Shown in pieces: positions 1-64,000 of a DNA stretch of 64,000 nucleotides (its first letter is position 1; each line of letters starts with the position of its first letter). Made by a program: the position numbers and the translations under genes. This DNA is from Ensifer sp. IC3342. GTDB taxonomy: Bacteria > Pseudomonadota > Alphaproteobacteria > Rhizobiales > Rhizobiaceae. Under the pieces are notes generated by a model that worked only from the letters and a program-made list of their open reading frames with translations, did not search any database and had not been told where the DNA came from. The stretch lies in the NCBI RefSeq assembly GCF_020193655.1, contig NZ_JADYVE010000012.1, positions 1 to 64,000 on the forward strand, given 5' to 3'.

Positions 1-146
1 GCATCGCTCGCTCTGGGCTGTGGTGACGATTTAAGGGATGACCAGCAGCAGCATCGGCACCGGGTGCCTTCAACCAGTGCATATCGTGACTGCGTTCGCC
101 TGTACGCCCCGGCGGTGCCATCGGCGCAGCACAGGCTGTGCCGACG
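1..146. other. window edge, no gene recognised
   Basis: No reading frame here resembles a known protein. The stretch lies downstream of the minus-strand DUF4334 gene. Confidence 0.4.
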
Positions 147-698
147 CTAGGCGGCCTCCTGACGCGAGGGGTCAGGCACTTTGACACGCTCGAGCTGGAA
201 GAAGAAGTGCCCGTCGTAGCCCTGTACGCTCATGACCCCTACCAATGTGTCGGTGTCGATCTTTCTGAAATGATCAGCAACAGGCTTCCTGTCATAGACC
301 ATTACCGCGCTGACGTTGCCGCGGAAGCGCATCATTCGCAACGAAGCGACTGGACCGGTCGCGCGCAGGTGCTTGATCAGGTGGGAGAAGAGATTCCTGG
401 CCGCTTCGGTACGGCCCAGTCGATGCAAGCGAAAGGCAAGTCCCAGCGGGATCGGTGACGGATCGATCGGCACAAGGCGGTCGCCGTCCTTCTTGAACAA
501 CAGGGCGTCGGCGCGCATGTCGGCGCGGAAGCGCTTTCCGTACCACCCCAGATTTTCGAGCACGCCATCGAACGGATGCCCCGTCGAGATTTCGCTTCCC
601 TTCCAAAGGCCGACCAAGTCGCCCGCGGGCACCGGATGCAGCCTGTCGAAATATGCGAAGGCCGCCTCTTCGGATGGGAATGTCAATCGGTCGATCAT
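147..698 (-). CDS. DUF4334 / GXWXG domain protein
   Basis: A 183-residue cytoplasmic protein of the DUF4334 type. The N-terminal half has the GLWKGSEI segment and the glycine- and tryptophan-rich region around NLGWYGKRF that characterise the GXWXG domain; the C-terminal half has MMRFRGNVSAVMVYDRKPV followed by the expected end of DUF4334. Its biochemical role is not established. The start was set at the ATG at 698 because it overlaps the stop of the upstream YedK-type gene as ATGA, which indicates translational coupling; a longer open frame upstream only reads through that gene. Family assignment is by recognition of conserved blocks, and the function remains unknown. Confidence 0.8.
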   Translation of the reverse strand: MIDRLTFPSEEAAFAYFDRLHPVPAGDLVGLWKGSEISTGHPFDGVLENLGWYGKRFRADMRADALLFKKDGDRLVPIDPSPIPLGLAFRLHRLGRTEAARNLFSHLIKHLRATGPVASLRMMRFRGNVSAVMVYDRKPVADHFRKIDTDTLVGVMSVQGYDGHFFFQLERVKVPDPSRQEAA

Positions 699-1297
699 CA
701 ATCGCTGCCTGACCTGACCGCCTCGACGTGGAGGCTTCCCTCGGGAAGCGGCCGCAGAAGCTCCCTCTCCGGCTTCGACAGGTCGAGCCAGTCCTTCCAA
801 TCCGGCGGGCGCAGAACCACGAGCTGGCGATTGTGGATGGGCGCGACATCAGGTCCGGGTTCCGTGGTCAGCATTGTAAACGACGCGGGCTGGTTTCCCT
901 GCCCTTCCCGCCAGAGTCCGGCGATCGCCATGAAAGGCGCGTCGTTCAGCGTGAACCGATGTTTGGCCTTCGGATACTTTGTACCGGTGAACTCGAAGAA
1001 GGCCGACGCCGGTATGAGGCATCGCCTGCTCTCTGCAAAGCCGCGCCCTTCGCTGCGGAAGTTGAAGACCGGCCCGCCCGTGCGCCCTTCCGGCGGCGGG
1101 AAGCCGAACGTCATCGGCACGAGTTCGACCACGTTACCATCTGCGGCTCTCATTACAGGTCCCGTATCGCCGATCCGGACATCGTCCGCCTGTGGGAGGT
1201 CGAGTTCCGTTTGATGCGGAGGGATGCTCAGCGCGAGCTCCTGCATCATTCTGCAGTATTCGGCATATCTGATGTGCTGCTCGTAGTCGTTACACAT
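698..1297 (-). CDS. SOS response-associated peptidase (YedK/HMCES family)
   Basis: A 199-residue SRAP-domain protein. Family members bind abasic sites in single-stranded DNA and form a thiazolidine crosslink through Cys2, shielding the lesion. The protein starts Met-Cys-Asn, so the catalytic Cys2 is exposed after methionine removal. Other family marks are NFRSEG, RRCLIPASAFFEF with the conserved Glu, and the ending PIHNRQLVVL, where the conserved histidine usually followed by Arg/Met-Pro appears as PIHNRQ. It is the first gene of a two-gene unit with the DUF4334 gene (ATGA overlap). No LexA box was identified upstream by eye. Family confidence is high. Confidence 0.92.
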   Translation of the reverse strand: MCNDYEQHIRYAEYCRMMQELALSIPPHQTELDLPQADDVRIGDTGPVMRAADGNVVELVPMTFGFPPPEGRTGGPVFNFRSEGRGFAESRRCLIPASAFFEFTGTKYPKAKHRFTLNDAPFMAIAGLWREGQGNQPASFTMLTTEPGPDVAPIHNRQLVVLRPPDWKDWLDLSKPERELLRPLPEGSLHVEAVRSGSD

Positions 1298-1534
1298 GCG
1301 GCATCAACGTAGCGCTCGTGATCAGGACGTCCAGTACGTCTGATGACTGCAATCAGAATGCCAGCGTGTGTCGGCTGACTTGCTGCTTTGCGCCAAAAGC
1401 AGGAGTTATCCCGGAAACGGTCAGTCTCCGCTCTCGGACCAATGCGGTCATTCCGGATATCGCCCGATGCACGCTATCGCTCGGCCGCTGGCGCGGGTAT
1501 TATCGGCGTCCTGGATTTCACCCGGTGGCTAAAA
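1298..1534. other. intergenic, degenerate sequence
   Basis: No gene seen. The stretch contains TGCGGTCAT at 1443-1451, a short motif that recurs in other gene-free stretches of this window. Confidence 0.4.
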
Positions 1535-1828
1535 TTGGATTTGCAGACCTTCAGAGATTCGATTGCTAAGCCACAGCCGCCCGCCGGCTTGAGCTCTGCC
1601 CTGCAGGCGCTGTGGTGGGATGCGAAGGGCAATTGGAAAAGGGCGCACGAGCGCGCGCAGGAGCACGACGATACGGCGGACATGCGTGTGCATGCCTACC
1701 TCCATCGCAAGGAAGGTGATCAATCGAACGCGGAATATTGGTATCGCCGCTGCGGCGCCGCACCGTCAATCTTAACGCTTGATGAGGAATGGGAAGAGTT
1801 GGCGCAGCGACTTTTGGAGCAAGGCTGA
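1535..1828 (+). CDS. conserved small hypothetical protein (about 97 residues)
   Basis: The C-terminal part has the pattern ALQALWWDAKGNWKRAHE, then VHAYLHRKEGDQSNAEYWYRR, then a terminal EWEELAQRLLEQG. This resembles a small soluble protein common in Rhizobiales that looks like a single helical-repeat unit; its function is unknown. Homologues as remembered begin with a short Met-x-x-x-x-FR stretch before the proline-rich segment, so translation probably starts at the TTG at 1535 or 1541. An ATG at 1388 lies in frame, but its extra residues look like non-coding translation. No convincing ribosome binding site is visible, so the gene may have lost its normal start. The C-terminal identity is firmer than the start. 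Confidence 0.55.
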   Translation: MDLQTFRDSIAKPQPPAGLSSALQALWWDAKGNWKRAHERAQEHDDTADMRVHAYLHRKEGDQSNAEYWYRRCGAAPSILTLDEEWEELAQRLLEQG

Positions 1829-2092
1829 GCCCTGCTCGACGCAGCGTGTGGTTCCGGCGCATTTGAGGCGACGAACGCATCCGCTCAGCTTCACTAGAAC
1901 CACGTCGAAGGCCCGGCTCGGTTGGCGAGCGGAAGTTCCCGTCCGTCCCTTCAACGGGGATAGGGCGCGCACAAGTGAACGTTGCGCACTCTAACGTTGG
2001 TTGTCGACCAAGGCCGGCCTCAAGCCAAATAGACATGGCAGCAATACGGCAGTAAAATTTGGACAATGGGTGCTAGGAAGGCGCCATTGCAT

Positions 2093-3856
2093 ATGGCCAA
2101 CGAATCCATCAGACGTCGGCTTGCTGCCATATTGGCCGCTGACGTGGTCGGTTACAGCCGGCTTATGGAGCGGGACGAGAAAAGCACCCACACGCTGCTC
2201 ATGGCGCGGTGGAAAGAGGTGCTGGAGCCGCTCGTCGCAATCCATCAGGGCCGCGTCTTCAAGCGGACCGGCGACGGCGTGTTTGTCGAATTCGGGAGCG
2301 CCGTCAACGCCGTCGAGTGCGCCGCGACCCTTCAGCAGGCCATGGCCGCCGCGAACAGAGACATGCCGGAAGACCGGGCTATCGTTCTCCGCGTCGGTGT
2401 TAACCTGGGCGACATCATGGTCGAGGACAGCGACCTCTATGGCGATGGGGTCAACGTGGCTGCGCGTCTCGAGACGCTCGCCAATCCCGGCGGCGTAGCG
2501 ATTTCGGACGGCGTCCACGAATATGTACATGGCCGCGTCGGCATCGATTTCGTCGACAGCGGCTATCACGAGGTCAAGAACATCGAGCGCCCGGTGCATG
2601 TCTGGAGCTGGTCGCCGAACGACCGCACGAACGATCCCATCAAGACTGCTGCCGAAACCCCGCCGCAGCTTCCAAAGAAGCCATCGATAGCCGTCCTGCC
2701 GTTCGATAACATGTCCGGCGACCCGGAGCAGGGTTATTTCGCCGATGGCATCACCGAGGACATCATCACCGATCTTTCCAAGGTTTCCGGCCTCTTCGTG
2801 ATCGCCCGGAATTCCTCTTTCGCCTACAAAGGCAAGACGCCGGACATCCGCAAGGTGAGCCGGGAACTCGGCGTCCGCTACATCCTTGAAGGCAGCGTGC
2901 GCCGGGCCACCGACCGAATCCGCATCAACGCCCAGATGATCGACGGTATGACCGGCGGTCATCTTTGGGCCGAGCGCTACGACCGCGGACTTGAGGATAT
3001 CTTTGCTGTTCAGGACGAGGTGACCCGCACTATCGTCAACGCGCTCAAGGTCAAGCTGACAGCCGGCGAAGAGGAGCGGCGCGAGAGCCGCGCCAAGGTC
3101 GATCCTGAAGCCTATGACCTGCTCGTCCGCGCCCGTCAGTCCATTCTGCACTTCAACTCCGTTTCGTCCTTGGAGGCGCGCAGCATGCTGGAGCGCGCCG
3201 TCGCCATCGATCCGGGGCTGGCGGCTGCCTATGCTTCGCTCTCGATCATCGCCTTGACCGAGTTCATCAACCAGTGGAACGGCGCGACGCCTGACAATCT
3301 CACACAGGCGTTCGAGCTGGCACATAAGGCAATCGACACGGACGATACCGAGCCGCAAGGCCATCACGCACTCTCGCTTGTTCTTGCCTTTATGCGGCGT
3401 CTGGATGAAGCGGAGCGCGCTGCAGAGCGGGCGATCGAACTCGACCCCAATTCGGCCAGCGTCTATACGGCACTTGGCGGTATAAGGGATTTCCAGGGTC
3501 GGCACGAAGACGCCCTGGCGCTGTATACACGGGCTCACCGGCTTGACCCACAATTCGACCTGTCGCTGCATTTCCTGGGGAGGGCGCTATTGAGCCTCGG
3601 GCGCTTTAACGAGGCCGAGATCGCCTTCAAGCGTCGGCTAACGCTTGCGCCGCGATCAGACATGACGCGCTTTTATCTCGCCTGTCTCTATGGTCGAATC
3701 GGGCGCCACGAAGAAGCGCGGCGCTATTGGCGTGAGGTACTGGAGGTTAACTCGAACTTTTCTGTCGATCACCTCAAGCGGGCTTTACCCTACCGGGATC
3801 CCGATCTGCTCGATCGACTGATGGACGGACTCCGCGACGCTGGTGTCTCCATCTAA
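2093..3856 (+). CDS. class III adenylate/guanylate cyclase with TolB-like and TPR modules
   Basis: A 587-residue protein. Residues about 8-180 form a class III nucleotide cyclase domain: LAADVVGYSRLM carries the first metal-binding Asp (D17), KRTGDGVFVEF the second (D61), and GDGVNVAARLE the conserved ending. A TolB-like N-terminal module follows from about 205 (IAVLPFDNMSGD, FADGITEDIITDLS, YILEGSVR), then TPR-type helices from about 370 to the end. Such proteins are numerous in rhizobia and are taken to make cAMP under control of the C-terminal modules; the signal is unknown. No membrane segment is seen, unlike the paralogue at 17.4 kb. The ATG at 2093 was chosen over one at 2066 because AGGAAGG precedes it and the residues after it match the family start. 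Confidence 0.9.
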   Translation: MANESIRRRLAAILAADVVGYSRLMERDEKSTHTLLMARWKEVLEPLVAIHQGRVFKRTGDGVFVEFGSAVNAVECAATLQQAMAAANRDMPEDRAIVLRVGVNLGDIMVEDSDLYGDGVNVAARLETLANPGGVAISDGVHEYVHGRVGIDFVDSGYHEVKNIERPVHVWSWSPNDRTNDPIKTAAETPPQLPKKPSIAVLPFDNMSGDPEQGYFADGITEDIITDLSKVSGLFVIARNSSFAYKGKTPDIRKVSRELGVRYILEGSVRRATDRIRINAQMIDGMTGGHLWAERYDRGLEDIFAVQDEVTRTIVNALKVKLTAGEEERRESRAKVDPEAYDLLVRARQSILHFNSVSSLEARSMLERAVAIDPGLAAAYASLSIIALTEFINQWNGATPDNLTQAFELAHKAIDTDDTEPQGHHALSLVLAFMRRLDEAERAAERAIELDPNSASVYTALGGIRDFQGRHEDALALYTRAHRLDPQFDLSLHFLGRALLSLGRFNEAEIAFKRRLTLAPRSDMTRFYLACLYGRIGRHEEARRYWREVLEVNSNFSVDHLKRALPYRDPDLLDRLMDGLRDAGVSI

Positions 3857-3912
3857 ATACGAAACGGGACAGACATGCGTCGTCAGCGGAGAGGAGTAAG
3901 GAAGCGATCGCG

Positions 3913-4734
3913 ATGAGACAACTCAGTGAAGAGGGCCGACGGACCCTGGGAGGGATTGCAGAGCGGTACGGGGTCAGCTTCGGCGCGGTGGAGCACCTTC
4001 TGATGGCGATTATCGCCGGACAGGCGACACAGGCCCAATTCAACCATCCCGATCTGGGTGGGATGGGGCAATGGTCGCAGGGCGGCATGATCATGGTCGG
4101 CGACATGTTCAACAATGCGCTGAAGGCGAAGGTGGCCGGGATTTGTTCCGAGCTTGCGGCCTTGGTGCGCGGCATGGATTTGCTGGGCCCGCAGACGTCG
4201 CGCCAGTCCCAATATCAAGGTCAGGGCGGCGGCGTCAGCCTGTTCGTGCCTGGCGCGCTGTCGGCTGGGAACTGGTGGCCCGAGGAGTTAGGGCATCCTG
4301 CCTCGACCGGGGCGCAGAATGACCTGCGCTATGCCTTTTTCCCGACAACCCGACGGCTGGCGATCGATATCGGCGGCCGGGTTACGGTCTATGACACGAA
4401 GGACCATCGCATTGGCGGGTTCTCGCAGCAGCAACGCGGCGACCAGTCGCTGAGCTTTACCTCTCAGCATGGGCTGGTGAAGATTTCCGAACTGGATGTG
4501 GTACCGCAGGGCGGCAAGGAACCAACGCCGGGTACCGGAACATCCGCCGCCACGGCTGCGCCGTTCGCATCGGAATCCGCCGAGCCACAAGGGGCACATC
4601 CAGCGCCGGAGGGGGTTCGGTCGGATGAGGACATCTTCGACAAGATCGAACGCCTCGCGGCACTTCATGCGAAAGGCATTCTCACGGATCAGGAATTCGA
4701 GGCCAAGAAGTCGGAGTTGCTCGGCCGACTATAG
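3913..4734 (+). CDS. SHOCT-domain protein
   Basis: A 273-residue protein. The C-terminal 35 residues form a SHOCT motif: DIFDKIERLAALHAKGILTDQEFEAKKSELL, a short amphipathic oligomerisation segment. The N-terminal two thirds (RRTLGGIAERYGVS, a glycine-rich middle, then DLRYAFFPTTRRLAIDIGGRVTVYD) look like a conserved domain found with SHOCT in other alphaproteobacteria, but its role is not known. A low-complexity Ala/Pro/Thr linker joins the two. GGAG near 3892 supports the start. It begins 57 bp after the cyclase gene on the same strand and may share its transcript. No signal peptide or membrane segment is seen. Confidence 0.8.
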   Translation: MRQLSEEGRRTLGGIAERYGVSFGAVEHLLMAIIAGQATQAQFNHPDLGGMGQWSQGGMIMVGDMFNNALKAKVAGICSELAALVRGMDLLGPQTSRQSQYQGQGGGVSLFVPGALSAGNWWPEELGHPASTGAQNDLRYAFFPTTRRLAIDIGGRVTVYDTKDHRIGGFSQQQRGDQSLSFTSQHGLVKISELDVVPQGGKEPTPGTGTSAATAAPFASESAEPQGAHPAPEGVRSDEDIFDKIERLAALHAKGILTDQEFEAKKSELLGRL

Positions 4735-4876
4735 CATCCGATGAACGGGGCTTGCCACCATCCTGTTCCCGATCGCCTAACAAGCGGGGTGTGTGACAAT
4801 CCGGATTCGACCCTTCTGCACAGCGTCCGTATCCGACCCCGTTGCGGTCATCCGTGAAGGAAACGAACGTCTTATT

Positions 4877-4957
4877 TGGTGAAGGTTTTTCGATGCGGGC
4901 CGACACAGGCCCAGCCGCGACCGTCACGCTACGGCCCGCATCGAAAAACCTTCACCA
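4877..4957. repeat. long perfect inverted repeat (26-bp arms)
   Basis: Arms at 4877-4902 and 4932-4957 are perfect reverse complements of 26 bp, separated by 29 bp. The arms contain GAAGGTTTTTCGATGCGGGC and its complement. As RNA this would be a very stable hairpin. It sits 140 bp after the SHOCT gene. No uridine tract follows either arm, so it is not a textbook intrinsic terminator. Confidence 0.9.
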
Positions 4958-5127
4958 TTGCTACCCTTAACCGATAGCCTGTGAATTTCCGGTGTTGGCC
5001 CGAAGCGGACTGTCAATTCGTCGCGCGGGGACGGCAGCTTTGCGCCCCTTATCGGTCATTGAGGCAGTTGGTGGCTCTGCCCGAAAGCGGCCATAGCATT
5101 GGTTCGACGCGGCGACTTCTGTGCGCC

Positions 5128-5346
5128 GATACTGTTGAAAAAGTCCGTTTTCTGCGACGTCTGATTTGTTGGAGGGCCGTAGAGGCCGACAAAGAAAATT
5201 GAGGTGGGGGACCTGCCAATTTTGCGATCAAGGAGCGTGTGAGCCGCGTAGCGGAATTGAGATTGCATTGAGCAGTAACATTCACTGAGATCGCGAATTG
5301 GCCGAATTTTCGGCGAGCCCCGAGTTTGGACTTTTTCAACAGTATC
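5128..5346. mobile_element. MITE-like or IS-derived element with 19-bp terminal inverted repeats
   Basis: GATACTGTTGAAAAAGTCC at 5128-5146 and its exact reverse complement at 5328-5346 bound a 219-bp stretch with no transposase. The tetranucleotide CGCC flanks both ends (5124-5127 and 5347-5350), as expected for a 4-bp target duplication. The size and lack of coding potential fit a non-autonomous element or an internally deleted insertion sequence. The parental IS family was not identified. Confidence 0.75.
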
Positions 5347-5507
5347 CGCCACAAGCGGACAAAGCAAAGAGCGTCGCTCCATGCCGCGGCAGACGGAGCC
5401 GGGAGAAAATTGACGTGCAAGATCGCCTGGGCGGAGCGTCAAGGTTTTCCACGAACTGTCTGAAAGATCAGCCGACTAACCGGGTCGTTGAAAAGACCGA
5501 CAGGAAC

Positions 5508-6350
5508 TCAGCTTTTCACAAAGTCCGCCGCGCCGAGGGGAACAGGTCTGTAGCCGTCGACGTCGGCGATGTCATACTCCCGACCCAGCTCTGCCGCGAC
5601 CAGGACACGCCCGGATTTCGACATCAGCGCAGGGTCCCGCCAAAGTCCGGCGATGACATGGCCGATGAACCTCGGGGACTCGGAGTTGGACAAGTCGAAA
5701 TATTCGGCGTTCTGCATGACGGCTTCGGTGCGTACCAGCCCGGGATAGAGTGCGACGGCGGCGACTTTATGTGGACGCAGTTCATGTGCGAAGTCCGCGG
5801 CCATCTTGTCGGCGGCGGCTTTGGCCACGCCATAGATCGCGTTGCCGTCGTAGAATTGAGCTGCCCAGAATGAAATATTGACGATCAGACCGCGCTGCGT
5901 CGAGATCATCGTCGGCGCCACTGCGCGCGACATCATGAAAGCCGCCCTCAGGGCGGTGCCGATCATTGCGTCCCACCGCCAGACGGACTGCTCCCAGAAA
6001 GGGCGCGGCCAGGTAAAATCGCCATCCTCGACCATGTTTTCATAGCCGGGCCATGCATTGTTCACCAGAATGTCCAGCCTGTTGGCGGCGCTGATCTCTT
6101 CAGCCACGCGCTCGGTTTCGGCGTCGTTGCTGTGGTCGCAATGATGAACGACCAGTCGTCCGGGTAATGCCGCAGCCTCAAGCGCAAGCCCCTCCAGCGA
6201 TCCCGCGCGTTTACCTCCCAGGCTTGCTTCCGCCTCGGAACGGGTCCTGCCGGTAACGTGGACCGTGGCTCCCTCGGCGAGCAGCGACAGCGCAATCCCG
6301 CGGCCGACACCGCGGCTTGCGCCCGTAACCAACGCGACGACATCTTTCAT
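5508..6350 (-). CDS. SDR family NAD(P)-dependent oxidoreductase
   Basis: A 280-residue classical short-chain dehydrogenase/reductase. The cofactor motif TGASRGVG lies at residues 9-16, NNAW at 97-100 stands in place of the usual NNAG, Ser160 precedes the catalytic pair Tyr173 and Lys177 (YGVAK), and LYPGLVRTE follows. The overall arrangement resembles the DHRS1-like subgroup, whose bacterial substrates are mostly unknown. GGGAGG nine bases before the ATG supports the start. Flanking genes give no pathway context: an IS-like remnant lies downstream and a gene-free stretch upstream. The substrate cannot be inferred. Confidence 0.88.
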   Translation of the reverse strand: MKDVVALVTGASRGVGRGIALSLLAEGATVHVTGRTRSEAEASLGGKRAGSLEGLALEAAALPGRLVVHHCDHSNDAETERVAEEISAANRLDILVNNAWPGYENMVEDGDFTWPRPFWEQSVWRWDAMIGTALRAAFMMSRAVAPTMISTQRGLIVNISFWAAQFYDGNAIYGVAKAAADKMAADFAHELRPHKVAAVALYPGLVRTEAVMQNAEYFDLSNSESPRFIGHVIAGLWRDPALMSKSGRVLVAAELGREYDIADVDGYRPVPLGAADFVKS

Positions 6351-6685
6351 ACTGGCTAGCCTCCCATACGATGGCTGTTGCGGCAGGGAACATCGGAATT
6401 TTGCTGCAGGCGAAAACGGATGCTTGCCGCATGAAACCCTAGGGAGCAGTCAAATACAATCTCGCGTAGACTGCCCGATTAGGGCCGACTGCCGCCATGG
6501 CACAGATGCGCCACAAGCTGACATGGACGTGGGCTAGTACAGACTGGCCCGGCCCGGAGCCCTTGATCGGCGCGAACGCTTCCGGCAGCCAGTTCGTGAC
6601 GAGCAAGCGCCGGACGCCCGGAGAGGGGATGGTCTTGCGGCAACACCACGATAAGCGATGAGCGCTAATTATTCTGCGAAAATAC
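6351..6685. other. intergenic, nothing recognised
   Basis: A 335-bp stretch between the SDR gene and the hydrolase gene. No conserved reading frame, RNA gene or clear regulatory element was seen on either strand. Confidence 0.4.
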
Positions 6686-7282
6686 CTAGGCTGGCTTGCG
6701 CACTCGACGAATATCTTGGGTGACCTCAGCCAGATCATTGTCGAGCTGGTGATCGCGGCCGCTGAGACGGCGCACGTGCGCTTGCGGGATTGCCTTTGCG
6801 TAGAGGTTGAGGTGCGTCATGGGCGTCGTCTCATCGGCGTCGCCTTGGTAGAGATAGATGGTGACACGGGCGAGCGGCCCGGCCCAATCCCGAGCAGGAA
6901 TGATGTCATCACTCGGCCAGCCGCCGTCTCCGACGAAAGGCGCGGCAATTAGGCAGATAGCGGCGATGTGTCTCAAGAGCTCAGGTTGCTTGGTGACCGC
7001 GTGGATCAGGATCGTTCCACCGATCGAATGGCCAACCAGAATGGCGCCATCGTCCAGTTTAGCGATTTCCTGTTCAAGCGCGGCGCTCCAGGCACTGAAG
7101 TTTGGCTCTTCCTCGTTCGGCATGCGCGGATAGCGGACGTTATAGCCCGGCCCTAGCCCCCGCCTAAGGCTGGCGACAAGCTTGTCGTCCCATTCGTCAT
7201 AAGTGCCCTTGCCGCCGCCCTGGACGAAGAGCACTTGCCCGACGTCAACCTTCTTTCTGACCTCTGTTGAATTGGTGGACAT
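6686..7282 (-). CDS. alpha/beta hydrolase (RBBP9/YdeN-like)
   Basis: A protein of about 198 residues. QVLFVQGGGKGTYDEWDDK is the typical N-terminal strand and oxyanion-loop region of small serine hydrolases of the RBBP9/YdeN type. GHSIGG is the nucleophile elbow with the catalytic Ser. GDADETTPMTHL carries the likely acid, and SGRDHQLDND contains the likely catalytic His. The substrate is unknown. The start was placed at the ATG at 7282 because family members begin close to the first strand; an in-frame ATG at 7330 would add 16 residues, and neither has a strong ribosome binding site. It lies alone between gene-free stretches. Confidence 0.8.
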   Translation of the reverse strand: MSTNSTEVRKKVDVGQVLFVQGGGKGTYDEWDDKLVASLRRGLGPGYNVRYPRMPNEEEPNFSAWSAALEQEIAKLDDGAILVGHSIGGTILIHAVTKQPELLRHIAAICLIAAPFVGDGGWPSDDIIPARDWAGPLARVTIYLYQGDADETTPMTHLNLYAKAIPQAHVRRLSGRDHQLDNDLAEVTQDIRRVRKPA

Positions 7283-7726
7283 TTCGTGGCCGCTGCGTTC
7301 ACCCGCTGATACCTGCGCCAATGCAACCATTTAAATGGGGCCTGACTGAGATTTGTGCCGGCAAACCGAGCATCGAGGTCGCGGGCGCGAGTCGTGATGC
7401 GGCAGCAGCAAGAGGTGTGCGGCTTCGGCAATGGTCCGCGCTCCGGCAGCCGGATGTGGACATTTCATCGGCGTGTCCGATGTCCGAAATGGGCTCTGTC
7501 ACGACGATGCCCCAGCCGCCGGGAATGTCCGCAATTCAAGCACGGCCGCTGGGAGCCGACTGGCTGGCGGCCCCAAAGCTGCCATAGCGAGCGGCTCCCA
7601 AGGTATCATCCTGCGGCCCGGCAAGCGCCGCTCGGCTGTCGCCCGCGTGATATGGAAGTGGTTCGATTTCAAGCGCAGTACCGTCACGCTGTTCGCTCCA
7701 AGAACGATAGTGGCTTGCCGCGATTT
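7283..7726. other. intergenic, nothing recognised
   Basis: A 444-bp stretch. Several open frames cross it on both strands, but none resembles a known protein. It may be degenerate former coding sequence. Confidence 0.4.
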
Positions 7727-8911
7727 TCAGTTCGCCGCAGATTCAGCAAACCTGATATCGTTCGCCGCTACTCTGCTAATCTGCCGGTACGTTATTTGAG
7801 CAATTACCAGCGCAAGCGCGATGAATGCGGCACCGATTAGACCGAGTTGGTACCGATCGAGCAATGTGATGCCGGCGGCACCAATCACGCCTGATGCGGA
7901 TACACCGACGTAGAGAGCCGCCGAGTTCAACCCCAACAGAAGCGATGCGGAACCGGGTGCCAAACTAATCAAGCGGTGTTGTTGTGGTACAAGCAGCCCC
8001 CAGCCACACACACCCCAGACAACGAGCGCCAGGGCCGAACTCCAAAGATGAGCCGTCGTCCATGGCAGCAACGCGAAATTGATGGCCGCAGCGGCAAGCG
8101 AGCCATTAATGGCAAGCCGGCTTCCAAAACGATCGGTGATATACCCCGCAGCGAAATTGCCGGCCGTCGCCGCGATTCCCCAGAGCAGGAGCAGCGCGGC
8201 CAACACGTCAGGCTGTCCGCCGGTGGCCCGATCAAAGGTCACGCCGACGTAAGTATAGACTGCAAAAAATCCGGAGTAGGCTACCAGCGTCGTCACCAGA
8301 GTGAGTGCGACGCGACTGTCCCTGAGTGGAACGAGGCGCTCACGCAGGGAAACTGCCGGCAGCGGAGGTATCGTCGGCAAAAACATGTAGACGCCAGCGC
8401 CGGCAATGAGTCCGACGGCGGTCACAAACCACATCGTGGTTCGCCAGTCGCCGAGCCCGCCTATAAACGTCCCAATCGGCGAACCCAGCGCCGTTGCAGC
8501 AGACAGGCCCGCAATCACGATCGCCAACGCTCTTGCACGTCGCTCCGGCGCGACAAGCGAGGCGCCGGTCGCCGTCGCTGTCGGACTAAACATCGCCGCG
8601 CCAACCCCTGCGATAAAGCGGCTCGCCAAGACCCACCCGATAGAAGGTGCGATTGCAGTAATGAGGTTGCCAAGTACGAACACCGCCATGCCGGTAAGCA
8701 ACAAGCGCTTTCGTGGCCAGTGTGCCGCTGCTGCCGCAATGACGGGAGAAAGCAGGGCGAAGCTCAAGGCGTATACAGTCACCATTTGGCCTGCGACCGC
8801 GATGGACACACCAAGGGATTCTGACACCTCCGGAAGAATTCCAGCAATGACAAAACTGTCAGTGCCGATAGCGAACATGCCGGTGGCAAGCACGACCAAG
8901 CGACGATCCAT
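7727..8911 (-). CDS. MFS transporter (DHA1/AraJ-like efflux family)
   Basis: A 394-residue inner-membrane protein with about twelve hydrophobic helices, starting MDRRLVVLATGMFAIGTDSFVIAG. Family marks are the motif-A-like WPRKRLLL after helix 2, SRFIAGVGAAMFSPTATA in helix 4, and the drug-efflux-type GLSAATALGSPIGTFIGG in helix 5. Members export drugs, sugars or other small molecules using the proton gradient; the substrate here is unknown. AAGGA before the ATG supports the start. It follows the TetR gene on the same strand with a gap of about 110 bp, so the pair is likely a regulator-efflux unit. Confidence 0.88.
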   Translation of the reverse strand: MDRRLVVLATGMFAIGTDSFVIAGILPEVSESLGVSIAVAGQMVTVYALSFALLSPVIAAAAAHWPRKRLLLTGMAVFVLGNLITAIAPSIGWVLASRFIAGVGAAMFSPTATATGASLVAPERRARALAIVIAGLSAATALGSPIGTFIGGLGDWRTTMWFVTAVGLIAGAGVYMFLPTIPPLPAVSLRERLVPLRDSRVALTLVTTLVAYSGFFAVYTYVGVTFDRATGGQPDVLAALLLLWGIAATAGNFAAGYITDRFGSRLAINGSLAAAAINFALLPWTTAHLWSSALALVVWGVCGWGLLVPQQHRLISLAPGSASLLLGLNSAALYVGVSASGVIGAAGITLLDRYQLGLIGAAFIALALVIAQITYRQISRVAANDIRFAESAAN

Positions 8912-9020
8912 GGAGATAATCCTTCGAAAAACCCGTCAACGGCAACCGTGAGATACGGGCCGCGGGAATACTGGGAAAAGGTTCAATGCCGTCGATTTTC
9001 GCTGACAGCTAGCTCGGGTT

Positions 9021-9653
9021 CTAAGGTCGCAGCGCTTGCTCTGCGACAGACGTCCCGCGCCCCCTGGCCTCCGGCTCCTTCGCCAGCATTAACGCTGCTT
9101 CAACACCAGCCTCTAGGATGTCTTCCGCGAGAGACGCATCGGAAATGGCGCGGGCGATTTGCAGGGTCCCGACCATAACACTGAAAATCGCCGTGGCGCG
9201 TCTGATTGACGCTGTCGTGCCAGTTTCCGGTAGCTGCTCAGCGAGGTTCTTGATGTAGGGGAGAAGACTATTTTCGTATGCTTTTCGCGTCGACTGGGGT
9301 TGCCGCCCGATCTCCGGCAACAATGCAGCCGAGGGGCAGCCTTCTTCGCTCCGTTCAAGATGGGACTTGTTCAAGTATCCCCGGATTGCACCTTCGATAC
9401 CGCGGCCGCCACCACAATCCTGCTTCGATCTAGCAGATTGGTCAGCCAAGGTGTTCACGAGAGCCTCTCGGAGGAGAGCCTCTTTAGACTCGAAGTGCGC
9501 ATAAAACGCCCCATTAGTCAGTCCTGCCTCGGCCATAATCCCAGCCAAGCCCGTCGCGGATGCGCCATCCTTTCGGAAGCGTCGCGAAGCGACATCGATT
9601 ATCCGCTTCCGCGTAGTCTCTTTGTGACCTTTCTCATAACGCATCGTGCTCAT
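9021..9653 (-). CDS. TetR/AcrR family transcriptional regulator
   Basis: A 210-residue repressor-type protein. Residues about 12-60 form the TetR helix-turn-helix: RKRIIDVASRRFRKDG, then TGLAGIMAEAGLTNGAFYAHF, then SKEALLREAL. The C-terminal half (EGAIRGYLNKSHL, EEGCPSAALLPEIGRQ) matches the ligand-binding domain of the group that includes regulators of multidrug and aldehyde responses. It lies directly upstream of the MFS gene on the same strand and is the obvious candidate to control it. The operator was not identified; the AT-rich palindromes upstream of the amidase and DUF6130 genes are another possible target. Confidence 0.9.
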   Translation of the reverse strand: MSTMRYEKGHKETTRKRIIDVASRRFRKDGASATGLAGIMAEAGLTNGAFYAHFESKEALLREALVNTLADQSARSKQDCGGGRGIEGAIRGYLNKSHLERSEEGCPSAALLPEIGRQPQSTRKAYENSLLPYIKNLAEQLPETGTTASIRRATAIFSVMVGTLQIARAISDASLAEDILEAGVEAALMLAKEPEARGRGTSVAEQALRP

Positions 9654-9768
9654 CCATCTTTCGGTATGTTGAAGGGTAACTGCGTAGCGCTTTCATGCTC
9701 GCAACGATAATTTCCTGGCCCATCAGGTTTCCGCGTATCCAGGCGACACGCCTCAGGCTCAGTGCCGT

Positions 9769-11229
9769 TCAGACCGGCGTCGACAGCATGCCCACGGATA
9801 CTTCGACACGGCGCGCGAGTTGGAGAAGGCTTCTGTCACGACCCTGCTCGCCGTCGAGCTCAAGCCCAAACGGAAGCCCATTGCTAGACACGCCTGTAGG
9901 AATGCTGATGCCTGGCAGGCCCGCTATGCTCGCGGTGATAGTGTGTTGTGCCAGAACCAGATCACTGACCTCATGACCCGCGATTAAGAATTTCGATTGA
10001 TGCTCGATTCGCGGCGCCGTACTGGGAGTTGTTGGAAAGAGAAGGGCCGTAGCTCCGCTGCGAGCCAATGCTTCGCCGAACCGACGCTGAATTTCGGGGC
10101 GATCGACTGATACGGAGGTCTGATACGCCTCCGGGCTAAAGCCCGGCCCGCTCGGCAATACGACATGTCCCCACGCGTCCTTTAGGCCCGATTTAAGTCC
10201 ATTGTAAATTTCGTCGAAGGTGGTCGGAACGTGGTTGTGCAGAAGGAATTCCGAGATGGCTTCCATTGTCTCGTGGAAAAAGATCCTCCAAGTCGACCTC
10301 TCGGTGATCGATGAAAAATCTTCTCCGAGGTCTACCTCCACAACCTCGGCACCAACTTGGCGTAGCCGGTAGATAGTATCTTTGAAATGGGCCTCGATAT
10401 CAGGCTCTATGAGATCAAGATATTGCCGAGGCGCATAGGCCAATCTGACGCCCTTCAGATCAGAATGATCGGAGGACGCGACCGGCTCAGCCTTCGTCAC
10501 GATTTGATCGACAAGCATGCAGTCGTCGACGCTGCGCGCAAGCACACCAGTTGTATCGAGGGTATGCGAGATCGGGGCGACGCCGTTGCGTGGCCAACGT
10601 CCTGTCGTCGGCTTGAAGCCAACGACGCCACAGAGCGAGGCAGGCACTCGGATTGAACCTACCGTATCACCCCCTAGGGCCGCGGGCACGAGCCGAGCTG
10701 CGACAGACGCGCCGGCCCCGCTCGAGGAGCCCCCGGAAATATGATTACGACTGTGGGGGTTTCTCACTTGGCCATAGGGGCTGTTGTTGCCGGTCAAGCC
10801 ATAGGACATTTCAACGAGGTTATTTTTGCCAAAGACGATGCCGCCAGCCTTTTTCATCGCACTAACAACATCGGCGTCCTCGCTCGGCACGAAACGGTCC
10901 AGGTTCTGCACCCCGAGCGTCGTACGGAGTCCTTGAGTTAGATAGCTGTCCTTGACCGCCAACGGAACGCCCAGAAGGGGAGAGGTAGAGCCAGCAGCGC
11001 GGGCCTTGTCCGCATTTCGAGCCGCATTCAGCGCGGCTTCTTCATCTATCGTGATGAAGGCATTTAGATCTGAGTGGGTCCGGGCGCGCTGGAGGAGCGC
11101 GGCGGTGTATGACTCTGACGAGATATCTCCGTTACGAATGGCTGCGGCCGCTGCAACGACGCCAAGCCCCGCGAGCCAGTCTGATACTCCGTCCGAGGCT
11201 GCTCCAACGAGTTCAATGTCCTCTTGCAT
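9769..11229 (-). CDS. amidase signature family hydrolase
   Basis: A 486-residue protein of the amidase signature family. Residues of the Ser-cisSer-Lys triad are visible: the Lys in GVPLAVKDSYL, the bridging Ser in the GGSSSGAGASVAA loop, and the nucleophile Ser in GGDTVGSIRVPAS. The variant DTVGSIRVPA, together with VGFKPTTGRWPRNGV, is like indoleacetamide or mandelamide hydrolases rather than the GatA subunit. The likely reaction is hydrolysis of an aryl or alkyl amide to acid and ammonia; the substrate is not proven. The ATG at 11229 is preceded by GTGAGG at good spacing and was preferred over an in-frame ATG at 11253. An AT-rich bipartite element lies about 85 bp upstream. Confidence 0.88.
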   Translation of the reverse strand: MQEDIELVGAASDGVSDWLAGLGVVAAAAAIRNGDISSESYTAALLQRARTHSDLNAFITIDEEAALNAARNADKARAAGSTSPLLGVPLAVKDSYLTQGLRTTLGVQNLDRFVPSEDADVVSAMKKAGGIVFGKNNLVEMSYGLTGNNSPYGQVRNPHSRNHISGGSSSGAGASVAARLVPAALGGDTVGSIRVPASLCGVVGFKPTTGRWPRNGVAPISHTLDTTGVLARSVDDCMLVDQIVTKAEPVASSDHSDLKGVRLAYAPRQYLDLIEPDIEAHFKDTIYRLRQVGAEVVEVDLGEDFSSITERSTWRIFFHETMEAISEFLLHNHVPTTFDEIYNGLKSGLKDAWGHVVLPSGPGFSPEAYQTSVSVDRPEIQRRFGEALARSGATALLFPTTPSTAPRIEHQSKFLIAGHEVSDLVLAQHTITASIAGLPGISIPTGVSSNGLPFGLELDGEQGRDRSLLQLARRVEVSVGMLSTPV

Positions 11230-11312
11230 GATAACCTCACTTAAACGCTGCATGGAAACTTAGGATTGGTTCGCCCGATCGCCGCTATCCCGTTGCAGCT
11301 AGTTGCATTACG

Positions 11313-11344
11313 ATCATAATATAATATTGCACCCATAATGCAAT
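11313..11344 (-). promoter_or_regulatory. AT-rich bipartite element upstream of the amidase gene
   Basis: ATCATAATATAATATT at 11313-11328 and ATAATGCAAT at 11335-11344 are separated by 6 bp. The same two blocks with the same spacing occur at 13000-13031, upstream of the DUF6130 gene. On the minus strand, TTGCAT followed by TATTAT or a similar hexamer could be a promoter overlapped by the palindrome. In this copy the palindrome is intact only in its first half and centre. Confidence 0.55.
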
Positions 11345-11534
11345 AGAAAACTTCGTGTCGTGAAAGGAGCTGAGGTCGCGCTGCCAAATCGCGCCACTGT
11401 TGTCCTCGGAAGACACAGTTGGCGACCGACCGTACGCCCCGCCCGGGCGCTAGTGACCACTGTGGGTTTATCCGCCGCTGAGGGCAGTTCTGCGGAGGAT
11501 AGTTGGCCTTCCGCTAGAATAGACCGCATGAGAG

Positions 11535-11558
11535 GCGGGCCAACAACCGTTGGCCCGC
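11535..11558 (-). terminator. GC-rich hairpin (10-bp stem)
   Basis: GCGGGCCAAC (11535-11544), loop AACC, GTTGGCCCGC (11549-11558). It lies about 155 bp downstream of the minus-strand ABM monooxygenase gene and upstream of the amidase promoter. No T tract follows, so termination is inferred from position and stability only. Confidence 0.4.
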
Positions 11559-11711
11559 ATAGCAGCTACGTCTCAAAGGCAAGTTCCTGCGACTGCCGGC
11601 TACGGAGGCACGGCTGAGGCAGGCAGCCAATATCGATCCTGCGAAGGATCGACTGTTTCGTCCGGCTAGCAGCAGTCCGCTACCGAGTTTCCCAACAAAA
11701 CATAGCCCGAT

Positions 11712-12125
11712 CTAGGCTAAGGCTCGCAGGAGCTTTAGCTCGACAGGTCCCTCTGTCAATGATGCAACCGTCGTTGACCACTCGTTCACGTGCGGGGTTT
11801 GTTTATGAGCTTCAAGTGCTGCGGTACTCTCGAAGATTTCATAAAACACAAAAAGGCCGGGCTCTTCCAAACCCTGGTGGAATTGGCAGAGGAGATTTCC
11901 GGCTTCGTGCCGCACCTTTGGGACCAGAGTATTCGTCGCGCGGACGAGTTCAGCCTCTTTACCGTCTCGTGCCCGTAGGGATGCGACGACGGTAACGGCT
12001 CCTTCGGGGAGCGCCACCGTCTGAGCGGCGTGAGATGCCATCGGGGCAGAGATTGCGCCAGCCGCAGCAATCATTCCGAACGTTGTCACTAGGCTGCGTC
12101 GATTCATTTGCAACTGGTCTTTCAT
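11712..12125 (-). CDS. exported antibiotic-biosynthesis-monooxygenase (ABM) domain protein
   Basis: A 137-residue protein with an N-terminal export signal: MNRRSLVTTFGMIAAAGAIS followed by an Ala-rich cleavage region (SHA-AQ). The double Arg suggests the Tat route. The mature part is an ABM-fold ferredoxin-like domain: AVTVVASLRARDGKEAELV, then HEAGNLLCQFHQGLEEPGLF, then FYEIFESTAALEAHKQTPHV, the usual order in YgiN-like quinol monooxygenases. The ATG at 12125 has GGAG six bases upstream. It is downstream of the DUF6130 gene on the same strand, with a strong hairpin between them. The cofactor-free oxygenase activity of the family is not proven for this exported member. Confidence 0.8.
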   Translation of the reverse strand: MKDQLQMNRRSLVTTFGMIAAAGAISAPMASHAAQTVALPEGAVTVVASLRARDGKEAELVRATNTLVPKVRHEAGNLLCQFHQGLEEPGLFVFYEIFESTAALEAHKQTPHVNEWSTTVASLTEGPVELKLLRALA

Positions 12126-12321
12126 TTCAACTCCATCCGATCGAGTTTCAGGGCGACTGTCATCAGCGCGGCGCGGCGCGCCATCACGAACCTGTTTTGG
12201 CATCTGTTATTCCTATTTGTTGTGTTTCCAGCGTAGAGCGGTGGGCATGGCCCCCTCTTCATCTGCAACTGTGAGTAAGGGAACATTTGTTTCTATCGGG
12301 CTGCCGGCGATCTCTCGATCC

Positions 12322-12354
12322 CGCACGCCGAGCCATCTTACGGCTCGGCGTGCG
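12322..12354 (-). terminator. strong hairpin (13-bp stem) between the DUF6130 and ABM genes
   Basis: CGCACGCCGAGCC at 12322-12334 pairs perfectly with GGCTCGGCGTGCG at 12342-12354 across a 7-base loop. It lies about 60 bp after the stop of the minus-strand DUF6130 gene. No T tract follows, so it could be a terminator, a partial attenuator or an mRNA-stabilising structure. Confidence 0.55.
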
Positions 12355-12411
12355 TAGTCCAGATTGGCACCAGACGGGCCGCTCTCGCTCCTGTGCGGAG
12401 CCGAGTCATGC

Positions 12412-12876
12412 TCAGTGCGTGTGAGGAGTCGCCGTGTCAGGGACCGTGAACGTATGCGTCACCTCCTGCCCGGGGATCACGTTGTGATTGGCGTCGACCA
12501 ACCGGATATTCACCCTGTGCGGGCCGGGCGGGAAATTGGCTATATCGACCGTGTTGTTGTCGCTCGCGTCCGCCCACCACCACGGCAGGTCATCGACGAT
12601 AACGTGGAGATGACCGATGCGTGGAGACACGTCGACGGCGCCGGCTCCGAACACCGGCACGATGCGCAGGTTCTCCACCCGATACTGAGCCCAATAGATA
12701 CCCTGCTCGATTGCCTCGGCAACCGGGGGATCGACGATCAACTTTGGCGGGGGCTCGTTCTCGATGGCGATGTAGGGAGAAGGGCCGCGGATCTCCCGCG
12801 CGCTTTGGGCGAAAGCGCCAGTGGCAAGCAATGTGGTGGCCGTGGCGACAGCGAGGGTCTTGATGAGCACGTTCAT
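12412..12876 (-). CDS. DUF6130 family exported protein
   Basis: A 154-residue protein with a Sec-type signal peptide (MNVLIKTLAVATATTLLATGAFAQ). The mature part has GHLHVIVDDLPWWWADASDN, then FPPGPHRVNIRLVDANHNVI, the conserved core of DUF6130, with a histidine-rich end (TPHTH). The family is periplasmic and of unknown function; the Ig-like core and His/Trp residues are visible, but metal binding is only a guess. It is preceded by the intact copy of the AT-rich palindrome at 13000-13031 and may share a regulon with the amidase gene. Confidence 0.82.
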   Translation of the reverse strand: MNVLIKTLAVATATTLLATGAFAQSAREIRGPSPYIAIENEPPPKLIVDPPVAEAIEQGIYWAQYRVENLRIVPVFGAGAVDVSPRIGHLHVIVDDLPWWWADASDNNTVDIANFPPGPHRVNIRLVDANHNVIPGQEVTHTFTVPDTATPHTH

Positions 12877-12999
12877 GGCATTCGTTCCTTTGGTTCAGAA
12901 GGCAATTGCCTGAGGGCAGTTCTTACCCGGACGCAAATAAGCGTCCGGCGTGAGGAGACTTTGATTGATCGCCCGATGGTTCGGATCTTTTAAATTATA

Positions 13000-13031
13000 A
13001 TCATAATATAATATTATGCTCATAATGCAAT
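13000..13031 (-). promoter_or_regulatory. AT-rich palindromic element upstream of the DUF6130 gene
   Basis: CATAATAT (13002-13009), a single A, and ATATTATG (13011-13018) form a perfect 17-bp odd-centred palindrome. ATAATGCAAT follows at 13022-13031. The arrangement repeats the element upstream of the amidase gene. Dyad symmetry of this size fits a dimeric repressor such as a TetR protein overlapping the promoter. Confidence 0.6.
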
Positions 13032-13708
13032 GCGAATTTTAGCCGTCGTTAAAGGAGCTAAGGTTGAGCGCAGTCAGATCGCGCCTGGGTTGTCTTCGGA
13101 ATGACGCTTGTTCGAAGGGGTTGCCGTTCAGACCGTCTCGGCTGAGGAGGATCGGAAGATTGCCGAGCTTTGAAAACGAAATTGCGCGGCGACAGAATAA
13201 CGAGGTTTTTTCGCGACGAGGAAAACGTCGACAGTGACCGCTATCTCCGCATTCCAGTCGCTCTGCATGCCAACTACGGCCCTCCACCCATGGCGGACAT
13301 CTACCTGACAAACAGCCTTAAACTGCGGGATGCGCACTTAGTGTCACCTGTGTTGGGGCAACGAGGGCGAGTTGAGCGACCAATGGAACTAAATTCTCGT
13401 GAAAGTGCCGAAGGTAACTGCAACGACCGCGTTTTTACAATAAAGTGCTAACATCCAGATTAGGTGACTGGGGCATCAGTCGGCGGGAATTTCCGATGCT
13501 TTCAATCCGGCTCCGAAGAATTTTGTTTCACGGGGTTAATCGTGAAGGCGGACGCGCCTAAACCGCGGTGGTGGTCGACCGCGTGCTGCTCGTGCGATTG
13601 AATTGACGAGGACTGAGCAGGTAACAGGAGTAAGCTGTATAGCCCGGACACGTGGGAGAGCGCATCAGAATAAGCCGTATTCGACTATGGCAAATGGGAT
13701 GCTAGGTC
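13032..13708. other. intergenic, nothing recognised
   Basis: A 677-bp stretch between the divergent DUF6130 and cyclase genes. The first 70 bp resemble the corresponding sequence downstream of the element at 11313, for example AAAGGAGCT in both. Open frames of up to 93 codons exist but resemble nothing known. Confidence 0.4.
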
Positions 13709-16700
13709 ATGCCCGACATAGGAGACTGGCTCGCCAGCATTAGGCTTGAGCGGCATCGCGAAACCTTCTTGAAGAATGGCATCGATCTCGATGTTGTCGG
13801 CGATCTTGCCGATGCCGACCTGAAGGAGCTCGGACTGTCCCTTGGTGACCGCAAGCGGTTTCTCAGGGCGGCCGCCGTCCTAGCTCAGAAGTCGCCCCCT
13901 CCGGCGGCGACACGGCCCCCGCTATCCCCAATCCACGGCGAGGGGGAACGGAGACAGCTTACGGTGATGTTCTGCGATCTCGTTGGATCGACAGCACTCT
14001 CCACACGCCTCGATCCAGAAGACCTGCGGCAGTCAATTGTCGCGTACCGTACTTGCGCCACCGAGATCGTCGGCCGGTACGACGGCTTCGTTGCCAAGTA
14101 TATGGGCGACGGCGTCGTCGTATACTTCGGCTATCCGCAGGCTCACGAGGAGGATGCCGAGCGGGCCGTGAGGGCCGGGCTGGCGGTCATCGAGGCGGTC
14201 AACCGGCTGGATGCGGCAGGCGAACACTTGGCTGTTCGGATCGGAATCGCCACTGGCCTGGTCGTGGTGGGCGACATCATTGGGGCCGGTGAGACCGAGG
14301 AACGCAGCGTGGTGGGCGAGACGCCGAACCTAGCGGCCCGCCTGCAGGCGCTGGCCCAGCCCGGCACAGTCGTCATCGCCGAAGCGACGCGCGTGCTGCT
14401 GCGGGGCCAGTTCAAGCTCGAGAGCCTTGGGGTGCGAACGATCAAGGGGTTTGCTGAGGCGGCTGAAGCCTTTCGGGTGCTCGGCGAGGTGCAGAGCGAG
14501 GACCGCTTCGAGGCCGGTCACGCAACCGTGCTGCCGTTGGTTGGCCGCGATCAGGAACTCGCACTGCTGGTCGATCGCTGGCGTCTGGCAAAGGCCACCA
14601 AAGGTCAGGTTGTTCTGCTCGAGGGCGAGGCCGGAATCGGCAAGTCGCGTCTTGCGCTCGCACTTCGCGAGAGCCTCCTTCGAGAACCACATCTGTTGCG
14701 CCGCTACTTCGCCTCACCCTACCACGTCAACAGCGCGCTTCGTCCAGTAATTGCCCAGCTCGAACAGGAAGCGGGATTTGAACGCGTTGATTCACCGGCC
14801 GTCAAGCTCGCCAAACTCCAAGCACTGCTCGCCGAAAAGGGGGGCGAGGTGAGCGAAGCGACCCCATTGCTGGCAGAGCTCCTCGGAATCCCAGGCACCG
14901 ACCGCTGTCCAATGCTGAATCTTGCGCCCCAGCAGCGCAAGAATCGGACCTTCGAAGTATTCATCGCCCAGCTTGCCAGACTGGCTGCAAGGCAGCCGGT
15001 GCTCATGGTCCTTGAGGACGCGCACTGGCTGGACGCAAGCAGCCTTGAGCTGTTCGGCTTATTCGTGGACCGCATCCGACAGCTCTCGGTGCTGCTGGTC
15101 ATTACCTACAGGCCCGAGTTCGTGCCGCCTTGGCGCAGTTATCCGCACGTGACAAAGGTGGTCCTGAATCGTCTCGACCGGATGCAAGCGCAATCGCTGG
15201 TCTGCCAGCTCACCGGTGGAAAGCCACTGCCTGCCGGGGTGCTCGATTACGTTCTGGCCAATACCGATGGCGTACCGCTGTACCTCGAGGAGTTGACCAA
15301 AACCATGCTCGAATCTGGTCTCCTGGAAGTGGCCGGCGATCAGTTTGGACTGGCTGCACATAGACCGCCGCTGGCGATCCCGGTAACGCTGTACGACTCC
15401 CTTATGGCCCGTCTCGACCGCCTCGGCAGGGCCAAGACTGTGGCCCAGGTCGGTGCCTGCATTGGGCGCGAGTTCTCCTATGAGTTGATTGCGGCGTTAG
15501 CGGTGCTCGATGAGCCAGAGCTGCAGCGGGGGCTCGATCAACTGGTTGGTAGTGGGCTGGTTTTTCGCCGCGGAAGTCCCCCTGAAGCGATCTACAGCTT
15601 CAAGCACGCGCTCGTCCGCGATACGGCCTATCAGTCCCTCCTCAAGAGCTGTCGCCGCGAGCTCCATCGCCGAATTGCCCAGGTCCTCGAAGAGCTAGCC
15701 CCACATGTCGTGGCCGCCCAGCCGGAGCTCTTGGCGCATCATCTGACGGAGGCCGGACAGTTGCCGCAAGCGGTCGTGTTCTGGCACCGTGCCGGCGAGC
15801 ACGCCAATGAGCGGGCGGCGAATGCCGAGGCTGCCGGCCATTTGGCCAAGGGCCTCGATCTGCTCGCTCAGATGCCCGAGAACCCGGAGCGCCTCGAGCT
15901 TGAGCTGACATTGTTGACTACGCTGGGGCAAGTGCGTACCGCCGCAAAGGGCTATGGCCACCCGGAGGTCGAGCGCGCCTACAACCGTGCTCTGAACCTG
16001 GCCGAGCGGGTCCAGGAAACGCCCAGGCTGTTCCCGGTGCTTCTCGGCCTCACCATCCACCATGCAGTGCGGTCTGAACTTTCCGCGGCGCGGGGCCTTG
16101 CCGAACGGCTCCTGAAGTTGGCGCAGCAAATCTCGGATCCCGTGCTCGTGGTGGAAGCGTCCTACGCTCTGGGCATTACCTGCTCCTGGCTTGGCGAATT
16201 CGCCTCGGCATGGCAGCACTTCGAACACGGGATCAAGCAATACGACATCGCCCAGCACCGGGCGCATCTGGCGCTTTATGGACAGGATGGAGGACCGATC
16301 TGCCTGTGCCGCGGCGGCATGGCGCTCTGGTATCTCGGCCACGAAGACCGGGCGCAGAAGCTGATGGACGAGGCGCTCGCCATAACTGCGAAGCTCGGGC
16401 ATTTGTTCAGCCGCGCCTATGTACTGACATGGGCAGCGATTTTCCATGCGCATCGACGGGACATCGCGAAGGCGCAAGAGGCGGCGGAGTTGGCGTCGGC
16501 GTTCGCGGCCGAACACGAATTTCCATTCTGGCACACCCAAGGGGTCTTACTGCAGGGGTGGGTGCTGGCCGAACAGCACCAGGTCAGGGCAGGCATCGAG
16601 CGGTTGCGAGAGGGGCTGGCTGGCATGCAGGCGATCGGGTCAGGAATGACCAAGCCATGGGCGATGGGCCTACTCGCGGAAGCGTATGGAAAGGCCGATC

Positions 16701-17074
16701 GTATTGCCGAAGGCAGCACCTTGATTGACGAGGCGCTTACCATTGTCGGGCGCACTCACAACTGCTGGTGCGAAGCGGAGCTGCATCGGCTCAAGGGCGA
16801 GCTCATATCATCGGACCCGGAGTGCGATTCTGCCGAAATCGAGGCGTGCTTCCGCCGTGCTCTGGACGTCGCCCGCATGCAGGGTGCCAAGATGTGGGAA
16901 CTGCGCTCGGCGGTGAGTTTGGCCCGGCATTGGGGAGCACAGGGTCGTAGAGCAGAGGCTTGCGAGCTGCTCATGCCGCTCCTCGGCTGTTTCTCGAACG
17001 GCCAAGGGTCGCTCGATCTTCAGGAGGCGCTAGCTGTCGTTGAGAGCTGCGGAGGTAGTAAATTGAGCGCCTGA
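13709..17074 (+). CDS. SAM-domain class III cyclase with AAA-type ATPase and TPR region
   Basis: A 1121-residue signalling protein. Residues about 3-60 form a SAM-type helical domain (WLASIRLERHRETF, LKELGLSLGDRKRFL). A class III cyclase domain spans about 80-250, with metal ligands D90 (MFCDLVGST) and D134 (YMGDGVVVYF). Next comes an ATPase domain with a P-loop at 306-314 (GEAGIGKSR) and a Walker B-like VLMVLEDAHWLD. From about 600 to the end lie TPR-type helices. This STAND-like architecture is common in rhizobia; it is thought to couple a signal sensed by the repeats to cyclase activity. The partner and signal are unknown. A truncated relative of its ATPase-TPR half lies at 57.8-60.0 kb. 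Confidence 0.9.
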   Translation: MPDIGDWLASIRLERHRETFLKNGIDLDVVGDLADADLKELGLSLGDRKRFLRAAAVLAQKSPPPAATRPPLSPIHGEGERRQLTVMFCDLVGSTALSTRLDPEDLRQSIVAYRTCATEIVGRYDGFVAKYMGDGVVVYFGYPQAHEEDAERAVRAGLAVIEAVNRLDAAGEHLAVRIGIATGLVVVGDIIGAGETEERSVVGETPNLAARLQALAQPGTVVIAEATRVLLRGQFKLESLGVRTIKGFAEAAEAFRVLGEVQSEDRFEAGHATVLPLVGRDQELALLVDRWRLAKATKGQVVLLEGEAGIGKSRLALALRESLLREPHLLRRYFASPYHVNSALRPVIAQLEQEAGFERVDSPAVKLAKLQALLAEKGGEVSEATPLLAELLGIPGTDRCPMLNLAPQQRKNRTFEVFIAQLARLAARQPVLMVLEDAHWLDASSLELFGLFVDRIRQLSVLLVITYRPEFVPPWRSYPHVTKVVLNRLDRMQAQSLVCQLTGGKPLPAGVLDYVLANTDGVPLYLEELTKTMLESGLLEVAGDQFGLAAHRPPLAIPVTLYDSLMARLDRLGRAKTVAQVGACIGREFSYELIAALAVLDEPELQRGLDQLVGSGLVFRRGSPPEAIYSFKHALVRDTAYQSLLKSCRRELHRRIAQVLEELAPHVVAAQPELLAHHLTEAGQLPQAVVFWHRAGEHANERAANAEAAGHLAKGLDLLAQMPENPERLELELTLLTTLGQVRTAAKGYGHPEVERAYNRALNLAERVQETPRLFPVLLGLTIHHAVRSELSAARGLAERLLKLAQQISDPVLVVEASYALGITCSWLGEFASAWQHFEHGIKQYDIAQHRAHLALYGQDGGPICLCRGGMALWYLGHEDRAQKLMDEALAITAKLGHLFSRAYVLTWAAIFHAHRRDIAKAQEAAELASAFAAEHEFPFWHTQGVLLQGWVLAEQHQVRAGIERLREGLAGMQAIGSGMTKPWAMGLLAEAYGKADRIAEGSTLIDEALTIVGRTHNCWCEAELHRLKGELISSDPECDSAEIEACFRRALDVARMQGAKMWELRSAVSLARHWGAQGRRAEACELLMPLLGCFSNGQGSLDLQEALAVVESCGGSKLSA

Positions 17075-17389
17075 ACACTTGCTCCGCTGCAACGACTTGA
17101 TCGCAACTCCCCGATTGGAGCGATGTCTCCGAATCCGACATTTGCGATGTCGCAGGATAGGGAGGCACGCAACGACTGCCACCGACGCGTCTGCGACGGT
17201 GGTGAACGCGAAGAATCGACCCAGTGCGGTCATCTGGAGTGAAGGCGACGAATGTCTCATTTAGAGTCATTGCAGAGCTTCGACGGATAAAGGCGATAAC
17301 TAAGTCTGCTGTCATTTCAGGCAGTCTGCGCTGCCCGCGCGCCCTCAAAGTGGTAGGATAAAGCTTGCCATCGGAGGCTGGGCAGAGAA
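17075..17389. other. intergenic, degenerate sequence
   Basis: A 315-bp stretch between two cyclase genes. It contains TGCGGTCAT at 17225-17233 followed by a block like that at 4843-4876, suggesting remnants of a dispersed repeat. No gene was seen. Confidence 0.4.
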
Positions 17390-19570
17390 ATGGAGAGGCG
17401 GCTCACCGCGATCCTTTCCACCGATGTGGTCGGCTATAGCCGCCTCATGGGAGAGGATGAGGTCGACACGCTTGAGCGGCTGAAGGCCTGCCGCCGGGAG
17501 TTGTTGGATCCCACCATCGACAAGTTCCACGGCCGCATCGTCAAGCTGATGGGCGATGGCGCTCTGGTCGAGTTCGCGAGTGTTGTCGAAGCGGTCCAAT
17601 GTGCCGCGGCGATCCAGCGGAAAATGGCCGTCTACGACCAGGGAGTCTCCGACGCACGGCGACTTCGGTTGCGGATCGGCATCAACCTCGGCGACGTCGT
17701 TGTCGAAGGCGATGACATCTACGGCGATGGTGTCAACATAGCCGCCCGCCTGCAGAGTCTGGCGGAACCCGGCGGCGTCTACATATCCGGCACGGCGTTC
17801 GATCAGGTAGCGCGTAAGGCCGATGTCAGCTTCTCGGCTCTTGGTGAGCAGCACCTGAAGAACATAGCCGATCCGGTTCGCGTCTATCGCGTTCTGCTCG
17901 ACCCGTATGAAGCCCGAAAAGCCGTCCCTGCCGCCCGCAGGTCGGGCCGTCGCGCCATCATGATCGTGGCGAGCCTTGCAGCGCTGCTGCTTGGAATCTC
18001 CGTGATCGTCTTTCCATGGCGATGGCCGTTTGCGCCGCAACGTCCAGCGCTTGCGGTGCTGCCGTTCGCCAATTTGAGCGGCGACCCCGGCCAGGACTAT
18101 TTCACCGATGGCATCACCGACAATCTGATCACCGATCTCGCCCGGCTTTCAGACCTTGATGTCATCGCCCGGAGCTCGGCTTTTGCGTACAAGGGCAAGC
18201 CCCTCGTCTTGCCCGAGATTGCCCGTGATCTCGGTGTGGGCTTTGTCGTCGAAGGCAGCGTGCAGCGGATCGCCGATCACATCCGCGTCAATGCGCAACT
18301 GATCGACGTCGCGAGCGGCGACAATCTGTGGGCCAACCGATTTGAGCGCGGCGTTGCGGATGTCTTTGCCATTCAAGACGAGATGAGCCGGCAGATTGCC
18401 GATGCGCTCGGCGTGGAGCTTACCCGGTCCGAGGCCGTGCGGATTTCGCGTCCGCCAACTGCGAACCTCGAAGCCTACGACTATTATCTGCGGGCTGAGC
18501 AGGCGGCGCGGACCGGAAGCCCTTCGCGGTTATTGGAAGCGCTGGGCCTCTTTGAGAAGGCGGAGGCATTGGACCCCCGTTTTGCGGAGGCGTTCGCGGC
18601 CGACGCGCGCGCCACCGCCTACGTCTGGCGAAGCACCTTCGACGACGTTCTTCCGAGTGCGTTGGCGCGCAAAAGGGCATATGAGAAGGCGAGCCGCGCC
18701 TTGGCGGTCGATCCCGATCTGTCGTCGCCGTATACGGTTCTTGCCTTCATCCAGGTGGTGGACCGCCGCTATGACGAGGCGATCGCCTCGGCGCGGCAGG
18801 CGGTGTCACTTGCACCCGCCGATGTCGAGGCGCAGATGGCCGTCGCATATGTTCAAGTGTTCTCCGGCGACCCCGTCGAAGCCGCTGCTGTGGTACAGAC
18901 GGCGCTCGAGCACGATCCCAATCTCTCAGCCATTGATCGGTTCACCGCTGGCCTGGCTTTCTACCTGCAGCACGACTACACGAAGGCCATCGACAGTTTC
19001 GAGCGCGCGCGCGATGGTTCCCCTGGGAACGGATATTTCGTAACCCCGCCCGCTATGGCCTACGTCCGTGCCGGCCGACTTCAGGACGCCCGCGCGGCTG
19101 TCGCCGAAGGAGTCCGGCTGCTCGGCGGACGCGAGTCCCTGGCGGGCTGGCGACTGAGCTTTTCTCATTTCCGCAATGAGCAGGATCTGGCATTTATCCT
19201 GGCTGCACTCCGCGAGGCCGGCATGCCGGAATGGCCGTTTGGGTTCCGAGGCGACGAGCGTGACCGGCTGAATGGTGACGAGATCGCACGAGCCGTCATG
19301 GGCAAAATGCTCAAGGGCAAGATAGAGCCCTCCGGAAGCCCGGCGCTCATGCAGATCGGTCGCGACGGCAAGGCGGCGTTCCGATCCACGACGCAGATGA
19401 CGGTCGAAACGATTTTCGTCAGGGGAGATACACTCTGCGAGCAGGGTCAGGATATTTTCTTTGGTCGGGCCGATTGCGGACCGGTATATAGACACGCAAG
19501 GTCGCCCGATGGCACCGCCTATGCTTACGTGAACTCGAGCAAGGTCTTCTATTTCTCGCCGGTCAAATAG
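17390..19570 (+). CDS. membrane-anchored class III cyclase with TolB-like and TPR modules
   Basis: A 726-residue protein. The N-terminal cyclase domain (about 1-165) shows STDVVGYSRLM and KLMGDGALVEF with both metal-binding Asp residues, and GDGVNIAARLQ. One hydrophobic segment at about 187-208 (IMIVASLAALLLGISVIVF) is a probable membrane anchor. A TolB-like module follows (LAVLPFANLSGDPGQDYFTDGI, FVVEGSVQRI), then TPR repeats and a C-terminal extension with two Cys (TLCEQ, ADCGP). The order matches the 2.1-kb cyclase except for the membrane segment and the tail. With the segment inserted, the repeats would lie across the membrane from the cyclase, a plausible sensor layout but inferred only. 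It follows the other cyclase by 315 bp. Confidence 0.9.
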   Translation: MERRLTAILSTDVVGYSRLMGEDEVDTLERLKACRRELLDPTIDKFHGRIVKLMGDGALVEFASVVEAVQCAAAIQRKMAVYDQGVSDARRLRLRIGINLGDVVVEGDDIYGDGVNIAARLQSLAEPGGVYISGTAFDQVARKADVSFSALGEQHLKNIADPVRVYRVLLDPYEARKAVPAARRSGRRAIMIVASLAALLLGISVIVFPWRWPFAPQRPALAVLPFANLSGDPGQDYFTDGITDNLITDLARLSDLDVIARSSAFAYKGKPLVLPEIARDLGVGFVVEGSVQRIADHIRVNAQLIDVASGDNLWANRFERGVADVFAIQDEMSRQIADALGVELTRSEAVRISRPPTANLEAYDYYLRAEQAARTGSPSRLLEALGLFEKAEALDPRFAEAFAADARATAYVWRSTFDDVLPSALARKRAYEKASRALAVDPDLSSPYTVLAFIQVVDRRYDEAIASARQAVSLAPADVEAQMAVAYVQVFSGDPVEAAAVVQTALEHDPNLSAIDRFTAGLAFYLQHDYTKAIDSFERARDGSPGNGYFVTPPAMAYVRAGRLQDARAAVAEGVRLLGGRESLAGWRLSFSHFRNEQDLAFILAALREAGMPEWPFGFRGDERDRLNGDEIARAVMGKMLKGKIEPSGSPALMQIGRDGKAAFRSTTQMTVETIFVRGDTLCEQGQDIFFGRADCGPVYRHARSPDGTAYAYVNSSKVFYFSPVK

Positions 19571-19571
19571 T

Positions 19572-20069
19572 TCAGCGATACTGGTCCCGTTGGAGGTCGG
19601 CCGCGACCTTCGGCCAGTTGCCATCGGCTTTGGGGACCGTTTCCGCCGCATTGGCCGCGAACCAGTCCGCCGATCCCTTGTCGTACGTCAGGTAAAGCTT
19701 GCCGTCGATGATCTTGAAGGCTTCAGGATCGATGTTGGCGGTGGCCGACCCGTTCGTCACCTCGCCGGCGCAGTAGCCGCCATACTGAGGCGCATATTTG
19801 AGCGGGTCGCTGATGAAAATCTCGCGGTGTTTGGCATTCGCGAAATGCCACGGCGTTCCCAGCCATTCATAGGAGAATTCCTCGGAGCCCCTCACCGCCC
19901 TGCCTTCGGTAAAATAGGCGACGGGGTCGTATCCCATGATTGCCACGCCGCCGAAGTAGCCTGTGTTCACCTCGTCGCCGGCGAATGCCGAGGGGACACC
20001 GAGAGCTGCTGCCAGACCGAATATCGCCGCAGAACCACGAATTCCTCGTGTGGAAGCGCTTCTGGTCAC
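19572..20069 (-). CDS. exported YHS-domain protein
   Basis: A 165-residue protein. The GTG at 20069 is preceded by AGGAGG at 8-base spacing and gives a signal peptide-like start (RGIRGSAAIFGLAAALGVPSAFAG, stated in outline). An open frame continues upstream into the ankyrin gene but looks unrelated. The mature part holds a YHS core: AIMGYDPVAYFTEG, then WHFANAKHREIFISDPLKYAP, then GGYCAGEV with the conserved Cys, and YLTYDKGSADWF. YHS proteins are often linked to metal or redox handling; this one has no attached enzyme domain. It starts 17 bp after the ankyrin gene stop and is probably cotranscribed with it. Its stop almost abuts the convergent cyclase gene. Confidence 0.85.
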   Translation of the reverse strand: MTRSASTRGIRGSAAIFGLAAALGVPSAFAGDEVNTGYFGGVAIMGYDPVAYFTEGRAVRGSEEFSYEWLGTPWHFANAKHREIFISDPLKYAPQYGGYCAGEVTNGSATANIDPEAFKIIDGKLYLTYDKGSADWFAANAAETVPKADGNWPKVAADLQRDQYR

Positions 20070-20085
20070 TACACTAGCCTCCTGC

Positions 20086-20679
20086 TCAATCGTGGATTTC
20101 CATGCACTTCGCGTAATCTTTATCGCCGAGGAGACTGGCCGGAGGGCAGGTCGCGCCATGACGCTTGAACAGCCGGACGATCTCCGTGTTGCCCTTCAAG
20201 AACGCCCGCGTAATCGGCATATAGCCGTGCACCTCCGCCCGCCCGACATTGGCTCCCTTGGCGAGCAGGAACTCGGCAAGCGCGACGTGGTTTTCCTCCC
20301 CGGCTACCATCAACGGCGTCGCGCCCGCCTTGTTGGCGGCGTCGTCGAGCGTCGCGCCATGGTCGAGCAGCAATTTGGCGATCGGCACGCTGCCGGAATA
20401 GGCAGCGGCATGAAGCGGCGTAAAGCCGCCCGAAGTTCGTGCCATGACGTCAGCCCCCTTGCCGATTAGCAATTCGGCTATCACGAGCTTGTCGGCGAGA
20501 GCGGCGTTGATGAGAGGAGTTGCCTGGTCGCGTGTCCGGCTGTCGACATCGGCACCCACGGCCAGAGCCTTCTTGACGGCGGCTGCCTGTCCGGATGCTA
20601 CGGCATCGAACAAGGGATCCCCAGCGGCGGCTATTGTCGCCGTAAGAATCAGCGCTATGGATTCCAGCAAGCCGCGCAT
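20086..20679 (-). CDS. exported ankyrin-repeat protein
   Basis: A 197-residue protein with a signal peptide-like N terminus (MRGLLESIALILTATIAAAG) and about four to five ankyrin repeats. They read DPLFDAVASGQAAAVKKALA, then ATPLINAALADKLVIAELLI, then GFTPLHAAAYSGSVPIAKLL, then ATPLMVAGEENHVALAEFLL, then a divergent last repeat. Ankyrin repeats are protein-binding scaffolds; the periplasmic partner is unknown. Two Cys near the end (ATCPPAS and YAKCMEI) could form a disulfide. The YHS gene follows 17 bp downstream, so the two products may act together in the periplasm. Confidence 0.85.
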   Translation of the reverse strand: MRGLLESIALILTATIAAAGDPLFDAVASGQAAAVKKALAVGADVDSRTRDQATPLINAALADKLVIAELLIGKGADVMARTSGGFTPLHAAAYSGSVPIAKLLLDHGATLDDAANKAGATPLMVAGEENHVALAEFLLAKGANVGRAEVHGYMPITRAFLKGNTEIVRLFKRHGATCPPASLLGDKDYAKCMEIHD

Positions 20680-21164
20680 ATCAATATCCGACTTTGCTAA
20701 AATATCATGGGCGCTTGAACTTCGGTAGCCGCCGCCGCTACCGCCATTCCGCAGGGCCCTCGCTGCTCAGGATCCTCAGATTGACTGTGATGCCCGTGTC
20801 CCTAGCGATAGGTCCGACGTGCCTGTTTTCGCATCTTGAATGCCACATCAGGCCTGCGTCATGAACGTCCACTCTGTCGGAAATCCGGCCATTTGATGCA
20901 GTTGTGTCGAACTTCCGCCCTCCACCCATTGCTGCCGTTCGTTTTGATCGACAGGACGTCTGCATCTTTGTTGGAGAGCCGTCGGGACCGGCTGCTCGGT
21001 CGAAACCGGGATGGGTTCCATCGGCATGCCGCACCGGCCACAGCACGCTGCTGGTCGATGCCGTGCTTCACGCGACGGCAATCCGGCGCAGCAATGATTC
21101 CGCCCGAACCGCTTTCTCCTTGGGGATGATGCTACAATTCCCTCCCGCTCCAAGCGGGGAGAGC
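20680..21164. other. intergenic, nothing recognised
   Basis: A 485-bp stretch between the ankyrin gene start and the end of the LuxR-type gene, both minus strand. No conserved frame or RNA gene was seen. Promoters for the ankyrin-YHS pair are expected near 20700, but no clear motif was identified. Confidence 0.4.
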
Positions 21165-22604
21165 TCAAGCGAGCCCCGCCAATGCGGAGGCATGGCGAAT
21201 GGCGAGCACCGCATTCGGGTTTGTCACGGGACGCCCCGCGATGAAGCGTTCTACCGAAAAGTCGGGAAATTCAGCTTTCAAGCGAGCCGTAGCCTTGGCC
21301 ACCTCGCCGGTCTCGCCCATGGCCGCATGCGCAAGCGCCAGGAACATAAGCACGTCTGGCGAATGCGGCGCGCTTCTTTGCAGCGCCGCAATGGCCTCCG
21401 CATACCTGCCGGCGACGAAGAGTATGCGACCCTGCATGGCGAAATACCAGGGCGGGGCCAGCGGATTGAGTCGCATTGCGCGCTCCATGAGCGGAATCGC
21501 CTCGGACGGATCGCCGACAACAAGAGCCTTGCTACCGGCCAGCAGCGTCAATATGCCGGCGTGGTTGGAACCGTATTCGAACGCGCGCCGATGCGCGCGC
21601 TCCGCCCCATCGAGGTCGCCAAGGCATGCCCTGAGATCGCCAAGGGAAGCGTAGGCGCAACTGTCCGTTGGGTCGAGCTGTAGCGCGTTTTCGACCGCCG
21701 TCCGCCAGTTTTCGATCGACGTTAGCAGATCGTCGCCAAAGCCGTTGCAAGCCTCCATCGAATAGGCATAGCCGAGCTCGGCCCAGGCATTGGCGAAGGT
21801 AGGGTCAAGCTCCAGCGCGCGTGAAAACAGGCGGATTGCCTCGGCATTCCCGGCGCGGCTGAACGTCGTGTGCTGTTCGAGGGCAAGCAGATAACAGTCG
21901 TAGGCGCCCAAGCTGGCCGGCGGCTTCCGGCGAACAGCCTTGCGGCCGATCCTGGCGAGTGTGCCGAAACTGCCGGCGAGCACATTGATGATGCTTTCGA
22001 CCAGGCTGTCCTGCAGCGCGAAAACATCCTCGACCGGGCGGTCGTAGCGCTCGCGCCACAGGCTGACGCCGGTGCGAGCGTCGGCAAGCTCGATCGTCAA
22101 CCGAATCCTATTGTCGTCCGCGCTCAACCGGCCCGATACGATATAGGTGACGCCTAGCGCCCTGCCGTCCGCCGTGAAATCGGCCGGCTTGCTACCCAAC
22201 GATTTCATTGTGTGGAAGGCGATGACAGGCAACCCCGCGTATCGCGCCATGTCTATCGTGATATCTGACGACAGACCGTCGGCAAGGCGGAGCAATCGCT
22301 CTTCGGAATTCAAGCATTCGATCGGGAATATGGCGAGCACCGGCGGGGCGTCAGACAAAGGTAAAAGGGCGTCCGGCTGCGCGCCGGAGGTACCGGTAAA
22401 GTACGTCGCGAGCTCGATCTTGTTATGCACCCCAAGTTTTTCGTAGATGGTCGCGAGGTGAGTGCGAACAGTGTTCGGGGCAATGAAAAGTGCATTGCCG
22501 ATTTCACGGTAAGTCATGCCGGCCGCGAATTTTTCTGCGATCGCGCGCTCGCGGTTCGACAAGGCATCGAGCGCCTGAGCTTTCGAGGCGTGATTGAGCA
22601 TCAT
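21165..22604 (-). CDS. LuxR-type HTH regulator with TolB-like and TPR modules
   Basis: A protein of about 479 residues. The N terminus is a LuxR/FixJ-type helix-turn-helix: LSNRERAIAEKFAAGMTYREI, IAPNTVRTHLATIYEKLGV (given in parts). A TolB-like module follows (PVLAIFPIECLNSE, RLADGLSSDITIDMARYAGL, YIVSGRLSADDNRIRLTIEL), then TPR-type repeats (ALELDPTFANAWAELGYAYS, ALQLDPTDSCAYASLGDLRA). The module order parallels the cyclases here, with a DNA-binding domain replacing the cyclase domain. The ATG at 22604 has GGGG upstream and starts just before the HTH; in-frame ATGs at 22640 and further upstream run into an 11-bp-arm inverted repeat that is more likely an operator. Target genes are unknown; autoregulation is plausible. 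Confidence 0.85.
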   Translation of the reverse strand: MMLNHASKAQALDALSNRERAIAEKFAAGMTYREIGNALFIAPNTVRTHLATIYEKLGVHNKIELATYFTGTSGAQPDALLPLSDAPPVLAIFPIECLNSEERLLRLADGLSSDITIDMARYAGLPVIAFHTMKSLGSKPADFTADGRALGVTYIVSGRLSADDNRIRLTIELADARTGVSLWRERYDRPVEDVFALQDSLVESIINVLAGSFGTLARIGRKAVRRKPPASLGAYDCYLLALEQHTTFSRAGNAEAIRLFSRALELDPTFANAWAELGYAYSMEACNGFGDDLLTSIENWRTAVENALQLDPTDSCAYASLGDLRACLGDLDGAERAHRRAFEYGSNHAGILTLLAGSKALVVGDPSEAIPLMERAMRLNPLAPPWYFAMQGRILFVAGRYAEAIAALQRSAPHSPDVLMFLALAHAAMGETGEVAKATARLKAEFPDFSVERFIAGRPVTNPNAVLAIRHASALAGLA

Positions 22605-22653
22605 GGTGACCCCCGTCCCAAGAAGCTTCTTCGCTGCCATTAGGAGAATACTA

Positions 22654-22682
22654 CAGATGCAGTAGGTCGAATACTGCATCTG
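22654..22682. promoter_or_regulatory. operator-like inverted repeat upstream of the LuxR-TolB-TPR gene
   Basis: CAGATGCAGTA (22654-22664) and TACTGCATCTG (22672-22682) are perfect 11-bp inverted repeats with a 7-bp spacer. The element lies about 50 bp upstream of the chosen start. Its length and symmetry fit binding of a dimeric HTH protein, possibly the adjacent LuxR-type regulator. Confidence 0.65.
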
Positions 22683-22997
22683 CCCGATCGCACCGCAGAC
22701 GCACACGTGCAAGATTCGCGCTGCAACAAACTGCAATCAGCCAGAGGGGGCCGTGCGACAACGCCCAGACGCCGTGGTTCGCAAGCGGATGCAAGCCGTT
22801 GCTGGAGTCAGACGTGGAAATCGCCAGCAATCGCGTCCGTGCCGACATATTGGCCAATGCCGCCCGCAAGGGCTGGAACGACGCGTCCCAATCTATCGTC
22901 GGGGCTCAAAGCGCCGGTCCGCAGGGCACCCAGTTGGCCGACCGTTAGCAACCAGACATCCGGCCCCTTACGGCGCAAGTTTTGTCGAGACATCCAC
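22683..22997. other. intergenic with an unassigned coding relic
   Basis: On the plus strand, a frame from about 22802 to 22927 reads LESDVEIASNRVRADILANA followed by ARKGWND and ends in a stop. Its composition looks like the C-terminal end of a helical protein, but no family was recognised. The remainder shows nothing. Confidence 0.35.
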
Positions 22998-23303
22998 ATG
23001 TCGAAGGTACGGGACAACTGTCTGCTTCTGCTTGCCGCCGTCTTTTGGGGGTTCGGTAATGTTTGCAAGAAGACCGTGCTGAACTAGCTCGGTCCTCTCA
23101 ACGCCGTGGGTATGCGCTGCCTGATCGCGGCCGTGATCGTCATCGCGGAGAGCGTGTTCGGCGCGATTGGGGCGGCCATATTTCTCGGCGAACGGCTGTC
23201 GCCGGTCGGTGCAGTCAACGCAACGCTCGTATTTGGATCAATCACATCGCTGTCTCTATCGACCAACAGGACCGAAATCAGCAAGCCGGCGGAGGCAGAC
23301 TGA
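22998..23303 (+). pseudogene. EamA/DMT-family transporter remnant
   Basis: The frame starts MSKVRDNCLLLLAAVFWGFG, the first helix of an EamA-type drug/metabolite transporter. After CKKTVLN an amber codon at 23085-23087 stands where Trp is likely, and the frame goes on LGPLNAVGMRCLIAAVIVI. It then jumps directly to AESVFGAIGAAIFLGERLSP, which belongs to the last third of the family. About 200 residues between the two parts are missing compared with the usual length near 290. Both the stop codon and the internal deletion show a dead gene. Confidence 0.75.
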
Positions 23304-23399
23304 GAACCTGTGCGCATCCCGATGCGACGATTGTTTGCAGAACGACCTGCATGTTTCGCCTGCTGATATTGACGGAAAAAGCAGCTAGAGGGGCCGACA

Positions 23400-24131
23400 A
23401 TGAGCGTGAACTCATTCTTGAGACTGGCGGGGACGCTTGCTTCCGTGTTTTGGGGACTGCAGGCACATGCCGCCGATGTTGATGCTGCCATCGTATTCGC
23501 CGTCGATGTCTCATCCTCGATCGACCCAGATACTGCCGGCCTGCAGCGCAAGGGACATGCCGCTGCCCTAACTTCGCCCGAGATCGTTGCGGCCATTGCC
23601 GGCAATCATCTAGGTTGCATTAGCATTGCTTATTTTGAATGGGCAAGTCCGGGGCGCATAAGAACCGTCCTGCCCTGGACGAATATCTGCGGGCTTGAAG
23701 ATGCCGAAGCGGCCGCCCTGGTGATCAACGAGAGGGGAGACACTGGTCTTAGCCGCAGGGGGCGAGGCGGCACGTCCGTTTCCTCGGCCATCGACGTTGC
23801 ATCTCTGTTGCTCGATGAGTTTCCTGGAAGGGCCTCCAGAAAAATAATCGACATCTCTGCCAATGGCGAGAATAACGACGGGCTTCCTGTTCAGCCGAGC
23901 AGACTGAAAGCGATTGCCAAAGGATACACGATCAACGCGATTGCTATTCCAGCCCAAGACGAAAATCCTGGCTATCAGTTGGCATCCTATTTTGCCGACT
24001 ATGTCATTGGTGGTCCCGAGGCTTTCGTAATGAAGCCGAGGGGTCCAAGCGACTACGCCACGGCTCTCCGCCGCAAACTGGTGCTTGAAGTTAGTATGAA
24101 GGTTGACCCACAAGTCCCGTCAGAGAACTGA
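23400..24131 (+). CDS. DUF1194 (VWA-like) exported protein
   Basis: A 243-residue protein with a Sec signal peptide (MSVNSFLRLAGTLASVFWGL followed by QAHA-AD). The mature part starts with VDAAIVFAVDVSSSID, which contains the metal-ion-dependent adhesion site pattern DxSxS. GGTSVSSAIDVASLLLDEFP and RKIIDISANGENNDG (Asn instead of Asp in the usual DG(E/R) position) complete the VWA-like fold of DUF1194. The function is unknown; a periplasmic, metal-assisted protein-binding role is likely from the fold. It is a single gene downstream of the decayed transporter. There is no evidence of linkage to the exopolysaccharide locus. Confidence 0.85.
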   Translation: MSVNSFLRLAGTLASVFWGLQAHAADVDAAIVFAVDVSSSIDPDTAGLQRKGHAAALTSPEIVAAIAGNHLGCISIAYFEWASPGRIRTVLPWTNICGLEDAEAAALVINERGDTGLSRRGRGGTSVSSAIDVASLLLDEFPGRASRKIIDISANGENNDGLPVQPSRLKAIAKGYTINAIAIPAQDENPGYQLASYFADYVIGGPEAFVMKPRGPSDYATALRRKLVLEVSMKVDPQVPSEN

Positions 24132-24617
24132 CGGACGCCTTGGTAGGCGGCTGTACCGCCCATTCGAGAAGATTGCGCTGAACAGTAGCCTTGGGTCATG
24201 ATTTGCCTCGTGGGTGCCGCCTCGGGAAGGCTAGCATGGCATCCCACGACAGCCATAGCGCGAAGGGATCGTCTTCGGGTATGCGGTGGTAAAGGGCGGC
24301 AAATGGCGCATTGTGCCTATCCAGCTCCCGTCGTCCAACTTCCGCTTCCCACCCATTCGAGACGATCGGCGCTGGCCAATGCGGTGTTGGGGAATCCGAC
24401 GTGAATCCCTCGCCTTGAACGGATCCGAACCGCTGACACAGTGCCTGGGCGCTAGTAGAGCGTTAGCGACAGATTAGGCGCATGGCAAAGCGCTTCAAAA
24501 AGCCGGAGAAAACTGCCGCGTTCCTGCTTGCGGCCACGGAGGCGAATGGCCTGACCGAAACCGTGGACGTACTGAACCCGCATTATATCACTTCGACTGG
24601 AAGGTTTATGCCCGACC
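24132..24617. other. intergenic, nothing recognised
   Basis: A 486-bp stretch between the DUF1194 gene and the end of galE. A 61-codon frame from 24482 overlaps the galE end and has no recognisable features. The sequence looks like degenerate material. Confidence 0.4.
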
Positions 24618-25604
24618 TCATCTCCCCCCGGGGCGGCGTGAGTGCCAATTCCAGGCGGATTCTGTGATCGCGGCAAGGTCGTATTGCGGCTCCCAGCCGA
24701 GCACCGCGCGTGCCTTGTCGTTGTTGGCGACCAGCGTGGTCGAGTCGCCTTCGCGCCGCTCGGCATAGCGGATGTTGAACGGCCGCTTCGCAACCTTTTC
24801 GATTGCGCTCAGAAGCTCCTTGACCGTCGTGCCGGTGCCTGTACCGAGATTGAGCTCGACGCTCTTGCCGCCATCCAGCAGATAGTCGACCGCCCGCACA
24901 TGCGCATCGGCCAGGTCGAGGACGTGGATGTAGTCGCGCACGCAGGTGCCGTCGCGGGTATCGTAGTCGGTGCCGAACACGCTGAAACTTTCCCGCCGGC
25001 CAAGTGCCGCGTCGATCGCGAGCGGTATCGCGTGGGTTTCCGGCTCATGCCACTCGCCGATCCGTCCTTCAAAGTCGGCACCGGCGGCGTTGAAATAGCG
25101 CAGGATCACGGAGCGCAGGCCCTTGTAAAGACCATAGTCCTTCAGCGCCTGCTCGCAGACCCATTTCGTGCGCCCATAGGGGTTGATCGGCGCCTGTTTG
25201 TGCGTTTCGTCCATCGGCACGCTATCGGGCAGCCCGTAGGTGGCGCAGGTGGACGAGAACACGAAGGCATCAATCCCGGCAGCAAGCGCCGCCGACAGCA
25301 AGGTGAGCGTGCCGATGACATTGTTGTCGTAGAATGCAGCCGGATCCTTCACCGACTCGCCGACTTCAATCATGGCCGCAAAATGCAGGATCGCACGCGG
25401 CTTATATCGTGCAAGAACGTCATCGAGACGCTTGCGGTCTCGAATGTCACCTTTTTCAAGAACGCCCCATTTGACGAATTCTTCATGGCCGTTCGAAAGG
25501 TTGTCGTAGACGATGGGCTGGTAGCCCTTGGCGGCCAGCTGGAGGCAAGTATGGGAGCCGATATAGCCGGCGCCGCCGACGACAAGAATATTGTTGTTCT
25601 GCAC
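24618..25604 (-). CDS. galE: UDP-glucose 4-epimerase
   Basis: A 328-residue extended SDR enzyme interconverting UDP-glucose and UDP-galactose with bound NAD. Visible marks: VVGGAGYIGSHTCLQL (cofactor loop), YDNLSNGHEEFVKW, VFSSTCATYG with the catalytic Ser, NPYGRTKWVCE with Tyr and Lys, RYFNAAGAD, and GTCVRDYIHVLDLADAHVRA, all typical of GalE. The GTG at 25604 has GAGG six bases upstream and starts one residue before the first strand, so it is preferred over an upstream ATG. It is the last gene of the GDPD-HAD-nucleotidyltransferase-GT2 operon and likely supplies UDP-galactose for the polysaccharide. Confidence 0.95.
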   Translation of the reverse strand: MQNNNILVVGGAGYIGSHTCLQLAAKGYQPIVYDNLSNGHEEFVKWGVLEKGDIRDRKRLDDVLARYKPRAILHFAAMIEVGESVKDPAAFYDNNVIGTLTLLSAALAAGIDAFVFSSTCATYGLPDSVPMDETHKQAPINPYGRTKWVCEQALKDYGLYKGLRSVILRYFNAAGADFEGRIGEWHEPETHAIPLAIDAALGRRESFSVFGTDYDTRDGTCVRDYIHVLDLADAHVRAVDYLLDGGKSVELNLGTGTGTTVKELLSAIEKVAKRPFNIRYAERREGDSTTLVANNDKARAVLGWEPQYDLAAITESAWNWHSRRPGGR

Positions 25605-25757
25605 AGGCAACCTCAGGGATGACTTGGGAAGACTGCGATAGACGCGTAGGCTCCGCAGCGGCGAATTTCCAACACATTGTGAACGTCCTGAAGGAGCGGT
25701 ATTTTCTTCCGGTAACGCCGCCGTTTCGACGACGGTACCGACCACAGTTAGGTCTCG

Positions 25758-26732
25758 TCATACTCCCGCCTGACGGTGCGGCAGGCACTCGACGACGTTT
25801 ACAACGGCCGAGCGGGAAGCAGCCAGCGCCCGCAGCAGGCGTTGCCGATGAAGTGCATGCGCTCGCGGACTGGGTCCGTTCGCCAGCGCCGTGCGGGCGG
25901 TCCGTATCGGCTCGGCCAGGTTGGCGGCAACCTCCGGCAGCGCCACCACCTCTGCCTCCAGCCGGTCGAGGTAGGCGCCGAGCCCGTCCGCCGCAGCCTG
26001 GCGCAGGCGGGCGGTAGGGGCAGCGTAAAGCTTGTCCGCCGCCCAGCGCAGGTGCTCCTCGGCATGCCGGTGCAGCGCCTGTGGCTGCTTGTAGGCCCGG
26101 TGGTCGCCGAGGAGGCCGGCGACATAAGCTACCTCGCCAAGCTCGCCGCAACGCCACCATAACTCCATGTCCTGCAGGTACTGCCAGGCAGGGTCCCAGC
26201 AACCCGCCTCAAAGAATACATCGGTTCGGATGGTCGCGCCCGGCATCGCAATCATGTTGTTGAGCAGCAGCAGTTCCCGGAACGCTTCGCCATTGTTGCT
26301 GTAGCTCCACGGGAAACGGTGACCGGGTATAGGCGCGCCGTCATAGGTGATCTGCCGGAAGCGGCCGTGGACCAAGGCCGGGCGGCGCCTTGCCGCGCGC
26401 CCAATCGCCTGCAGTGCCCCCGGCGCCAGACGATCATCTGCATGCAGGGTGACGAGGTAATCCGCATGCGACCCGGCGGCGTAGGCGCGGTTCCAGTTGT
26501 CGGTGCGGGAGGCCGTGTCCTGGTGCAGCGCCGGCCGCAATCGGGGCGAGGCGTGGGCCTCGATGATCTCCCGGCTGCCGTCCGAGGAGCCGTTGTCGCA
26601 GACATGCACTTCGAAGGCCGGGTAGTCCTGCGAGAGTGCGCTTGCGAGCGCCTCGGCAAGGGTCTCAGCATTATTGAAGCAGGGAATGATGATGGCGAGA
26701 GAGGGCACTTTTGTGGATGGCTGGGCTGTCAT
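25758..26732 (-). CDS. family 2 glycosyltransferase
   Basis: A 324-residue GT-A fold glycosyltransferase. LAIIIPCFNNAETLAEALAS and VHVCDNGSSDGSREIIEAH form the nucleotide-sugar site, LVTLHADDRLAPGAL contains the DxD-like metal-binding pair, and DMELWWRCGELGEVAYV holds the acceptor/catalytic ED-like region. A C-terminal helical extension of about 90 residues lacks a known motif. No membrane helix is present, so it acts at the cytoplasmic face. It is expressed with the nucleotidyltransferase genes, starting 21 bp after the preceding one, and is the best candidate to transfer whatever activated donor that operon produces. The substrate is unknown. Confidence 0.85.
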   Translation of the reverse strand: MTAQPSTKVPSLAIIIPCFNNAETLAEALASALSQDYPAFEVHVCDNGSSDGSREIIEAHASPRLRPALHQDTASRTDNWNRAYAAGSHADYLVTLHADDRLAPGALQAIGRAARRRPALVHGRFRQITYDGAPIPGHRFPWSYSNNGEAFRELLLLNNMIAMPGATIRTDVFFEAGCWDPAWQYLQDMELWWRCGELGEVAYVAGLLGDHRAYKQPQALHRHAEEHLRWAADKLYAAPTARLRQAAADGLGAYLDRLEAEVVALPEVAANLAEPIRTARTALANGPSPRAHALHRQRLLRALAASRSAVVNVVECLPHRQAGV

Positions 26733-26753
26733 AGCTAACTCCCCTCCGTCTTT

Positions 26754-27542
26754 CTACGGCGTGTCGGTGGTCGCTGGCGATCGCTCAACAAGCCGGTCCG
26801 GTCGGCCAGGCTGCCCCGCCGCCAATTTGACATCCCATACATTGCGCGCGGGTAAGCACCGCACGTCGAGCCCCTGCGCCACGACGCCGTTCAGCATCGG
26901 GCAGACGAAGAGCGCGCCCTGGTGCGACAGCGTCGCGCGATGGTGCAGGCTGTGCGCAAAGGCCGCGTGGAAGACAGCGACGTCGCGAAATGCATAGACG
27001 CCAGCCGACGCGTTCCCGGAGATGACCACCTTCTCCCTCGCCTCCTGCATCCGCCCATCCGGCGCAAGCCGAAGATAGCTGTATTGCGGATGGCGTGAGG
27101 CGAAGGTCAGCGCAAGGCCGCCGAGAGCGGGGTCGGCCGCGAAGGCTGCGGCCACATCCGCATCGCTCTCGAACATGATGTCGCAGAGATCGACAATAAC
27201 CGGCGCCTCCGGCCAGGCGACCAGCGCTGCGCCCGCCACGGCGCTCCAGGCGCCGCCGGCGCTGGCATGCGACAACCAGATGATCCTCGCCGCAGGGTAT
27301 TGCGCACGGAGCGTCTCCCGCGCAAAGCGCTGCGACGCGGCGGTGTCGCGCAGCACGAAGACGGGCGTTGCGGCCGCGCTCCACCAGGGACGTGCCTTGA
27401 GGGTGGCGCTGAGCAGCGTGGCGCCTCCAACCACCATCTCCGCCTTCACCGAGCCATCGGGCCGCTCAAAATCCTGCCCCGCCAGGGGAATGATAACGTT
27501 CAGCGGCGTCGAATGGCCATGTCTTGCGCCCGCATCAGGCAT
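26754..27542 (-). CDS. divergent nucleotidyltransferase-like protein
   Basis: A protein of about 262 residues that reads as a sugar-nucleotidyltransferase-type Rossmann fold: LNVIIPLAGQDFERPDG at the start, VKAEMVVGGATLLSATL, a central PVIVDLCDIMFESDAD, and FCP-like ending FVCPMLNGVVAQGLDVRCLP. The canonical GxGxR-PK signature of active enzymes is absent (PLAGQDFERPDG instead), so it may be inactive, regulatory or specific for an unusual substrate. The ATG at 27542 overlaps the stop of the upstream tandem nucleotidyltransferase gene by 8 bp, indicating coupling. Longer open frames upstream are read-through of that gene. Confidence 0.65.
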   Translation of the reverse strand: MPDAGARHGHSTPLNVIIPLAGQDFERPDGSVKAEMVVGGATLLSATLKARPWWSAAATPVFVLRDTAASQRFARETLRAQYPAARIIWLSHASAGGAWSAVAGAALVAWPEAPVIVDLCDIMFESDADVAAAFAADPALGGLALTFASRHPQYSYLRLAPDGRMQEAREKVVISGNASAGVYAFRDVAVFHAAFAHSLHHRATLSHQGALFVCPMLNGVVAQGLDVRCLPARNVWDVKLAAGQPGRPDRLVERSPATTDTP

Positions 27543-29028
27543 AGGCTGGCTCGCGGTCCTGCAGGTACTCGGCCAAATCCTCCGGCGTGCCCAGGCCGTG
27601 CATGCTGCTCTTGTCGATCTCATAGACGCCGATGCGCGCCCCGTTGCGGATGGCGTAATTGTAGGTCGGGCAGACGTAGAACTCGCCATTGGTGCGGTCG
27701 TTGTGCACCATCATGTCGAGTGCCGCCTTCATGTAGTCGCCCGCGCGGCGAAAGAGATAGATGCCGACCGTTGCGAGATCGGAGATCGGCTGCTTTTCGG
27801 CGACCCGCAGCACCAGGCCGGCCGCATCGGTTTCCGCGAAGGACCATTTCGGATCGCGTGTCCGGTCGCGGAAAACGAGGATCGACCCGTCCAGGCCGCG
27901 CGAAATGCAGTCGTCAATGAAGTCACCGATGCGCATGTCCACCACTTGGTCGGAGTTGGCGATCAGCAGCGGTGCCTCTTCGTCGATTTGCTGGCGAGCC
28001 AGCAGCACGGTGCAGGCGGTGCCCTCGGTGAGCTGATTGACCGGAACGACGCCTACGCCCTGCGAGCGAAGCTCCGCTACCGCATCGGCCTGGCTGTGCA
28101 GGTGGTCGCGCAGCAAAAGTACGGTCGGGCGGCCACCCGGCGGCAAGGCGTTGTCCAGCACATGTTGAATCATCGGCCGGCCCAGCACGTCGATGAAGGG
28201 CTTCGGATGCTGGAAGCCGACCTTGGCGAAGCGGCTGCCCCGCCCGGCCGCTGGCACCACCAGTTGCACCGGCCGGCTGGCATGCGTGGAGGACAGACGC
28301 TGCACCCCATTCACCTCGAAATTCTCGATCATCTTCGGGTTGTAAAAACTGTGGTACCGGTCCGCGCCGATGGCGGCCGAGACGACGCGGCCGCCGCCGA
28401 GAATTACCTCGTTCAACGAGGAGCTGACATAGTACCGCCCTTCCACGGTGACGCCGTGCCGCAGCGCAGCCGCGGCCGCCTTGAAGAACAGCTGCGCCTC
28501 GCGGAAATAGTAGAACCCGGCGATCGCCTGGTTGCTGATCACCTCCTTCTCGGAGGTGCGGTTCACCAGGCCGTCATCCCCAAGGGTCGCATAGGACCAG
28601 CGCGGATGGATCGTCTCGAACGTGATGACGCCGGCATCTGCCCGGGCCGCCTCGAACTCTGCGATCACCGAAGAGAGACGGATGTCGATGATCTGATCGC
28701 TGTTGGCGATGACCAGCGGCTCGGTCGGGTCGATGACGTCGATCGCCATGAGGCAGGTACACAGCGCTCCGGCCGTCGACCCCTTCAACATCAACATCTG
28801 CGAGCGACCGCCCGTGCTGAGGTCGAAGATCCGCTCGTAGGAATATCGGACGGCCTCTTGCTGATCGACGACGAACAGGAAGCGTGTCTCGGCGCCGAGC
28901 GACTTCATGTTCTCGATGGCCCATTGGATCATCGGCTTTCCCGCCACTTCGATGAGCGGGCGCGGATAAGCGTAGTCTTCCGGGCTGAAGTAAGGGCTCT
29001 GGCCATTGGTCGGGAATAGCACGATCAT
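27535..29028 (-). CDS. tandem nucleotidyltransferase fusion (two NTase domains)
   Basis: A 497-residue protein made of two nucleotidyltransferase-like domains. Domain 1 (about 1-245) starts VLFPTNGQSPYFSPEDYAYP and has RPLIEVAGKPMIQW and IANSDQIID; the P-loop-like GxGxR is missing and the usual PKP is PRP. Domain 2 (about 253-497) is canonical: VVPAAGRGSRFAKV, HPKPFIDVLGRPMIQHV, and IANSDQVVD at 358-364. Both domains keep the NSDQ element and a FYV(S/C) stretch near the end, so they look like an internal duplication in which one copy has drifted. A role in making an NDP-activated sugar or polyol is likely from the family; the substrate is unknown. Its start overlaps the HAD gene stop as ATGA. 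Confidence 0.8.
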   Translation of the reverse strand: MIVLFPTNGQSPYFSPEDYAYPRPLIEVAGKPMIQWAIENMKSLGAETRFLFVVDQQEAVRYSYERIFDLSTGGRSQMLMLKGSTAGALCTCLMAIDVIDPTEPLVIANSDQIIDIRLSSVIAEFEAARADAGVITFETIHPRWSYATLGDDGLVNRTSEKEVISNQAIAGFYYFREAQLFFKAAAAALRHGVTVEGRYYVSSSLNEVILGGGRVVSAAIGADRYHSFYNPKMIENFEVNGVQRLSSTHASRPVQLVVPAAGRGSRFAKVGFQHPKPFIDVLGRPMIQHVLDNALPPGGRPTVLLLRDHLHSQADAVAELRSQGVGVVPVNQLTEGTACTVLLARQQIDEEAPLLIANSDQVVDMRIGDFIDDCISRGLDGSILVFRDRTRDPKWSFAETDAAGLVLRVAEKQPISDLATVGIYLFRRAGDYMKAALDMMVHNDRTNGEFYVCPTYNYAIRNGARIGVYEIDKSSMHGLGTPEDLAEYLQDREPAYA

Positions 29029-29654
29029 GCCGCCACCTCCGATACAAGGTTGATCTCGGAAACGATCCTGGCGTACACGACATCGGCCGGCGAGCCGACC
29101 TGCAGGACATGCGCGCCGCTGTCGCGGGCCGCCTTCAGGCCGTATTCATTGTCTTCCAGGATCAGGCATTCCCTCGGCTGCAGGCCGAAGCGTTCCATCG
29201 TGGTCAGGTACATCTCCGGATCCGGCTTGGAGCGGGTGACGTCCTCGTTCGAGACGATCAGGTCGATGTAGTCGATCAGCCCGGCGCGCCGCATCATGGA
29301 TTCGACGGTGTCGCGGATCGAGTTCGAGCAGACTGCGATCTCGTAGCCCTCATGCTTGAGGCGGCTGAGGGCGTATTGATGCGCGAAGACCGGCCGGCAG
29401 CGCGTGTAGATCAGCTCCATCGTGTAGTCCTGCTTCAGCGAATGGATCAGCTCGCTGAGGCCATGCGGCAGGCCGTTGGAGCGGGACAGTATTTCCAGCT
29501 TGCGGCGGGTCGGCAGGCCGTCGAAGGTGGCAAGGTGCGCCTGACGGTCGATCGGCATGCCGAAAAGCTCAAGTGCCCGGTTCAGTGCCTCATAATGCCA
29601 TTCCTTGGCATCGATCAGCACGCCATCCATGTCGAAGAAAACACCTCGGATCAT
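29025..29654 (-). CDS. HAD-superfamily phosphatase/phosphomutase
   Basis: A 209-residue HAD hydrolase of the beta-phosphoglucomutase/GmhB-like class. Motif I is FFDMDGVLIDAKEWHYEALN with both Asp residues, motif II VCSNS, motif III the Lys in RSKPDPEMYL, and motif IV ILEDNEYGLKAARDSG. A small cap domain lies between motifs I and II. Such enzymes remove or move phosphate on sugar phosphates; substrate specificity cannot be read here. The ATG at 29654 overlaps the stop of the GDPD-like gene (ATGA), and its own stop overlaps the tandem nucleotidyltransferase start, so three genes are tightly coupled. Confidence 0.85.
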   Translation of the reverse strand: MIRGVFFDMDGVLIDAKEWHYEALNRALELFGMPIDRQAHLATFDGLPTRRKLEILSRSNGLPHGLSELIHSLKQDYTMELIYTRCRPVFAHQYALSRLKHEGYEIAVCSNSIRDTVESMMRRAGLIDYIDLIVSNEDVTRSKPDPEMYLTTMERFGLQPRECLILEDNEYGLKAARDSGAHVLQVGSPADVVYARIVSEINLVSEVAA

Positions 29655-30322
29655 TGGACTTCCTCCTGATGCATCCAGGCGAAGCGCTGCTGCGCTGAAT
29701 CCGGCAGGTCGGTGCACAGCATCAGTCGCTCAAGCGGCAGACCGCCCATCGCAGCACGTCGAAGCGCGGCCGACCACTCGGCCCAGGCCGCTTCCTGCGG
29801 ACGCTTGTGCAATTCCGGCGACACCATCGCGACAAACTTGCCGCGTGCAAGATCATCGATGGCGCGCTCGATCGAAGCGGGTGCTTCGGTGAAGGAGTCC
29901 ACCCACACGCCCTGACAGCGTTCATAGAAGGCCGGGTAGCGCTCAACCTCGCTGAAGCGGGTGAAGACCGGAAGGGCGGTTTCGAGATAAGGCCTGAGAT
30001 CCGGGACCGACGCGTCAAAGACGAAGGCGCGGTTCATCACGCCGTAGCGCGCGAGCAGCGGGACGAGCGCGGAGCAGAGACCGTCTGCCTTGATGTTGAT
30101 GGCCAGCCGGCCCGGAGCGCCATGTGCCGCGTAGCACTCGAGCACGCGCTCGAAAGGCAGGGCTCCGGTTGCAGGGAGATCGTGCGAAATGACGAGGGCA
30201 CCGTTTAGATCGCGAACATCCAGCTCGACGCCGTGGCCGGCGGCAAAGGCCTTATCGAAGGCCGCCAGAGTGTTTCGCTCATGGGGCGCATGCCACCAGC
30301 CACGATGCGCAAGGATCATCAT
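29651..30322 (-). CDS. glycerophosphodiester phosphodiesterase-like protein
   Basis: A 223-residue TIM-barrel phosphodiesterase of the GDPD-like group. ILAHRGWW carries the catalytic His and Arg; HERNTLAAF stands where the usual ENT motif occurs, with an inserted Arg; GVELDVRDLNG and LVISHDLP hold the metal-binding Glu/Asp and the second catalytic His. Typical GDPD enzymes cleave glycerophosphodiesters to glycerol 3-phosphate; this compact version without a signal peptide would work in the cytoplasm. It has two ATGs in a row at 30322 and 30319; the first overlaps the stop of a 33-codon upstream frame. It is the first large gene of the galE operon. Confidence 0.8.
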   Translation of the reverse strand: MMILAHRGWWHAPHERNTLAAFDKAFAAGHGVELDVRDLNGALVISHDLPATGALPFERVLECYAAHGAPGRLAINIKADGLCSALVPLLARYGVMNRAFVFDASVPDLRPYLETALPVFTRFSEVERYPAFYERCQGVWVDSFTEAPASIERAIDDLARGKFVAMVSPELHKRPQEAAWAEWSAALRRAAMGGLPLERLMLCTDLPDSAQQRFAWMHQEEVQ

Positions 30323-30420
30323 CGGTCGCGCGCCCCGGCCAGACGGGTCGCAATGCCTGCGCCAGCCCCGTGCTCAGCGCCTGCCCGCGTCATGTTTTCA
30401 CGTCGTGCTCTGGTCACCAT
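30319..30420 (-). CDS. 33-codon leader-type ORF upstream of the GDPD-like gene
   Basis: ATG at 30420 follows GGGAGGTGAAAG, a strong ribosome binding site, and encodes 33 residues starting MVTRARRENM and ending GARDR. Its stop overlaps the GDPD-like start (ATGATGA), so its translation could control the operon. The promoter, ribosome binding site and first codons match those of the ExoY-like gene at 40825, whose product starts MVSRAQSREA. It thus looks like the duplicated 5' end of that gene reused as a leader. Whether the peptide is made or has a role is unknown. Confidence 0.5.
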   Translation of the reverse strand: MVTRARRENMTRAGAEHGAGAGIATRLAGARDR

Positions 30421-30456
30421 CTTTCACCTCCCTCTTGCGGCGAAGACCAGTGCGAC

Positions 30457-30522
30457 TTTGCTGCACTGCGATGAGGCTGTATGTGACCAAGGTCATAATG
30501 ATTAACAAAATATTCTGATAGG
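30457..30522 (-). promoter_or_regulatory. duplicated promoter block with TGACC-N2-GGTCA palindrome (GDPD operon)
   Basis: This 66-bp block matches the reverse complement of 40723-40788 at 63 positions, with 41 bases identical without a break (30457-30497). It contains TGACCAAGGTCA at 30484-30495, a dyad of the size bound by Crp/Fnr proteins. In both places the block points the same way relative to the gene it precedes. Confidence 0.75.
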
Positions 30523-30758
30523 AATCGCGCTGAGTATGGCGCAAGTGATTGATTATCTAGTCTTGTTTAGGACCGAAACGTCTTCTGGAAGAATGATTTT
30601 GCCGAAGTGATTCTCCAAGAAAACAATCCCTTTCTGACTTGCCCATGCTCTTTGCTTTCGTGCTGGAGATGCCCGTTGCGCTTTTTATTTTGCGGCAAAG
30701 ATGTAACTGAGGAATGTAATGCTATCCCCGGCCTCGGCGTGCCTTGGATGCGCCGCCG
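30523..30758. other. AT-rich divergent promoter region
   Basis: AT-rich sequence between the divergent GDPD operon and the flippase gene. It is expected to hold the flippase promoter. No further copy of the palindrome was seen. Confidence 0.4.
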
Positions 30759-32294
30759 ATGAGTTCGTCAGACACCGTAACCGGCCCGAAGGTGGGCCAG
30801 GCGGCAGGCCGCTCATCCACCTCGCGCGATGCGCTCTGGGTATCCGGCGCCCGCTTGGTCAGCCAGCTCTGCGGCATCGGCGCCCTGCTGATCGCCGCGC
30901 GCATCCTGTCGCCGGCGCAGGTCGGCGTTTTCGCCATGATTTCGGCAATCGTGCTGCTGCAATCCAAGGTCGCTGAGGCCGGGTGGAGCGAATACCTTAT
31001 TGCTGCGCCGCGCGGCAGGGAGTTGCCCGCGACCGTGCTCTATTGCGCGCTTGCGAGCGGCGCCGTCTTCACGCTCATCGGCCTCTGCGGGCTCGCCGTC
31101 TGGCTTGTCTGGATGGAACCCGAAGGCGCCATCTTCCTCACCCTGCTCCTGCTGATGGCCACTATCGTTCCCGGCACCTTCATCATCTGCCAGAGCGGTG
31201 TGCTGGTGCGGGCACGGCGGTTGCGTGACCTTGCCTGCTATCAGGCGATGTCCGAGCTCTGCGGCCTGCTGGTCACTGCTGGAGGATTGCTGCTGGGGTG
31301 GGATATCGTTGCACTGGCGGCAGGGCGCTGCTGCGTAGTGCTCGTCGCGCTGGTGATGTCTACGAGCTTTGCGCGCTGGCTGCCTCGCTTTGAACTCAGG
31401 CTGAGTGTCGCCCGAGAGGCCTCGGCCTATTCGGCGCGGCTGCTGATGTCGCGGCTGATACAATTCGCGCAGAGCTATGGAGCGGAGTTCCTGATTGTGT
31501 TCTTCATCGGCGTGGCTGAGGTTGGCCTCTACCGGATCGCCAGCCGCATGGTGGGCGCGGTGACCGAGCTCATCTCCGAGCCGGTGCGAATGCTGGCCTG
31601 GAGTTACTTCTCGCGCCAGCAGGGCGATGCAGGTGGCCCCGAGGGGTTGGGCCGCCTTACCGGGCTGATGTTGGCCGGCACGGCTTTCGCAGCACTTCCG
31701 GTCTTCCTGGGCCTCGCTGTGGTCTCGCAGACGCTCGTGCATGTGCTGCTCGGCGAGCAGTGGCTCCCGGCTGCCCCGGTTCTGGTCCTTTTGGCCGCCG
31801 CGCGGGGCATTGCTGTCGTCCAGATGCTGAACGAGCCTGTGCTCAGCATCATCGGCCGCGTCGCCCTGTTGCCGCACCTGAACATGCTGTTTACTGCGGC
31901 GAGCCTTGCCTGCCTTGGAATCGCGGGTTGGATCAGGCCACAACTGCTCGACATCGCCATTGCGCAGGTGGCGGCAGCGGTGCTGACCACGGCTGCATCG
32001 CTCCATGTCCTGCAGCGTGGCACGGGGTTCCGCTGGGGGCCGCTGCTGCGCAGGATCCTACCGGCCGGCCTGGGCGCGTGCGTGATGGTCGCCACGGTCG
32101 AGGTGTTGCTCCAGACGACGGGCGGCTTCCGCCTGCTTCCCGTGATGGAACTGCTGGCCGGGGTGGCGGTGGGCGGCCTCGTCTATGGCGTCATCGCCTG
32201 GCCCAGTGGGCGTGCCTTGATGGCGGAGCTCAGCCATGTGACGGAACCCACTGCTGCGCCGCGCGTCTTGTCAGACGCGCCAACGACGCTGTAG
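30759..32294 (+). CDS. Wzx-like polysaccharide flippase (MOP superfamily)
   Basis: A protein of about 511 residues with about twelve to fourteen membrane helices. The early segment ALWVSGARLVSQLCGIGALL and ARILSPAQVGVFAMISAIV are typical of the oligosaccharide flippase family, as are SRLIQFAQSYGAEFLIVFF and LYRIASRMVGAVTEL in the middle. It would flip the lipid-linked repeat unit across the inner membrane. The start is uncertain: an ATG at 30759 and a TTG at 30744 are both possible and neither has a clear ribosome binding site. It lies alone on the plus strand, divergent from the GDPD operon and convergent with manC. Confidence 0.87.
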   Translation: MSSSDTVTGPKVGQAAGRSSTSRDALWVSGARLVSQLCGIGALLIAARILSPAQVGVFAMISAIVLLQSKVAEAGWSEYLIAAPRGRELPATVLYCALASGAVFTLIGLCGLAVWLVWMEPEGAIFLTLLLLMATIVPGTFIICQSGVLVRARRLRDLACYQAMSELCGLLVTAGGLLLGWDIVALAAGRCCVVLVALVMSTSFARWLPRFELRLSVAREASAYSARLLMSRLIQFAQSYGAEFLIVFFIGVAEVGLYRIASRMVGAVTELISEPVRMLAWSYFSRQQGDAGGPEGLGRLTGLMLAGTAFAALPVFLGLAVVSQTLVHVLLGEQWLPAAPVLVLLAAARGIAVVQMLNEPVLSIIGRVALLPHLNMLFTAASLACLGIAGWIRPQLLDIAIAQVAAAVLTTAASLHVLQRGTGFRWGPLLRRILPAGLGACVMVATVEVLLQTTGGFRLLPVMELLAGVAVGGLVYGVIAWPSGRALMAELSHVTEPTAAPRVLSDAPTTL

Positions 32295-32308
32295 CCATTT
32301 GAATTCCT

Positions 32309-32327
32309 TAAATCGGCGGACGATTTA
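32309..32327. terminator. short hairpin between the convergent flippase and manC genes
   Basis: TAAATCG (32309-32315) pairs with CGATTTA (32321-32327) over a 5-base loop, 15 bp after the flippase stop. It could serve both convergent genes, but the stem is weak and no long T tract follows. Confidence 0.35.
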
Positions 32328-32360
32328 GGGAGACATGCAGCAGCAAAGTGCAGATGACAT

Positions 32361-33791
32361 CTATGCCCGCCCAAATTCGTCTACGATGCGGATGATGTCA
32401 TCCTCGCCGAGGTAGGAGCCCGTTTGCACCTCGATCATTTCGAGCATTATCTTGCCGGGATTGGCGAGACGATGAACCTCACCCTGCGGGATATACACGG
32501 ACTCGTTTTCGCGAACGATCTTGACGTCGCTGCCAATGGTGACTTCCGCCGTCCCCTTGACACAGATCCAATGCTCGGAGCGATGATGGTGCTTCTGCAG
32601 CGAAAGCTTCTTGCCGGGCGTCACGAACAGCCGCTTCACCTGGAAGCGGTCGCCATTGAGGACCGAGGTATAGCCGCCCCAGGGGCGGTAGGACGTCGGA
32701 TGGCTTTCCGTCAGGCAGGCGGTCGTCTTGGCCGACGCCAATTGCTTCACGAGCTTGCCGACATCCTGGCTTTCACAGAGCCGGCCGACATAGACTGCGT
32801 CTTCACTGGCAATGACGGCAACACCCTCCAGCCCCTGAACGGCAAGGTGGCTGGTGCGCGACATGACGAGCGAGTTCTTGGTGTTGACGAGCGTTGCATT
32901 GCCGGACCTAACGTTGCCGTTGTCATCGCGGTCTCCAAGCTTCCAGACCGCATCCCAGCTGCCCAGGTCCGACCAGGTGAAGGACGATGGCACGACGGCA
33001 GCATTGGATGTCCGTTCCATGATCGCGTAGTCGAGAGAAATGTCCGGGCACAGCATGAAGGCCTCCGCATCGAGGCGCGTGAAGTCGAGGTCGCTTGAGC
33101 CTTTTTCCACCGCCTCTCTTGCTGCCCTCCCGACCGCCGGCGTCAAGCCGTGGATTTCGTTCAATACCTGGCCTGCAGAAAACATGAAGATCCCGGAATT
33201 CCAGACGAATCCGCCGGTCTCCACCATCCTTTGCGCCTCTGGGAGGGCAGGTTTTTCGACAAACTGCCTTACGACATGCGCTCCACCACCCGGCAGCGCG
33301 GCGCCAATTTCTATATAGCCGTATCCGGTCGCCGGTTCTGTTGGGGTGATGCCGAAGGTGACCAGTTTGCCATCGGCTGCCGTCCGCTGCGCCAAGCGGA
33401 TCGCATCGAAATAGGCAGCATCGGCCACGATGTCATGGTCGGAGGCCAGCACCTGCAGAACTGCGTCGCTCCCGAAACGTCGACTTACCAGGGTTGCAGC
33501 CGCGGCGACGGCGGGCGCGGTATTGCGCGCAACGGGTTCCAGCAGGATGGCGGAAAGCGCGATACCGATCTCGCGAGCCTGTTCGGCGACGAGAAAACGG
33601 AAGTCCTCATTCGTGATGACGACCGGCGCTTCATAGAGCGCCGGGTCCGAAACGCGAGAAAGAGTGGCTTGGAACAGGGTCCTGTCGCCCACGAACTGGA
33701 TGAACTGCTTCGGAGCGCTTGCGCGCGACAGCGGCCAAAGACGTGTCCCCTTGCCGCCTGCCATGATCACCGGAACTATCCTGTTGCTCAT
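32361..33791 (-). CDS. manC: mannose-1-phosphate guanylyltransferase / mannose-6-phosphate isomerase
   Basis: A protein of about 476 residues with the usual bifunctional layout. The N-terminal pyrophosphorylase domain starts VPVIMAGGKGTRLWPLSR and continues PKQFIQF, LLEPVARNTAPAVAAAA, LVTFGITPTEPATGYGYIE, FVEKP. The C-terminal cupin isomerase domain shows RPWGGY, KKLSLQKHHHRSEHW and YIPQGEVHRLANPG, with the metal-binding His cluster. It makes GDP-mannose from mannose 1-phosphate, and often mannose 6-phosphate from fructose 6-phosphate. The ATG at 33791 was chosen because it lies directly before the family start; an ATG at 33818 overlaps the phosphomannomutase stop and is also possible. Cotranscription with that gene is nearly certain. 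Confidence 0.95.
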   Translation of the reverse strand: MSNRIVPVIMAGGKGTRLWPLSRASAPKQFIQFVGDRTLFQATLSRVSDPALYEAPVVITNEDFRFLVAEQAREIGIALSAILLEPVARNTAPAVAAAATLVSRRFGSDAVLQVLASDHDIVADAAYFDAIRLAQRTAADGKLVTFGITPTEPATGYGYIEIGAALPGGGAHVVRQFVEKPALPEAQRMVETGGFVWNSGIFMFSAGQVLNEIHGLTPAVGRAAREAVEKGSSDLDFTRLDAEAFMLCPDISLDYAIMERTSNAAVVPSSFTWSDLGSWDAVWKLGDRDDNGNVRSGNATLVNTKNSLVMSRTSHLAVQGLEGVAVIASEDAVYVGRLCESQDVGKLVKQLASAKTTACLTESHPTSYRPWGGYTSVLNGDRFQVKRLFVTPGKKLSLQKHHHRSEHWICVKGTAEVTIGSDVKIVRENESVYIPQGEVHRLANPGKIMLEMIEVQTGSYLGEDDIIRIVDEFGRA

Positions 33792-33808
33792 GCGAACATT
33801 TCCAGTGT

Positions 33809-35245
33809 TCAAAGGCATAGGCTATCGTTCCTGCTTCCCGCCCACTCACGGATCAGCCCAAGCCCCTGATCGAGAAGGGTATTCGCGGCCTCTTCCGTTT
33901 CGGCTTCGACGTAGCAGCGCATCTCCGGCGCATTGCCCGATGGCCGGAAGTGCACGACCCGGCCATCGGCCAGTGTCATGCGCAGTCCGTCGATGTCGCT
34001 CTTGGCGGCGACATGAGAACCCGCTTTGAGAAACCCGGCGAGATTGCCGTCAGATCTCCTCAGATGTGCCATCAGTGCCGCGCTCGCCTCCCCCGGAACG
34101 TTCTCGTGCCTGCCGGCCGCCGCGAAGGGCAACCGATAGCCGGCAGCGACCTTGGAAAGCGGCCGCTTCTCCTGGATGACATTGAAGAGCGCAGCGAGCA
34201 CCGGCAGGAAGCTGTCACGGGTTGGCAACGGGCGAAGCCTGCCGGCCGCCACGGGAAATTCGGAACCGGTGAGCACGCCGCCATTTGCCTCAAAGCCCAT
34301 GACGGCATCAGCCTTGCCCTCGAGCGCCGAGAGCATGGCGGCGATCACGAAGGGCGAACCAACCTTGGTTCGGACCACCCGGAAATCCCCCGCCTTCTCG
34401 ATTCCGGAATTCGATGTAACTGGCGTAACGACAACCTTCGCGTCCAGAAACTTGGCAGTCATCAGCCCGAGCAGATCACCACGCAGCGGCGCGCCCGTCT
34501 CGTCAGCGACGAGGGGTCGGTCACCGTCGCCGTCGGCCGAGACAATGGCGTCGAGCTTGCTCTCCCCCGCCCAGGACCTGAGAAGACCTATGGTCTCGGG
34601 CGAAACAGCTTCGGTGTCCACCGGGATGAAGCGGTCGGAGCGACCGAGCGCAACGACCTCGGCGCCGTAGATCTTCAGGACCTTCCCTAATAGGTCCCGG
34701 GCGACTGTCGAATGCTGGTAGAGTCCCACCGTGAGGCCGCTGAGGGCGCTCGGAGGAAGCACGATCGCGTTGCGCTCCAAGAAGAGCGCCTCGATTTCGG
34801 TTGAGTGGTCCGGTGCTTCTCCGGCAGAACTGTCGACCTCTCCTTTGTTCAGCTCCGCGGCAATCGTGGTGATGTGCACCTCGTCCTGCTTGCCGATCTC
34901 GCCATCGGGCCGGTAGAACTTGATGCCGTTGCGGTCTGCAGGGATGTGCGAGCCCGTAACCATTAGCGAAGCTGCACCAATGTTCATCCCGTAGAGCGCC
35001 AGGGCCGGCGTCGCGACCGCACCGCATGCAACTGGCTTTAGACCTTCACGCTTCAGGGCGCCGATGCAGGTTGCGGCAATTCCCGGGCTTGAAGCGCGGA
35101 AATCATGGCCGACGAGCACCGGATCACCCGCCCTGATGCTGCCTGCCGCCAATAGATGCCGGACGAATGCCTTCGTATAGAGCGATGACGTTCGTCCTTC
35201 GAGATCAACCACAAGCCCGCGAAGACCGCTTGTTCCGAATTTCAT
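33809..35245 (-). CDS. phosphomannomutase / phosphoglucomutase
   Basis: A 478-residue alpha-D-phosphohexomutase. Key loops are in place: FGTSGLRG at the N terminus, the phosphoserine loop TGSHIPADRNGIKF with Ser99, the metal loop DGDGDRP at 238-244, the sugar loop FEANGG, and the phosphate-binding RPSGNAPEMR near the C terminus. It converts mannose 6-phosphate to mannose 1-phosphate (possibly also the glucose pair), feeding ManC directly downstream. Upstream lies a long gene-free leader with a TGACC-N2-GGTCA palindrome at 35654-35667, suggesting joint control with the polymer-assembly operons. Confidence 0.92.
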   Translation of the reverse strand: MKFGTSGLRGLVVDLEGRTSSLYTKAFVRHLLAAGSIRAGDPVLVGHDFRASSPGIAATCIGALKREGLKPVACGAVATPALALYGMNIGAASLMVTGSHIPADRNGIKFYRPDGEIGKQDEVHITTIAAELNKGEVDSSAGEAPDHSTEIEALFLERNAIVLPPSALSGLTVGLYQHSTVARDLLGKVLKIYGAEVVALGRSDRFIPVDTEAVSPETIGLLRSWAGESKLDAIVSADGDGDRPLVADETGAPLRGDLLGLMTAKFLDAKVVVTPVTSNSGIEKAGDFRVVRTKVGSPFVIAAMLSALEGKADAVMGFEANGGVLTGSEFPVAAGRLRPLPTRDSFLPVLAALFNVIQEKRPLSKVAAGYRLPFAAAGRHENVPGEASAALMAHLRRSDGNLAGFLKAGSHVAAKSDIDGLRMTLADGRVVHFRPSGNAPEMRCYVEAETEEAANTLLDQGLGLIREWAGSRNDSLCL

Positions 35246-35802
35246 GAGATTCTCGCAAAAATCCGCGCCGCCATCGACATTCCATCGCTGGCAGCAGTCG
35301 AGAAGAACGCCGTAAATTCAATTCCTTACACACAAGCGAAGCCGTGGCGGCAGCCGGGCAACACGCTCAGGCATCGTTCGCTGCAAACCGATTCGCCCGG
35401 TCGGCACACAGCCGCCTGGACGGCTGTTTTGCGCTGAGGGTCTCGTCACCGGCCTTTGCCGGGGACTTTGAACTCACTCGCTCCGGATCAAGCATTCGCC
35501 ATTCGCGTTCGAGTTTGACCAGGAGACCGGCGGGATCGAATAAAACCATGTGATACCCTGCGATAATATTTCACGCAGCATCGGACAACAGTATTCGACC
35601 GAACAATTCGCATCGAATAAATAACAATATACGCATCGAGTGAGAGGAAATATGTGACCTCGGTCACTCCCTTCACTCGGATCGACTTCTTCATTAATTC
35701 TAAGTATTCTTCTTCAACTTGGAATCTATTCTTGAACGAAAACGCAGAACTACAGCGCCGCGCGCCTGATCAGACGCGCAAGGGCAGGTGTCAAACAATG
35801 AG
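35246..35802. other. gene-free leader/intergenic region
   Basis: Apart from the palindrome at 35654-35667, no conserved element was seen. A 60-codon minus-strand frame at 35367-35549 lacks a ribosome binding site and family resemblance. AT-rich sequence at 35550-35720 probably contains promoters. Confidence 0.4.
35654..35667 (-). promoter_or_regulatory. third TGACC-N2-GGTCA palindrome
   Basis: GTGACCTCGGTCAC is a dyad with 6-bp arms. With its flank it reads TATGTGACC-N2-GGTCA, as in the duplicated promoter blocks at 30484 and 40751. It lies about 400 bp upstream of the phosphomannomutase gene and downstream of the ExoX-like gene; the phosphomannomutase-manC unit is the likely target, but the distance is long. 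Confidence 0.55.
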
Positions 35803-36105
35803 CTAAAACGAGCGAGCCGCCGGGGTACGAGGGTGAGCCCGGCCAAGCCTTGCAAGAGCGATTGGCGTCGTCGATGCACCCAATGCGCTTCGATCTTCAC
35901 GGCCGTTTCTGCACTCGTGATAAACGAGGTAAAGCACCCCGAAAAAGTACCCGAGCTGCATCAGAACAAAGCAGCCGCCGGCATATTTGAGTGCGGGCCA
36001 TATCGAGCCCTCGGAGAAATAAGTGATCAGACCTGTTACGAACGAGGCGAGAGGGATCTGAACGACGACAGCCGGAGCCGCCATGAATTGGATAAACCTT
36101 TTCAA
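35803..36105 (-). CDS. ExoX/SyrA-like small membrane protein
   Basis: A 100-residue protein with two hydrophobic segments: AAPAVVVQIPLASFVTGLIT near the start and ALKYAGGCFVLMQLGYFFGV with VLYLVYHECR following. The pattern of a short N terminus, two helices and a (L/M)QLGYFxxVLYLV block resembles the ExoX/SyrA exopolysaccharide repressor family of rhizobia, which lowers polymer synthesis, probably by acting on the priming transferase at the membrane. The start is a TTG at 36105 preceded by GAGG; an internal ATG at 36084 is possible. The assignment is by general resemblance and context, so it is moderate. Confidence 0.6.
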   Translation of the reverse strand: MKRFIQFMAAPAVVVQIPLASFVTGLITYFSEGSIWPALKYAGGCFVLMQLGYFFGVLYLVYHECRNGREDRSALGASTTPIALARLGRAHPRTPAARSF

Positions 36106-36203
36106 GACTTTTCCTCACGTGTTGCGGAAGCTTCCTGGGAAGCCCGCCTGTTCGATGGATCCGCCGTGACTACTGCGCTCCGAAGGACGCGCCGTAAAGC
36201 AGT

Positions 36204-37028
36204 TCAGTTTTCTGCACTTTGGGCTTTGCGCTTATAAACGTTAATGTAATCCACCAGGAGATATGAGGGGTTCGGCGTCTCATCGATCGGCCAGCCCGCA
36301 CCGAGAGCAAGATTCACCAGAGGGAAGAAGGGCATGTGAAATTCCGGCGGCGTTTCAAAACTCCATATGGCCTTGCGGTCCAAATAGAACGTCGACCTGC
36401 CTGGGGTGATCTCCACACCATAGGTGTGGTATTCGTTGCTGAGCACACCATCCTCGACGGTAGTCAAGTGGCCGTCCGTGGTGTGCTGCGCTCCCTCGCC
36501 TTGCCTCCAGACATGATAGCCACTGCTGAACTCCCCGGGCGCTCGTCCGTAATACTCGATGACGTCTACCTCAGCCGTGAACTTTGATCGATCAATACCG
36601 ATCAGCCAGAAAGCCGGCCACACTCCCTTGCCCGGCGGCAGCTTCATCCGCGCTTCGAAATACCCGAACTGCTGAGAAAAGCCCTCGCCCTTTGGGTTCG
36701 TCGAAGCCAGGAGGCCGGAGCGCCATTGTCCGTCGGCGCCCTTGCGCGCCTCAATTCGCAAGATGCCTGCGTTGACGGTAAACGGAAAGCCCTCCTCAGG
36801 ATCGTGGAAGCGAGCATCGCCGAAGTCGCCGTTCCAAGGCGTGTGCGAAATCCAGCGTGTGCCGTTCTCCCCCCAGGCGGAGACATCCAGCTGATCGAAA
36901 TCTTCCGTGAACGTGATCTCAAAGTCATCCAGATGGATCTGTTCCTGGGCGATGCCCTGCCTGCCTGCCAATCCTATGATGAACATGCAGGTCAATGAGA
37001 GCGTCCTGGCAGATTCTGTGAAGCGCAT
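36204..37028 (-). CDS. family 16 glycoside hydrolase (exopolysaccharide glycanase)
   Basis: A 274-residue exported glycanase. A signal peptide (RTLSLTCMFIIGLAGRQGIA) is followed by a GH16 beta-sandwich. The catalytic signature EVDVIE gives nucleophile Glu153 and acid/base Glu158. FGYFEARMKLPPGKGVWPAFWL and YHTYGVEITPGRSTFYLD are typical GH16 blocks. Related ExoK/ExsH enzymes cleave nascent succinoglycan and control chain length; this one likely trims the polymer made here. It lies between the ExoX-like gene and the GT4 genes on the same strand. A 50-bp gap separates it from the preceding GT4 gene, so cotranscription is likely. Confidence 0.9.
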   Translation of the reverse strand: MRFTESARTLSLTCMFIIGLAGRQGIAQEQIHLDDFEITFTEDFDQLDVSAWGENGTRWISHTPWNGDFGDARFHDPEEGFPFTVNAGILRIEARKGADGQWRSGLLASTNPKGEGFSQQFGYFEARMKLPPGKGVWPAFWLIGIDRSKFTAEVDVIEYYGRAPGEFSSGYHVWRQGEGAQHTTDGHLTTVEDGVLSNEYHTYGVEITPGRSTFYLDRKAIWSFETPPEFHMPFFPLVNLALGAGWPIDETPNPSYLLVDYINVYKRKAQSAEN

Positions 37029-37077
37029 TTGGTTTTTCCTTCACGACAATGGTCGAGCGTCCTGTCGGCCGGTGAGA

Positions 37078-38337
37078 TCAATTGGCGCCGGCCCATTGAC
37101 CCGCGAAAGACGTGATCGAGGCGTCCGAGCCGCCGAAATGCGCCGACAATTGCTGCTCGATGAAACCAGTCAGACGATTGCGGAAGGTCGCCGAGGAGAA
37201 TTGCGAGGCATGCTCGCGGATGAGGGTCGCGTCCATATCGTCCTCGACCCGCTCAAAGGCCTCGATGGCTTCGAGAAGTGCCTCCGGCGTCTGGCGCGCA
37301 AAGCGAAATCCGACAACGGAGGAGGAAACAGTCTCTCGCGCCCCGCCGGCATCAAAGGCGAGCACCGGCCGCCCGGATGCCATCGCCTCCACCGGAAGAA
37401 TGCCGAAATCCTCGACCCCGGGAAACAGGAGAGCGCGGCACCGCGACAGGTGATCGCGCAGGACGGGGAAGGGCTGATGCCCAAGGAATTGCACGGTGGG
37501 ACCGGCGATGGATTTAAGGAAGGCTTCCTGTTCCCCCTCCCCGATCACCACCAGCTTCCGACCCGTCTCACTGCAGGCGCGCACCGCGATATCCGGCCGC
37601 TTGTAGGCGGTCAGTTGCCCGGCATAGAGATAGAAGTCGCCCCGTCCACTGCCGATCGTGAAATCGGCAACGGCAACGGGTGGATGAATGACCGTGGCTT
37701 CCCGGTCATAAAAGCGTCGGATGCGGTTGGCGACATAGGCGGAGTTGGCCACGAAAGCATCGACCCGCGTCGCGGTCGTGACATCCCAGGCCCGCAACAT
37801 CGGCGCGGTCGCCGTCATCAACGCCCGGCCCGGCCAGGAAAGCCCATGCCGATAGACATGAAACTGGTCCCAGATGTAACGCATCGGGGAGTGGCAATAG
37901 CATATATGAAGCGCATCCGCCCGGGTTATGACCCCTTTGGCGGGCCCCGATTCACTCGATAACACCAGATCGTAGTCCTGCAGGTCGAAATGTTCGAGCG
38001 CGAAGGGCATCAGCGGCAGCATCTTGGTATAGTGCCGCTGCGCGCCGGGGATCTTCTGCAGAAAGGATGTGTGGATGGTCCGTGCCTGCAGAAAGGCGCT
38101 GAGACGATCGCGGTTGCAGACCAGCGTGAAAATATCGGCGTCGGGAAACATCCGGCACAGTTCCTCGACCACCTTTTCGCCGCCGCGCATCGATACGAGC
38201 CAATAGTGCACAATGGCGACGCGAAGCTTCTTGCCGTCGCTTCCGCTGGACGCATTGGCCGCCCGGGTCTTCACGATCGTCGGTTCATCGGCCCTGAAGG
38301 CTAAGACCTCAGGAAGCGCAGGCGCTAAGTCGAGCAT
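37078..38337 (-). CDS. family 4 glycosyltransferase
   Basis: A 419-residue GT-B fold transferase. RVAIVHYWLVSMRGGEKVVEE is the N-terminal glycine-rich acceptor loop; ICYCHSPMRYIWDQFHVY is the WbaZ-type central block seen in mannosyltransferases; DFYLYAGQLTAYKRPDIAV and GVEDFGILPVEAMASGRPVL form the nucleotide-sugar site with the EX7E-like pattern. It would add a sugar, plausibly mannose given manC nearby, to the lipid-linked unit. The ATG at 38337 overlaps the upstream GT stop (TGATG), so the two are coupled; a GTG one codon earlier is possible. Confidence 0.88.
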   Translation of the reverse strand: MLDLAPALPEVLAFRADEPTIVKTRAANASSGSDGKKLRVAIVHYWLVSMRGGEKVVEELCRMFPDADIFTLVCNRDRLSAFLQARTIHTSFLQKIPGAQRHYTKMLPLMPFALEHFDLQDYDLVLSSESGPAKGVITRADALHICYCHSPMRYIWDQFHVYRHGLSWPGRALMTATAPMLRAWDVTTATRVDAFVANSAYVANRIRRFYDREATVIHPPVAVADFTIGSGRGDFYLYAGQLTAYKRPDIAVRACSETGRKLVVIGEGEQEAFLKSIAGPTVQFLGHQPFPVLRDHLSRCRALLFPGVEDFGILPVEAMASGRPVLAFDAGGARETVSSSVVGFRFARQTPEALLEAIEAFERVEDDMDATLIREHASQFSSATFRNRLTGFIEQQLSAHFGGSDASITSFAGQWAGAN

Positions 38338-39704
38338 CACGCGAAAACTCCTTCAAGCGGTGTCCTTGTTGACGCAGCTGGGGTGCTTTGCGAGATCAGC
38401 ACCCGATACTCGGCGAGGAGCGCATCGCGCCATTCGTCGTTCGTCAACGCCAGACGTGATGACGATCGGAAGGCACGCTCGCTCATGTGGCGAATCTCGT
38501 CCGTTGGCATTTCAAGGAAGCGCACCAGCACATCGGAGAAAGCCTCGTCGTCGCCCGTATCGCAGGAAAGCGCGATGCCGGCACCGATCATCTCTTCGGC
38601 GAGAAATGCGTCTTTCGACAGGATGACCGGAACGCCGCTGCGCGCCGCTTCGATCGCGACCAGGCCGAATGGTTCCGGATAGCGCGAAGGCATGACAAGT
38701 GCGCGCGCCTTGCGGATCGCCTGGCTGATTTCCGCGTGCGACAGCCACCCGAGAGTCCTCACGTGCGAGCCCGATGCCGAAACCTCTCCCATCAGCGGGC
38801 CGTCGCCAATCACACAGAGCCGTGCTCCGGCTCGCTTCGTGGCTGCCACCGCATCTTCGATGCCCTTCTCCTCGTCCAGCCGGCCGATGAAGAAGAACTC
38901 ATCATTGTCTTCCGCCTTGACGCGTTCGGAAGAAAGGAAGGCGACAGGATTGCGGATAGTCTTGGTCCGGCTGGCCGGGTAGCCGGCACGCAGGAAGTAG
39001 CCCTGCATCTTCTCGTGAAGAAGAACGATCCTGCCAAACTTCTCCTCGCCCCGCAAAAGCCGCTGGACATTGGCACCACGGACAACCCGCCAAAGCTTTT
39101 GCGGATAGCTCCGCTTGTCGCAGGCGGTCGCAAGGCAAGCCGCCCCGAGCGGACGATGGGGGCAGATCCTCTGGGCCTGATAATCGAAATAGGCGCCGTT
39201 CGGACAGGCCGCGAAGAAATCATGCGCGTGAACGACACACCGACTCGCGACCGGGGCGAGCGAGCTGAAAATTGCCGGCGACAGGATCTTCGACCAGCCA
39301 TGCACATGATAGGCCGTGTTCGGGGTGTCGTTGGCCCTGACCCAGGCGGCTATCATTCGAGCGGCATTGACATTATGGATTCCGGTAAACGCCGCCGTCA
39401 TCCGCTTGGCATTGAGCAGATCGCGGCCGCCCAGGGCAACGATGGTAACCCCAAGAGCCCGCAGTTCCGCGTTCGCGCCATCGTCGCCGCAAATATAGGT
39501 CACGGGAATGCGAAGACCGCGCAACAGCCTTGCGGACAACAGCGAAAGGGTCGTTGCTCCCCCGCGCGCCGCAGAGTAGTCGTCAATGATGACCACCCGG
39601 TCGAGGCCCGCGGCGGTCAGGTGATCGCCGAAGGAGCGTTCCGCAACGACGTTTGCGCCCGGACTTCCTCGTTGATCGCGACTATGTGCTTCAGCCTTGG
39701 ACAC
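38337..39704 (-). CDS. family 4 glycosyltransferase
   Basis: A 455-residue GT-B fold transferase. The N-terminal domain has VVIIDDYSAARGGATTLSLL; the middle has CVVHAHDFFAACPNGAYFDY and a Cys-rich stretch (RICPHRPLGAACLATACDK) like that of several exopolysaccharide GT4 enzymes. The donor domain reads FFFIGRLDEEKGIEDAVAAT and PSRYPEPFGLVAIEAARSGV with the EX7E-type motif. The GTG at 39704 has GAGG six bases upstream and begins only 7 bp after the regulator stop, so it was chosen over a longer ATG frame that reads into the regulator gene. It is coupled to the next GT4 gene. Confidence 0.86.
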   Translation of the reverse strand: MSKAEAHSRDQRGSPGANVVAERSFGDHLTAAGLDRVVIIDDYSAARGGATTLSLLSARLLRGLRIPVTYICGDDGANAELRALGVTIVALGGRDLLNAKRMTAAFTGIHNVNAARMIAAWVRANDTPNTAYHVHGWSKILSPAIFSSLAPVASRCVVHAHDFFAACPNGAYFDYQAQRICPHRPLGAACLATACDKRSYPQKLWRVVRGANVQRLLRGEEKFGRIVLLHEKMQGYFLRAGYPASRTKTIRNPVAFLSSERVKAEDNDEFFFIGRLDEEKGIEDAVAATKRAGARLCVIGDGPLMGEVSASGSHVRTLGWLSHAEISQAIRKARALVMPSRYPEPFGLVAIEAARSGVPVILSKDAFLAEEMIGAGIALSCDTGDDEAFSDVLVRFLEMPTDEIRHMSERAFRSSSRLALTNDEWRDALLAEYRVLISQSTPAASTRTPLEGVFA

Positions 39705-39711
39705 GGGAACC

Positions 39712-40434
39712 TCATTTCGCCGAGAACGTGCTGTCGGCGTAATCTTGCAAAGCCTTGCGGTTAAGGATGCGGATCCGCCCCTGTGCTCCGTCGATGATCT
39801 TGCTCTCCCGCAATCGCCGGAGGCACTTGTTGACCTTCTCGCGAGAGGCTGGAAGCGTCGCCGCAAGCTCGTGCTGTGAAATGGTCAATTCGTCCCGGGA
39901 GTTTGGCGCGTCCTTGGCGTAGACCTTCGAAAGCCGCAAGAGCGTGCTTGCCAGTCTTGATTGCAGGCTCGACCCGGCGTTCGAAATGATGCGGAGCTCG
40001 AGCTCCGAAACACGCGCCAATGCCTTGAACAGGACCGCTTCCTGAAAATCCGGATCGCTGGCGTATCTCTCGCGCAGCAGCCGTCCTTCGAAGAAGTGAA
40101 GTTCGCAATCCGCAGCGGCGCGATATTCAAGACTGAGCGTCTGCCTCCGCAGGACTTCGAGCTCACCAATGATCCCCGCTTTGGGTATGATTTCGACGAT
40201 GAACTCCCTGCCATCAGGCAGCACGGTGCTCGCGATGACCAGGCCGTGCTGCACGCGGGCGAACTTGTCGATGCGGACGCCTGCCATGGCGATGACCTCG
40301 CCGCGGCGAAAGGTTCTCACACTCGAGCGACAGAAGGCGAATTCATCGTCCGCGGCTGCGCGGCGCCCCCCGCCGAGAGGCGGCACAAGCGCCCGACTGA
40401 CACTGTAATCGCGGATGGGTATGGGGCCGTCCAT
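39712..40434 (-). CDS. Crp/Fnr-family transcriptional regulator
   Basis: A 240-residue protein. The N-terminal two thirds form a cyclic-nucleotide-binding-like barrel (RTFRRGEVIAMAGVRIDKFA, GLVIASTVLPDGREFIVEII, GIIGELEVLRR). The C terminus has a winged HTH (ISQHELAATLPASREKVNKCLRRLRE). The Fnr-type cysteine cluster is absent. The ATG at 40434 follows GAGGAG by 8 bases. It lies upstream of two coupled GT genes. ATATGT-N6-ACATAT stands 47 bp before the start, which suggests autoregulation; the TGACC-N2-GGTCA sites in three exopolysaccharide promoters are candidate targets, though binding is inferred. Confidence 0.9.
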   Translation of the reverse strand: MDGPIPIRDYSVSRALVPPLGGGRRAAADDEFAFCRSSVRTFRRGEVIAMAGVRIDKFARVQHGLVIASTVLPDGREFIVEIIPKAGIIGELEVLRRQTLSLEYRAAADCELHFFEGRLLRERYASDPDFQEAVLFKALARVSELELRIISNAGSSLQSRLASTLLRLSKVYAKDAPNSRDELTISQHELAATLPASREKVNKCLRRLRESKIIDGAQGRIRILNRKALQDYADSTFSAK

Positions 40435-40480
40435 ACGCTTCACTCCTCGAGCAAGATCCAGGGTGAAATGCTGCAGCGCA

Positions 40481-40498
40481 ATATGTGTGAATACATAT
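40481..40498 (-). promoter_or_regulatory. palindrome upstream of the Crp/Fnr gene
   Basis: ATATGT (40481-40486), 6-bp spacer, ACATAT (40493-40498). The 18-bp dyad has the spacing of Crp-type sites. Its left half shares TATGTG with the promoter blocks at 30481 and 35651. Confidence 0.5.
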
Positions 40499-40722
40499 CA
40501 TTACTCTACTAGCGCTGGTCAAATCACCCATTGGGATTATTTTTTGAGTATCAAACTAATACCATGACGTCTTTTAAGGCAGAAAGCGAATAATATAGGC
40601 AGATAACGGATGAATTATTTGGCCATTTTTGGAATTAACGGTCATTACTTCATTCAAAGCAAAGACTTATCGAACTGAATCAGGAACAATAGCCATAATA
40701 TCGCCGAACTTCCGGCAATTTC

Positions 40723-40788
40723 CCTATCATAATATTTTGTTAAGCAGTATGACCTTGGTCACATACAGCCTCATCGCAGTGCAGCAAA
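40723..40788 (+). promoter_or_regulatory. duplicated promoter block with TGACC-N2-GGTCA palindrome (ExoY operon)
   Basis: The reverse complement of this 66-bp block matches 30457-30522 at 63 positions. The core palindrome TGACCTTGGTCA lies at 40750-40761. It ends about 35 bp before the ExoY-like start codon, so it is close to the promoter of the polymer-assembly operon. Confidence 0.75.
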
Positions 40789-40824
40789 CTTGGCTCGATT
40801 TTGACCGCGAGAGGGAAGTCAACG

Positions 40825-41535
40825 ATGGTCAGCAGAGCACAAAGCCGAGAGGCAGAACGGCCATGGCGCGGCATCGACGTTTCCGCGCATACTCAGAATT
40901 TCAGCGGATCCAGATCTCACCCCCTCGGGCGAACCTCCAAACGTGCAGTCGACCTCGTGCTCGCAACAGTCGCTCTAGTCGTTCTCGCTCCGCTTCTTCT
41001 TATCGTGGCGATCGTCGTGAAACTTGGTGATGGCGGTCCGATCCTTTATTCGCATACGCGGGTTGGATTTGGCGGCGTCCCTTTCGGATGCCTCAAATTC
41101 CGCACGATGAAGACGAATGCAAGCGCTGAACTCGCAGAACTGCTGAAGACCGATCCTGCCGCCCGGATGGAATGGGAAGCGACCCGGAAGCTGAAGAATG
41201 ATCCGAGGATTACGGTTGTCGGCGAAATCCTGAGGCGATCGAGCCTTGACGAGCTGCCGCAGCTTATCAACGTCGTGCGCGGGGAAATGAGCCTGGTGGG
41301 ACCACGACCGGTCACGGCCGAGGAACTGCCACGCTACGGAGAGCACGTTCTCACCTATTTTGCCGCCCGTCCCGGTCTGACCGGCCACTGGCAAACGAGC
41401 GGGCGCAATGATGTCAGCTATCAGAGCCGCGTATCGCTCGACGTCCACTATGTCCGGACCTGGTCGCTCTGGAGGGACTTCGCCATCATGCTCAAGACCG
41501 TTCCGAGCCTGTTTTCGCAGCGCGGGTCATACTAG
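40825..41535 (+). CDS. ExoY-like undecaprenyl-phosphate sugar transferase
   Basis: A 236-residue bacterial sugar transferase of the ExoY/WbaP class. One N-terminal hydrophobic segment (VDLVLATVALVVLAPLLLIV) anchors it; ILYSHTRVGFGGVPFGCLKF with RTM, RRSSLDELPQLINVVRGEMS and LVGPRPVTAEELPRYG are the conserved catalytic blocks, with the Asp-Glu pair in SLDELPQ. It transfers a sugar phosphate, galactose or glucose in known relatives, onto undecaprenyl phosphate to start the repeat unit. ATG at 40825 follows AGAGGGAAG. It opens the plus-strand operon to the ExoQ-like gene and is preceded by the duplicated promoter block. Confidence 0.93.
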   Translation: MVSRAQSREAERPWRGIDVSAHTQNFSGSRSHPLGRTSKRAVDLVLATVALVVLAPLLLIVAIVVKLGDGGPILYSHTRVGFGGVPFGCLKFRTMKTNASAELAELLKTDPAARMEWEATRKLKNDPRITVVGEILRRSSLDELPQLINVVRGEMSLVGPRPVTAEELPRYGEHVLTYFAARPGLTGHWQTSGRNDVSYQSRVSLDVHYVRTWSLWRDFAIMLKTVPSLFSQRGSY

Positions 41536-41588
41536 CGCGCCAAGGCTTCGAAAATTCCAGTGATTGCTGTGGAGACGGATGAGGCAAT

Positions 41589-43304
41589 ATGAATTACGTC
41601 TATGGCGGTGTTTCCCCGATAGCCCTCCCCGTCTCGAACAATAGCGCCAATTCGCCCTTGGCCCTGCAGGACGTGTTCTTTTTTCTTCGCGTGCGCTGGC
41701 CCTGGATCGTCTCTACGATCACAGCCTTCCTCGCCATGGCGATTGTTCACCTCGCGACCGCCAAGCCGACGTTCGTGGCGGATACCCAGCTCCTCGTCAT
41801 GCTGCCGGCCAACACGTCCGAGACGCAAAGAGCTTCGGCCGAAGATGCGTTCATCGAAGTGCAGCTGCAGATTGCCGGTTCCAGCGACGTACTCGCCGCA
41901 ACAGCATCCGCGCTCAATCTCGCCAGCGACCCGGATTTCGCCGATCAGCCGCCGTCGTCCAAGGAAATCGCAAAAGAATGGTTGATGGGGCTTCTTTCGG
42001 GACGCGCAGAGCCGAGCAGCGAAGCCCAGCCGGGAGCGCGGACGGAAGAGCAGAAACGGATCGATCGGATCATCATGCGGCTGCGCGGCATGGTGACTCT
42101 GCGCCGAAGCGGGCGATCCACGATCCTGCAAATATCGGCGGCGGCATCCAGCCCCGACAAGGCAGCGAAGATCGCCAACGCCGTCGCGCAGGAATATATC
42201 CGCAAAAACATCCAGATGAATGCGCAAGCCGCGCAACAATACAGCCAGTGGCTGGAGAAATTCGTCCTTGAGCAACAGCGCGAATTGAGCGAGGCAGCCA
42301 ACGCCTTGACCACCTTCAGGGCCAATCCACGCGACCAGTTCAAGCTTGCCGAATTGCGGAGCGCCGCGGACGCCCGCCGGGCACTCTTCGAAAGTACCCT
42401 GACGCGCTTTACGGAAGCGAAACAGCGCATCTCCTATCCGGTCTCCGACGCCACAATCGTTTCCGCGGCAACCCCGCCACTTTCCAAGGAGCGTCCGCGC
42501 AGCAACCTGATCCTCAGTTTTTCCATCGCCGTCGGCACAGGCGCCGGCTTGATGTTGGCCATGATACGGCATGTCGGTGACCGCCGGATCATCCGCGCCC
42601 GGCAGCTTATCCAAGCCGCAAGCCTGAAATCGGTCACCATATCGGGACGTCGCCCTGCCGCGTCCTCCCCCGCCGCCGACGCAAGCAATGGCGCCTTCAC
42701 TCTCAGGACGCTGGACGGCATGGGCGAATTGGCGGCGGTCGTCGCCGGCTTGCGGCGCAGGCAACGGACCGTCATCGGAATAGTCGCGGTCAATCCGGGC
42801 GCCGGGGCGTCGACCACGGCCCGCGACCTTGCGATCCTCACCGCGCTGTCGGGCTCGAAGACCCTTCTTATCGATGCGGCGGCGCCAAAATCCTCGCTGA
42901 GCGCGGCAATGGCGCCTCAGGCCGCGATCGGTCTCGCCGATGTGCTCGACGATGCCAGCCTGATCGAGAAGGCGGTGATCTCGGTGGTGCCGACCCTGCA
43001 ATTTCTGCCGCTTGGAAAAGTCGGCAGGGTCACGCCAGCCATTCGTATCGGCTCGGGCCGGACCCAATGGAGCTTTGATGCGCTGAAGAAGAAATACGAC
43101 ACGATCCTCGTCGACCTCCCCGCATTCTCCGCTTCCCCGGATGCGAATGCGATAGCGCCGGAACTGGACGGAGTCCTGGTGGTGACGGCCTACGGCCGCA
43201 CATCCGTCGATGACGCGGTCAGGGCGATCGACAGCATGCGCAATGTCGACGGCGAGATCCTCGGCGCCGTCATCAACAACGCCCCAGCCAGGATGCTGCG
43301 ATGA
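41589..43304 (+). CDS. ExoP-like polysaccharide co-polymerase with a degenerate kinase domain
   Basis: A 571-residue Wzz/BY-kinase-type protein. Membrane segments at about 37-57 and 305-327 flank a periplasmic coiled-coil region (VLEQQRELSEAANALTTFRA). The C-terminal Rossmann domain keeps a Walker B-like DTILVDLPA (504-512), but the Walker A is NPGAGASTT (402-410) without the catalytic Lys, the A' motif is LLIDAA (second Asp lost), and there is no C-terminal tyrosine cluster. It probably sets chain length and links polymerase to export without tyrosine-kinase activity. GAGG stands before the start. It is followed, with ATGA overlap, by a glycosyltransferase gene. Confidence 0.88.
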   Translation: MNYVYGGVSPIALPVSNNSANSPLALQDVFFFLRVRWPWIVSTITAFLAMAIVHLATAKPTFVADTQLLVMLPANTSETQRASAEDAFIEVQLQIAGSSDVLAATASALNLASDPDFADQPPSSKEIAKEWLMGLLSGRAEPSSEAQPGARTEEQKRIDRIIMRLRGMVTLRRSGRSTILQISAAASSPDKAAKIANAVAQEYIRKNIQMNAQAAQQYSQWLEKFVLEQQRELSEAANALTTFRANPRDQFKLAELRSAADARRALFESTLTRFTEAKQRISYPVSDATIVSAATPPLSKERPRSNLILSFSIAVGTGAGLMLAMIRHVGDRRIIRARQLIQAASLKSVTISGRRPAASSPAADASNGAFTLRTLDGMGELAAVVAGLRRRQRTVIGIVAVNPGAGASTTARDLAILTALSGSKTLLIDAAAPKSSLSAAMAPQAAIGLADVLDDASLIEKAVISVVPTLQFLPLGKVGRVTPAIRIGSGRTQWSFDALKKKYDTILVDLPAFSASPDANAIAPELDGVLVVTAYGRTSVDDAVRAIDSMRNVDGEILGAVINNAPARMLR

Positions 43305-44323
43305 CAGCGGACTCCGGCTGGACGAGAAAGCGAGGCAGGCAAGCCATGCAAGCGCGTTTTGACCACACCTTGCCCCGTCGCGCGGCGTGCGCGCCGCTCC
43401 CGTTGCGCACCGCCGTCGGCATCGCTTCGGCCGGCCGCCCCGCGACGCTTCAACAGACGATCCGCTATCTGGCGACGACGCAAGCTGCTCCCGTGCGGAC
43501 GATCGTATGCGTGCCGGATATCGACGATGCAGGCTCGCTCTCGAGTTCGCCCGGCGTCGAACTCATCGTCGGCCGGCGCGGCCTCACGTGCCAGCGCAAC
43601 GCGATCATCCGCGCCGCGGCGCCGGATACGGATATTGTCGTCTTCCTCGACGACGACTTCGTTCCTGCACCTGACTTCATGGCGCGAATGGCAGCCGTTT
43701 TTGCGCGGCAGGAGGATGTCGTCATCGCCACCGGCGAAGTGCTGGCCGACGGTATCCTTGGCAAGGGACTGAGCATGGCCGAGGCGCTTACCATCATTGA
43801 AGGGGCGGGCGAGCGGGCGGAGCTGGTGACGGACGTCTACAATGCTTACGGCTGCAACATGGTGGTGCGCCTGGCGCCCGTCCTGCAACAGGCGCTGACA
43901 TTTGACGAAGAACTGCCCCTCTACGGCTGGCTGGAAGACGTCGACTTCAGCAGGACCATCGCCCGTCACGGGCGATCCGTTAAGGTCGCAGGAGCCCTCG
44001 GCGTTCATCTCGGCGTCAAGTCGGGTCGTCAGCCTGGTCTACGGCTCGGCTACTCGCAGGTCGCCAATCCTGCCTACCTGATGCGCAAGGGCACGATGAC
44101 GGGTGCGCGCGCGATCGCGCAGATAAGTCGCAATATGCTGGCAAACCTTCGCGGCGTGCTGATCGCCGACCGCTCCGTCGATCGGCTTGGACGCCTGCGC
44201 GGCAATATCATCGCCATGAGAGATCTTCTCGCGGGCAATGCCTCTCCTTCGCGCGTCCTGGAATTCAGCAGTAGCTCAACCAAACCGTTGCCAACGACCC
44301 CAGCGAACCGGAGCGCGTCATGA
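43301..44323 (+). CDS. family 2 type glycosyltransferase
   Basis: A 340-residue GT-A glycosyltransferase. TAVGIASAGRPATLQQTIRY is the first strand, GRRGLTCQRNAII the nucleotide loop, VVFLDDDFVPAPDFM the DDD metal site, and YGWLEDVDFSRTIARHG the ED acceptor motif with its Trp. This arrangement is seen in exopolysaccharide clusters of rhizobia such as ExoA/ExoW relatives. The start ATG at 43301 overlaps the ExoP-like stop (ATGA), and its stop overlaps the ExoF-like start by ATGA, so three genes are coupled. The acceptor and sugar are unknown. Confidence 0.87.
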   Translation: MTADSGWTRKRGRQAMQARFDHTLPRRAACAPLPLRTAVGIASAGRPATLQQTIRYLATTQAAPVRTIVCVPDIDDAGSLSSSPGVELIVGRRGLTCQRNAIIRAAAPDTDIVVFLDDDFVPAPDFMARMAAVFARQEDVVIATGEVLADGILGKGLSMAEALTIIEGAGERAELVTDVYNAYGCNMVVRLAPVLQQALTFDEELPLYGWLEDVDFSRTIARHGRSVKVAGALGVHLGVKSGRQPGLRLGYSQVANPAYLMRKGTMTGARAIAQISRNMLANLRGVLIADRSVDRLGRLRGNIIAMRDLLAGNASPSRVLEFSSSSTKPLPTTPANRSAS

Positions 44324-45690
44324 AACGACTTTTCCTGCCCGCTCTTCGCCTTTCCGGTGGCCTCGCCATGTTTGCCGTCGCCTGGGCTGCGCATTTTGAG
44401 GCAGCCCATGCCGAACCCTATACGCTTGTCCCGGAGGACAGGATAAAGCTGCGCATTGTCGAGTGGCGTTCGTCTGACGAACAATATGCCAGCTGGCAGG
44501 CGCTCGACGGAACCTATGCGATCGACGATGCGGGCAACCTGTCGATCCCCATCGCGGGCCAGGTCGCGGCCTTCGGCAAGACGACCGAGCAGGTCTCCGA
44601 CGCCATTGCGAGCGCCCTGACCGAGAGGGCGGCGCTGCCGGGCAGACCCTTCATCGCCGTGGAAATTGCCGAGCATGCGCCGATCTTCATCACCGGCGCC
44701 GTTGAGACGCCCGGGCGTTATTCCTTCCAGACGAACATGACCGTGATGAAAGCGGTCAGCGTTGCCGGCGGCTTTCTGCGCCGTGGGGAAACCTACACCC
44801 TCGAGCGCAACCGGATCGAAGCTGCCGGCGCCTATCGCACGGCCACCCTCACCCAACGCGATCTCCTTGTTCGAAGGGCCAGGCTCAGCGCCGAAATCGC
44901 CGGTGAAACGAGCTTTGACATCCCCGCAGAACTTTCGGGCACGCCGGAGATCGACAAGTTGAAGGAGGAAGAAGCCAACCTGATGCGACTGAGGCGCATC
45001 GAACTCAAAAGCCGGATCGACGCGGCCGATGACCTCAGCCGTCTTTACAGCCAGGAAATAAAGACGCTTGAGGCAAAGATCACCACGCAGAAGCGACAGA
45101 TCGACCTCGCGCAGCGGGAGTTCGACAGCGTCAACAACCTGGCCAGCAAAGGCCTGACCGACAATGCGCGGCATTTGTCCGTCGATCGAGGATTGGCGGA
45201 GGCCCAGGGCCGGTTGCTCGATCTGGAAATCGCCCTCACCAAGGCCCGCCAGTCGCTCAGCGAAAGCGAGCAGGAAAAGCTCAATATCGTCAACAAACAA
45301 AATGCCGAAAACCAGCAGGAGGTGAATACAATCGCCCTGGCAATCCGCAAGTCGGCTATCGACATCCAGGTCGCACGATTGCTTGGCGAACAGGCCGACT
45401 ACAGCGCGCAGGTCGCAGGGAACGCTGAGGAGGAGGCGGTCGCGCTTGGCAACATCGGCAGAACCTTCAGGATCATGCGCCGCAACGGCGACGGAAGCTA
45501 TAGCCGTATCGATGCCGATGAAACGACGCCCTTGCTTCCGCACGACCTGATTGAGGTCGGCGTCGGCGTGGCCCCGCAAACATTGTCCTTGCCGCAGCAC
45601 CCGCAACTTTCTCCCGCAATGCTCGCAAACATGGCACAGGAGGGTCCGCCTGCCTCCGAGCCGCTCGAGCCGACCAAGAGACGGCCATGA
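44320..45690 (+). CDS. ExoF-like polysaccharide export protein (Wza/SLBB)
   Basis: A 456-residue exported protein. A signal peptide (LSGGLAMFAVAWAAHFEAAHA) is followed by the polysaccharide export domain: YTLVPEDRIKLRIVEW, GNLSIPIAGQVAAFGKTTEQ, then an SLBB-like repeat, ITGAVETPGRYSFQTNMTVM with KAVSVAGG. From about 210 to 375 is a long coiled coil (LKEEEANLMRLRRIELKSRI and onward), as in ExoF of rhizobia. It would form or gate the periplasmic/outer membrane exit for the polymer. No lipobox Cys was identified. It is coupled to neighbours on both sides by ATGA overlaps. Confidence 0.92.
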   Translation: MKRLFLPALRLSGGLAMFAVAWAAHFEAAHAEPYTLVPEDRIKLRIVEWRSSDEQYASWQALDGTYAIDDAGNLSIPIAGQVAAFGKTTEQVSDAIASALTERAALPGRPFIAVEIAEHAPIFITGAVETPGRYSFQTNMTVMKAVSVAGGFLRRGETYTLERNRIEAAGAYRTATLTQRDLLVRRARLSAEIAGETSFDIPAELSGTPEIDKLKEEEANLMRLRRIELKSRIDAADDLSRLYSQEIKTLEAKITTQKRQIDLAQREFDSVNNLASKGLTDNARHLSVDRGLAEAQGRLLDLEIALTKARQSLSESEQEKLNIVNKQNAENQQEVNTIALAIRKSAIDIQVARLLGEQADYSAQVAGNAEEEAVALGNIGRTFRIMRRNGDGSYSRIDADETTPLLPHDLIEVGVGVAPQTLSLPQHPQLSPAMLANMAQEGPPASEPLEPTKRRP

Positions 45691-47159
45691 CGATAGAAGT
45701 GATCGGCTATATCGTGTTTCTGCTTGGTGCGTTCGGCATCGCTCTCGGAGCACGCTTCGCGATCGCCGTCCTCTGCTTGTCGGTGTTGCTCGGCGCCGCC
45801 GCCGCAATTCAGCTCCCCTCGCTTGGCGGCAGCAGCATCCAGCCTAGCCATCTTCTTCTGTTTTCGCTGATCGCATGTTGCATGCTTCGCCCCCGCCTGA
45901 TCCAGCAGGCACTGGCGAGCGCCGCTTATCCGGGCCCCGGCTTCTGGTTCGCCGGATACATACTCTTTTCCGTGCTTTCGGCTTTTTTCCTGCCGCGAAT
46001 CTTCCAGGGCGCGACGCTGGTCTACTCCTCGGCACGGGGCGCGTCAGGCGTGATGTCGACGATAGCCTCCCCGCTTTCGCCGGGCTCGTCGAACCTGACC
46101 CAGGCCGTCTACATGCTCAGTGATCTCGCCTGCTTTGCCGTCGTCTGCGGCCTCGCGCAACTGGGGTACGCGCGCTTCCTCGCCCAGACATTGGTGATGA
46201 CAGCCGTAACCTGTTTTGCTCTGGCGAGCCTCGATGTGGGGACGTTCATGGCCGGTCACCCCGAATGGCTCGATTTTATCCGAAACGCCAACTACACGAT
46301 GCATACGGCTGAAACCATGAGCGGTTTCAAACGCATCGTCGGTTCGTACCCCGAAGCAAGCGCATACGGCTCGGCGGCGTTGGCGTACTTCACCTTCACG
46401 CTCATGCTTTGGCTGGAGCGTTTTCCAAGCCGGCTGGCCGGCTTTGCCGCCCTGTCGATCGGCGTGACGATCCTCCTGTGCACATCGACGACCGCCTATA
46501 TCGCCGGTGCGCTTGTTGTCTCGGCAGTGATCGCGTTCAGCCTGAATCAGCTTGTCGCCGACCGGACAACGCCGCGCCACGCAGCCTTTCTGAGCGTCAC
46601 GCTCTTCGTCGTCCCCGCCGCGGTCATCGGCCTCATGCTGATCCCGGACGCGTGGAACGCGGTGAACGATCTCGCAAGTTTGACCCTCGTCGACAAGCTC
46701 GAGTCGCAGTCCGGCGAGGAACGCACGGCTTGGAACACCTTGGCTCTCACGGCTTTTGTCGAGACGGCGACGTTCGGCGGCGGACTCGGAACCGTGCGGG
46801 CATCAAGTTTTCCGGCCGCATTGCTGTCCAATATCGGGGTGGCCGGCACGGTCCTTTTCCTCGTCTTCCTGTATAGCCTCCTAAACGCGGCTCGCTCGAA
46901 AAAACTGCCTGAGCGGCCAGGCAGAACGATTGAAGACAGAACGATCGGACTTGCGGCGATCTTCGCATCGATGGCCCAGATCGCCTCCGCAACGGTGTCG
47001 GCAAGCGGCACCGACCTCGGCCTTTTGTTCAGCATTACCGCAGGCCTGGCTGCCGGTTGCCTGACACGTCCCGGCGCAGCCCGGGAACGGTTCGCCCAGC
47101 CGCATCTATCGAGGACATCGGCATCGTTGACGACCTTGCCGGTGCTGGTCTCAAGATGA
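45687..47159 (+). CDS. ExoQ/Wzy-like polymerase or O-antigen ligase family protein
   Basis: A 490-residue inner-membrane protein with about ten to twelve hydrophobic helices. It begins MTIEVIGYIVFLLGAFGIAL, has a long periplasmic loop containing RIVGSYPEASAYGSAALAYF, and TLLCTSTTAYIAGALVV-like helix pairs; SGEERTAWNTLALTAF and GGGLGTVRASSFPAALLSNI form the second large loop. The glycine-rich GSYPEAS and R-rich SGEERT loops match the Wzy/ExoQ polymerase family, which joins repeat units in the periplasm. It ends the ExoY operon; a small opposite-strand gene follows. Confidence 0.85.
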   Translation: MTIEVIGYIVFLLGAFGIALGARFAIAVLCLSVLLGAAAAIQLPSLGGSSIQPSHLLLFSLIACCMLRPRLIQQALASAAYPGPGFWFAGYILFSVLSAFFLPRIFQGATLVYSSARGASGVMSTIASPLSPGSSNLTQAVYMLSDLACFAVVCGLAQLGYARFLAQTLVMTAVTCFALASLDVGTFMAGHPEWLDFIRNANYTMHTAETMSGFKRIVGSYPEASAYGSAALAYFTFTLMLWLERFPSRLAGFAALSIGVTILLCTSTTAYIAGALVVSAVIAFSLNQLVADRTTPRHAAFLSVTLFVVPAAVIGLMLIPDAWNAVNDLASLTLVDKLESQSGEERTAWNTLALTAFVETATFGGGLGTVRASSFPAALLSNIGVAGTVLFLVFLYSLLNAARSKKLPERPGRTIEDRTIGLAAIFASMAQIASATVSASGTDLGLLFSITAGLAAGCLTRPGAARERFAQPHLSRTSASLTTLPVLVSR

Positions 47160-47272
47160 TCGACCGCTCGCGTTCCAGACCGGAAACGACGAGGCCGTCG
47201 GCGACGAGCGCGCCTCGCTTTCGAGAGGCACCCATCGAGGTCGCAGGACTTGCCCGTCCGAAAGGCTGGAAG

Positions 47273-47563
47273 CTACTTGCCCCGGGTATGCGAGGGATCG
47301 GCGATTGCCTCCCTTGCGGAAGGCCGGCGTGCACGGCGCAGCAGTCCCCAGAAGAACACGCCGCCTATGTAGGAAATCTCCATCAGCAGGAGAAAAGCGA
47401 TGCCGGAGACGGTCGCATCGAGGATGGGAGACCCCTTCATAAAGGTCAAAATTTCGAAGCCGAGCGCTACAAAAAGCGCAAACACGGCGAAGGCCGCTAC
47501 GCGGATGCGGGCCGCGGCTGCGATCGATACGGCCGCTACGATGACTCCGGAAAGTATCGTCAT
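47273..47563 (-). CDS. small membrane protein of unknown function
   Basis: A 96-residue protein with three hydrophobic segments: MTILSGVIVAAVSIAAAARI, then VAAFAVFALFVALGFEILTF, then SGIAFLLLMEISYIGGVFFW with a basic C-terminal tail (LLRRARRPSAREA). It lies on the opposite strand between the two halves of the exopolysaccharide operon. The (E)ISYIGGVFFWGLL ending is faintly like the ExoX/SyrA pattern, so a modulating role is possible but not supported by a firm family match. Confidence 0.55.
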   Translation of the reverse strand: MTILSGVIVAAVSIAAAARIRVAAFAVFALFVALGFEILTFMKGSPILDATVSGIAFLLLMEISYIGGVFFWGLLRRARRPSAREAIADPSHTRGK

Positions 47564-47816
47564 CCTTCGCTTTGCACCCCTTCCAGAAGATTGCCCATTA
47601 CCCCCCGCTTTGAGCCGTCCGACGCGCAGCTTCGGGGTATCAGTCGTTTATACACGCTGGCATTTAAGATTGCGATAATCAAACGCACCGGCGTCGGCCA
47701 CTTCCAACGCGCCGCGGCCGCTCAACCTCCCGTGAGTTTTTTTCAGACGAGAGCTTTCCCAAAACAGATTTCATCATCGCCGTCCCGGCGAGGCGGCATG
47801 AAAAGAGGGTGATGAC

Positions 47817-48728
47817 ATGAACACTCAGTGCGTCGTTTACGTGGCAGATGTCGAGTATTCGTTTCCGACGATCCTGTCAGCGCTCCAGGCACGAGAATTC
47901 TCAAGTCCGACAAGCGATGTCTGTATCCTCATGTCGGAGCATCTCGATAATTTTGACGAGCTAAGAAGCCTGCTTGCATTGCGCGGGGTTCAGCTGGTGG
48001 ATGCCACAGAAGCCCTTCAGCAGGCCCTCGGCAGACTCGACGGCTCCCACTTCCAGGGGCGCATCAGCGTCAGCACCATGGCGAAGCTCGTGCTCTGCGA
48101 CGTCCTGCCGCCACACTATACGCAGATTATCTATCTCGATGGCGATACCCAAGTCGTCAGCAGCTTGAGCGAGCTTCAAAATGCCTATGTCCCTGAAGGC
48201 AAATTCTTTGCGGCTCGAGACTACACGTCCGTTCGTGACTTTCTGCACTGTGGCAAGGACAGCCACTACTTCAATGCGGGCTTCCTCAAATTTCACCGCA
48301 ATGGCTGGATCGGCCCGGAAGCACTGGAGTTTTTCGTCAAGAATCCGGCTGCTTGCGACGGGATGCACGATCAGGGTGCCCTGAACCGTGTCTGCGGCTC
48401 CTCGCTCACTCTCGTTTCAAGCCGCTGGAACTTTCCCAAGCAGTTCCTTCACCTCGTCAATCCGTCCTCCTTGGCCGTCGTCCACTACATGGCGCATCCG
48501 AAGCCCTGGCATGGAACGTTCTTTCCCTGGACGAAGAAGGAAAGCCAAGTCTATGTGGAGTTGCGCAAGGCCCATCCGCTGTTCCGATCCCTCTACCGGG
48601 GAATAAGCTTCAATCGCAAGGCCTTATACAAGTATCGCTCGTTGAAGGAGCGTCTCACGCACGCCGTTCGGCAAAACAAATTCGGTCCGCAGCTGCAGGG
48701 CCTGTTTGTCGGAGATTACGCTGTTTGA
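47817..48728 (+). CDS. family 8 glycosyltransferase
   Basis: A 303-residue retaining GT-A glycosyltransferase. CVVYVADVEYSFPTILSALQ is the nucleotide strand; SVSTMAKLVLCDVLPPHYTQ and IIYLDGDTQVVSSLSEL contain the DxD metal motif; HYFNAGFLKFHRNGW and CDGMHDQGALNRVCG are the conserved acceptor-side blocks with a HDQGALN signature; VVHYMAHPKPWHG ends with the HxxGxxKPW-like motif of GT8. It probably adds galactose or glucose. It starts the second plus-strand part of the exopolysaccharide locus, followed by another transferase and a GMC-type oxidoreductase. Confidence 0.9.
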   Translation: MNTQCVVYVADVEYSFPTILSALQAREFSSPTSDVCILMSEHLDNFDELRSLLALRGVQLVDATEALQQALGRLDGSHFQGRISVSTMAKLVLCDVLPPHYTQIIYLDGDTQVVSSLSELQNAYVPEGKFFAARDYTSVRDFLHCGKDSHYFNAGFLKFHRNGWIGPEALEFFVKNPAACDGMHDQGALNRVCGSSLTLVSSRWNFPKQFLHLVNPSSLAVVHYMAHPKPWHGTFFPWTKKESQVYVELRKAHPLFRSLYRGISFNRKALYKYRSLKERLTHAVRQNKFGPQLQGLFVGDYAV

Positions 48729-48816
48729 CCGCCATCTCGCACGCGATGTCGCACCGCCGCTCAACGCGCGGCGCTGTAGCGGCGATCCAAGTAACCCGTG
48801 CATCGAAGGCGAGAGA

Positions 48817-49941
48817 ATGCGCCGCAAAAGCTTGAGAAGACCGATGGACCCGATCACAACCACCGCCAGCATATCCCACTACGTCAAGGCTCGCCTGCGT
48901 CGGACCTGGAAAGCCAGGGAGGTGACGTACGAACAGTTGCGCAGTGGACTCGAGCGTGCCCGTCACGTTGTTGTCTTCGTCGTTCGCGACGAGGGACGCC
49001 GGCTTCCCTTCTTTCTCCAATATTATCGCAATCTCGGCTTCGAGCACTTCATCTGCATCGACAATGGATCGGCAGACGGCACGCGCGAGCAATTGTCAGA
49101 CTGCAGTGATGTGTCCTTTGTTTCAAGCGGAGGCTCCTATAAAGGCGCGCGCTTCGGCAACGACTGGATCAACGCGGTCATCAATCGGCACTGCCGGGGA
49201 AAATGGATCCTCTACGTCGATGCAGATGAATTCTTCGTCTACCCTCACTGCGATACACAACCGGTCAGTAGTCTGACTGCCTATCTTGAATCAAACGGCA
49301 ATCAGTCCCTGCAGACGGTCATGGTCGACATGTATAGTCGGAAGCCAATTCTTGAAAATATCTGCGAGGCAGGGCGGGACCCGCTTGAGATCTGCAACCT
49401 GTTCGATCGCACCGGCTACGCGTCACATTTCGACAAACGCAACCAAACAATCTGGATCAAAGGCGGCGTTCGCGGACGGGTGTACTTTCAAAACCGGATC
49501 TGGGATGGGCCGGCGCTCAACAAGGTACCCCTCATCTATATGGGCGGAGAACGCATGTTCCTGAAATCGTCGCATCAGGTCTGGCCGCTTTCCCTCAATC
49601 TTGGCGAAATGCGTGGCGCCGTCAGAGTCTCGGGCGCGCTTCTGCATTTCAAGTTCTTGTCGACCTTCGTCAAAAAGGCAATCGATCCGCTTAACCGGGC
49701 CGAGCATACCGAAGAATACACGGCGTATACCTCAAACATCGACAATACCAACTTCCTCAGCAGCAATACCACCGAATACAGGACCTGGGATGATCTGTCA
49801 GGGGCCGGGCTTATTCAAGGCGCCGGATGGATATACTGGAGGAATGCGGTCGATCAGCACGCAATGTCATCGCAGCTCAGCCAGAGCCACCCCGGCCGGC
49901 GTGTCCTCCCACGGAATTCGCTCGAGAATGGGAGAGCATAA
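48817..49941 (+). CDS. glycosyltransferase (GT2/GT92-like, DUF4422-type fold)
   Basis: A protein of about 374 residues. ERARHVVVFVVRDEGRRLPF and FFLQYYRNLGFEHFICIDNG (parts) form a GT-A nucleotide fold with SADGT; GKWILYVDADEFFVYP carries the DxD with an extra Glu. Such FFLxYYRxLG(F/V) proteins occur in exopolysaccharide clusters and are often called family 92 or family 2. The ATG at 48817 has a GAGAG sequence upstream; a TTG at 48706, which overlaps the GT8 gene, would lengthen it by 37 residues. Its stop codon overlaps the start of the GMC gene (TAATG). Confidence 0.83.
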   Translation: MRRKSLRRPMDPITTTASISHYVKARLRRTWKAREVTYEQLRSGLERARHVVVFVVRDEGRRLPFFLQYYRNLGFEHFICIDNGSADGTREQLSDCSDVSFVSSGGSYKGARFGNDWINAVINRHCRGKWILYVDADEFFVYPHCDTQPVSSLTAYLESNGNQSLQTVMVDMYSRKPILENICEAGRDPLEICNLFDRTGYASHFDKRNQTIWIKGGVRGRVYFQNRIWDGPALNKVPLIYMGGERMFLKSSHQVWPLSLNLGEMRGAVRVSGALLHFKFLSTFVKKAIDPLNRAEHTEEYTAYTSNIDNTNFLSSNTTEYRTWDDLSGAGLIQGAGWIYWRNAVDQHAMSSQLSQSHPGRRVLPRNSLENGRA

Positions 49942-51602
49942 TGTTTGCAGACGCGCATGCCTTTTCGGGACCGTTTCAGGTCTGCATCGTCGGCGCGGGG
50001 CCGGTCGGGTTAGCCGTGGCTCTCGAATTGAGCCGGTTGAATATCCGCACATTGCTGCTCGACGCGGGAGCGAGGCGCGCGAGACGTCCACGCCCGAACG
50101 AGGCCCCCTTCGACGTCTGTGAAAACCAAAATCACCGCGGAGATCGCGAAACGCTCGGAACAGGGCTCGGCGGCACCTCACGGCGGTGGGGAGGCAAATG
50201 CGTCGAGTTTGACGATATCGACTTTGCGAAGCGGAATCACATCGGCGATGGAAATTGGCCGATAAGCCACGGGGAGCTTTCGCCTTTTTACGAGCGCGCG
50301 CGCGCAATCCTCAGCTGCGACGCGGATATCGACGAGCCCGCTGCCATTGAACCGCCAGGATTTTTCCGGTCGCTCGAACGCTGGACGCGTGTGCGCGACA
50401 CAGCCGCGGCGAACGGAAAGGAACTTCATTGCTCGCCGCAACTGACCGTCGTCCTGAACACGCGGGTACATTCCATAGAGTTCGATCCCGTCGCAGGCAC
50501 GGTGAGGAAGCTCGGCGTCTCCTGCAGGGGTCATTCTCACTTCATATCCGCGCAATATTTCGTACTGGCCTGCGGCGGTCGTGGAAACGCCCGCCTCCTG
50601 CTCAACCTGCAGGCGGAGTTTCCTGATCTATTTTCGGGTAAGAAGGGCCCGCTTGGCCGTTTCTACATGGGGCATCTGGCCGGCGAGATCGCACAGGTTC
50701 AGTTCTCGAGTTCCGAGCAGGCGCGACGCTATTGGTTCTACAAGTCTGCCAATGGCACCTTCGTGCGTAGGCGATTTCAGCCGGATGCTCAACTTCAGTC
50801 GGAGTTTGGTGTCTCGAACATCGCGATGTGGCCGCAAAATCGAGACATGGCTACTGCCGTCCCCGGGGACACGACCAGTTCCCTCGGGTATGTGCTCAAG
50901 AACATGAATTCCGAAAACCGAGGACCTACGGAGCCGAGCATTGCGCCTCATCTGTGGAACCTGGCGCGCAATCCGTTGAAATCCATCCGCTCGGCCGCGA
51001 ACCTGTTCCACAAGAGGGTGCTTCTCCATGAGCCGCATTTGTTCGTGCCCGACCGGCACCATTTCTACCGTCTGCGTTATCATGCAGAGCAAATACCGAA
51101 CCGTGAGAGCAGGGTCTCCCTCAGTGAGGCGCGCGACTGCGACGGCTCCCTTAAGCTGGACGTGTCGTTCAAATATTTGACGCAGGATTACCAGTCGACG
51201 GTCCTTGCCCATCAGGCGCTCGATCTATGGCTCGCACGGCAAGGCATCGGCCGGCTGGTCTTCCTGGGCGAGACCGAGGAACTTGAGCGGCTGGTCGCGA
51301 TGCAGGCCAAGGACGGCTACCACCAGATCGGCGTTACGAGAATGTCTGCGAACCGTCGCGACGGGGTCGTTAATGCACATTGTCGGGTGCATGACATCGC
51401 CAACCTCTTCGTAGCAGGTAGCTCGGTGTTCGTGACGTCGGGCCAGGCCAACCCTACCCTACCGGCCGTCGCAATGGCGGTTCGGCTCGCCCATCACATA
51501 CACTCGTTAGGCTCTATGGTGCCTGCCACGATCTTGAGGGCGCGGCCCACCACCAGAATTTTGCCTCCACCCTCTGAGATTGCTCAGCGACTACACGACT
51601 AG
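49941..51602 (+). CDS. GMC-type FAD-dependent oxidoreductase
   Basis: A 553-residue flavoprotein. VCIVGAGPVGLAVALELSRL is the FAD-binding motif; GTGLGGTSRRWGGKCVEFDD is the GMC signature block near the flavin; FVLACGGRGNARLLLNLQ follows; the C-terminal domain has GYHQIGVTRMSANRRDGVVN, VHDIANLFVAGSSVFVTSGQ and ANPTLPAVAMAVRLA, typical of GMC/cellobiose dehydrogenase-type ends. It would oxidise an alcohol, perhaps a hydroxyl of the sugar unit. No signal peptide is seen, so action before export is likely. GGGAG precedes the ATG at 49941, which overlaps the transferase stop by one base (TAATG), indicating coupling. Confidence 0.85.
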   Translation: MFADAHAFSGPFQVCIVGAGPVGLAVALELSRLNIRTLLLDAGARRARRPRPNEAPFDVCENQNHRGDRETLGTGLGGTSRRWGGKCVEFDDIDFAKRNHIGDGNWPISHGELSPFYERARAILSCDADIDEPAAIEPPGFFRSLERWTRVRDTAAANGKELHCSPQLTVVLNTRVHSIEFDPVAGTVRKLGVSCRGHSHFISAQYFVLACGGRGNARLLLNLQAEFPDLFSGKKGPLGRFYMGHLAGEIAQVQFSSSEQARRYWFYKSANGTFVRRRFQPDAQLQSEFGVSNIAMWPQNRDMATAVPGDTTSSLGYVLKNMNSENRGPTEPSIAPHLWNLARNPLKSIRSAANLFHKRVLLHEPHLFVPDRHHFYRLRYHAEQIPNRESRVSLSEARDCDGSLKLDVSFKYLTQDYQSTVLAHQALDLWLARQGIGRLVFLGETEELERLVAMQAKDGYHQIGVTRMSANRRDGVVNAHCRVHDIANLFVAGSSVFVTSGQANPTLPAVAMAVRLAHHIHSLGSMVPATILRARPTTRILPPPSEIAQRLHD

Positions 51603-51611
51603 ATCAGAAGG

Positions 51612-52187
51612 CTACTTCCGCCGGACATCGAGGCCCAGGGCCTCGGCGATAATGATCGTCTGGTCGGTCGTGATGATCGCCTCCTTGAGGCGGACGTTTT
51701 CCGGCTCGATCGCGCTCAGGTCGCTGCCCCGAAGATCGCAGACGATGAAGTCGGCGCCGTGCAGCCAGGCGCCCGTGAGATCTGCCTCCCCCAGGCGGTG
51801 CCCTTGAAGGAGGCGCGGCCGAGCGCCGCGCCCGGCAGGCCGGTAAAGGACCAGTCGCCGCCCAAAACCTGCATCTGGCCGAATTCGCAGGCATTGAACA
51901 TGCTGCCGACGAACTTGCACTCCGTAAAGCGGCTGTCGAAGAACTTGCAGGAGACGAAGGGTGCAGTTCACGAAAGCGCTCGCCTGATGCGACCAAGCAT
52001 TGAAGCGGGCGCGGCGAAAGGTGCATTCGTGGAAGACCGCTCCGATGGTCTGCGCCTCGGTCAGGTCGAGATCGACGAACAGCGTGTTCTCATGACGCTC
52101 GCGTTCGATCTGCCGGCCATACCAGTCCGCGCCGCCAAGGGTAGTGTCGGTTTTTGGCGGCGCTTCGCCATATCGTCGCTCAGCCAT
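51612..52187 (-). pseudogene. pentapeptide-repeat protein, frameshifted
   Basis: From the ATG at 52187 the frame reads MAERRYGEAPPKTDTTLGGA, then CTFRRARFNAWSHQASAFVN, typical of pentapeptide-repeat proteins. It then shifts: the repeats continue in another frame (MFNACEFGQMQVLGGDWSFT, LPGAALGRASFKG at about 51780-51900) and return to the first for EADLTGAWLHGADFIVCDLR and the end. Two compensating one-base shifts break the gene, so no intact quadrilateral beta-helix would be made. Sequencing error cannot be excluded, but two shifts in this decayed region make a pseudogene more likely. Confidence 0.75.
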
Positions 52188-52461
52188 CGTCGTCCATCTG
52201 CGGCGCAGCCCAAGGCGGAGACCGCCTGCTGTTTTCCATCCACACGGATGTATGTAGCCTTCGTCGGGCATCGTTACCTTCAAGATAGCCAAACGGAAGG
52301 CTATGAAGGGGAAATTTTGCCCGACCTGAGAGATAGGTGACGTTTCGTACCGGCAACCCATTTTCATACGAAACTGTCGAGTTTCCAGGAATGGTTAACC
52401 GCTGGGCCTCGGGAGAAATGAATGAAGCTTTTTTGGGCGGCGGCTGATAAAGACTCGCCAT

Positions 52462-53258
52462 ATGACGACTCTTGTCCCTGCACCAGACGGTAGTTACGTC
52501 TCCCTATTTACAGAGCTGAAGGAAAGAATCCGAGCGGCTCGCCTCAAAGCGGCTGCTGCCGCCAACCGAGAACTGATTCTCCTCTATTGGAGCATCGGCC
52601 GCGACATCCTCGCCCGCCAGACAGTGGAGGGATGGGGGGCTCGCGTGATCGATCGGCTGGCAGCAGACCTTCGGCGCGATTTTCCCGAAATGACGGGCCT
52701 TTCGCCTCGAAACCTCAAAATATATGCGTGCCTTTGCTGAGGCGTTCCCCGACAGCAAATCGTGCAACAGCTTGTTGCACATTTGCCCTGGGGCCCTAGC
52801 GTCAAGCTCATCGAGGCGCTGAAGAATCCGGAAGAGCGCCTCTGGTATGCCCGCCAGGCAGTAGAACATGGGTGGAGTCGCAACATTCTCGTGCATCAGA
52901 TTGAATGCGGCCTTCATCGACGACAGGGAAAGGCCCTCACGAATTTCGCTCGGACACTGCACGCGCCGCAGTCCGAACTCGCCCGGGAATTAATCAAAGA
53001 CCCGTACAGCTTCGATTTTCTCGCTCTCGGCCCGGCGATGTCCGAGCGCGAACTCGAGCAAGGGCCTGCTCGAGCACCTACGCTCCCTGATCCTTGAGCT
53101 CGGCAAAGGTTTCGCGTTCGTCGGCAGCCAACATCACCTCGAGGTTGGCGGCCAGTACTAATGTCTGGATCTTCTATTCTATTACTTGCGGCTGCGCTGT
53201 TTCGTCGTCGTAGAGCTGAAGATCGAGGACTTTAAGCCGGAGTTCGCTGGGAAGATTC
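52462..53258 (+). pseudogene. DUF1016 (YhcG-type PDDEXK) nuclease relic
   Basis: The first 92 codons read as the YhcG N-terminal domain (LILLYWSIGRDILARQTVEG, GARVIDRLAADLRRDFPEMT with GLSPRNLK), ending at a stop. After shifts in reading frame the rest appears: HLPWGPSVKLIEALKNPEER, LWYARQAVEHGWSRNILVHQ, then the nuclease core pattern GFAFVGSQHHLEVGGQY followed by a stop, [20 protein letters not shown] and [10 protein letters not shown]. At least two frameshifts and one stop are present, and the gene ends abruptly at about 53258, where an ABC ATPase fragment begins. The intact family acts on branched DNA or in phage defence contexts. Confidence 0.8.
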
Positions 53259-53561
53259 AGGGCCAGCCATCTTCCCTCGCAGTTGTCTGGCGGCGAGCAG
53301 CAGCGAGTCGCTATTGCCCGCGCGCTCGCCAACAAGCCGAAAATTGTCATGGCCGACGAGCCAACAGGCGCGCTCGACACCGCGGTCAGCCGAACGATTC
53401 TGAACATGCTCCACGATATCAACGAAACTGGCGTCACGCTGCTGCTTGTCACGCATGACCCTGCGGTCGCCTCTTCTATGCGCCGCATTCTCACGTTGAA
53501 GGATGGACGGATCATCTCTGATGCGTCGTCAACGAGCGGTCAGCTCGAGGCGGCCCAATGA
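53259..53561 (+). pseudogene. MacB-type ABC ATPase, 5'-truncated
   Basis: Only the C-terminal half of the ATPase remains: [20 protein letters not shown] (signature motif), [20 protein letters not shown] (Walker B and D-loop), [18 protein letters not shown] (H-loop). The Walker A is missing. The open frame can start at TTG 53283, but without a P-loop it cannot hydrolyse ATP. Its stop overlaps the permease start (ATGA), so the original ATPase-permease operon was cut in the ATPase gene and joined to the DUF1016 relic. Confidence 0.82.
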
Positions 53562-54787
53562 GAACCGCCCTCAATGTCCGTGAAGCCTGGCGCGCCATCC
53601 GAGCCAACACGATGCGCAGCATCCTGACGACGCTCGGGATCGTTTTTGGCACCGCCTCGGTGATTGTCATGATTGCGATCGGGGCCGGGACACAGCAGAG
53701 GATTAGGGAGGATATCGAAAAACTAGGCCCGACCACGTTCACCATCAACCCGGCTTCCGCTCTCGTCAGCGGCGTCAGTATGGGTGCTGGCACGAGGCTG
53801 TCGCTGACAGACGAAGACGCCGCTGCGCTCGCCCGCGAGTTCCCGCATATTAAGGCCACGCCTTTTGTCCGTGTGCGGGCGCAATTGGTGCAAGGCGGCC
53901 GGAACTGGTCGACTTCGGTGCTGGGGGTCACCGGCGATTTCGTGAACGTGAAGAATTGGGACATCGCCAGCGGTCGGTCCTTTGGCTTCGACGAAATGGA
54001 AGACGCCTCCAGAGCGGCCATCCTCGGTGATACCGTGGCGACCAAGCTTTTCTTCGGGATTGATCCGGTAGGCCACGACATCCGTGTAAATCATCTGAGC
54101 TTTCGAGTGATCGGTGTGCTCCAATCGAAGGGCGAGATGGTGGACGGCTCGGACCTTGACGACATTGTCCTCGTGCCCCTGAAGGCTGCACGCAATCACC
54201 TGCTCGGCCGCCGAGCCGGTCGGTGGCAGTCCGTGAGCGGCATCGCGGTGAAGGTCGAACCCGAGATTGCGCTAGAGCCAGTAAAGGAAGATATCAGCGA
54301 AGCACTGCGGTATCGCCACCGTTTGGCGGCCGGGCAGGAGGACAGTTTCCGCATAACTGACTTGGGGGAGTTCCGCAAACTGCAGGAGGCTTCCTCATCG
54401 GCACTTACGATCCTGCTCGCTTCTGTCGCGTCAATCTCGCTGCTGACCGGGGGCGTCGGCATTATGAACATTATGCTCGTGTCGGTCGCCGAACGGACGC
54501 GCGAGATCGGCATTCGTGCCGCAATCGGAGCCGCGCCGAAGGATATCCTCTCGCAGTTTCTCATGGAGGCGATGATGCTCGCGATGCTCGGCGGCATGAT
54601 CGGCATTCTCGTAGGTGTCACGGGCGCGACCCTCGTCGAAATCGTGTTCGGCGTGCGAACGGCGTTGAAGATCGAACCCATCCTGCTGGCTAGCGGCTTC
54701 GCGGCTCTGGTTGGTGTCTTGTTCGGGTTTTATCCGGCTCTCCGGGCGTCTCGACTGCCGCCGATCGAGGCCTTGCGTTACGAATAG
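53558..54787 (+). CDS. MacB-like ABC transporter permease (FtsX family)
   Basis: A 409-residue permease with the MacB layout: an N-terminal helix ([20 protein letters not shown]), a large periplasmic domain ([30 protein letters not shown]), and three C-terminal helices with FtsX core motifs ([34 protein letters not shown]). Such permeases act mechanically in export or lipoprotein/peptide transport. It lost its cognate ATPase gene start, so it is probably nonfunctional unless served by another ATPase. The reading frame is intact. Confidence 0.87.
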
Positions 54788-55046
54788 GGGGCCGGATCCT
54801 GGTAGCCCACTCGAAATGCCGCACACTAATGTCGCTGCGGTGAGCGCCACCTTATACGTTAAAGGTCTGCAATGTGGCTCAACCGCGTCGTTGCGGTAAG
54901 AAAGACCAACGACCGAATTCCACCCAATCCGGTCCTTCCGGGTGTCGCCGTCAGCGGCACAGGTGGGTGGGAACCTGAAGCTCGCGGGCAGTCAGATGAA
55001 CGGCCGCTTTGCGGGCCCTCTGCTGCGTTCCCACAGTGCCCGCCAT
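54788..55046. other. intergenic, nothing recognised
   Basis: A 259-bp stretch downstream of the permease and the MarR gene. It looks like degenerate sequence; no gene or terminator was identified. Confidence 0.4.
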
Positions 55047-55511
55047 TCAGTCCTGGTCACCATTGCCCTTACCTTGCAGCTTGCCGAGAAGCGCTTGCAG
55101 AGCAGAACGCAACACCTCCAGGTCCCTTTCGCCAAGGAGCTGCGCCCACACTTCTTCGACGCGCTTGCCGGTGGCCATCGCGAGCGGACGTATCTGCTTT
55201 CCGCGTTCAGTAAGGAACACCAGGCGTGCGCGCTTGTCGGTTGGATGTGGCCGTCGCTCGACGTAGCCTAGCTTCTCCAGCTCCTCCACGGCTTGTGCCA
55301 TGGATTGCTTGCGCACGCCCGCCTTCACCGTCAGTTCGGATACCTGAATCCCTTCGGGCGGCACGAAGCTGAAGACATTCGCGTGGTGTGGGCGGATGTC
55401 GCCGAACCCCGATTGGTCCAGCGCCTCATCGACGGCCGAGGAAAAATGTTGGTGAGCAAGCCGCAGCAGGACGCCGAGAGATTGCGGAACTGGAATAGGG
55501 CCGATGGGCAT
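55047..55511 (-). CDS. MarR-family transcriptional regulator
   Basis: A 154-residue winged-HTH protein. LGVLLRLAHQHFSSAVDEAL starts the dimerisation helices, SELTVKAGVRKQSMAQAVEE is the recognition region, KLGYVERRPHPTDKRARLVF is the wing, and the C-terminal helix follows. It is divergent from the haloalkane dehalogenase gene. A set of overlapping dyads (55515-55550) begins only 4 bp before its ATG, so transcription may give an almost leaderless mRNA. It likely represses itself and the dehalogenase; the ligand might be a halogenated compound, but this is inference. Confidence 0.9.
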   Translation of the reverse strand: MPIGPIPVPQSLGVLLRLAHQHFSSAVDEALDQSGFGDIRPHHANVFSFVPPEGIQVSELTVKAGVRKQSMAQAVEELEKLGYVERRPHPTDKRARLVFLTERGKQIRPLAMATGKRVEEVWAQLLGERDLEVLRSALQALLGKLQGKGNGDQD

Positions 55512-55514
55512 ATT

Positions 55515-55550
55515 GACAGGCGCCTGTCTATTTGATTTAAATAGACAGGC
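55515..55550. promoter_or_regulatory. overlapping palindromes, probable MarR operator
   Basis: GACAGGCGCCTGTC (55515-55528) is a perfect 14-bp palindrome. GCCTGTCTATTT (55522-55533) and AAATAGACAGGC (55539-55550) form a 12-bp-arm repeat with 5-bp spacer, sharing bases with the first. It lies between the divergent MarR and dehalogenase genes and fits two adjacent MarR dimers. Confidence 0.7.
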
Positions 55551-55582
55551 ACCTTACTAAATTCGACGCAAGGAATAAAGCC

Positions 55583-56446
55583 ATGCCTTCGCTGCAAGTT
55601 CTCAATTCCACAATGTTCTACCGCGAGTCCGGGACCGGAAGCCCATTCGTGTTCCTACACGGCAACCCGACATCGTCCTATGTCTGGCGAAACGTCATTC
55701 CGCATCTCGGCTCGCATGTCCACAGCCTTGCTCCTGACCTCATCGGCATGGGCCAGTCCGGCAAGCCGGACATCGCCTACCGCTTCTCTGATCATGCCGG
55801 GTACCTCGACGCCTGGTTCGAAAAGTTGTCGCTCGACCAAGTGATCCTCATTGGCCACGATTGGGGCGGCGCGCTCGCCATGGACTGGGCGGCTCGGCAT
55901 CCGGAATGCGTCCGGGGCGTAGTCCTCATGGAGACGATTCTGCGGCCGATGACTTGGAATGATTTTCCCGGCTCGCATCGTCTCCGATACGAGACGATCC
56001 GCGCGGCCGGCAGCGGCGAGGCCAAGGTCCTCGATGAGAACTTCTTTATCGAGCAGGCGCTGACGGTTACCATCCAGTCCGGCCTGAGCGCCGTGGATCA
56101 CGACATCTACCGGCAGCCTTATTCCACTCGAGAAAGCAGGCGTCCGCTGCTCGCCTGGCCGAGAGAAATGCCGATAGAGGGCGAACCCGCCGATACAGTG
56201 AGACGCATCGAAGCCTACGACACCTGGCTGGCGAATTCGCCGGAAACACCCAAACTGCTACTGACCTTCGACGGCTCGGATGGCACCCTCATGATCGGAC
56301 CGGGAATGTCACGTTGGGCGCAGGAGAACATCTCATCCCTGGAGGTGGAGGCATGCGGACCGGCTGCCCACATCTGCCCGGAAGATCAGCCGGAGATCAT
56401 CGGCAAGGCCATCGCCGCGTGGGCGGACCGTCATAAGCTGCGTTGA
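55583..56446 (+). CDS. haloalkane dehalogenase-like alpha/beta hydrolase
   Basis: A 287-residue hydrolase close to the DhaA/LinB family. HGNPTSSYVWRN contains the halide-stabilising Asn28; GHDWGG holds the nucleophile Asp93 with halide-binding Trp94; MET at about 116-118 gives the likely acid Glu117; AHICPEDQPEIIG near the end holds the probable catalytic His263. These features fit hydrolytic dehalogenation of haloalkanes to alcohols. The substrate is not known. It has its own likely promoter in the MarR operator region. Confidence 0.85.
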   Translation: MPSLQVLNSTMFYRESGTGSPFVFLHGNPTSSYVWRNVIPHLGSHVHSLAPDLIGMGQSGKPDIAYRFSDHAGYLDAWFEKLSLDQVILIGHDWGGALAMDWAARHPECVRGVVLMETILRPMTWNDFPGSHRLRYETIRAAGSGEAKVLDENFFIEQALTVTIQSGLSAVDHDIYRQPYSTRESRRPLLAWPREMPIEGEPADTVRRIEAYDTWLANSPETPKLLLTFDGSDGTLMIGPGMSRWAQENISSLEVEACGPAAHICPEDQPEIIGKAIAAWADRHKLR

Positions 56447-56819
56447 AGCACGTGCGGTTATCGCATTGGTGGTGGCCGCCGATATCATCGGGGCGGAAAA
56501 TCGGCCCGGGAACGTCGGCAATGCGATCATCTTGCGCGCCATAGCGCACTGGAACCCGAATTTCCGGAACGGGTCGAACTCGTCCCTACCAGCCGCCAAT
56601 CCGAACGTCTTGAAAGTCCGCAAACCGGTCGTTGTTGGGCCACGAGTTCAACGACCGGAATCCACCCTTCCATGACGGATGGGAAACGGAATGATCGACC
56701 CGAATCTGCCCTTCCTTTGGAGCGGTCGCTAGGGCACGCCTTGGTTCCGAAGCGGACGTCGCCGAAGAGAACCGATCGGGAAGCCCTGCTCAGAGAGAAG
56801 CCTTTGTCCCCACCGAGTA
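56447..56819. other. intergenic, degenerate sequence
   Basis: A 373-bp stretch between the dehalogenase and DUF6647 genes (convergent). Open frames exist on both strands, but none resembles a protein. The sequence looks like decayed repetitive material. Confidence 0.4.
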
Positions 56820-57473
56820 TCAGTACAGACAGTTTGTGCGGACCAACACTGTGAAGGGATCGAGCCCGAACTCCGCCTCGAGGTCGCTTCCGAACAGATC
56901 CAGCCATCGCTCCTGCGCTTCGAAGGCCGTCTTCTCGCGTTCCTCTAGGCATGCAAACTTCAATCCTGCCACGTTCTGAATATGGTGGACCATTTCGTGC
57001 ACAAGTACGGAGAGCTCACCCGGTGTCTTCCCTGTCCATCCGTCCGGCAGATGGACAGTTCTTGCCTCATCGTCGTAAACAGCAACGACACCGGACCGTT
57101 CGCCAGGCGTGTCCAGATGGGCAGAGCCTCCGCTCCATTGGTCGAACGGCACGTCTCGATAACGCAGCCCGATCATGCTCCTGGCGGATGCGAAGGCGAT
57201 GGCAGGCGGTTCATCGATCAGCGGAAGACTAAATTCCGACGAAAGCCACGCCGCGATCGCCTTCAGCGTAGCCTGCCGCGAATGGTTGGGTTCTGACGCG
57301 AAAACGAAGGCATCGGGCTCGACAATGAGTCCGGTGCCCGGCAAGACCACCTGTCTCGACGCATCGCCAGAATTGACGTCGGGCTGTACCGGCTCTGCCG
57401 CTGACGCGGCGAGGGTCGCCGATGCAATTGCGGTGAAGATCCAGGGAACGATTTGCTTCGTGAAGGTGTGCAT
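56820..57473 (-). CDS. DUF6647 exported metalloprotease-like protein
   Basis: A 217-residue protein. The signal peptide is MHTFTKQIVPWIFTAIASAT with LAASAAEPV. The mature part contains GELSVLVHEMVHHIQNVAGL, a clear HExxH zinc-binding motif, and FACLEEREKTAFEAQERWLD, where Glu residues may be the third ligand. This layout matches DUF6647, a periplasmic family with an apparent zinc site. No peptidase activity is proven for it. ATG at 57473 has GGAG upstream; upstream in-frame codons read into non-coding sequence. The gene stands alone in the decay zone. Confidence 0.8.
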   Translation of the reverse strand: MHTFTKQIVPWIFTAIASATLAASAAEPVQPDVNSGDASRQVVLPGTGLIVEPDAFVFASEPNHSRQATLKAIAAWLSSEFSLPLIDEPPAIAFASARSMIGLRYRDVPFDQWSGGSAHLDTPGERSGVVAVYDDEARTVHLPDGWTGKTPGELSVLVHEMVHHIQNVAGLKFACLEEREKTAFEAQERWLDLFGSDLEAEFGLDPFTVLVRTNCLY

Positions 57474-57804
57474 AGGCGCAAATCTCCTTCTCCGGCGGTC
57501 GGATCGATACGCCGTGACAAATGGCTGGTCGGTCAAAGAAGGCCTCAGCTCCGCGTCAGAGTCCGCGAACCCGCGGGGCGCAAGTAGTCCATTCCCATGG
57601 TGGGAGGCGCACACTACCGCACCGACCCGGTCGTGCGCATCGGTAACGGCCCCCTAATTTCTTTACGATCGTTTTCCTCGTATTCGCAGGACTACCCAGA
57701 TTTCGTGGACTTACGGTGCCCACCGGTCATTGCTACTGATGCGCGAACGCCGATTGGCCGGGAGGGTCATCTGTCGAAGCCCTATGGCGGCTGTTCAGTT
57801 GCGA
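57474..57804. other. intergenic, nothing recognised
   Basis: A 331-bp stretch between DUF6647 and the end of the truncated ATPase-TPR gene. No gene or regulatory element was identified. Confidence 0.4.
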
Positions 57805-60010
57805 TCACTGCAGGTCATCCAGCAGCACGCGCGCTTCCACGAGATCGGGCGTCTCTGACCCCTCGCTGAACCAGCCATAGATCGGCGCGAGGATATCACG
57901 CGCCTTCATACGCTCACCGCGCGACGCGTGGAGCGAAGCCCGCGCGATGCGCGCACGAAGCTCGAGCAGCTTGGCTCCTTGAGTCGCGGCGGTTTCAATC
58001 GCGGTCAGGAACTCAGTGTCGGCCTCATTTTCAGCCTCCTCCGAAGCGTCAATCAGCAGTTCGCCGCGCTCGCGGTGGAGCTCGGCGCTGCACCAGCTCT
58101 CGTGATTTGCATCCGCGATGGCCGTCGCTTCGGCAATGAGCCTTAGTCCGGCTGCGGGATTTCCAGCCTTGCGATGAAGCATGGCGAGTTGTCCGAGATA
58201 GTGTGGGAGGCGAAGGCCTGCGCCGGTCTGCCGGAACGCCGCGAGCGCTGCGCCGTAGGCTGGCAGGCTTTCGTCAAGACGATCGGATTCACCGATCGCC
58301 CAAGCGCGAACGAGGCTACTCCAGGCGGCATAACAGTCAAAGCGATACTCGGCGCAGACATCGCGTGCTTCCTCAGCCGTTCTCAGCGCCGCGTCGGGCT
58401 CACGACGGAACTGATGCAGCATCGCGAGATAATCAAGCGCGAGTGCGATGCTGAACGGGTGCGAGACATCGCGCGCGAGCGCCAGTGCCTCGTGAGCGAT
58501 CTTAAGCCCGCGGTCTGGATAGCCCAGATGCCAGTCGCAATGACCGATATAAGCGCGGCAGAAGACGCCCATATTGATCCCGTAGATCTCGGAATGATAA
58601 CGGCCGCGGTATTCATCCGCTTCCATGCTTCCCTCGAGCCGATCGCGGGTAGACTGGAATTTTCCGAGATGAAAGGCGAGTACCCCTGCCAAATGGGAGG
58701 CGTCGGCCAGGAACGCGGCGTCACCGTTCCGCTCGGCCAACGCCAGAGCCTCGTCCGAAAGCTCCGCTGCCCCGCGCAGATGGCCGCGCACATGGTGGAC
58801 AAAGCCCAGCCCTCTCAACGCGGTAAAGAGTTCTGTCTCGCTTCGCAGCTTCCGACTAAGCTCCTGCGCGCGACGGTATGCGGCTTCCGCCTCACTCGAG
58901 GCGAACCCCCTGGTCGCAAGAAGCGGGCCGCCGAGGGCTAGCTCCAGAGACAATTCTAAGCGTGCGTGCGCCTCACCTGGCGGAAGCGCCCGGACACCTT
59001 CGAGCCCCGCCCTCAGGTGGGCTATCGCCTCCGCGTTCGCCGACCTTCCGGCAGCGAGGCGGCCGGCTCGCAGCCAATAGGGGCCAGCTTTCTCTGTCAG
59101 CCCCGCCTCGCCGAAATGGCGGGCGACCAGCTCCGGCTGCATTTCGGCAAGCTGTGGAAGCCGCGTTTCGATCGCCGTCGCAATTCGTGCGTGCAGCTCC
59201 TGGCGCTGCCGCTTGAGCAGACTTTCGTAGGCCGCATCGCGCACGAGGGCGTGCTTGAAGACATAGGTGGTCGCGGGCGGAAAGCCGCGCCGGAAAACGA
59301 GTTCGGCCGCAGCCAGGCGATCAAGGGCGGCGGCGAGCTCCGCCTCCGGCAGCGAAACGACCGCGGCCAGCGTCTCATGGTCGAACTCGCGGCCGATACA
59401 GGCACCAATCTGGGCGACCATCTTGACCGGAGCAAGCCGATCGAGCCGCGCCATCAGCGAATCGTGCAACGTGGCGGGGATCGCCAAGGGCGGGACCGGC
59501 CCAGCGAGTACATAGCGATCGCCGGCGTCGTGAAGGAACCCCGCTTCGAGGATAGCTTTCGTAAGTTCCTCGGTGAACAGCGGGACACCCTCGGTCCGCG
59601 CCAGGATCTCGTCGACCACCTCGGCGGGAAGTGCTTTCCCCCTAGCGATCCGGTCGACGAGCGCAACCACCTGCGCCTCCGGCAGGCGATTCAGTGTGAG
59701 CAGCGTGACATGCGGAAAGCCGATCCATGGCGGCGGGAGCTCAGGCCGAAATATCACGACCAGCAGTACCGGAAGGCGCTGGAGGCGATCGACGATTTGC
59801 TCGAAGAGCTCGCGGGAGGTCGGGTCGAGCCAGTGCGCGTCCTCCAGGACGATTAGGAGAGGCCCGCGCGCCGCATGCCGCTCGAGCCGCGTGAGCAAGG
59901 TACCGAGGAGTAGCGCCCGCCTCTGTTGGGGTGATATGTCTGGAAGCGTACTACGTGGGCCTCTCGCCAAGCAGATCAGCAAAGAGCGCGACGACGTCGC
60001 CAGGCACTTC
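57805..60010 (-). pseudogene. ATPase-TPR half of a class III cyclase regulator, 5'-truncated and frameshifted
   Basis: The open frame from 59982 (TTG) has 725 codons: PQQRRALLLGTLL, LLIVLEDAHWLDPTSRELFE (Walker B), then TPR-type repeats to the end. It matches the ATPase-TPR half of the 13.7-kb cyclase, but the cyclase domain and Walker A are missing. Upstream, VGGEVPGDVVALFADLLGER continues the homology in another frame, with a stop where the two frames should join, and homology ends near 60010 at a LysE fragment. The remaining protein could still be made but would lack the output domain. Confidence 0.8.
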
Positions 60011-60018
60011 CCCTCCTA

Positions 60019-60246
60019 CCGCAATTCGTCGATCCCACACGGGGCGCGCTGCATTGGCAGATCCTCATCCTCGGCCTCACCTTCATGGGGCTAGGCATCA
60101 TGAGCGATGCGGTATTCGCGCTAGTAGCTGGTACCGCCGGCGATTTCCTTCGCCGCAGCCGGCGCTTTCAGCAATTTCTGCGCTGGTTCTCCGGTACCTC
60201 GTTCATCGGCCTTGGGGCAACCGCAGCATTGGCGACGAATAAGTAA
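60019..60246 (+). pseudogene. LysE-family transporter, C-terminal fragment
   Basis: LPQFVDPTRGALHWQILILG, then LTFMGLGIMSDAVFALVAGT, then LRRSRRFQQFLRWFSGTSFI and GLGATAALATNK with a stop at 60244-60246. This is the last third of a LysE/RhtB amino-acid exporter. No start or N-terminal part exists upstream; the sequence switches to the truncated ATPase gene on the opposite strand. It is a remnant at a rearrangement junction. Confidence 0.85.
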
Positions 60247-60544
60247 TCGACCTGGTTTCTAGGGCCGAGGTCATACCGGTTCGCGCTGTGTCTTCGTGCA
60301 CGATCAAAGGCAGATCAGTCAGCAACTCGTGTGAGACCTTTAAGCACGCTCCATGCTCGCGACCCAGATCGCCTGCTTAGGGCAACTTGTCCGACGGGAC
60401 CACACCGAATGGTTGTTCCCCCCATTCCAGGATCAAGGCGGACCGATGGACCGACCCCTCTTCGGAAGCCGGCACTGCATGTCTCGCCTTGAGTGGATAC
60501 GAACCACAGGCCCACCAATAGTTTCGGCGGGAATGTCCGAGCGG
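60247..60544. other. intergenic, nothing recognised
   Basis: A 298-bp stretch between the LysE fragment and the convergent toxin gene. No gene or clear hairpin was seen. Confidence 0.4.
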
Positions 60545-60874
60545 TCAGTGATTGTTCGGCTCCTGCATCCATTGCGGAATGTCTTGCTTGGCATGGAGCA
60601 CGCGCCACACATCGACATGATCTGGCTGCTCGCGATAGAAAATGAGATAGGGATATCGCTTCAGAGAGACACTCCGCAGGTCAGGCAATCCCAATTCGTA
60701 TGCATACCGCAACGATCCGGCCTCAGGATGGTTTGCGATCAAAGCGTACGCCGCTTGAAGTGCGTCGATGAATCCGAGGGCGGCCTCGGTTCCTGCTTCG
60801 CGTGCATAATAGTCAATGGGCGCCTCGACGTCGCTGCGCGCCAACTGCCGCAGGATAATAGTCTTATTATTCAC
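60545..60874 (-). CDS. RelE/ParE-family toxin
   Basis: A 109-residue toxin of the RelE/ParE superfamily. ARSDVEAPIDYYAREAGTEA starts the helical hairpin, FIDALQAAYALIANHPEAGS the second helix and turn, and LRSVSLKRYPYLIFYREQPD with HVDVWRVLHAKQDI the conserved beta sheet. The Lys/Arg-Tyr-rich sheet fits ParE, which poisons DNA gyrase, but gyrase and ribosome targets cannot be told apart here. The GTG start overlaps the antitoxin stop (GTGA), the usual antitoxin-first order. Confidence 0.88.
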   Translation of the reverse strand: MNNKTIILRQLARSDVEAPIDYYAREAGTEAALGFIDALQAAYALIANHPEAGSLRYAYELGLPDLRSVSLKRYPYLIFYREQPDHVDVWRVLHAKQDIPQWMQEPNNH

Positions 60875-61110
60875 TTGGTGTGCTGACCACGAACTCGATC
60901 GCGCAGACTGGTGAAATATTCCGCGTCGACCGGCTCAGTTCGTGCGGACGAGGCTCCGTCAAGCAACAACCTGCGTAACGCGAGGCGATCCTGATCTCGA
61001 CGTATCAACTCCCGAATATACTCACTGCTTGTCCCATAACCCCGTCCGGCGACTTGCTCATCGACGAAGCTCTTAAGATGGTCCGGCAGGGAAATGTTCA
61101 TTGTGCCCAT
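60871..61110 (-). CDS. ParD-like RHH antitoxin
   Basis: A 79-residue antitoxin. MGTMNISLPDHLKSFVDEQV starts a ribbon-helix-helix, followed by GTSSEYIRELIRRDQ; the C-terminal RTEPVDAEYFTSLRDRVRG is the toxin-binding tail. It likely neutralises the adjacent toxin and represses the operon. The ATG at 61110 was chosen because family proteins begin Met-x-x-(M/I)-NISLP; in-frame codons further up read into non-family sequence. Its stop overlaps the toxin GTG start. Confidence 0.88.
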   Translation of the reverse strand: MGTMNISLPDHLKSFVDEQVAGRGYGTSSEYIRELIRRDQDRLALRRLLLDGASSARTEPVDAEYFTSLRDRVRGQHTK

Positions 61111-61391
61111 GCAAGTGACCATACCGGCCTTGGCAAAAATTGGCAAGACCGCTCGCTTCTCTTGAACCACGAGACCGACGCCGCGATGCCGAATCGCGGC
61201 ATGGCAGCAGGTTCCTGTTGATACATTATGCGACCTTCCGAGCGCAAAACGGTGACCGTGGTCCAGCGTTCGCGCCCAAACTCGACACCGCGGATGCCGC
61301 ACCGAGTGCGGTTTTCTGCGAATTGACAGCACTCCAGTGCCGGCCATCGGAAACGGCGGTAAAATGCAGCAGTGGAAGGGAGGGCCCGGTC
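61111..61391. other. intergenic, divergent promoter region
   Basis: A 281-bp stretch upstream of the toxin-antitoxin operon. The promoter should be here; no clear inverted repeat was identified by eye. Confidence 0.35.
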
Positions 61392-61514
61392 ATGAGGTGG
61401 CCCGACAAGGGCGTTCGCCGGCGTTACTGGGAGAGGGTCGGCCGTGAGATGTTCTTGGCGGTCATGATCGCGATCCCCATCGCCATGCTGGTGTACATCG
61501 TCCTGCATCTGTAG
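61392..61514 (+). CDS. small membrane protein (40 residues)
   Basis: ATG at 61392 follows GGAGGGCCCGGTC, a good ribosome binding site. The product begins MRWPDKGVRRRYWERVGREM and ends with one membrane helix (FLAVMIAIPIAMLVYIVLHL). The positive-inside N terminus and single helix are like many small bacterial membrane proteins. The family is not known. A longer in-frame ORF upstream is probably not coding. Confidence 0.45.
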   Translation: MRWPDKGVRRRYWERVGREMFLAVMIAIPIAMLVYIVLHL

Positions 61515-61918
61515 CTGTCCTGGATTTGCGGTCCTCTTCACCCGCATCAAACCGACTCAATACCCAGCAGGCAATTGTGCCGGCCAATGCTGGCATCGCG
61601 GTGCGCCGGCCATGTTTCTCGGACGCGCTTCCAGCCCATGCCAAGCGCTTGTAAACGCTGCAAAACACGCATGTTTATGGGCGGATATTAGTTAAGTCCA
61701 GAACCGCCGCGGTGCGCTCTTTGACGTCGACGTCAATCCGCGTCTGGACAGGTGCCGTTGAGGTCATATGCGAGTCTGTCTTTGCGAATGGTCAGCGCAT
61801 GACAAATCCAAGGACCACCGCATGCTATCGGCTCCCAAATCGGAAACGTCAATGTGTCGGAATATTCTTTTGAAGCATCAATAGAGAGGTGCTAGGCTTC
61901 GAATATAAGGGCCAGAGC
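61515..61918. other. intergenic, nothing recognised
   Basis: A 404-bp stretch between the small membrane gene and the XRE gene. It presumably contains the promoter of the XRE-hyfB operon; no motif was identified. Confidence 0.4.
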
Positions 61919-62260
61919 ATGACAAGCGATGGTTGGGTTGTGATCACTGCTGCTCAATTGCGGGCCGCCAGGGCCCTTCTCGGGATCGACCAGCGTCAGC
62001 TCGCTGAACTGGCCGGGATTTCGATCCCGACCATCCAGCGCATGGAGGCAAGCCCCGATGTGGTCCGCGGCAACGTGGACACGCTGATGCGGCTGCTGGC
62101 TGCGCTCGATACCGCCGGCCTCGAATTGATCAATGAAGGAACTGTGAGCGAGAACGGTGGGCGCGGGGTGCGGCTGAAGGCCGCCGCCGGCGCCACGCCC
62201 CTCCAGCGCCAAACCTCCAAGCCCGCCGGAAGCGGACGCGGCGCGAGGGCCCGCCCATGA
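61919..62260 (+). CDS. XRE-family transcriptional regulator
   Basis: A 113-residue protein. ITAAQLRAARALLGIDQRQL starts the helix-turn-helix, AELAGISIPTIQRMEASPDV continues it, and MRLLAALDTAGLELINEG completes the domain. The rest is a low-complexity Ala/Gly/Arg tail. ATG at 61919 has AAGG upstream; a GTG at 61889 is an alternative. Its stop overlaps the hyfB start (ATGA), so it may control the hydrogenase-4-type operon that begins here. Confidence 0.85.
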   Translation: MTSDGWVVITAAQLRAARALLGIDQRQLAELAGISIPTIQRMEASPDVVRGNVDTLMRLLAALDTAGLELINEGTVSENGGRGVRLKAAAGATPLQRQTSKPAGSGRGARARP

Positions 62261-64000
62261 CGCCGGTCCTTGTATTGCTGCTGTGTGTGCTGGCTTTCCT
62301 AGCGACGGCGGTTTTGGCGATCTTCATCGCGCGAGCGAACCAGTCGACCTCGATCATTTACGGCATAAGCCTTGCCATCTCGGCTATCGCCTTTGCGACC
62401 GCGCTCACGCAGCTTTTCGCAGCCGCCTCTCCTGCCATCCCCTCGGCCCTCGTGCTGCCTCTCGGTCTGCCATGGCTTGGCGCCCATTTCCGCATCGACG
62501 CGCTTGCCGCATTCTTCCTCGCGGTCGTCGATCTCGGCGGCGTCCTTGCCGGCCTCTACGGGCTCGGTTACGGCCGACACGAGCACGCGCCGCAGCGAGT
62601 GTTGCCATTCTTCCCGGCCTTTCTCGCCGGCATGAATCTCGTCATCCTGGCGGATGACGCCTTCACCTTCTTGCTCTCCTGGGAATTCATGTCGCTCGCC
62701 TCCTGGGCGCTGGTGATGTCGCACCACCGCGAAGCCGACAACCGGGGCGCAGGCTATCTCTACATCGTCATGGCGAGCTTCGGCACGCTGAGCCTGCTGC
62801 TCGCCTTCGGTCTCCTTGCAGGCCCCGCCGGCAGCTACGATTTCGCCGCCATCCGCGCTGCCGAACACACCCCCTCCACGGCCGCGGTCACGCTTATCCT
62901 TCTGCTCCTTGGCGCCGGCTCCAAGGCCGGGCTCGTTCCCTTGCATGTCTGGCTGCCATTGGCCCATCCGGCGGCACCGAGCCATGTCTCCGCCCTCATG
63001 AGCGGAGTCATGACCAAGGTCGCGGTCTATGGGTTCATCCGGGTCATCTTCGATCTACTCGGTGCGCCGACATGGTGGTCAAGCATGGTCGTGCTCGCCT
63101 TCGGCGCCGGCACCGCGGTGATGGGCATCCTGCACGCGCTGATGGAGAAGGATCTGAAGCGGCTGCTCGCCTACAGCACGATCGAGAACATCGGCGTCAT
63201 ATTCGTTAGCCTCGGACTTGCGCTCGCCTTTGCGGCGAACGGCATGGATCTCGCTGCTGCATTGGCGCTGACGGCGGCGCTGTTCCACGTCCTCAACCAC
63301 TCGTTCTTCAAGGGCCTCCTGTTCTTCGGCGCGGGCGCCGTGCTGAGCGCAACGGGCGAACGCAACATGGAAAAGCTCGGCGGCCTCATCCACAAAATGC
63401 CCTTCACCAGCTTCGCTTTCCTTGTCGGCTGCGTGGCAATCTCCGCCCTGCCGCCGCTCAACGGTTTCGCTTCTGAATGGCTGGCCTTCCAGGCGATCCT
63501 GCAAAGCCCGGAACTGCCGCAATGGGGATTGAAGATCATGGTACCGGCGGTGGGCGGTATGCTGGCGCTCTCGGCGGCGCTTGCCGCCGCGTGCTTCGTC
63601 AAGGTTTTCGGCGTCACCTTCCTCGGCCGCCCGCGAACGCCCGTGGCCGTTGAGGCGCAGGAAGTCGACCGCTTCTCGCTTGCCGCGATGTTCGTGCTCA
63701 CGGCATTCTGCCTCCTTGCCGGCATCCTGCCCGGGCTCATCATCGACAGCCTCGCGCCGGTAACGCTCTCGCTGGTCGGTGGTCAGATGCCGGCGCAGGC
63801 GAGCGTGCCGTGGCTGTCGATCGTGCCGATCGCCGAGAGCCGCAGTTCGTATAACGGGCTGCTCGTTTTCCTGTTCACCGTCTTCTCGGCGTCGTTCACC
63901 GCATACCTCGTCCATCGTTTCGCCTCGCGCAAGCTGCGCCGCGCACCTGCTTGGGACTGTGGCTTTCCGCTGGCCGATCCCGCGACGCAATATACGGCCG
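62257..64000 (+). CDS. hyfB: hydrogenase-4 subunit B / proton-translocating NADH-dehydrogenase-like protein (partial)
   Basis: Open to the window end: 581 codons visible of a family length near 670. It is a NuoL/NuoM/MrpA-type membrane protein with many helices. Visible blocks include NLVILADDAFTFLLSWEFMS, AGSKAGLVPLHVWLPLAHPA, APSHVSALMSGVMTKVAVYG, KDLKRLLAYSTIENIGVIFV, HVLNHSFFKGLLFFGAGAVL and WDCGF near the end. The conserved Glu in SWEFMS and the Lys residues in GSKAG, MTKVA and LKRLL are those used for proton movement in relatives. In hydrogenase-4 clusters it is the first membrane subunit. The remaining genes lie outside the window. Confidence 0.93.
   Translation, partial: MTPVLVLLLCVLAFLATAVLAIFIARANQSTSIIYGISLAISAIAFATALTQLFAAASPAIPSALVLPLGLPWLGAHFRIDALAAFFLAVVDLGGVLAGLYGLGYGRHEHAPQRVLPFFPAFLAGMNLVILADDAFTFLLSWEFMSLASWALVMSHHREADNRGAGYLYIVMASFGTLSLLLAFGLLAGPAGSYDFAAIRAAEHTPSTAAVTLILLLLGAGSKAGLVPLHVWLPLAHPAAPSHVSALMSGVMTKVAVYGFIRVIFDLLGAPTWWSSMVVLAFGAGTAVMGILHALMEKDLKRLLAYSTIENIGVIFVSLGLALAFAANGMDLAAALALTAALFHVLNHSFFKGLLFFGAGAVLSATGERNMEKLGGLIHKMPFTSFAFLVGCVAISALPPLNGFASEWLAFQAILQSPELPQWGLKIMVPAVGGMLALSAALAAACFVKVFGVTFLGRPRTPVAVEAQEVDRFSLAAMFVLTAFCLLAGILPGLIIDSLAPVTLSLVGGQMPAQASVPWLSIVPIAESRSSYNGLLVFLFTVFSASFTAYLVHRFASRKLRRAPAWDCGFPLADPATQYTA

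Follow-up and report, generated by a model that had tools for sequence, protein, structure and literature searches.

GMPPA is a regulatory partner of GMPPB. In the GMPPA/GMPPB GDP-mannose pyrophosphorylase complex (7d72–7d74), as in the plant VTC1-KJC2 complex (8yre), two related nucleotidyltransferase chains of the same fold are brought together. To our knowledge, the GMPPA/GMPPB system includes no GDPD, HAD or cupin partner. The CDP-glycerol, CDP-choline (LicC/LicD) and heptose (GmhB/HddC) pathways combine a nucleotidyltransferase with a phosphatase, a logic that also appears in the gene module described here. We know of no GDPD-like member in these donor pathways, nor of any partner corresponding to the NTa, NT3 or cupin proteins introduced below.

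The window, i.e., the whole stretch of 64,000 nucleotides from Ensifer sp. IC3342 that was analysed, contained on its minus strand every gene that the earlier note had listed. The core of the module comprised a GDPD-like phosphodiesterase (29651–30322; 223 aa; PF03009 and GDPD fold) and a HAD subclass IA hydrolase resembling beta-phosphoglucomutase (29025–29654; 209 aa; PF13419, E 6.8e-35). These were followed by a fused double nucleotidyltransferase-like protein, NT2 (27535–29028; 497 aa; PF00483, E 4.5e-23, in two stretches), and a degenerate nucleotidyltransferase-like protein, NT3 (26754–27542; 262 aa), which shared 31% sequence identity with NT2 (E 6e-13). A GT2 glycosyltransferase (25758–26732; 324 aa; PF00535, E 1.3e-21) and galE, a UDP-glucose 4-epimerase gene (24618–25604; TIGR01179, 422.8 bits, above the cut-off), came next, and a Wzx-type flippase gene (30744–32294, plus strand; PF13440, E 3.6e-35) was divergent from the module. 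The chain of overlapping genes said to extend as far as GT2 held from GDPD to NT3 (GDPD/HAD 4 bp, HAD/NT2 4 bp and NT2/NT3 8 bp), but NT3 and GT2 were separated by a gap of 21 bp; the gap between GT2 and galE was 153 bp. In a comparison with locus L064, GDPD, HAD, NT2, NT3 and GT2 were all under coding constraint, with differences of 0.08–0.19, 0.05–0.14 and 0.31–0.48 at codon positions 1, 2 and 3, respectively.

The ends of the proposed operon fared differently. The leader existed as an open reading frame of 33 codons (30319–30420, minus strand) with the described 4-bp overlap with the GDPD gene, and its frame was intact in six distinct Ensifer loci (31–36 codons), but a protein-coding signature was absent. 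Substitutions among the Ensifer loci (L003 lay outside this count) were spread evenly over codon positions 1, 2 and 3, i.e., 7/5/6 between the window and L002 and 1/2/3 between the window and L074. At the leader position of the five Rhizobium-type loci compared, there were just dissimilar short ORFs of 20–34 codons. The leader is an ORF of putative coding status. The galE gene was found downstream of GT2 in the Ensifer loci, but a tblastn match of at least 50 bits was absent from the searched flanks of all 11 Rhizobium-type loci (L004–L013 and L064). Those loci retained wzx, GDPD, HAD, NT2, NT3 and GT2, and galE was therefore placed outside the module.

The earlier note had listed a double and a third nucleotidyltransferase; the idea that all three are active was rejected, since the signature supported one. 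NT2 consists of two parts, NTa (residues ~1–245), without the GxGxR motif, and NTb (~250–497), with the full signature. GxGxR was found in 30 of 31 NTb sequences, but in none of 29 NTa and none of 14 NT3 sequences (first 60 residues searched for NTa and NT3); the single NTb without it was a fragment of a split gene. The EK..[IVL][ST] motif was retained in all three groups (NTb 30/31, NTa 28/29, NT3 14/14). Near-duplicate loci (L003–L010, L012, L013, L016, L054, and L059) were excluded from these counts, and second-system and phage sequences were tallied separately. NTb combined the GxGxR...PK signature of sugar-1-phosphate nucleotidyltransferases with a match to PF00483 (NTP_transferase), and by signature the nucleotidyltransferase label fits NTb. 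At E ≤ 0.01, neither Pfam nor NCBIfam gave a match for NT3. Since the PK motif persisted in 19–20 of the 29 NTa sequences, NTa may still be catalytic. NTa and NTb were fused in most NT3-type loci, whereas in L052, L053 and the cupin-type relatives each had a gene of its own. A Ruegeria and a Lachnospiraceae relative had a single-domain NTb.

The closest matches of NTb were sugar-1-phosphate enzymes and 4evw, a Vibrio cholerae nucleoside-diphosphate-sugar pyrophosphorylase, which was its nearest solved relative (E 4.4e-24 and 3.1e-17) and the top Foldseek match of NT2; 4evw is a structural-genomics entry whose title names no substrate. The heptose enzyme HddC was a weak match to one NTb (5xhw, E 6e-6). 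NT2 also matched 7d72 and 8yre in sequence and fold, but unlike GMPPA/GMPPB, it had no hexapeptide-repeat family among its Pfam matches. Structural modelling, which the earlier note had proposed, gave the fold matches to 4evw, 7d72, and 8yre. The NT2 prediction (pLDDT 83.8, pTM 0.60) was made from input rows that mixed fused and single-domain proteins, and it superposed on several single-domain chains at only about 16 Å; its domain packing was therefore set aside.

The GDPD-like protein displayed a predicted fold that was clearly a GDPD TIM-barrel (AF2 model, pLDDT 91.4; VIA-align Z 19.4, rmsd 2.6, 195 residues aligned to 2pz0_B), and the tied VIA-align rows after 2pz0_B were mostly GDPDs. Seven residues (H6, R7, E33, D35, H47, N76, and K78) were invariant across 31 sequences. 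The protein shares with the GDPD family both H6 and H47, which we take to be the catalytic histidines, and the E-x-D pair E33 and D35, presumably the metal pair. It differs from the family in its match to PF03009 (E 5e-4, 20.7 bits), which was under the gathering score of 23.6, and in Asn76 (31/31), which aligned with the Glu of the "LEIK" motif in 7wwc, presumably the third metal ligand. Because Asn replaces one expected metal-ligand Glu, the GDPD-like protein may not hydrolyse.

The best match of the HAD protein was a phosphorylated carbohydrate phosphatase. The HAD protein shares the HAD fold with beta-phosphoglucomutase, and the Asp pair D8/D10 and H20 were aligned, but the positions aligned with K45 and R49, residues with a role in that enzyme, were occupied by Asp and Thr. 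Its scores were below both NCBIfam cut-offs for beta-phosphoglucomutase (TIGR02009, 118.3 vs. 153.35 bits; TIGR01990, 92.7 vs. 189.4 bits). Copies from Sphingomonas, Bacteroidales and Clostridia were 56–59% identical to it.

The proposal that these genes form a unit was borne out, and the neighbourhood search recovered the core set across distant bacteria: Rhizobiaceae, Azospirillum, Rhodobacterales, Acetobacter, Sphingomonas, Pseudomonas, Bacteroidales, and Clostridia. Cyanophages carried a reduced, fused version, in which HAD was fused to a nucleotidyltransferase. When 72,556 plasmids were searched separately with GDPD, HAD and NTb, all three gave one and the same set of 24 records; 17 of them held NT3, the remaining 7 held a small cupin, and none held both. 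The E-value limits were chosen as 1e-40 for HAD and NTb (looser limits would admit general relatives), 1e-12 for GDPD, 1e-10 for the cupin and 1e-15 for NT3, and the accession lists were compared by eye, twice. Several of the 24 records were near copies and thus do not represent 24 independent events; likewise, L004–L013 were close relatives, L054 was the same plasmid as L032, and L085, L087 and L088 repeated L074, L002 and L003. Among the non-centre hits in the genome draws, HAD adjoined NTa in all eight and GDPD in seven. Within the genus, the HAD gene was present in 6 of 33 genomes. The module is thus widely conserved and not peculiar to one genome, and the GDPD-like protein, HAD, NTa and NTb, together with NT3 or a small cupin, are a co-inherited set. 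HAD, NTa and NTb occurred without GDPD in the stretches examined of L053 and L018, the latter starting at a contig end. A PHP-domain protein beside L053 was considered as a replacement of GDPD and rejected, as the upstream ORF in L018 was dissimilar and had no Pfam match.

GT2 was retained with the module in L002–L013, L064, L074 and L084–L088 (including the three repeats), and the flippase kept its divergent position in the Ensifer and Rhizobium-type loci. Because rhizobia keep the module with a flippase and GT2, a role in surface glycan synthesis is likely. No annotated transferase adjoined the cassettes in L035, L060 and L049 (the last lying between hisZ- and purA-like genes, judged from the N-termini of the neighbours), and the tie to surface glycans is therefore not universal. 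A general role of this GT2 as the pathway's transferase was not supported, since the neighbours outside rhizobia were different members of the GT2 family, WavE, Glyphos_transf or LicD, and in some cases there was no annotated transferase. A search for WavE in the window's own genome gave no match, but its controls gave none either, so this does not argue for absence. L018 and L053 had Glyphos_transf nearby, and in L077 NTb was directly followed by two LicD genes. These phosphotransferase genes fit the phosphate-bearing donor suggested by the earlier note but do not prove it. A CTP_transf_like gene was located near LicD in L077, so LicD there need not use the product of the module. As a side observation on gene content, the GMC oxidoreductases of the window and of a Pseudomonas plasmid shared only short stretches, at 29–34% identity.

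The probable product of the module is an activated unit from which surface sugars are built. Our preferred explanation, held tentatively and at a little under an even chance, is that the Wzx-type exopolysaccharide locus holds a conserved module for making a donor, with an active NTb and with NTa and NT3 or the cupin as pseudo-enzyme partners. The GDPD-like enzyme would release a phosphomonoester from a phosphodiester, and HAD would shift a phosphate or take it off, yielding the NTb substrate. The nucleotidyl transfer onto a phosphorylated sugar or alcohol would be the work of NTb alone. NTa and NT3, by analogy with GMPPA-GMPPB, would bind the product or the sugar phosphate and either regulate the NTb complex or keep it together; in other branches, the cupin would replace NT3. 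Once activated, the unit, perhaps transferred along with its phosphate, would reach the surface glycan through the local transferase, which would be GT2 here and possibly WavE, Glyphos_transf or LicD proteins elsewhere. Plasmid co-occurrence, gene adjacency, the fusions, the split of motifs between the nucleotidyltransferase copies, the GDPD fold, the rhizobial flippase with GT2 and the phosphotransferase neighbours were counted in favour; the cassettes without a transferase, the Asn of the GDPD-like protein, the PK motif of NTa, the GDPD-less L053 and L018, the CTP_transf_like gene of L077 and the leader ORF were counted against. A sharper form of this explanation is the synthesis of a CDP-alcohol or CDP-phosphosugar. 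Here, GDPD would release an alcohol phosphate from a glycerophosphodiester for HAD to adjust; NTb would attach CMP, and an enzyme resembling LicD, TagF or WavE would then pass on the phospho-unit as a phosphodiester. The GDPD fold within the core and the Glyphos_transf and LicD neighbours argue for it. However, those neighbours came from three loci only, two of them without GDPD in the stretch examined; LicD and Glyphos_transf were absent from the 16 window proteins scanned; and NTb was nearest to sugar-1-phosphate enzymes and 4evw. We regard this form as possible but rather doubtful.

Two other readings depart further from the preferred explanation. NTb might serve an ordinary NDP-hexose pathway, with HAD and the GDPD-like protein in a repair role, removing incorrect phosphates or phosphodiesters. 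Promiscuous phosphatase activity is common among HAD class IA hydrolases, and the best match of the HAD protein agrees with such a role, but retention as strict as that of three genes in the same 24 records is seldom seen for repair enzymes, and the HAD fusion in cyanophages also speaks against it; we consider this reading improbable. It is equally hard to favour the idea that NTa and NT3 are transferases on a shared GT-A-like fold, so that the cassette both makes and transfers the unit. This would suit L035, L060 and L049, as well as the loss of GxGxR while the EK motif was kept. However, PK was kept in most NTa sequences, and a cupin instead of NT3 in 7 of the 24 plasmid records is difficult to reconcile with it. 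Returning to the donor-making module, its broader wording, a widespread, undescribed route from a GDPD-fold phosphodiesterase through a HAD mutase and an assembly of one active nucleotidyltransferase with one or two inactive copies of its fold (a cupin being able to substitute for the third copy) to a phosphate-bearing nucleotide donor new to surface glycans, is a conceivable one that we would not expect to hold.

If one case were solved, the surface-sugar unit could be named in every group with the module: Pseudomonadota, Bacteroidales, Clostridia and the cyanophages with their reduced version. NT3 and the cupin exclude each other, which offers a clean, testable case either of two unlike proteins for one job or of two branches of one pathway. 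No match was found in E. coli genomes probed with the Scandinavium GDPD-HAD DNA for a known O- or K-antigen strain. The view that the pathway is undescribed agreed with the literature searches, where the listings and the openings of abstracts gave no paper on the gene set. In annotated plasmid records, the module proteins carried the labels "hypothetical protein" and "HAD family phosphatase" as well as the misleading "glycosyltransferase family 2"; the GDPD gene was named "phosphodiesterase" just twice.

The window encoded, on the minus strand, a GDPD-like protein (29651–30322), a HAD protein (29025–29654), a double nucleotidyltransferase, NT2, made of two nucleotidyltransferase-like halves, NTa and NTb (27535–29028), a third nucleotidyltransferase-like protein, NT3 (26754–27542), and a GT2 (25758–26732), followed by galE (24618–25604). 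The core observation of the earlier note was borne out. HAD_2 and NTP_transferase were strong Pfam matches, and the GDPD match was weak (20.7 bits against a gathering score of 23.6). The GDPD-like protein had no NCBIfam match. NT3 matched neither Pfam nor NCBIfam, and it shared 31% identity with NT2 across NT3 residues 51–224. The genes from GDPD-like through NT3 overlapped by 4, 4, and 8 bp, but the overlap reported up to GT2 was instead a gap of 21 bp. The GT2 and galE genes were 153 bp apart.

The GxGxR motif was found within the first 60 residues in 30 of 31 NTb sequences, the exception being a fragment of the gene split in locus L033, and in none of the 29 NTa or 14 NT3 sequences. The EK..[IVL][ST] motif was present in 30/31 NTb, 28/29 NTa, and 14/14 NT3, and a PK motif occurred in 19–20 of 29 NTa, depending on the counting method. 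This pattern suggested that NTb looks catalytic and that NTa and NT3 may be pseudo-enzymes retaining the sugar-phosphate pocket. Residues D8, D10, and H20 of the HAD protein aligned with beta-phosphoglucomutase, whereas its score fell under both cut-offs for that family. The predicted fold of the GDPD-like protein (pLDDT 91.4) resembled the GDPD structure 2pz0 (Z 19.4, 2.6 Å, 195 residues). Its H6, E33, D35, H47, N76, and K78 were invariant among 31 sequences. N76 aligned with a Glu of the GDPD structure 7wwc, and Glu at this position is a metal ligand in GDPDs.

The window's genome (7.4 Mb) was near Ensifer/Sinorhizobium, and S. chiapasense carried the same cluster with 91–99% protein identity. 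The HAD gene was present in 6 of 33 genomes of the genus, the window's own counted, which indicated that the set was accessory. The gene order in Ensifer was galE, GT2, NT3, NT2, HAD, GDPD, wzx (a divergent flippase gene), manC, manB, and GH16. All 11 Rhizobium-type loci (L004–L013 and L064) retained wzx, GDPD, HAD, NT2, NT3, and GT2, and their examined flanks held no match of at least 50 bits to galE, manC, or manB; galE was thus not upheld as an operon member. The proposed undescribed activation pathway stood as the best reading in a narrower form, without galE and with probably one live nucleotidyltransferase, as judged by signature. No description of the gene set was found in searches of the open-licence PMC literature.

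The neighborhood search across genomes showed that the set recurs. Searching genome contigs with NT2 gave 18 loci, 17 of which had HAD followed by the nucleotidyltransferases, in Rhizobiaceae, Sphingomonas, Bacteroidales, and Clostridia; the eighteenth, L019, was a weak match. The HAD, NTb, and GDPD searches (E-value limits 1e-40, 1e-40, and 1e-12) each matched 24 of 72,556 plasmid records, with identical accessions. Plasmid loci extended the range to Azospirillum, Tropicibacter, Ruegeria, Roseinatronobacter, Acetobacter, Pseudomonas, and Scandinavium. In whole-genome draws, with draw centers counted, the HAD profile (1e-60) matched 5/337 (the window's class), 3/274, 2/198, and 2/299 genomes; in the order of genome G832 it matched 1/54, G832 itself. 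Among the eight non-center hits, NTa adjoined HAD in all, GDPD adjoined HAD in seven (exception L053), and NTb was within the examined stretch in seven (exception L068, whose stretch stops at the contig end). NTa, NTb, or the fused protein was labeled "glycosyltransferase family 2" in public plasmid annotation (e.g., L031, L058, and L030), a label that hides the module in these records. In L033 (Acetobacter persici), NTb was broken and split across two frames. In L032 (Scandinavium), NTa was shortened, and insertion sequences were not far off.

The module occurred with either NT3 or a small cupin. NT3 was found in 17 of the 24 plasmid records, the cupin in the remaining seven, and both in none; in Acetobacter pasteurianus the cupin was ~90 kb away from the cassette. 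The examined locus stretches gave 24 with NT3, 16 with the cupin, and none with both, counts that take in near relatives and L054, a repeat of L032. L077 was a further cupin case. Neither gene was found in the stretches of L018, L053, L062, and L068, or in that of L059, which is cut. The split did not simply follow taxonomy; Tropicibacter had the NT3 form, and Ruegeria and Roseinatronobacter had the cupin form. Within the module, NTa and NTb were fused in NT3-type loci only, and L052 was NT3-type without the fusion. NTb was ahead of GDPD and HAD in L027, L031, L033, L048, L050, L062, and L071, and also in L032, with the cupin still further upstream.

Candidate transferase partners varied among the loci. 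WavE matches were found in the examined stretch of ten loci (L015, L016, L030, L031, L032, L058, L063, L068, L071, and L073, plus the duplicate L054), and Pfam upheld all three tested (L015, L058, and L068). Glyphos_transf was found near L018 and L053, and in L077 NTb was followed by two LicD genes, with a CTP_transf_like/GFO_IDH_MocA protein further along. These Glyphos_transf and LicD neighbors, from three loci of which two had no GDPD in the examined stretch, may point to phosphate transfer. A GT2 behind NTb in L018 was weakly similar to the rhizobial GT2s. The L053 cassette, which has no GDPD, had a PHP-domain protein (5734–7008) and the Glyphos_transf protein (4499–5605) beside it. No annotated or evident transferase adjoined the cassette in L035, L060, and L049. 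The L049 cassette lay between hisZ-like and purA-like genes in a 1.8 Mb genome, and its examined stretch had no evident polysaccharide genes.

The GDPD profile had seven matches in 398 genomes, five of which belonged to another operon type (L055, L056, L057, L069, and L070). This type was fullest in L055 and L056, where, with names assigned by reading the sequences, it comprised a class II aldolase-like protein, a tandem nucleotidyltransferase, GT2, a GDPD-like protein, a large membrane protein with a kinase-like end, and HAD. Its GDPD-like protein was of the same family as the module's and retained N-x-K. The tandem nucleotidyltransferase was in the examined stretch of four of the five loci (exception L057). 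Therefore, either GDPD-like proteins joined tandem nucleotidyltransferases on more than one occasion, or both systems have a common root. Cyanophages (L065, L066, and L075) encoded a fusion protein, 461 aa long in L065, that joins HAD and an NTb-like domain, and they also carried another HAD from this family. Several small proteins in these phages bore a GQPR motif near the N-terminus. Cyanophage DSL-LC03 encoded a short GDPD-like protein that weakly matched the GDPD profile (22.5 bits).

The leader proposed in the earlier note was an ORF of 33 codons (30319–30420, minus strand) that overlapped GDPD by 4 bp. It was also open in five other Ensifer loci (L002, L003, L074, L084, and L086; 31–36 codons), and in all six it overlapped GDPD or sat just ahead of it. 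Five Rhizobium-type loci had only short ORFs at this position, unlike the Ensifer leader. Over 28 codons, with L003 left out, substitutions at codon positions 1/2/3 between the window and L002, L074, L084, and L086 were 7/5/6, 1/2/3, 2/0/1, and 2/2/2. No third-position bias was seen in these comparisons, and thus the open frame gave no sign of translation. About 200 bases upstream of GDPD, a TGACC-TT-GGTCA-like inverted repeat was seen by eye in the window, L002, L003, and L074, and a TGTTAC-CAAA-GTAACA-like one at the same place in the Rhizobium-type loci L004, L005, L006, L011, and L064. The window also carried a Crp-type regulator gene at 39712–40443, and we would only guess that it is tied to these repeats.
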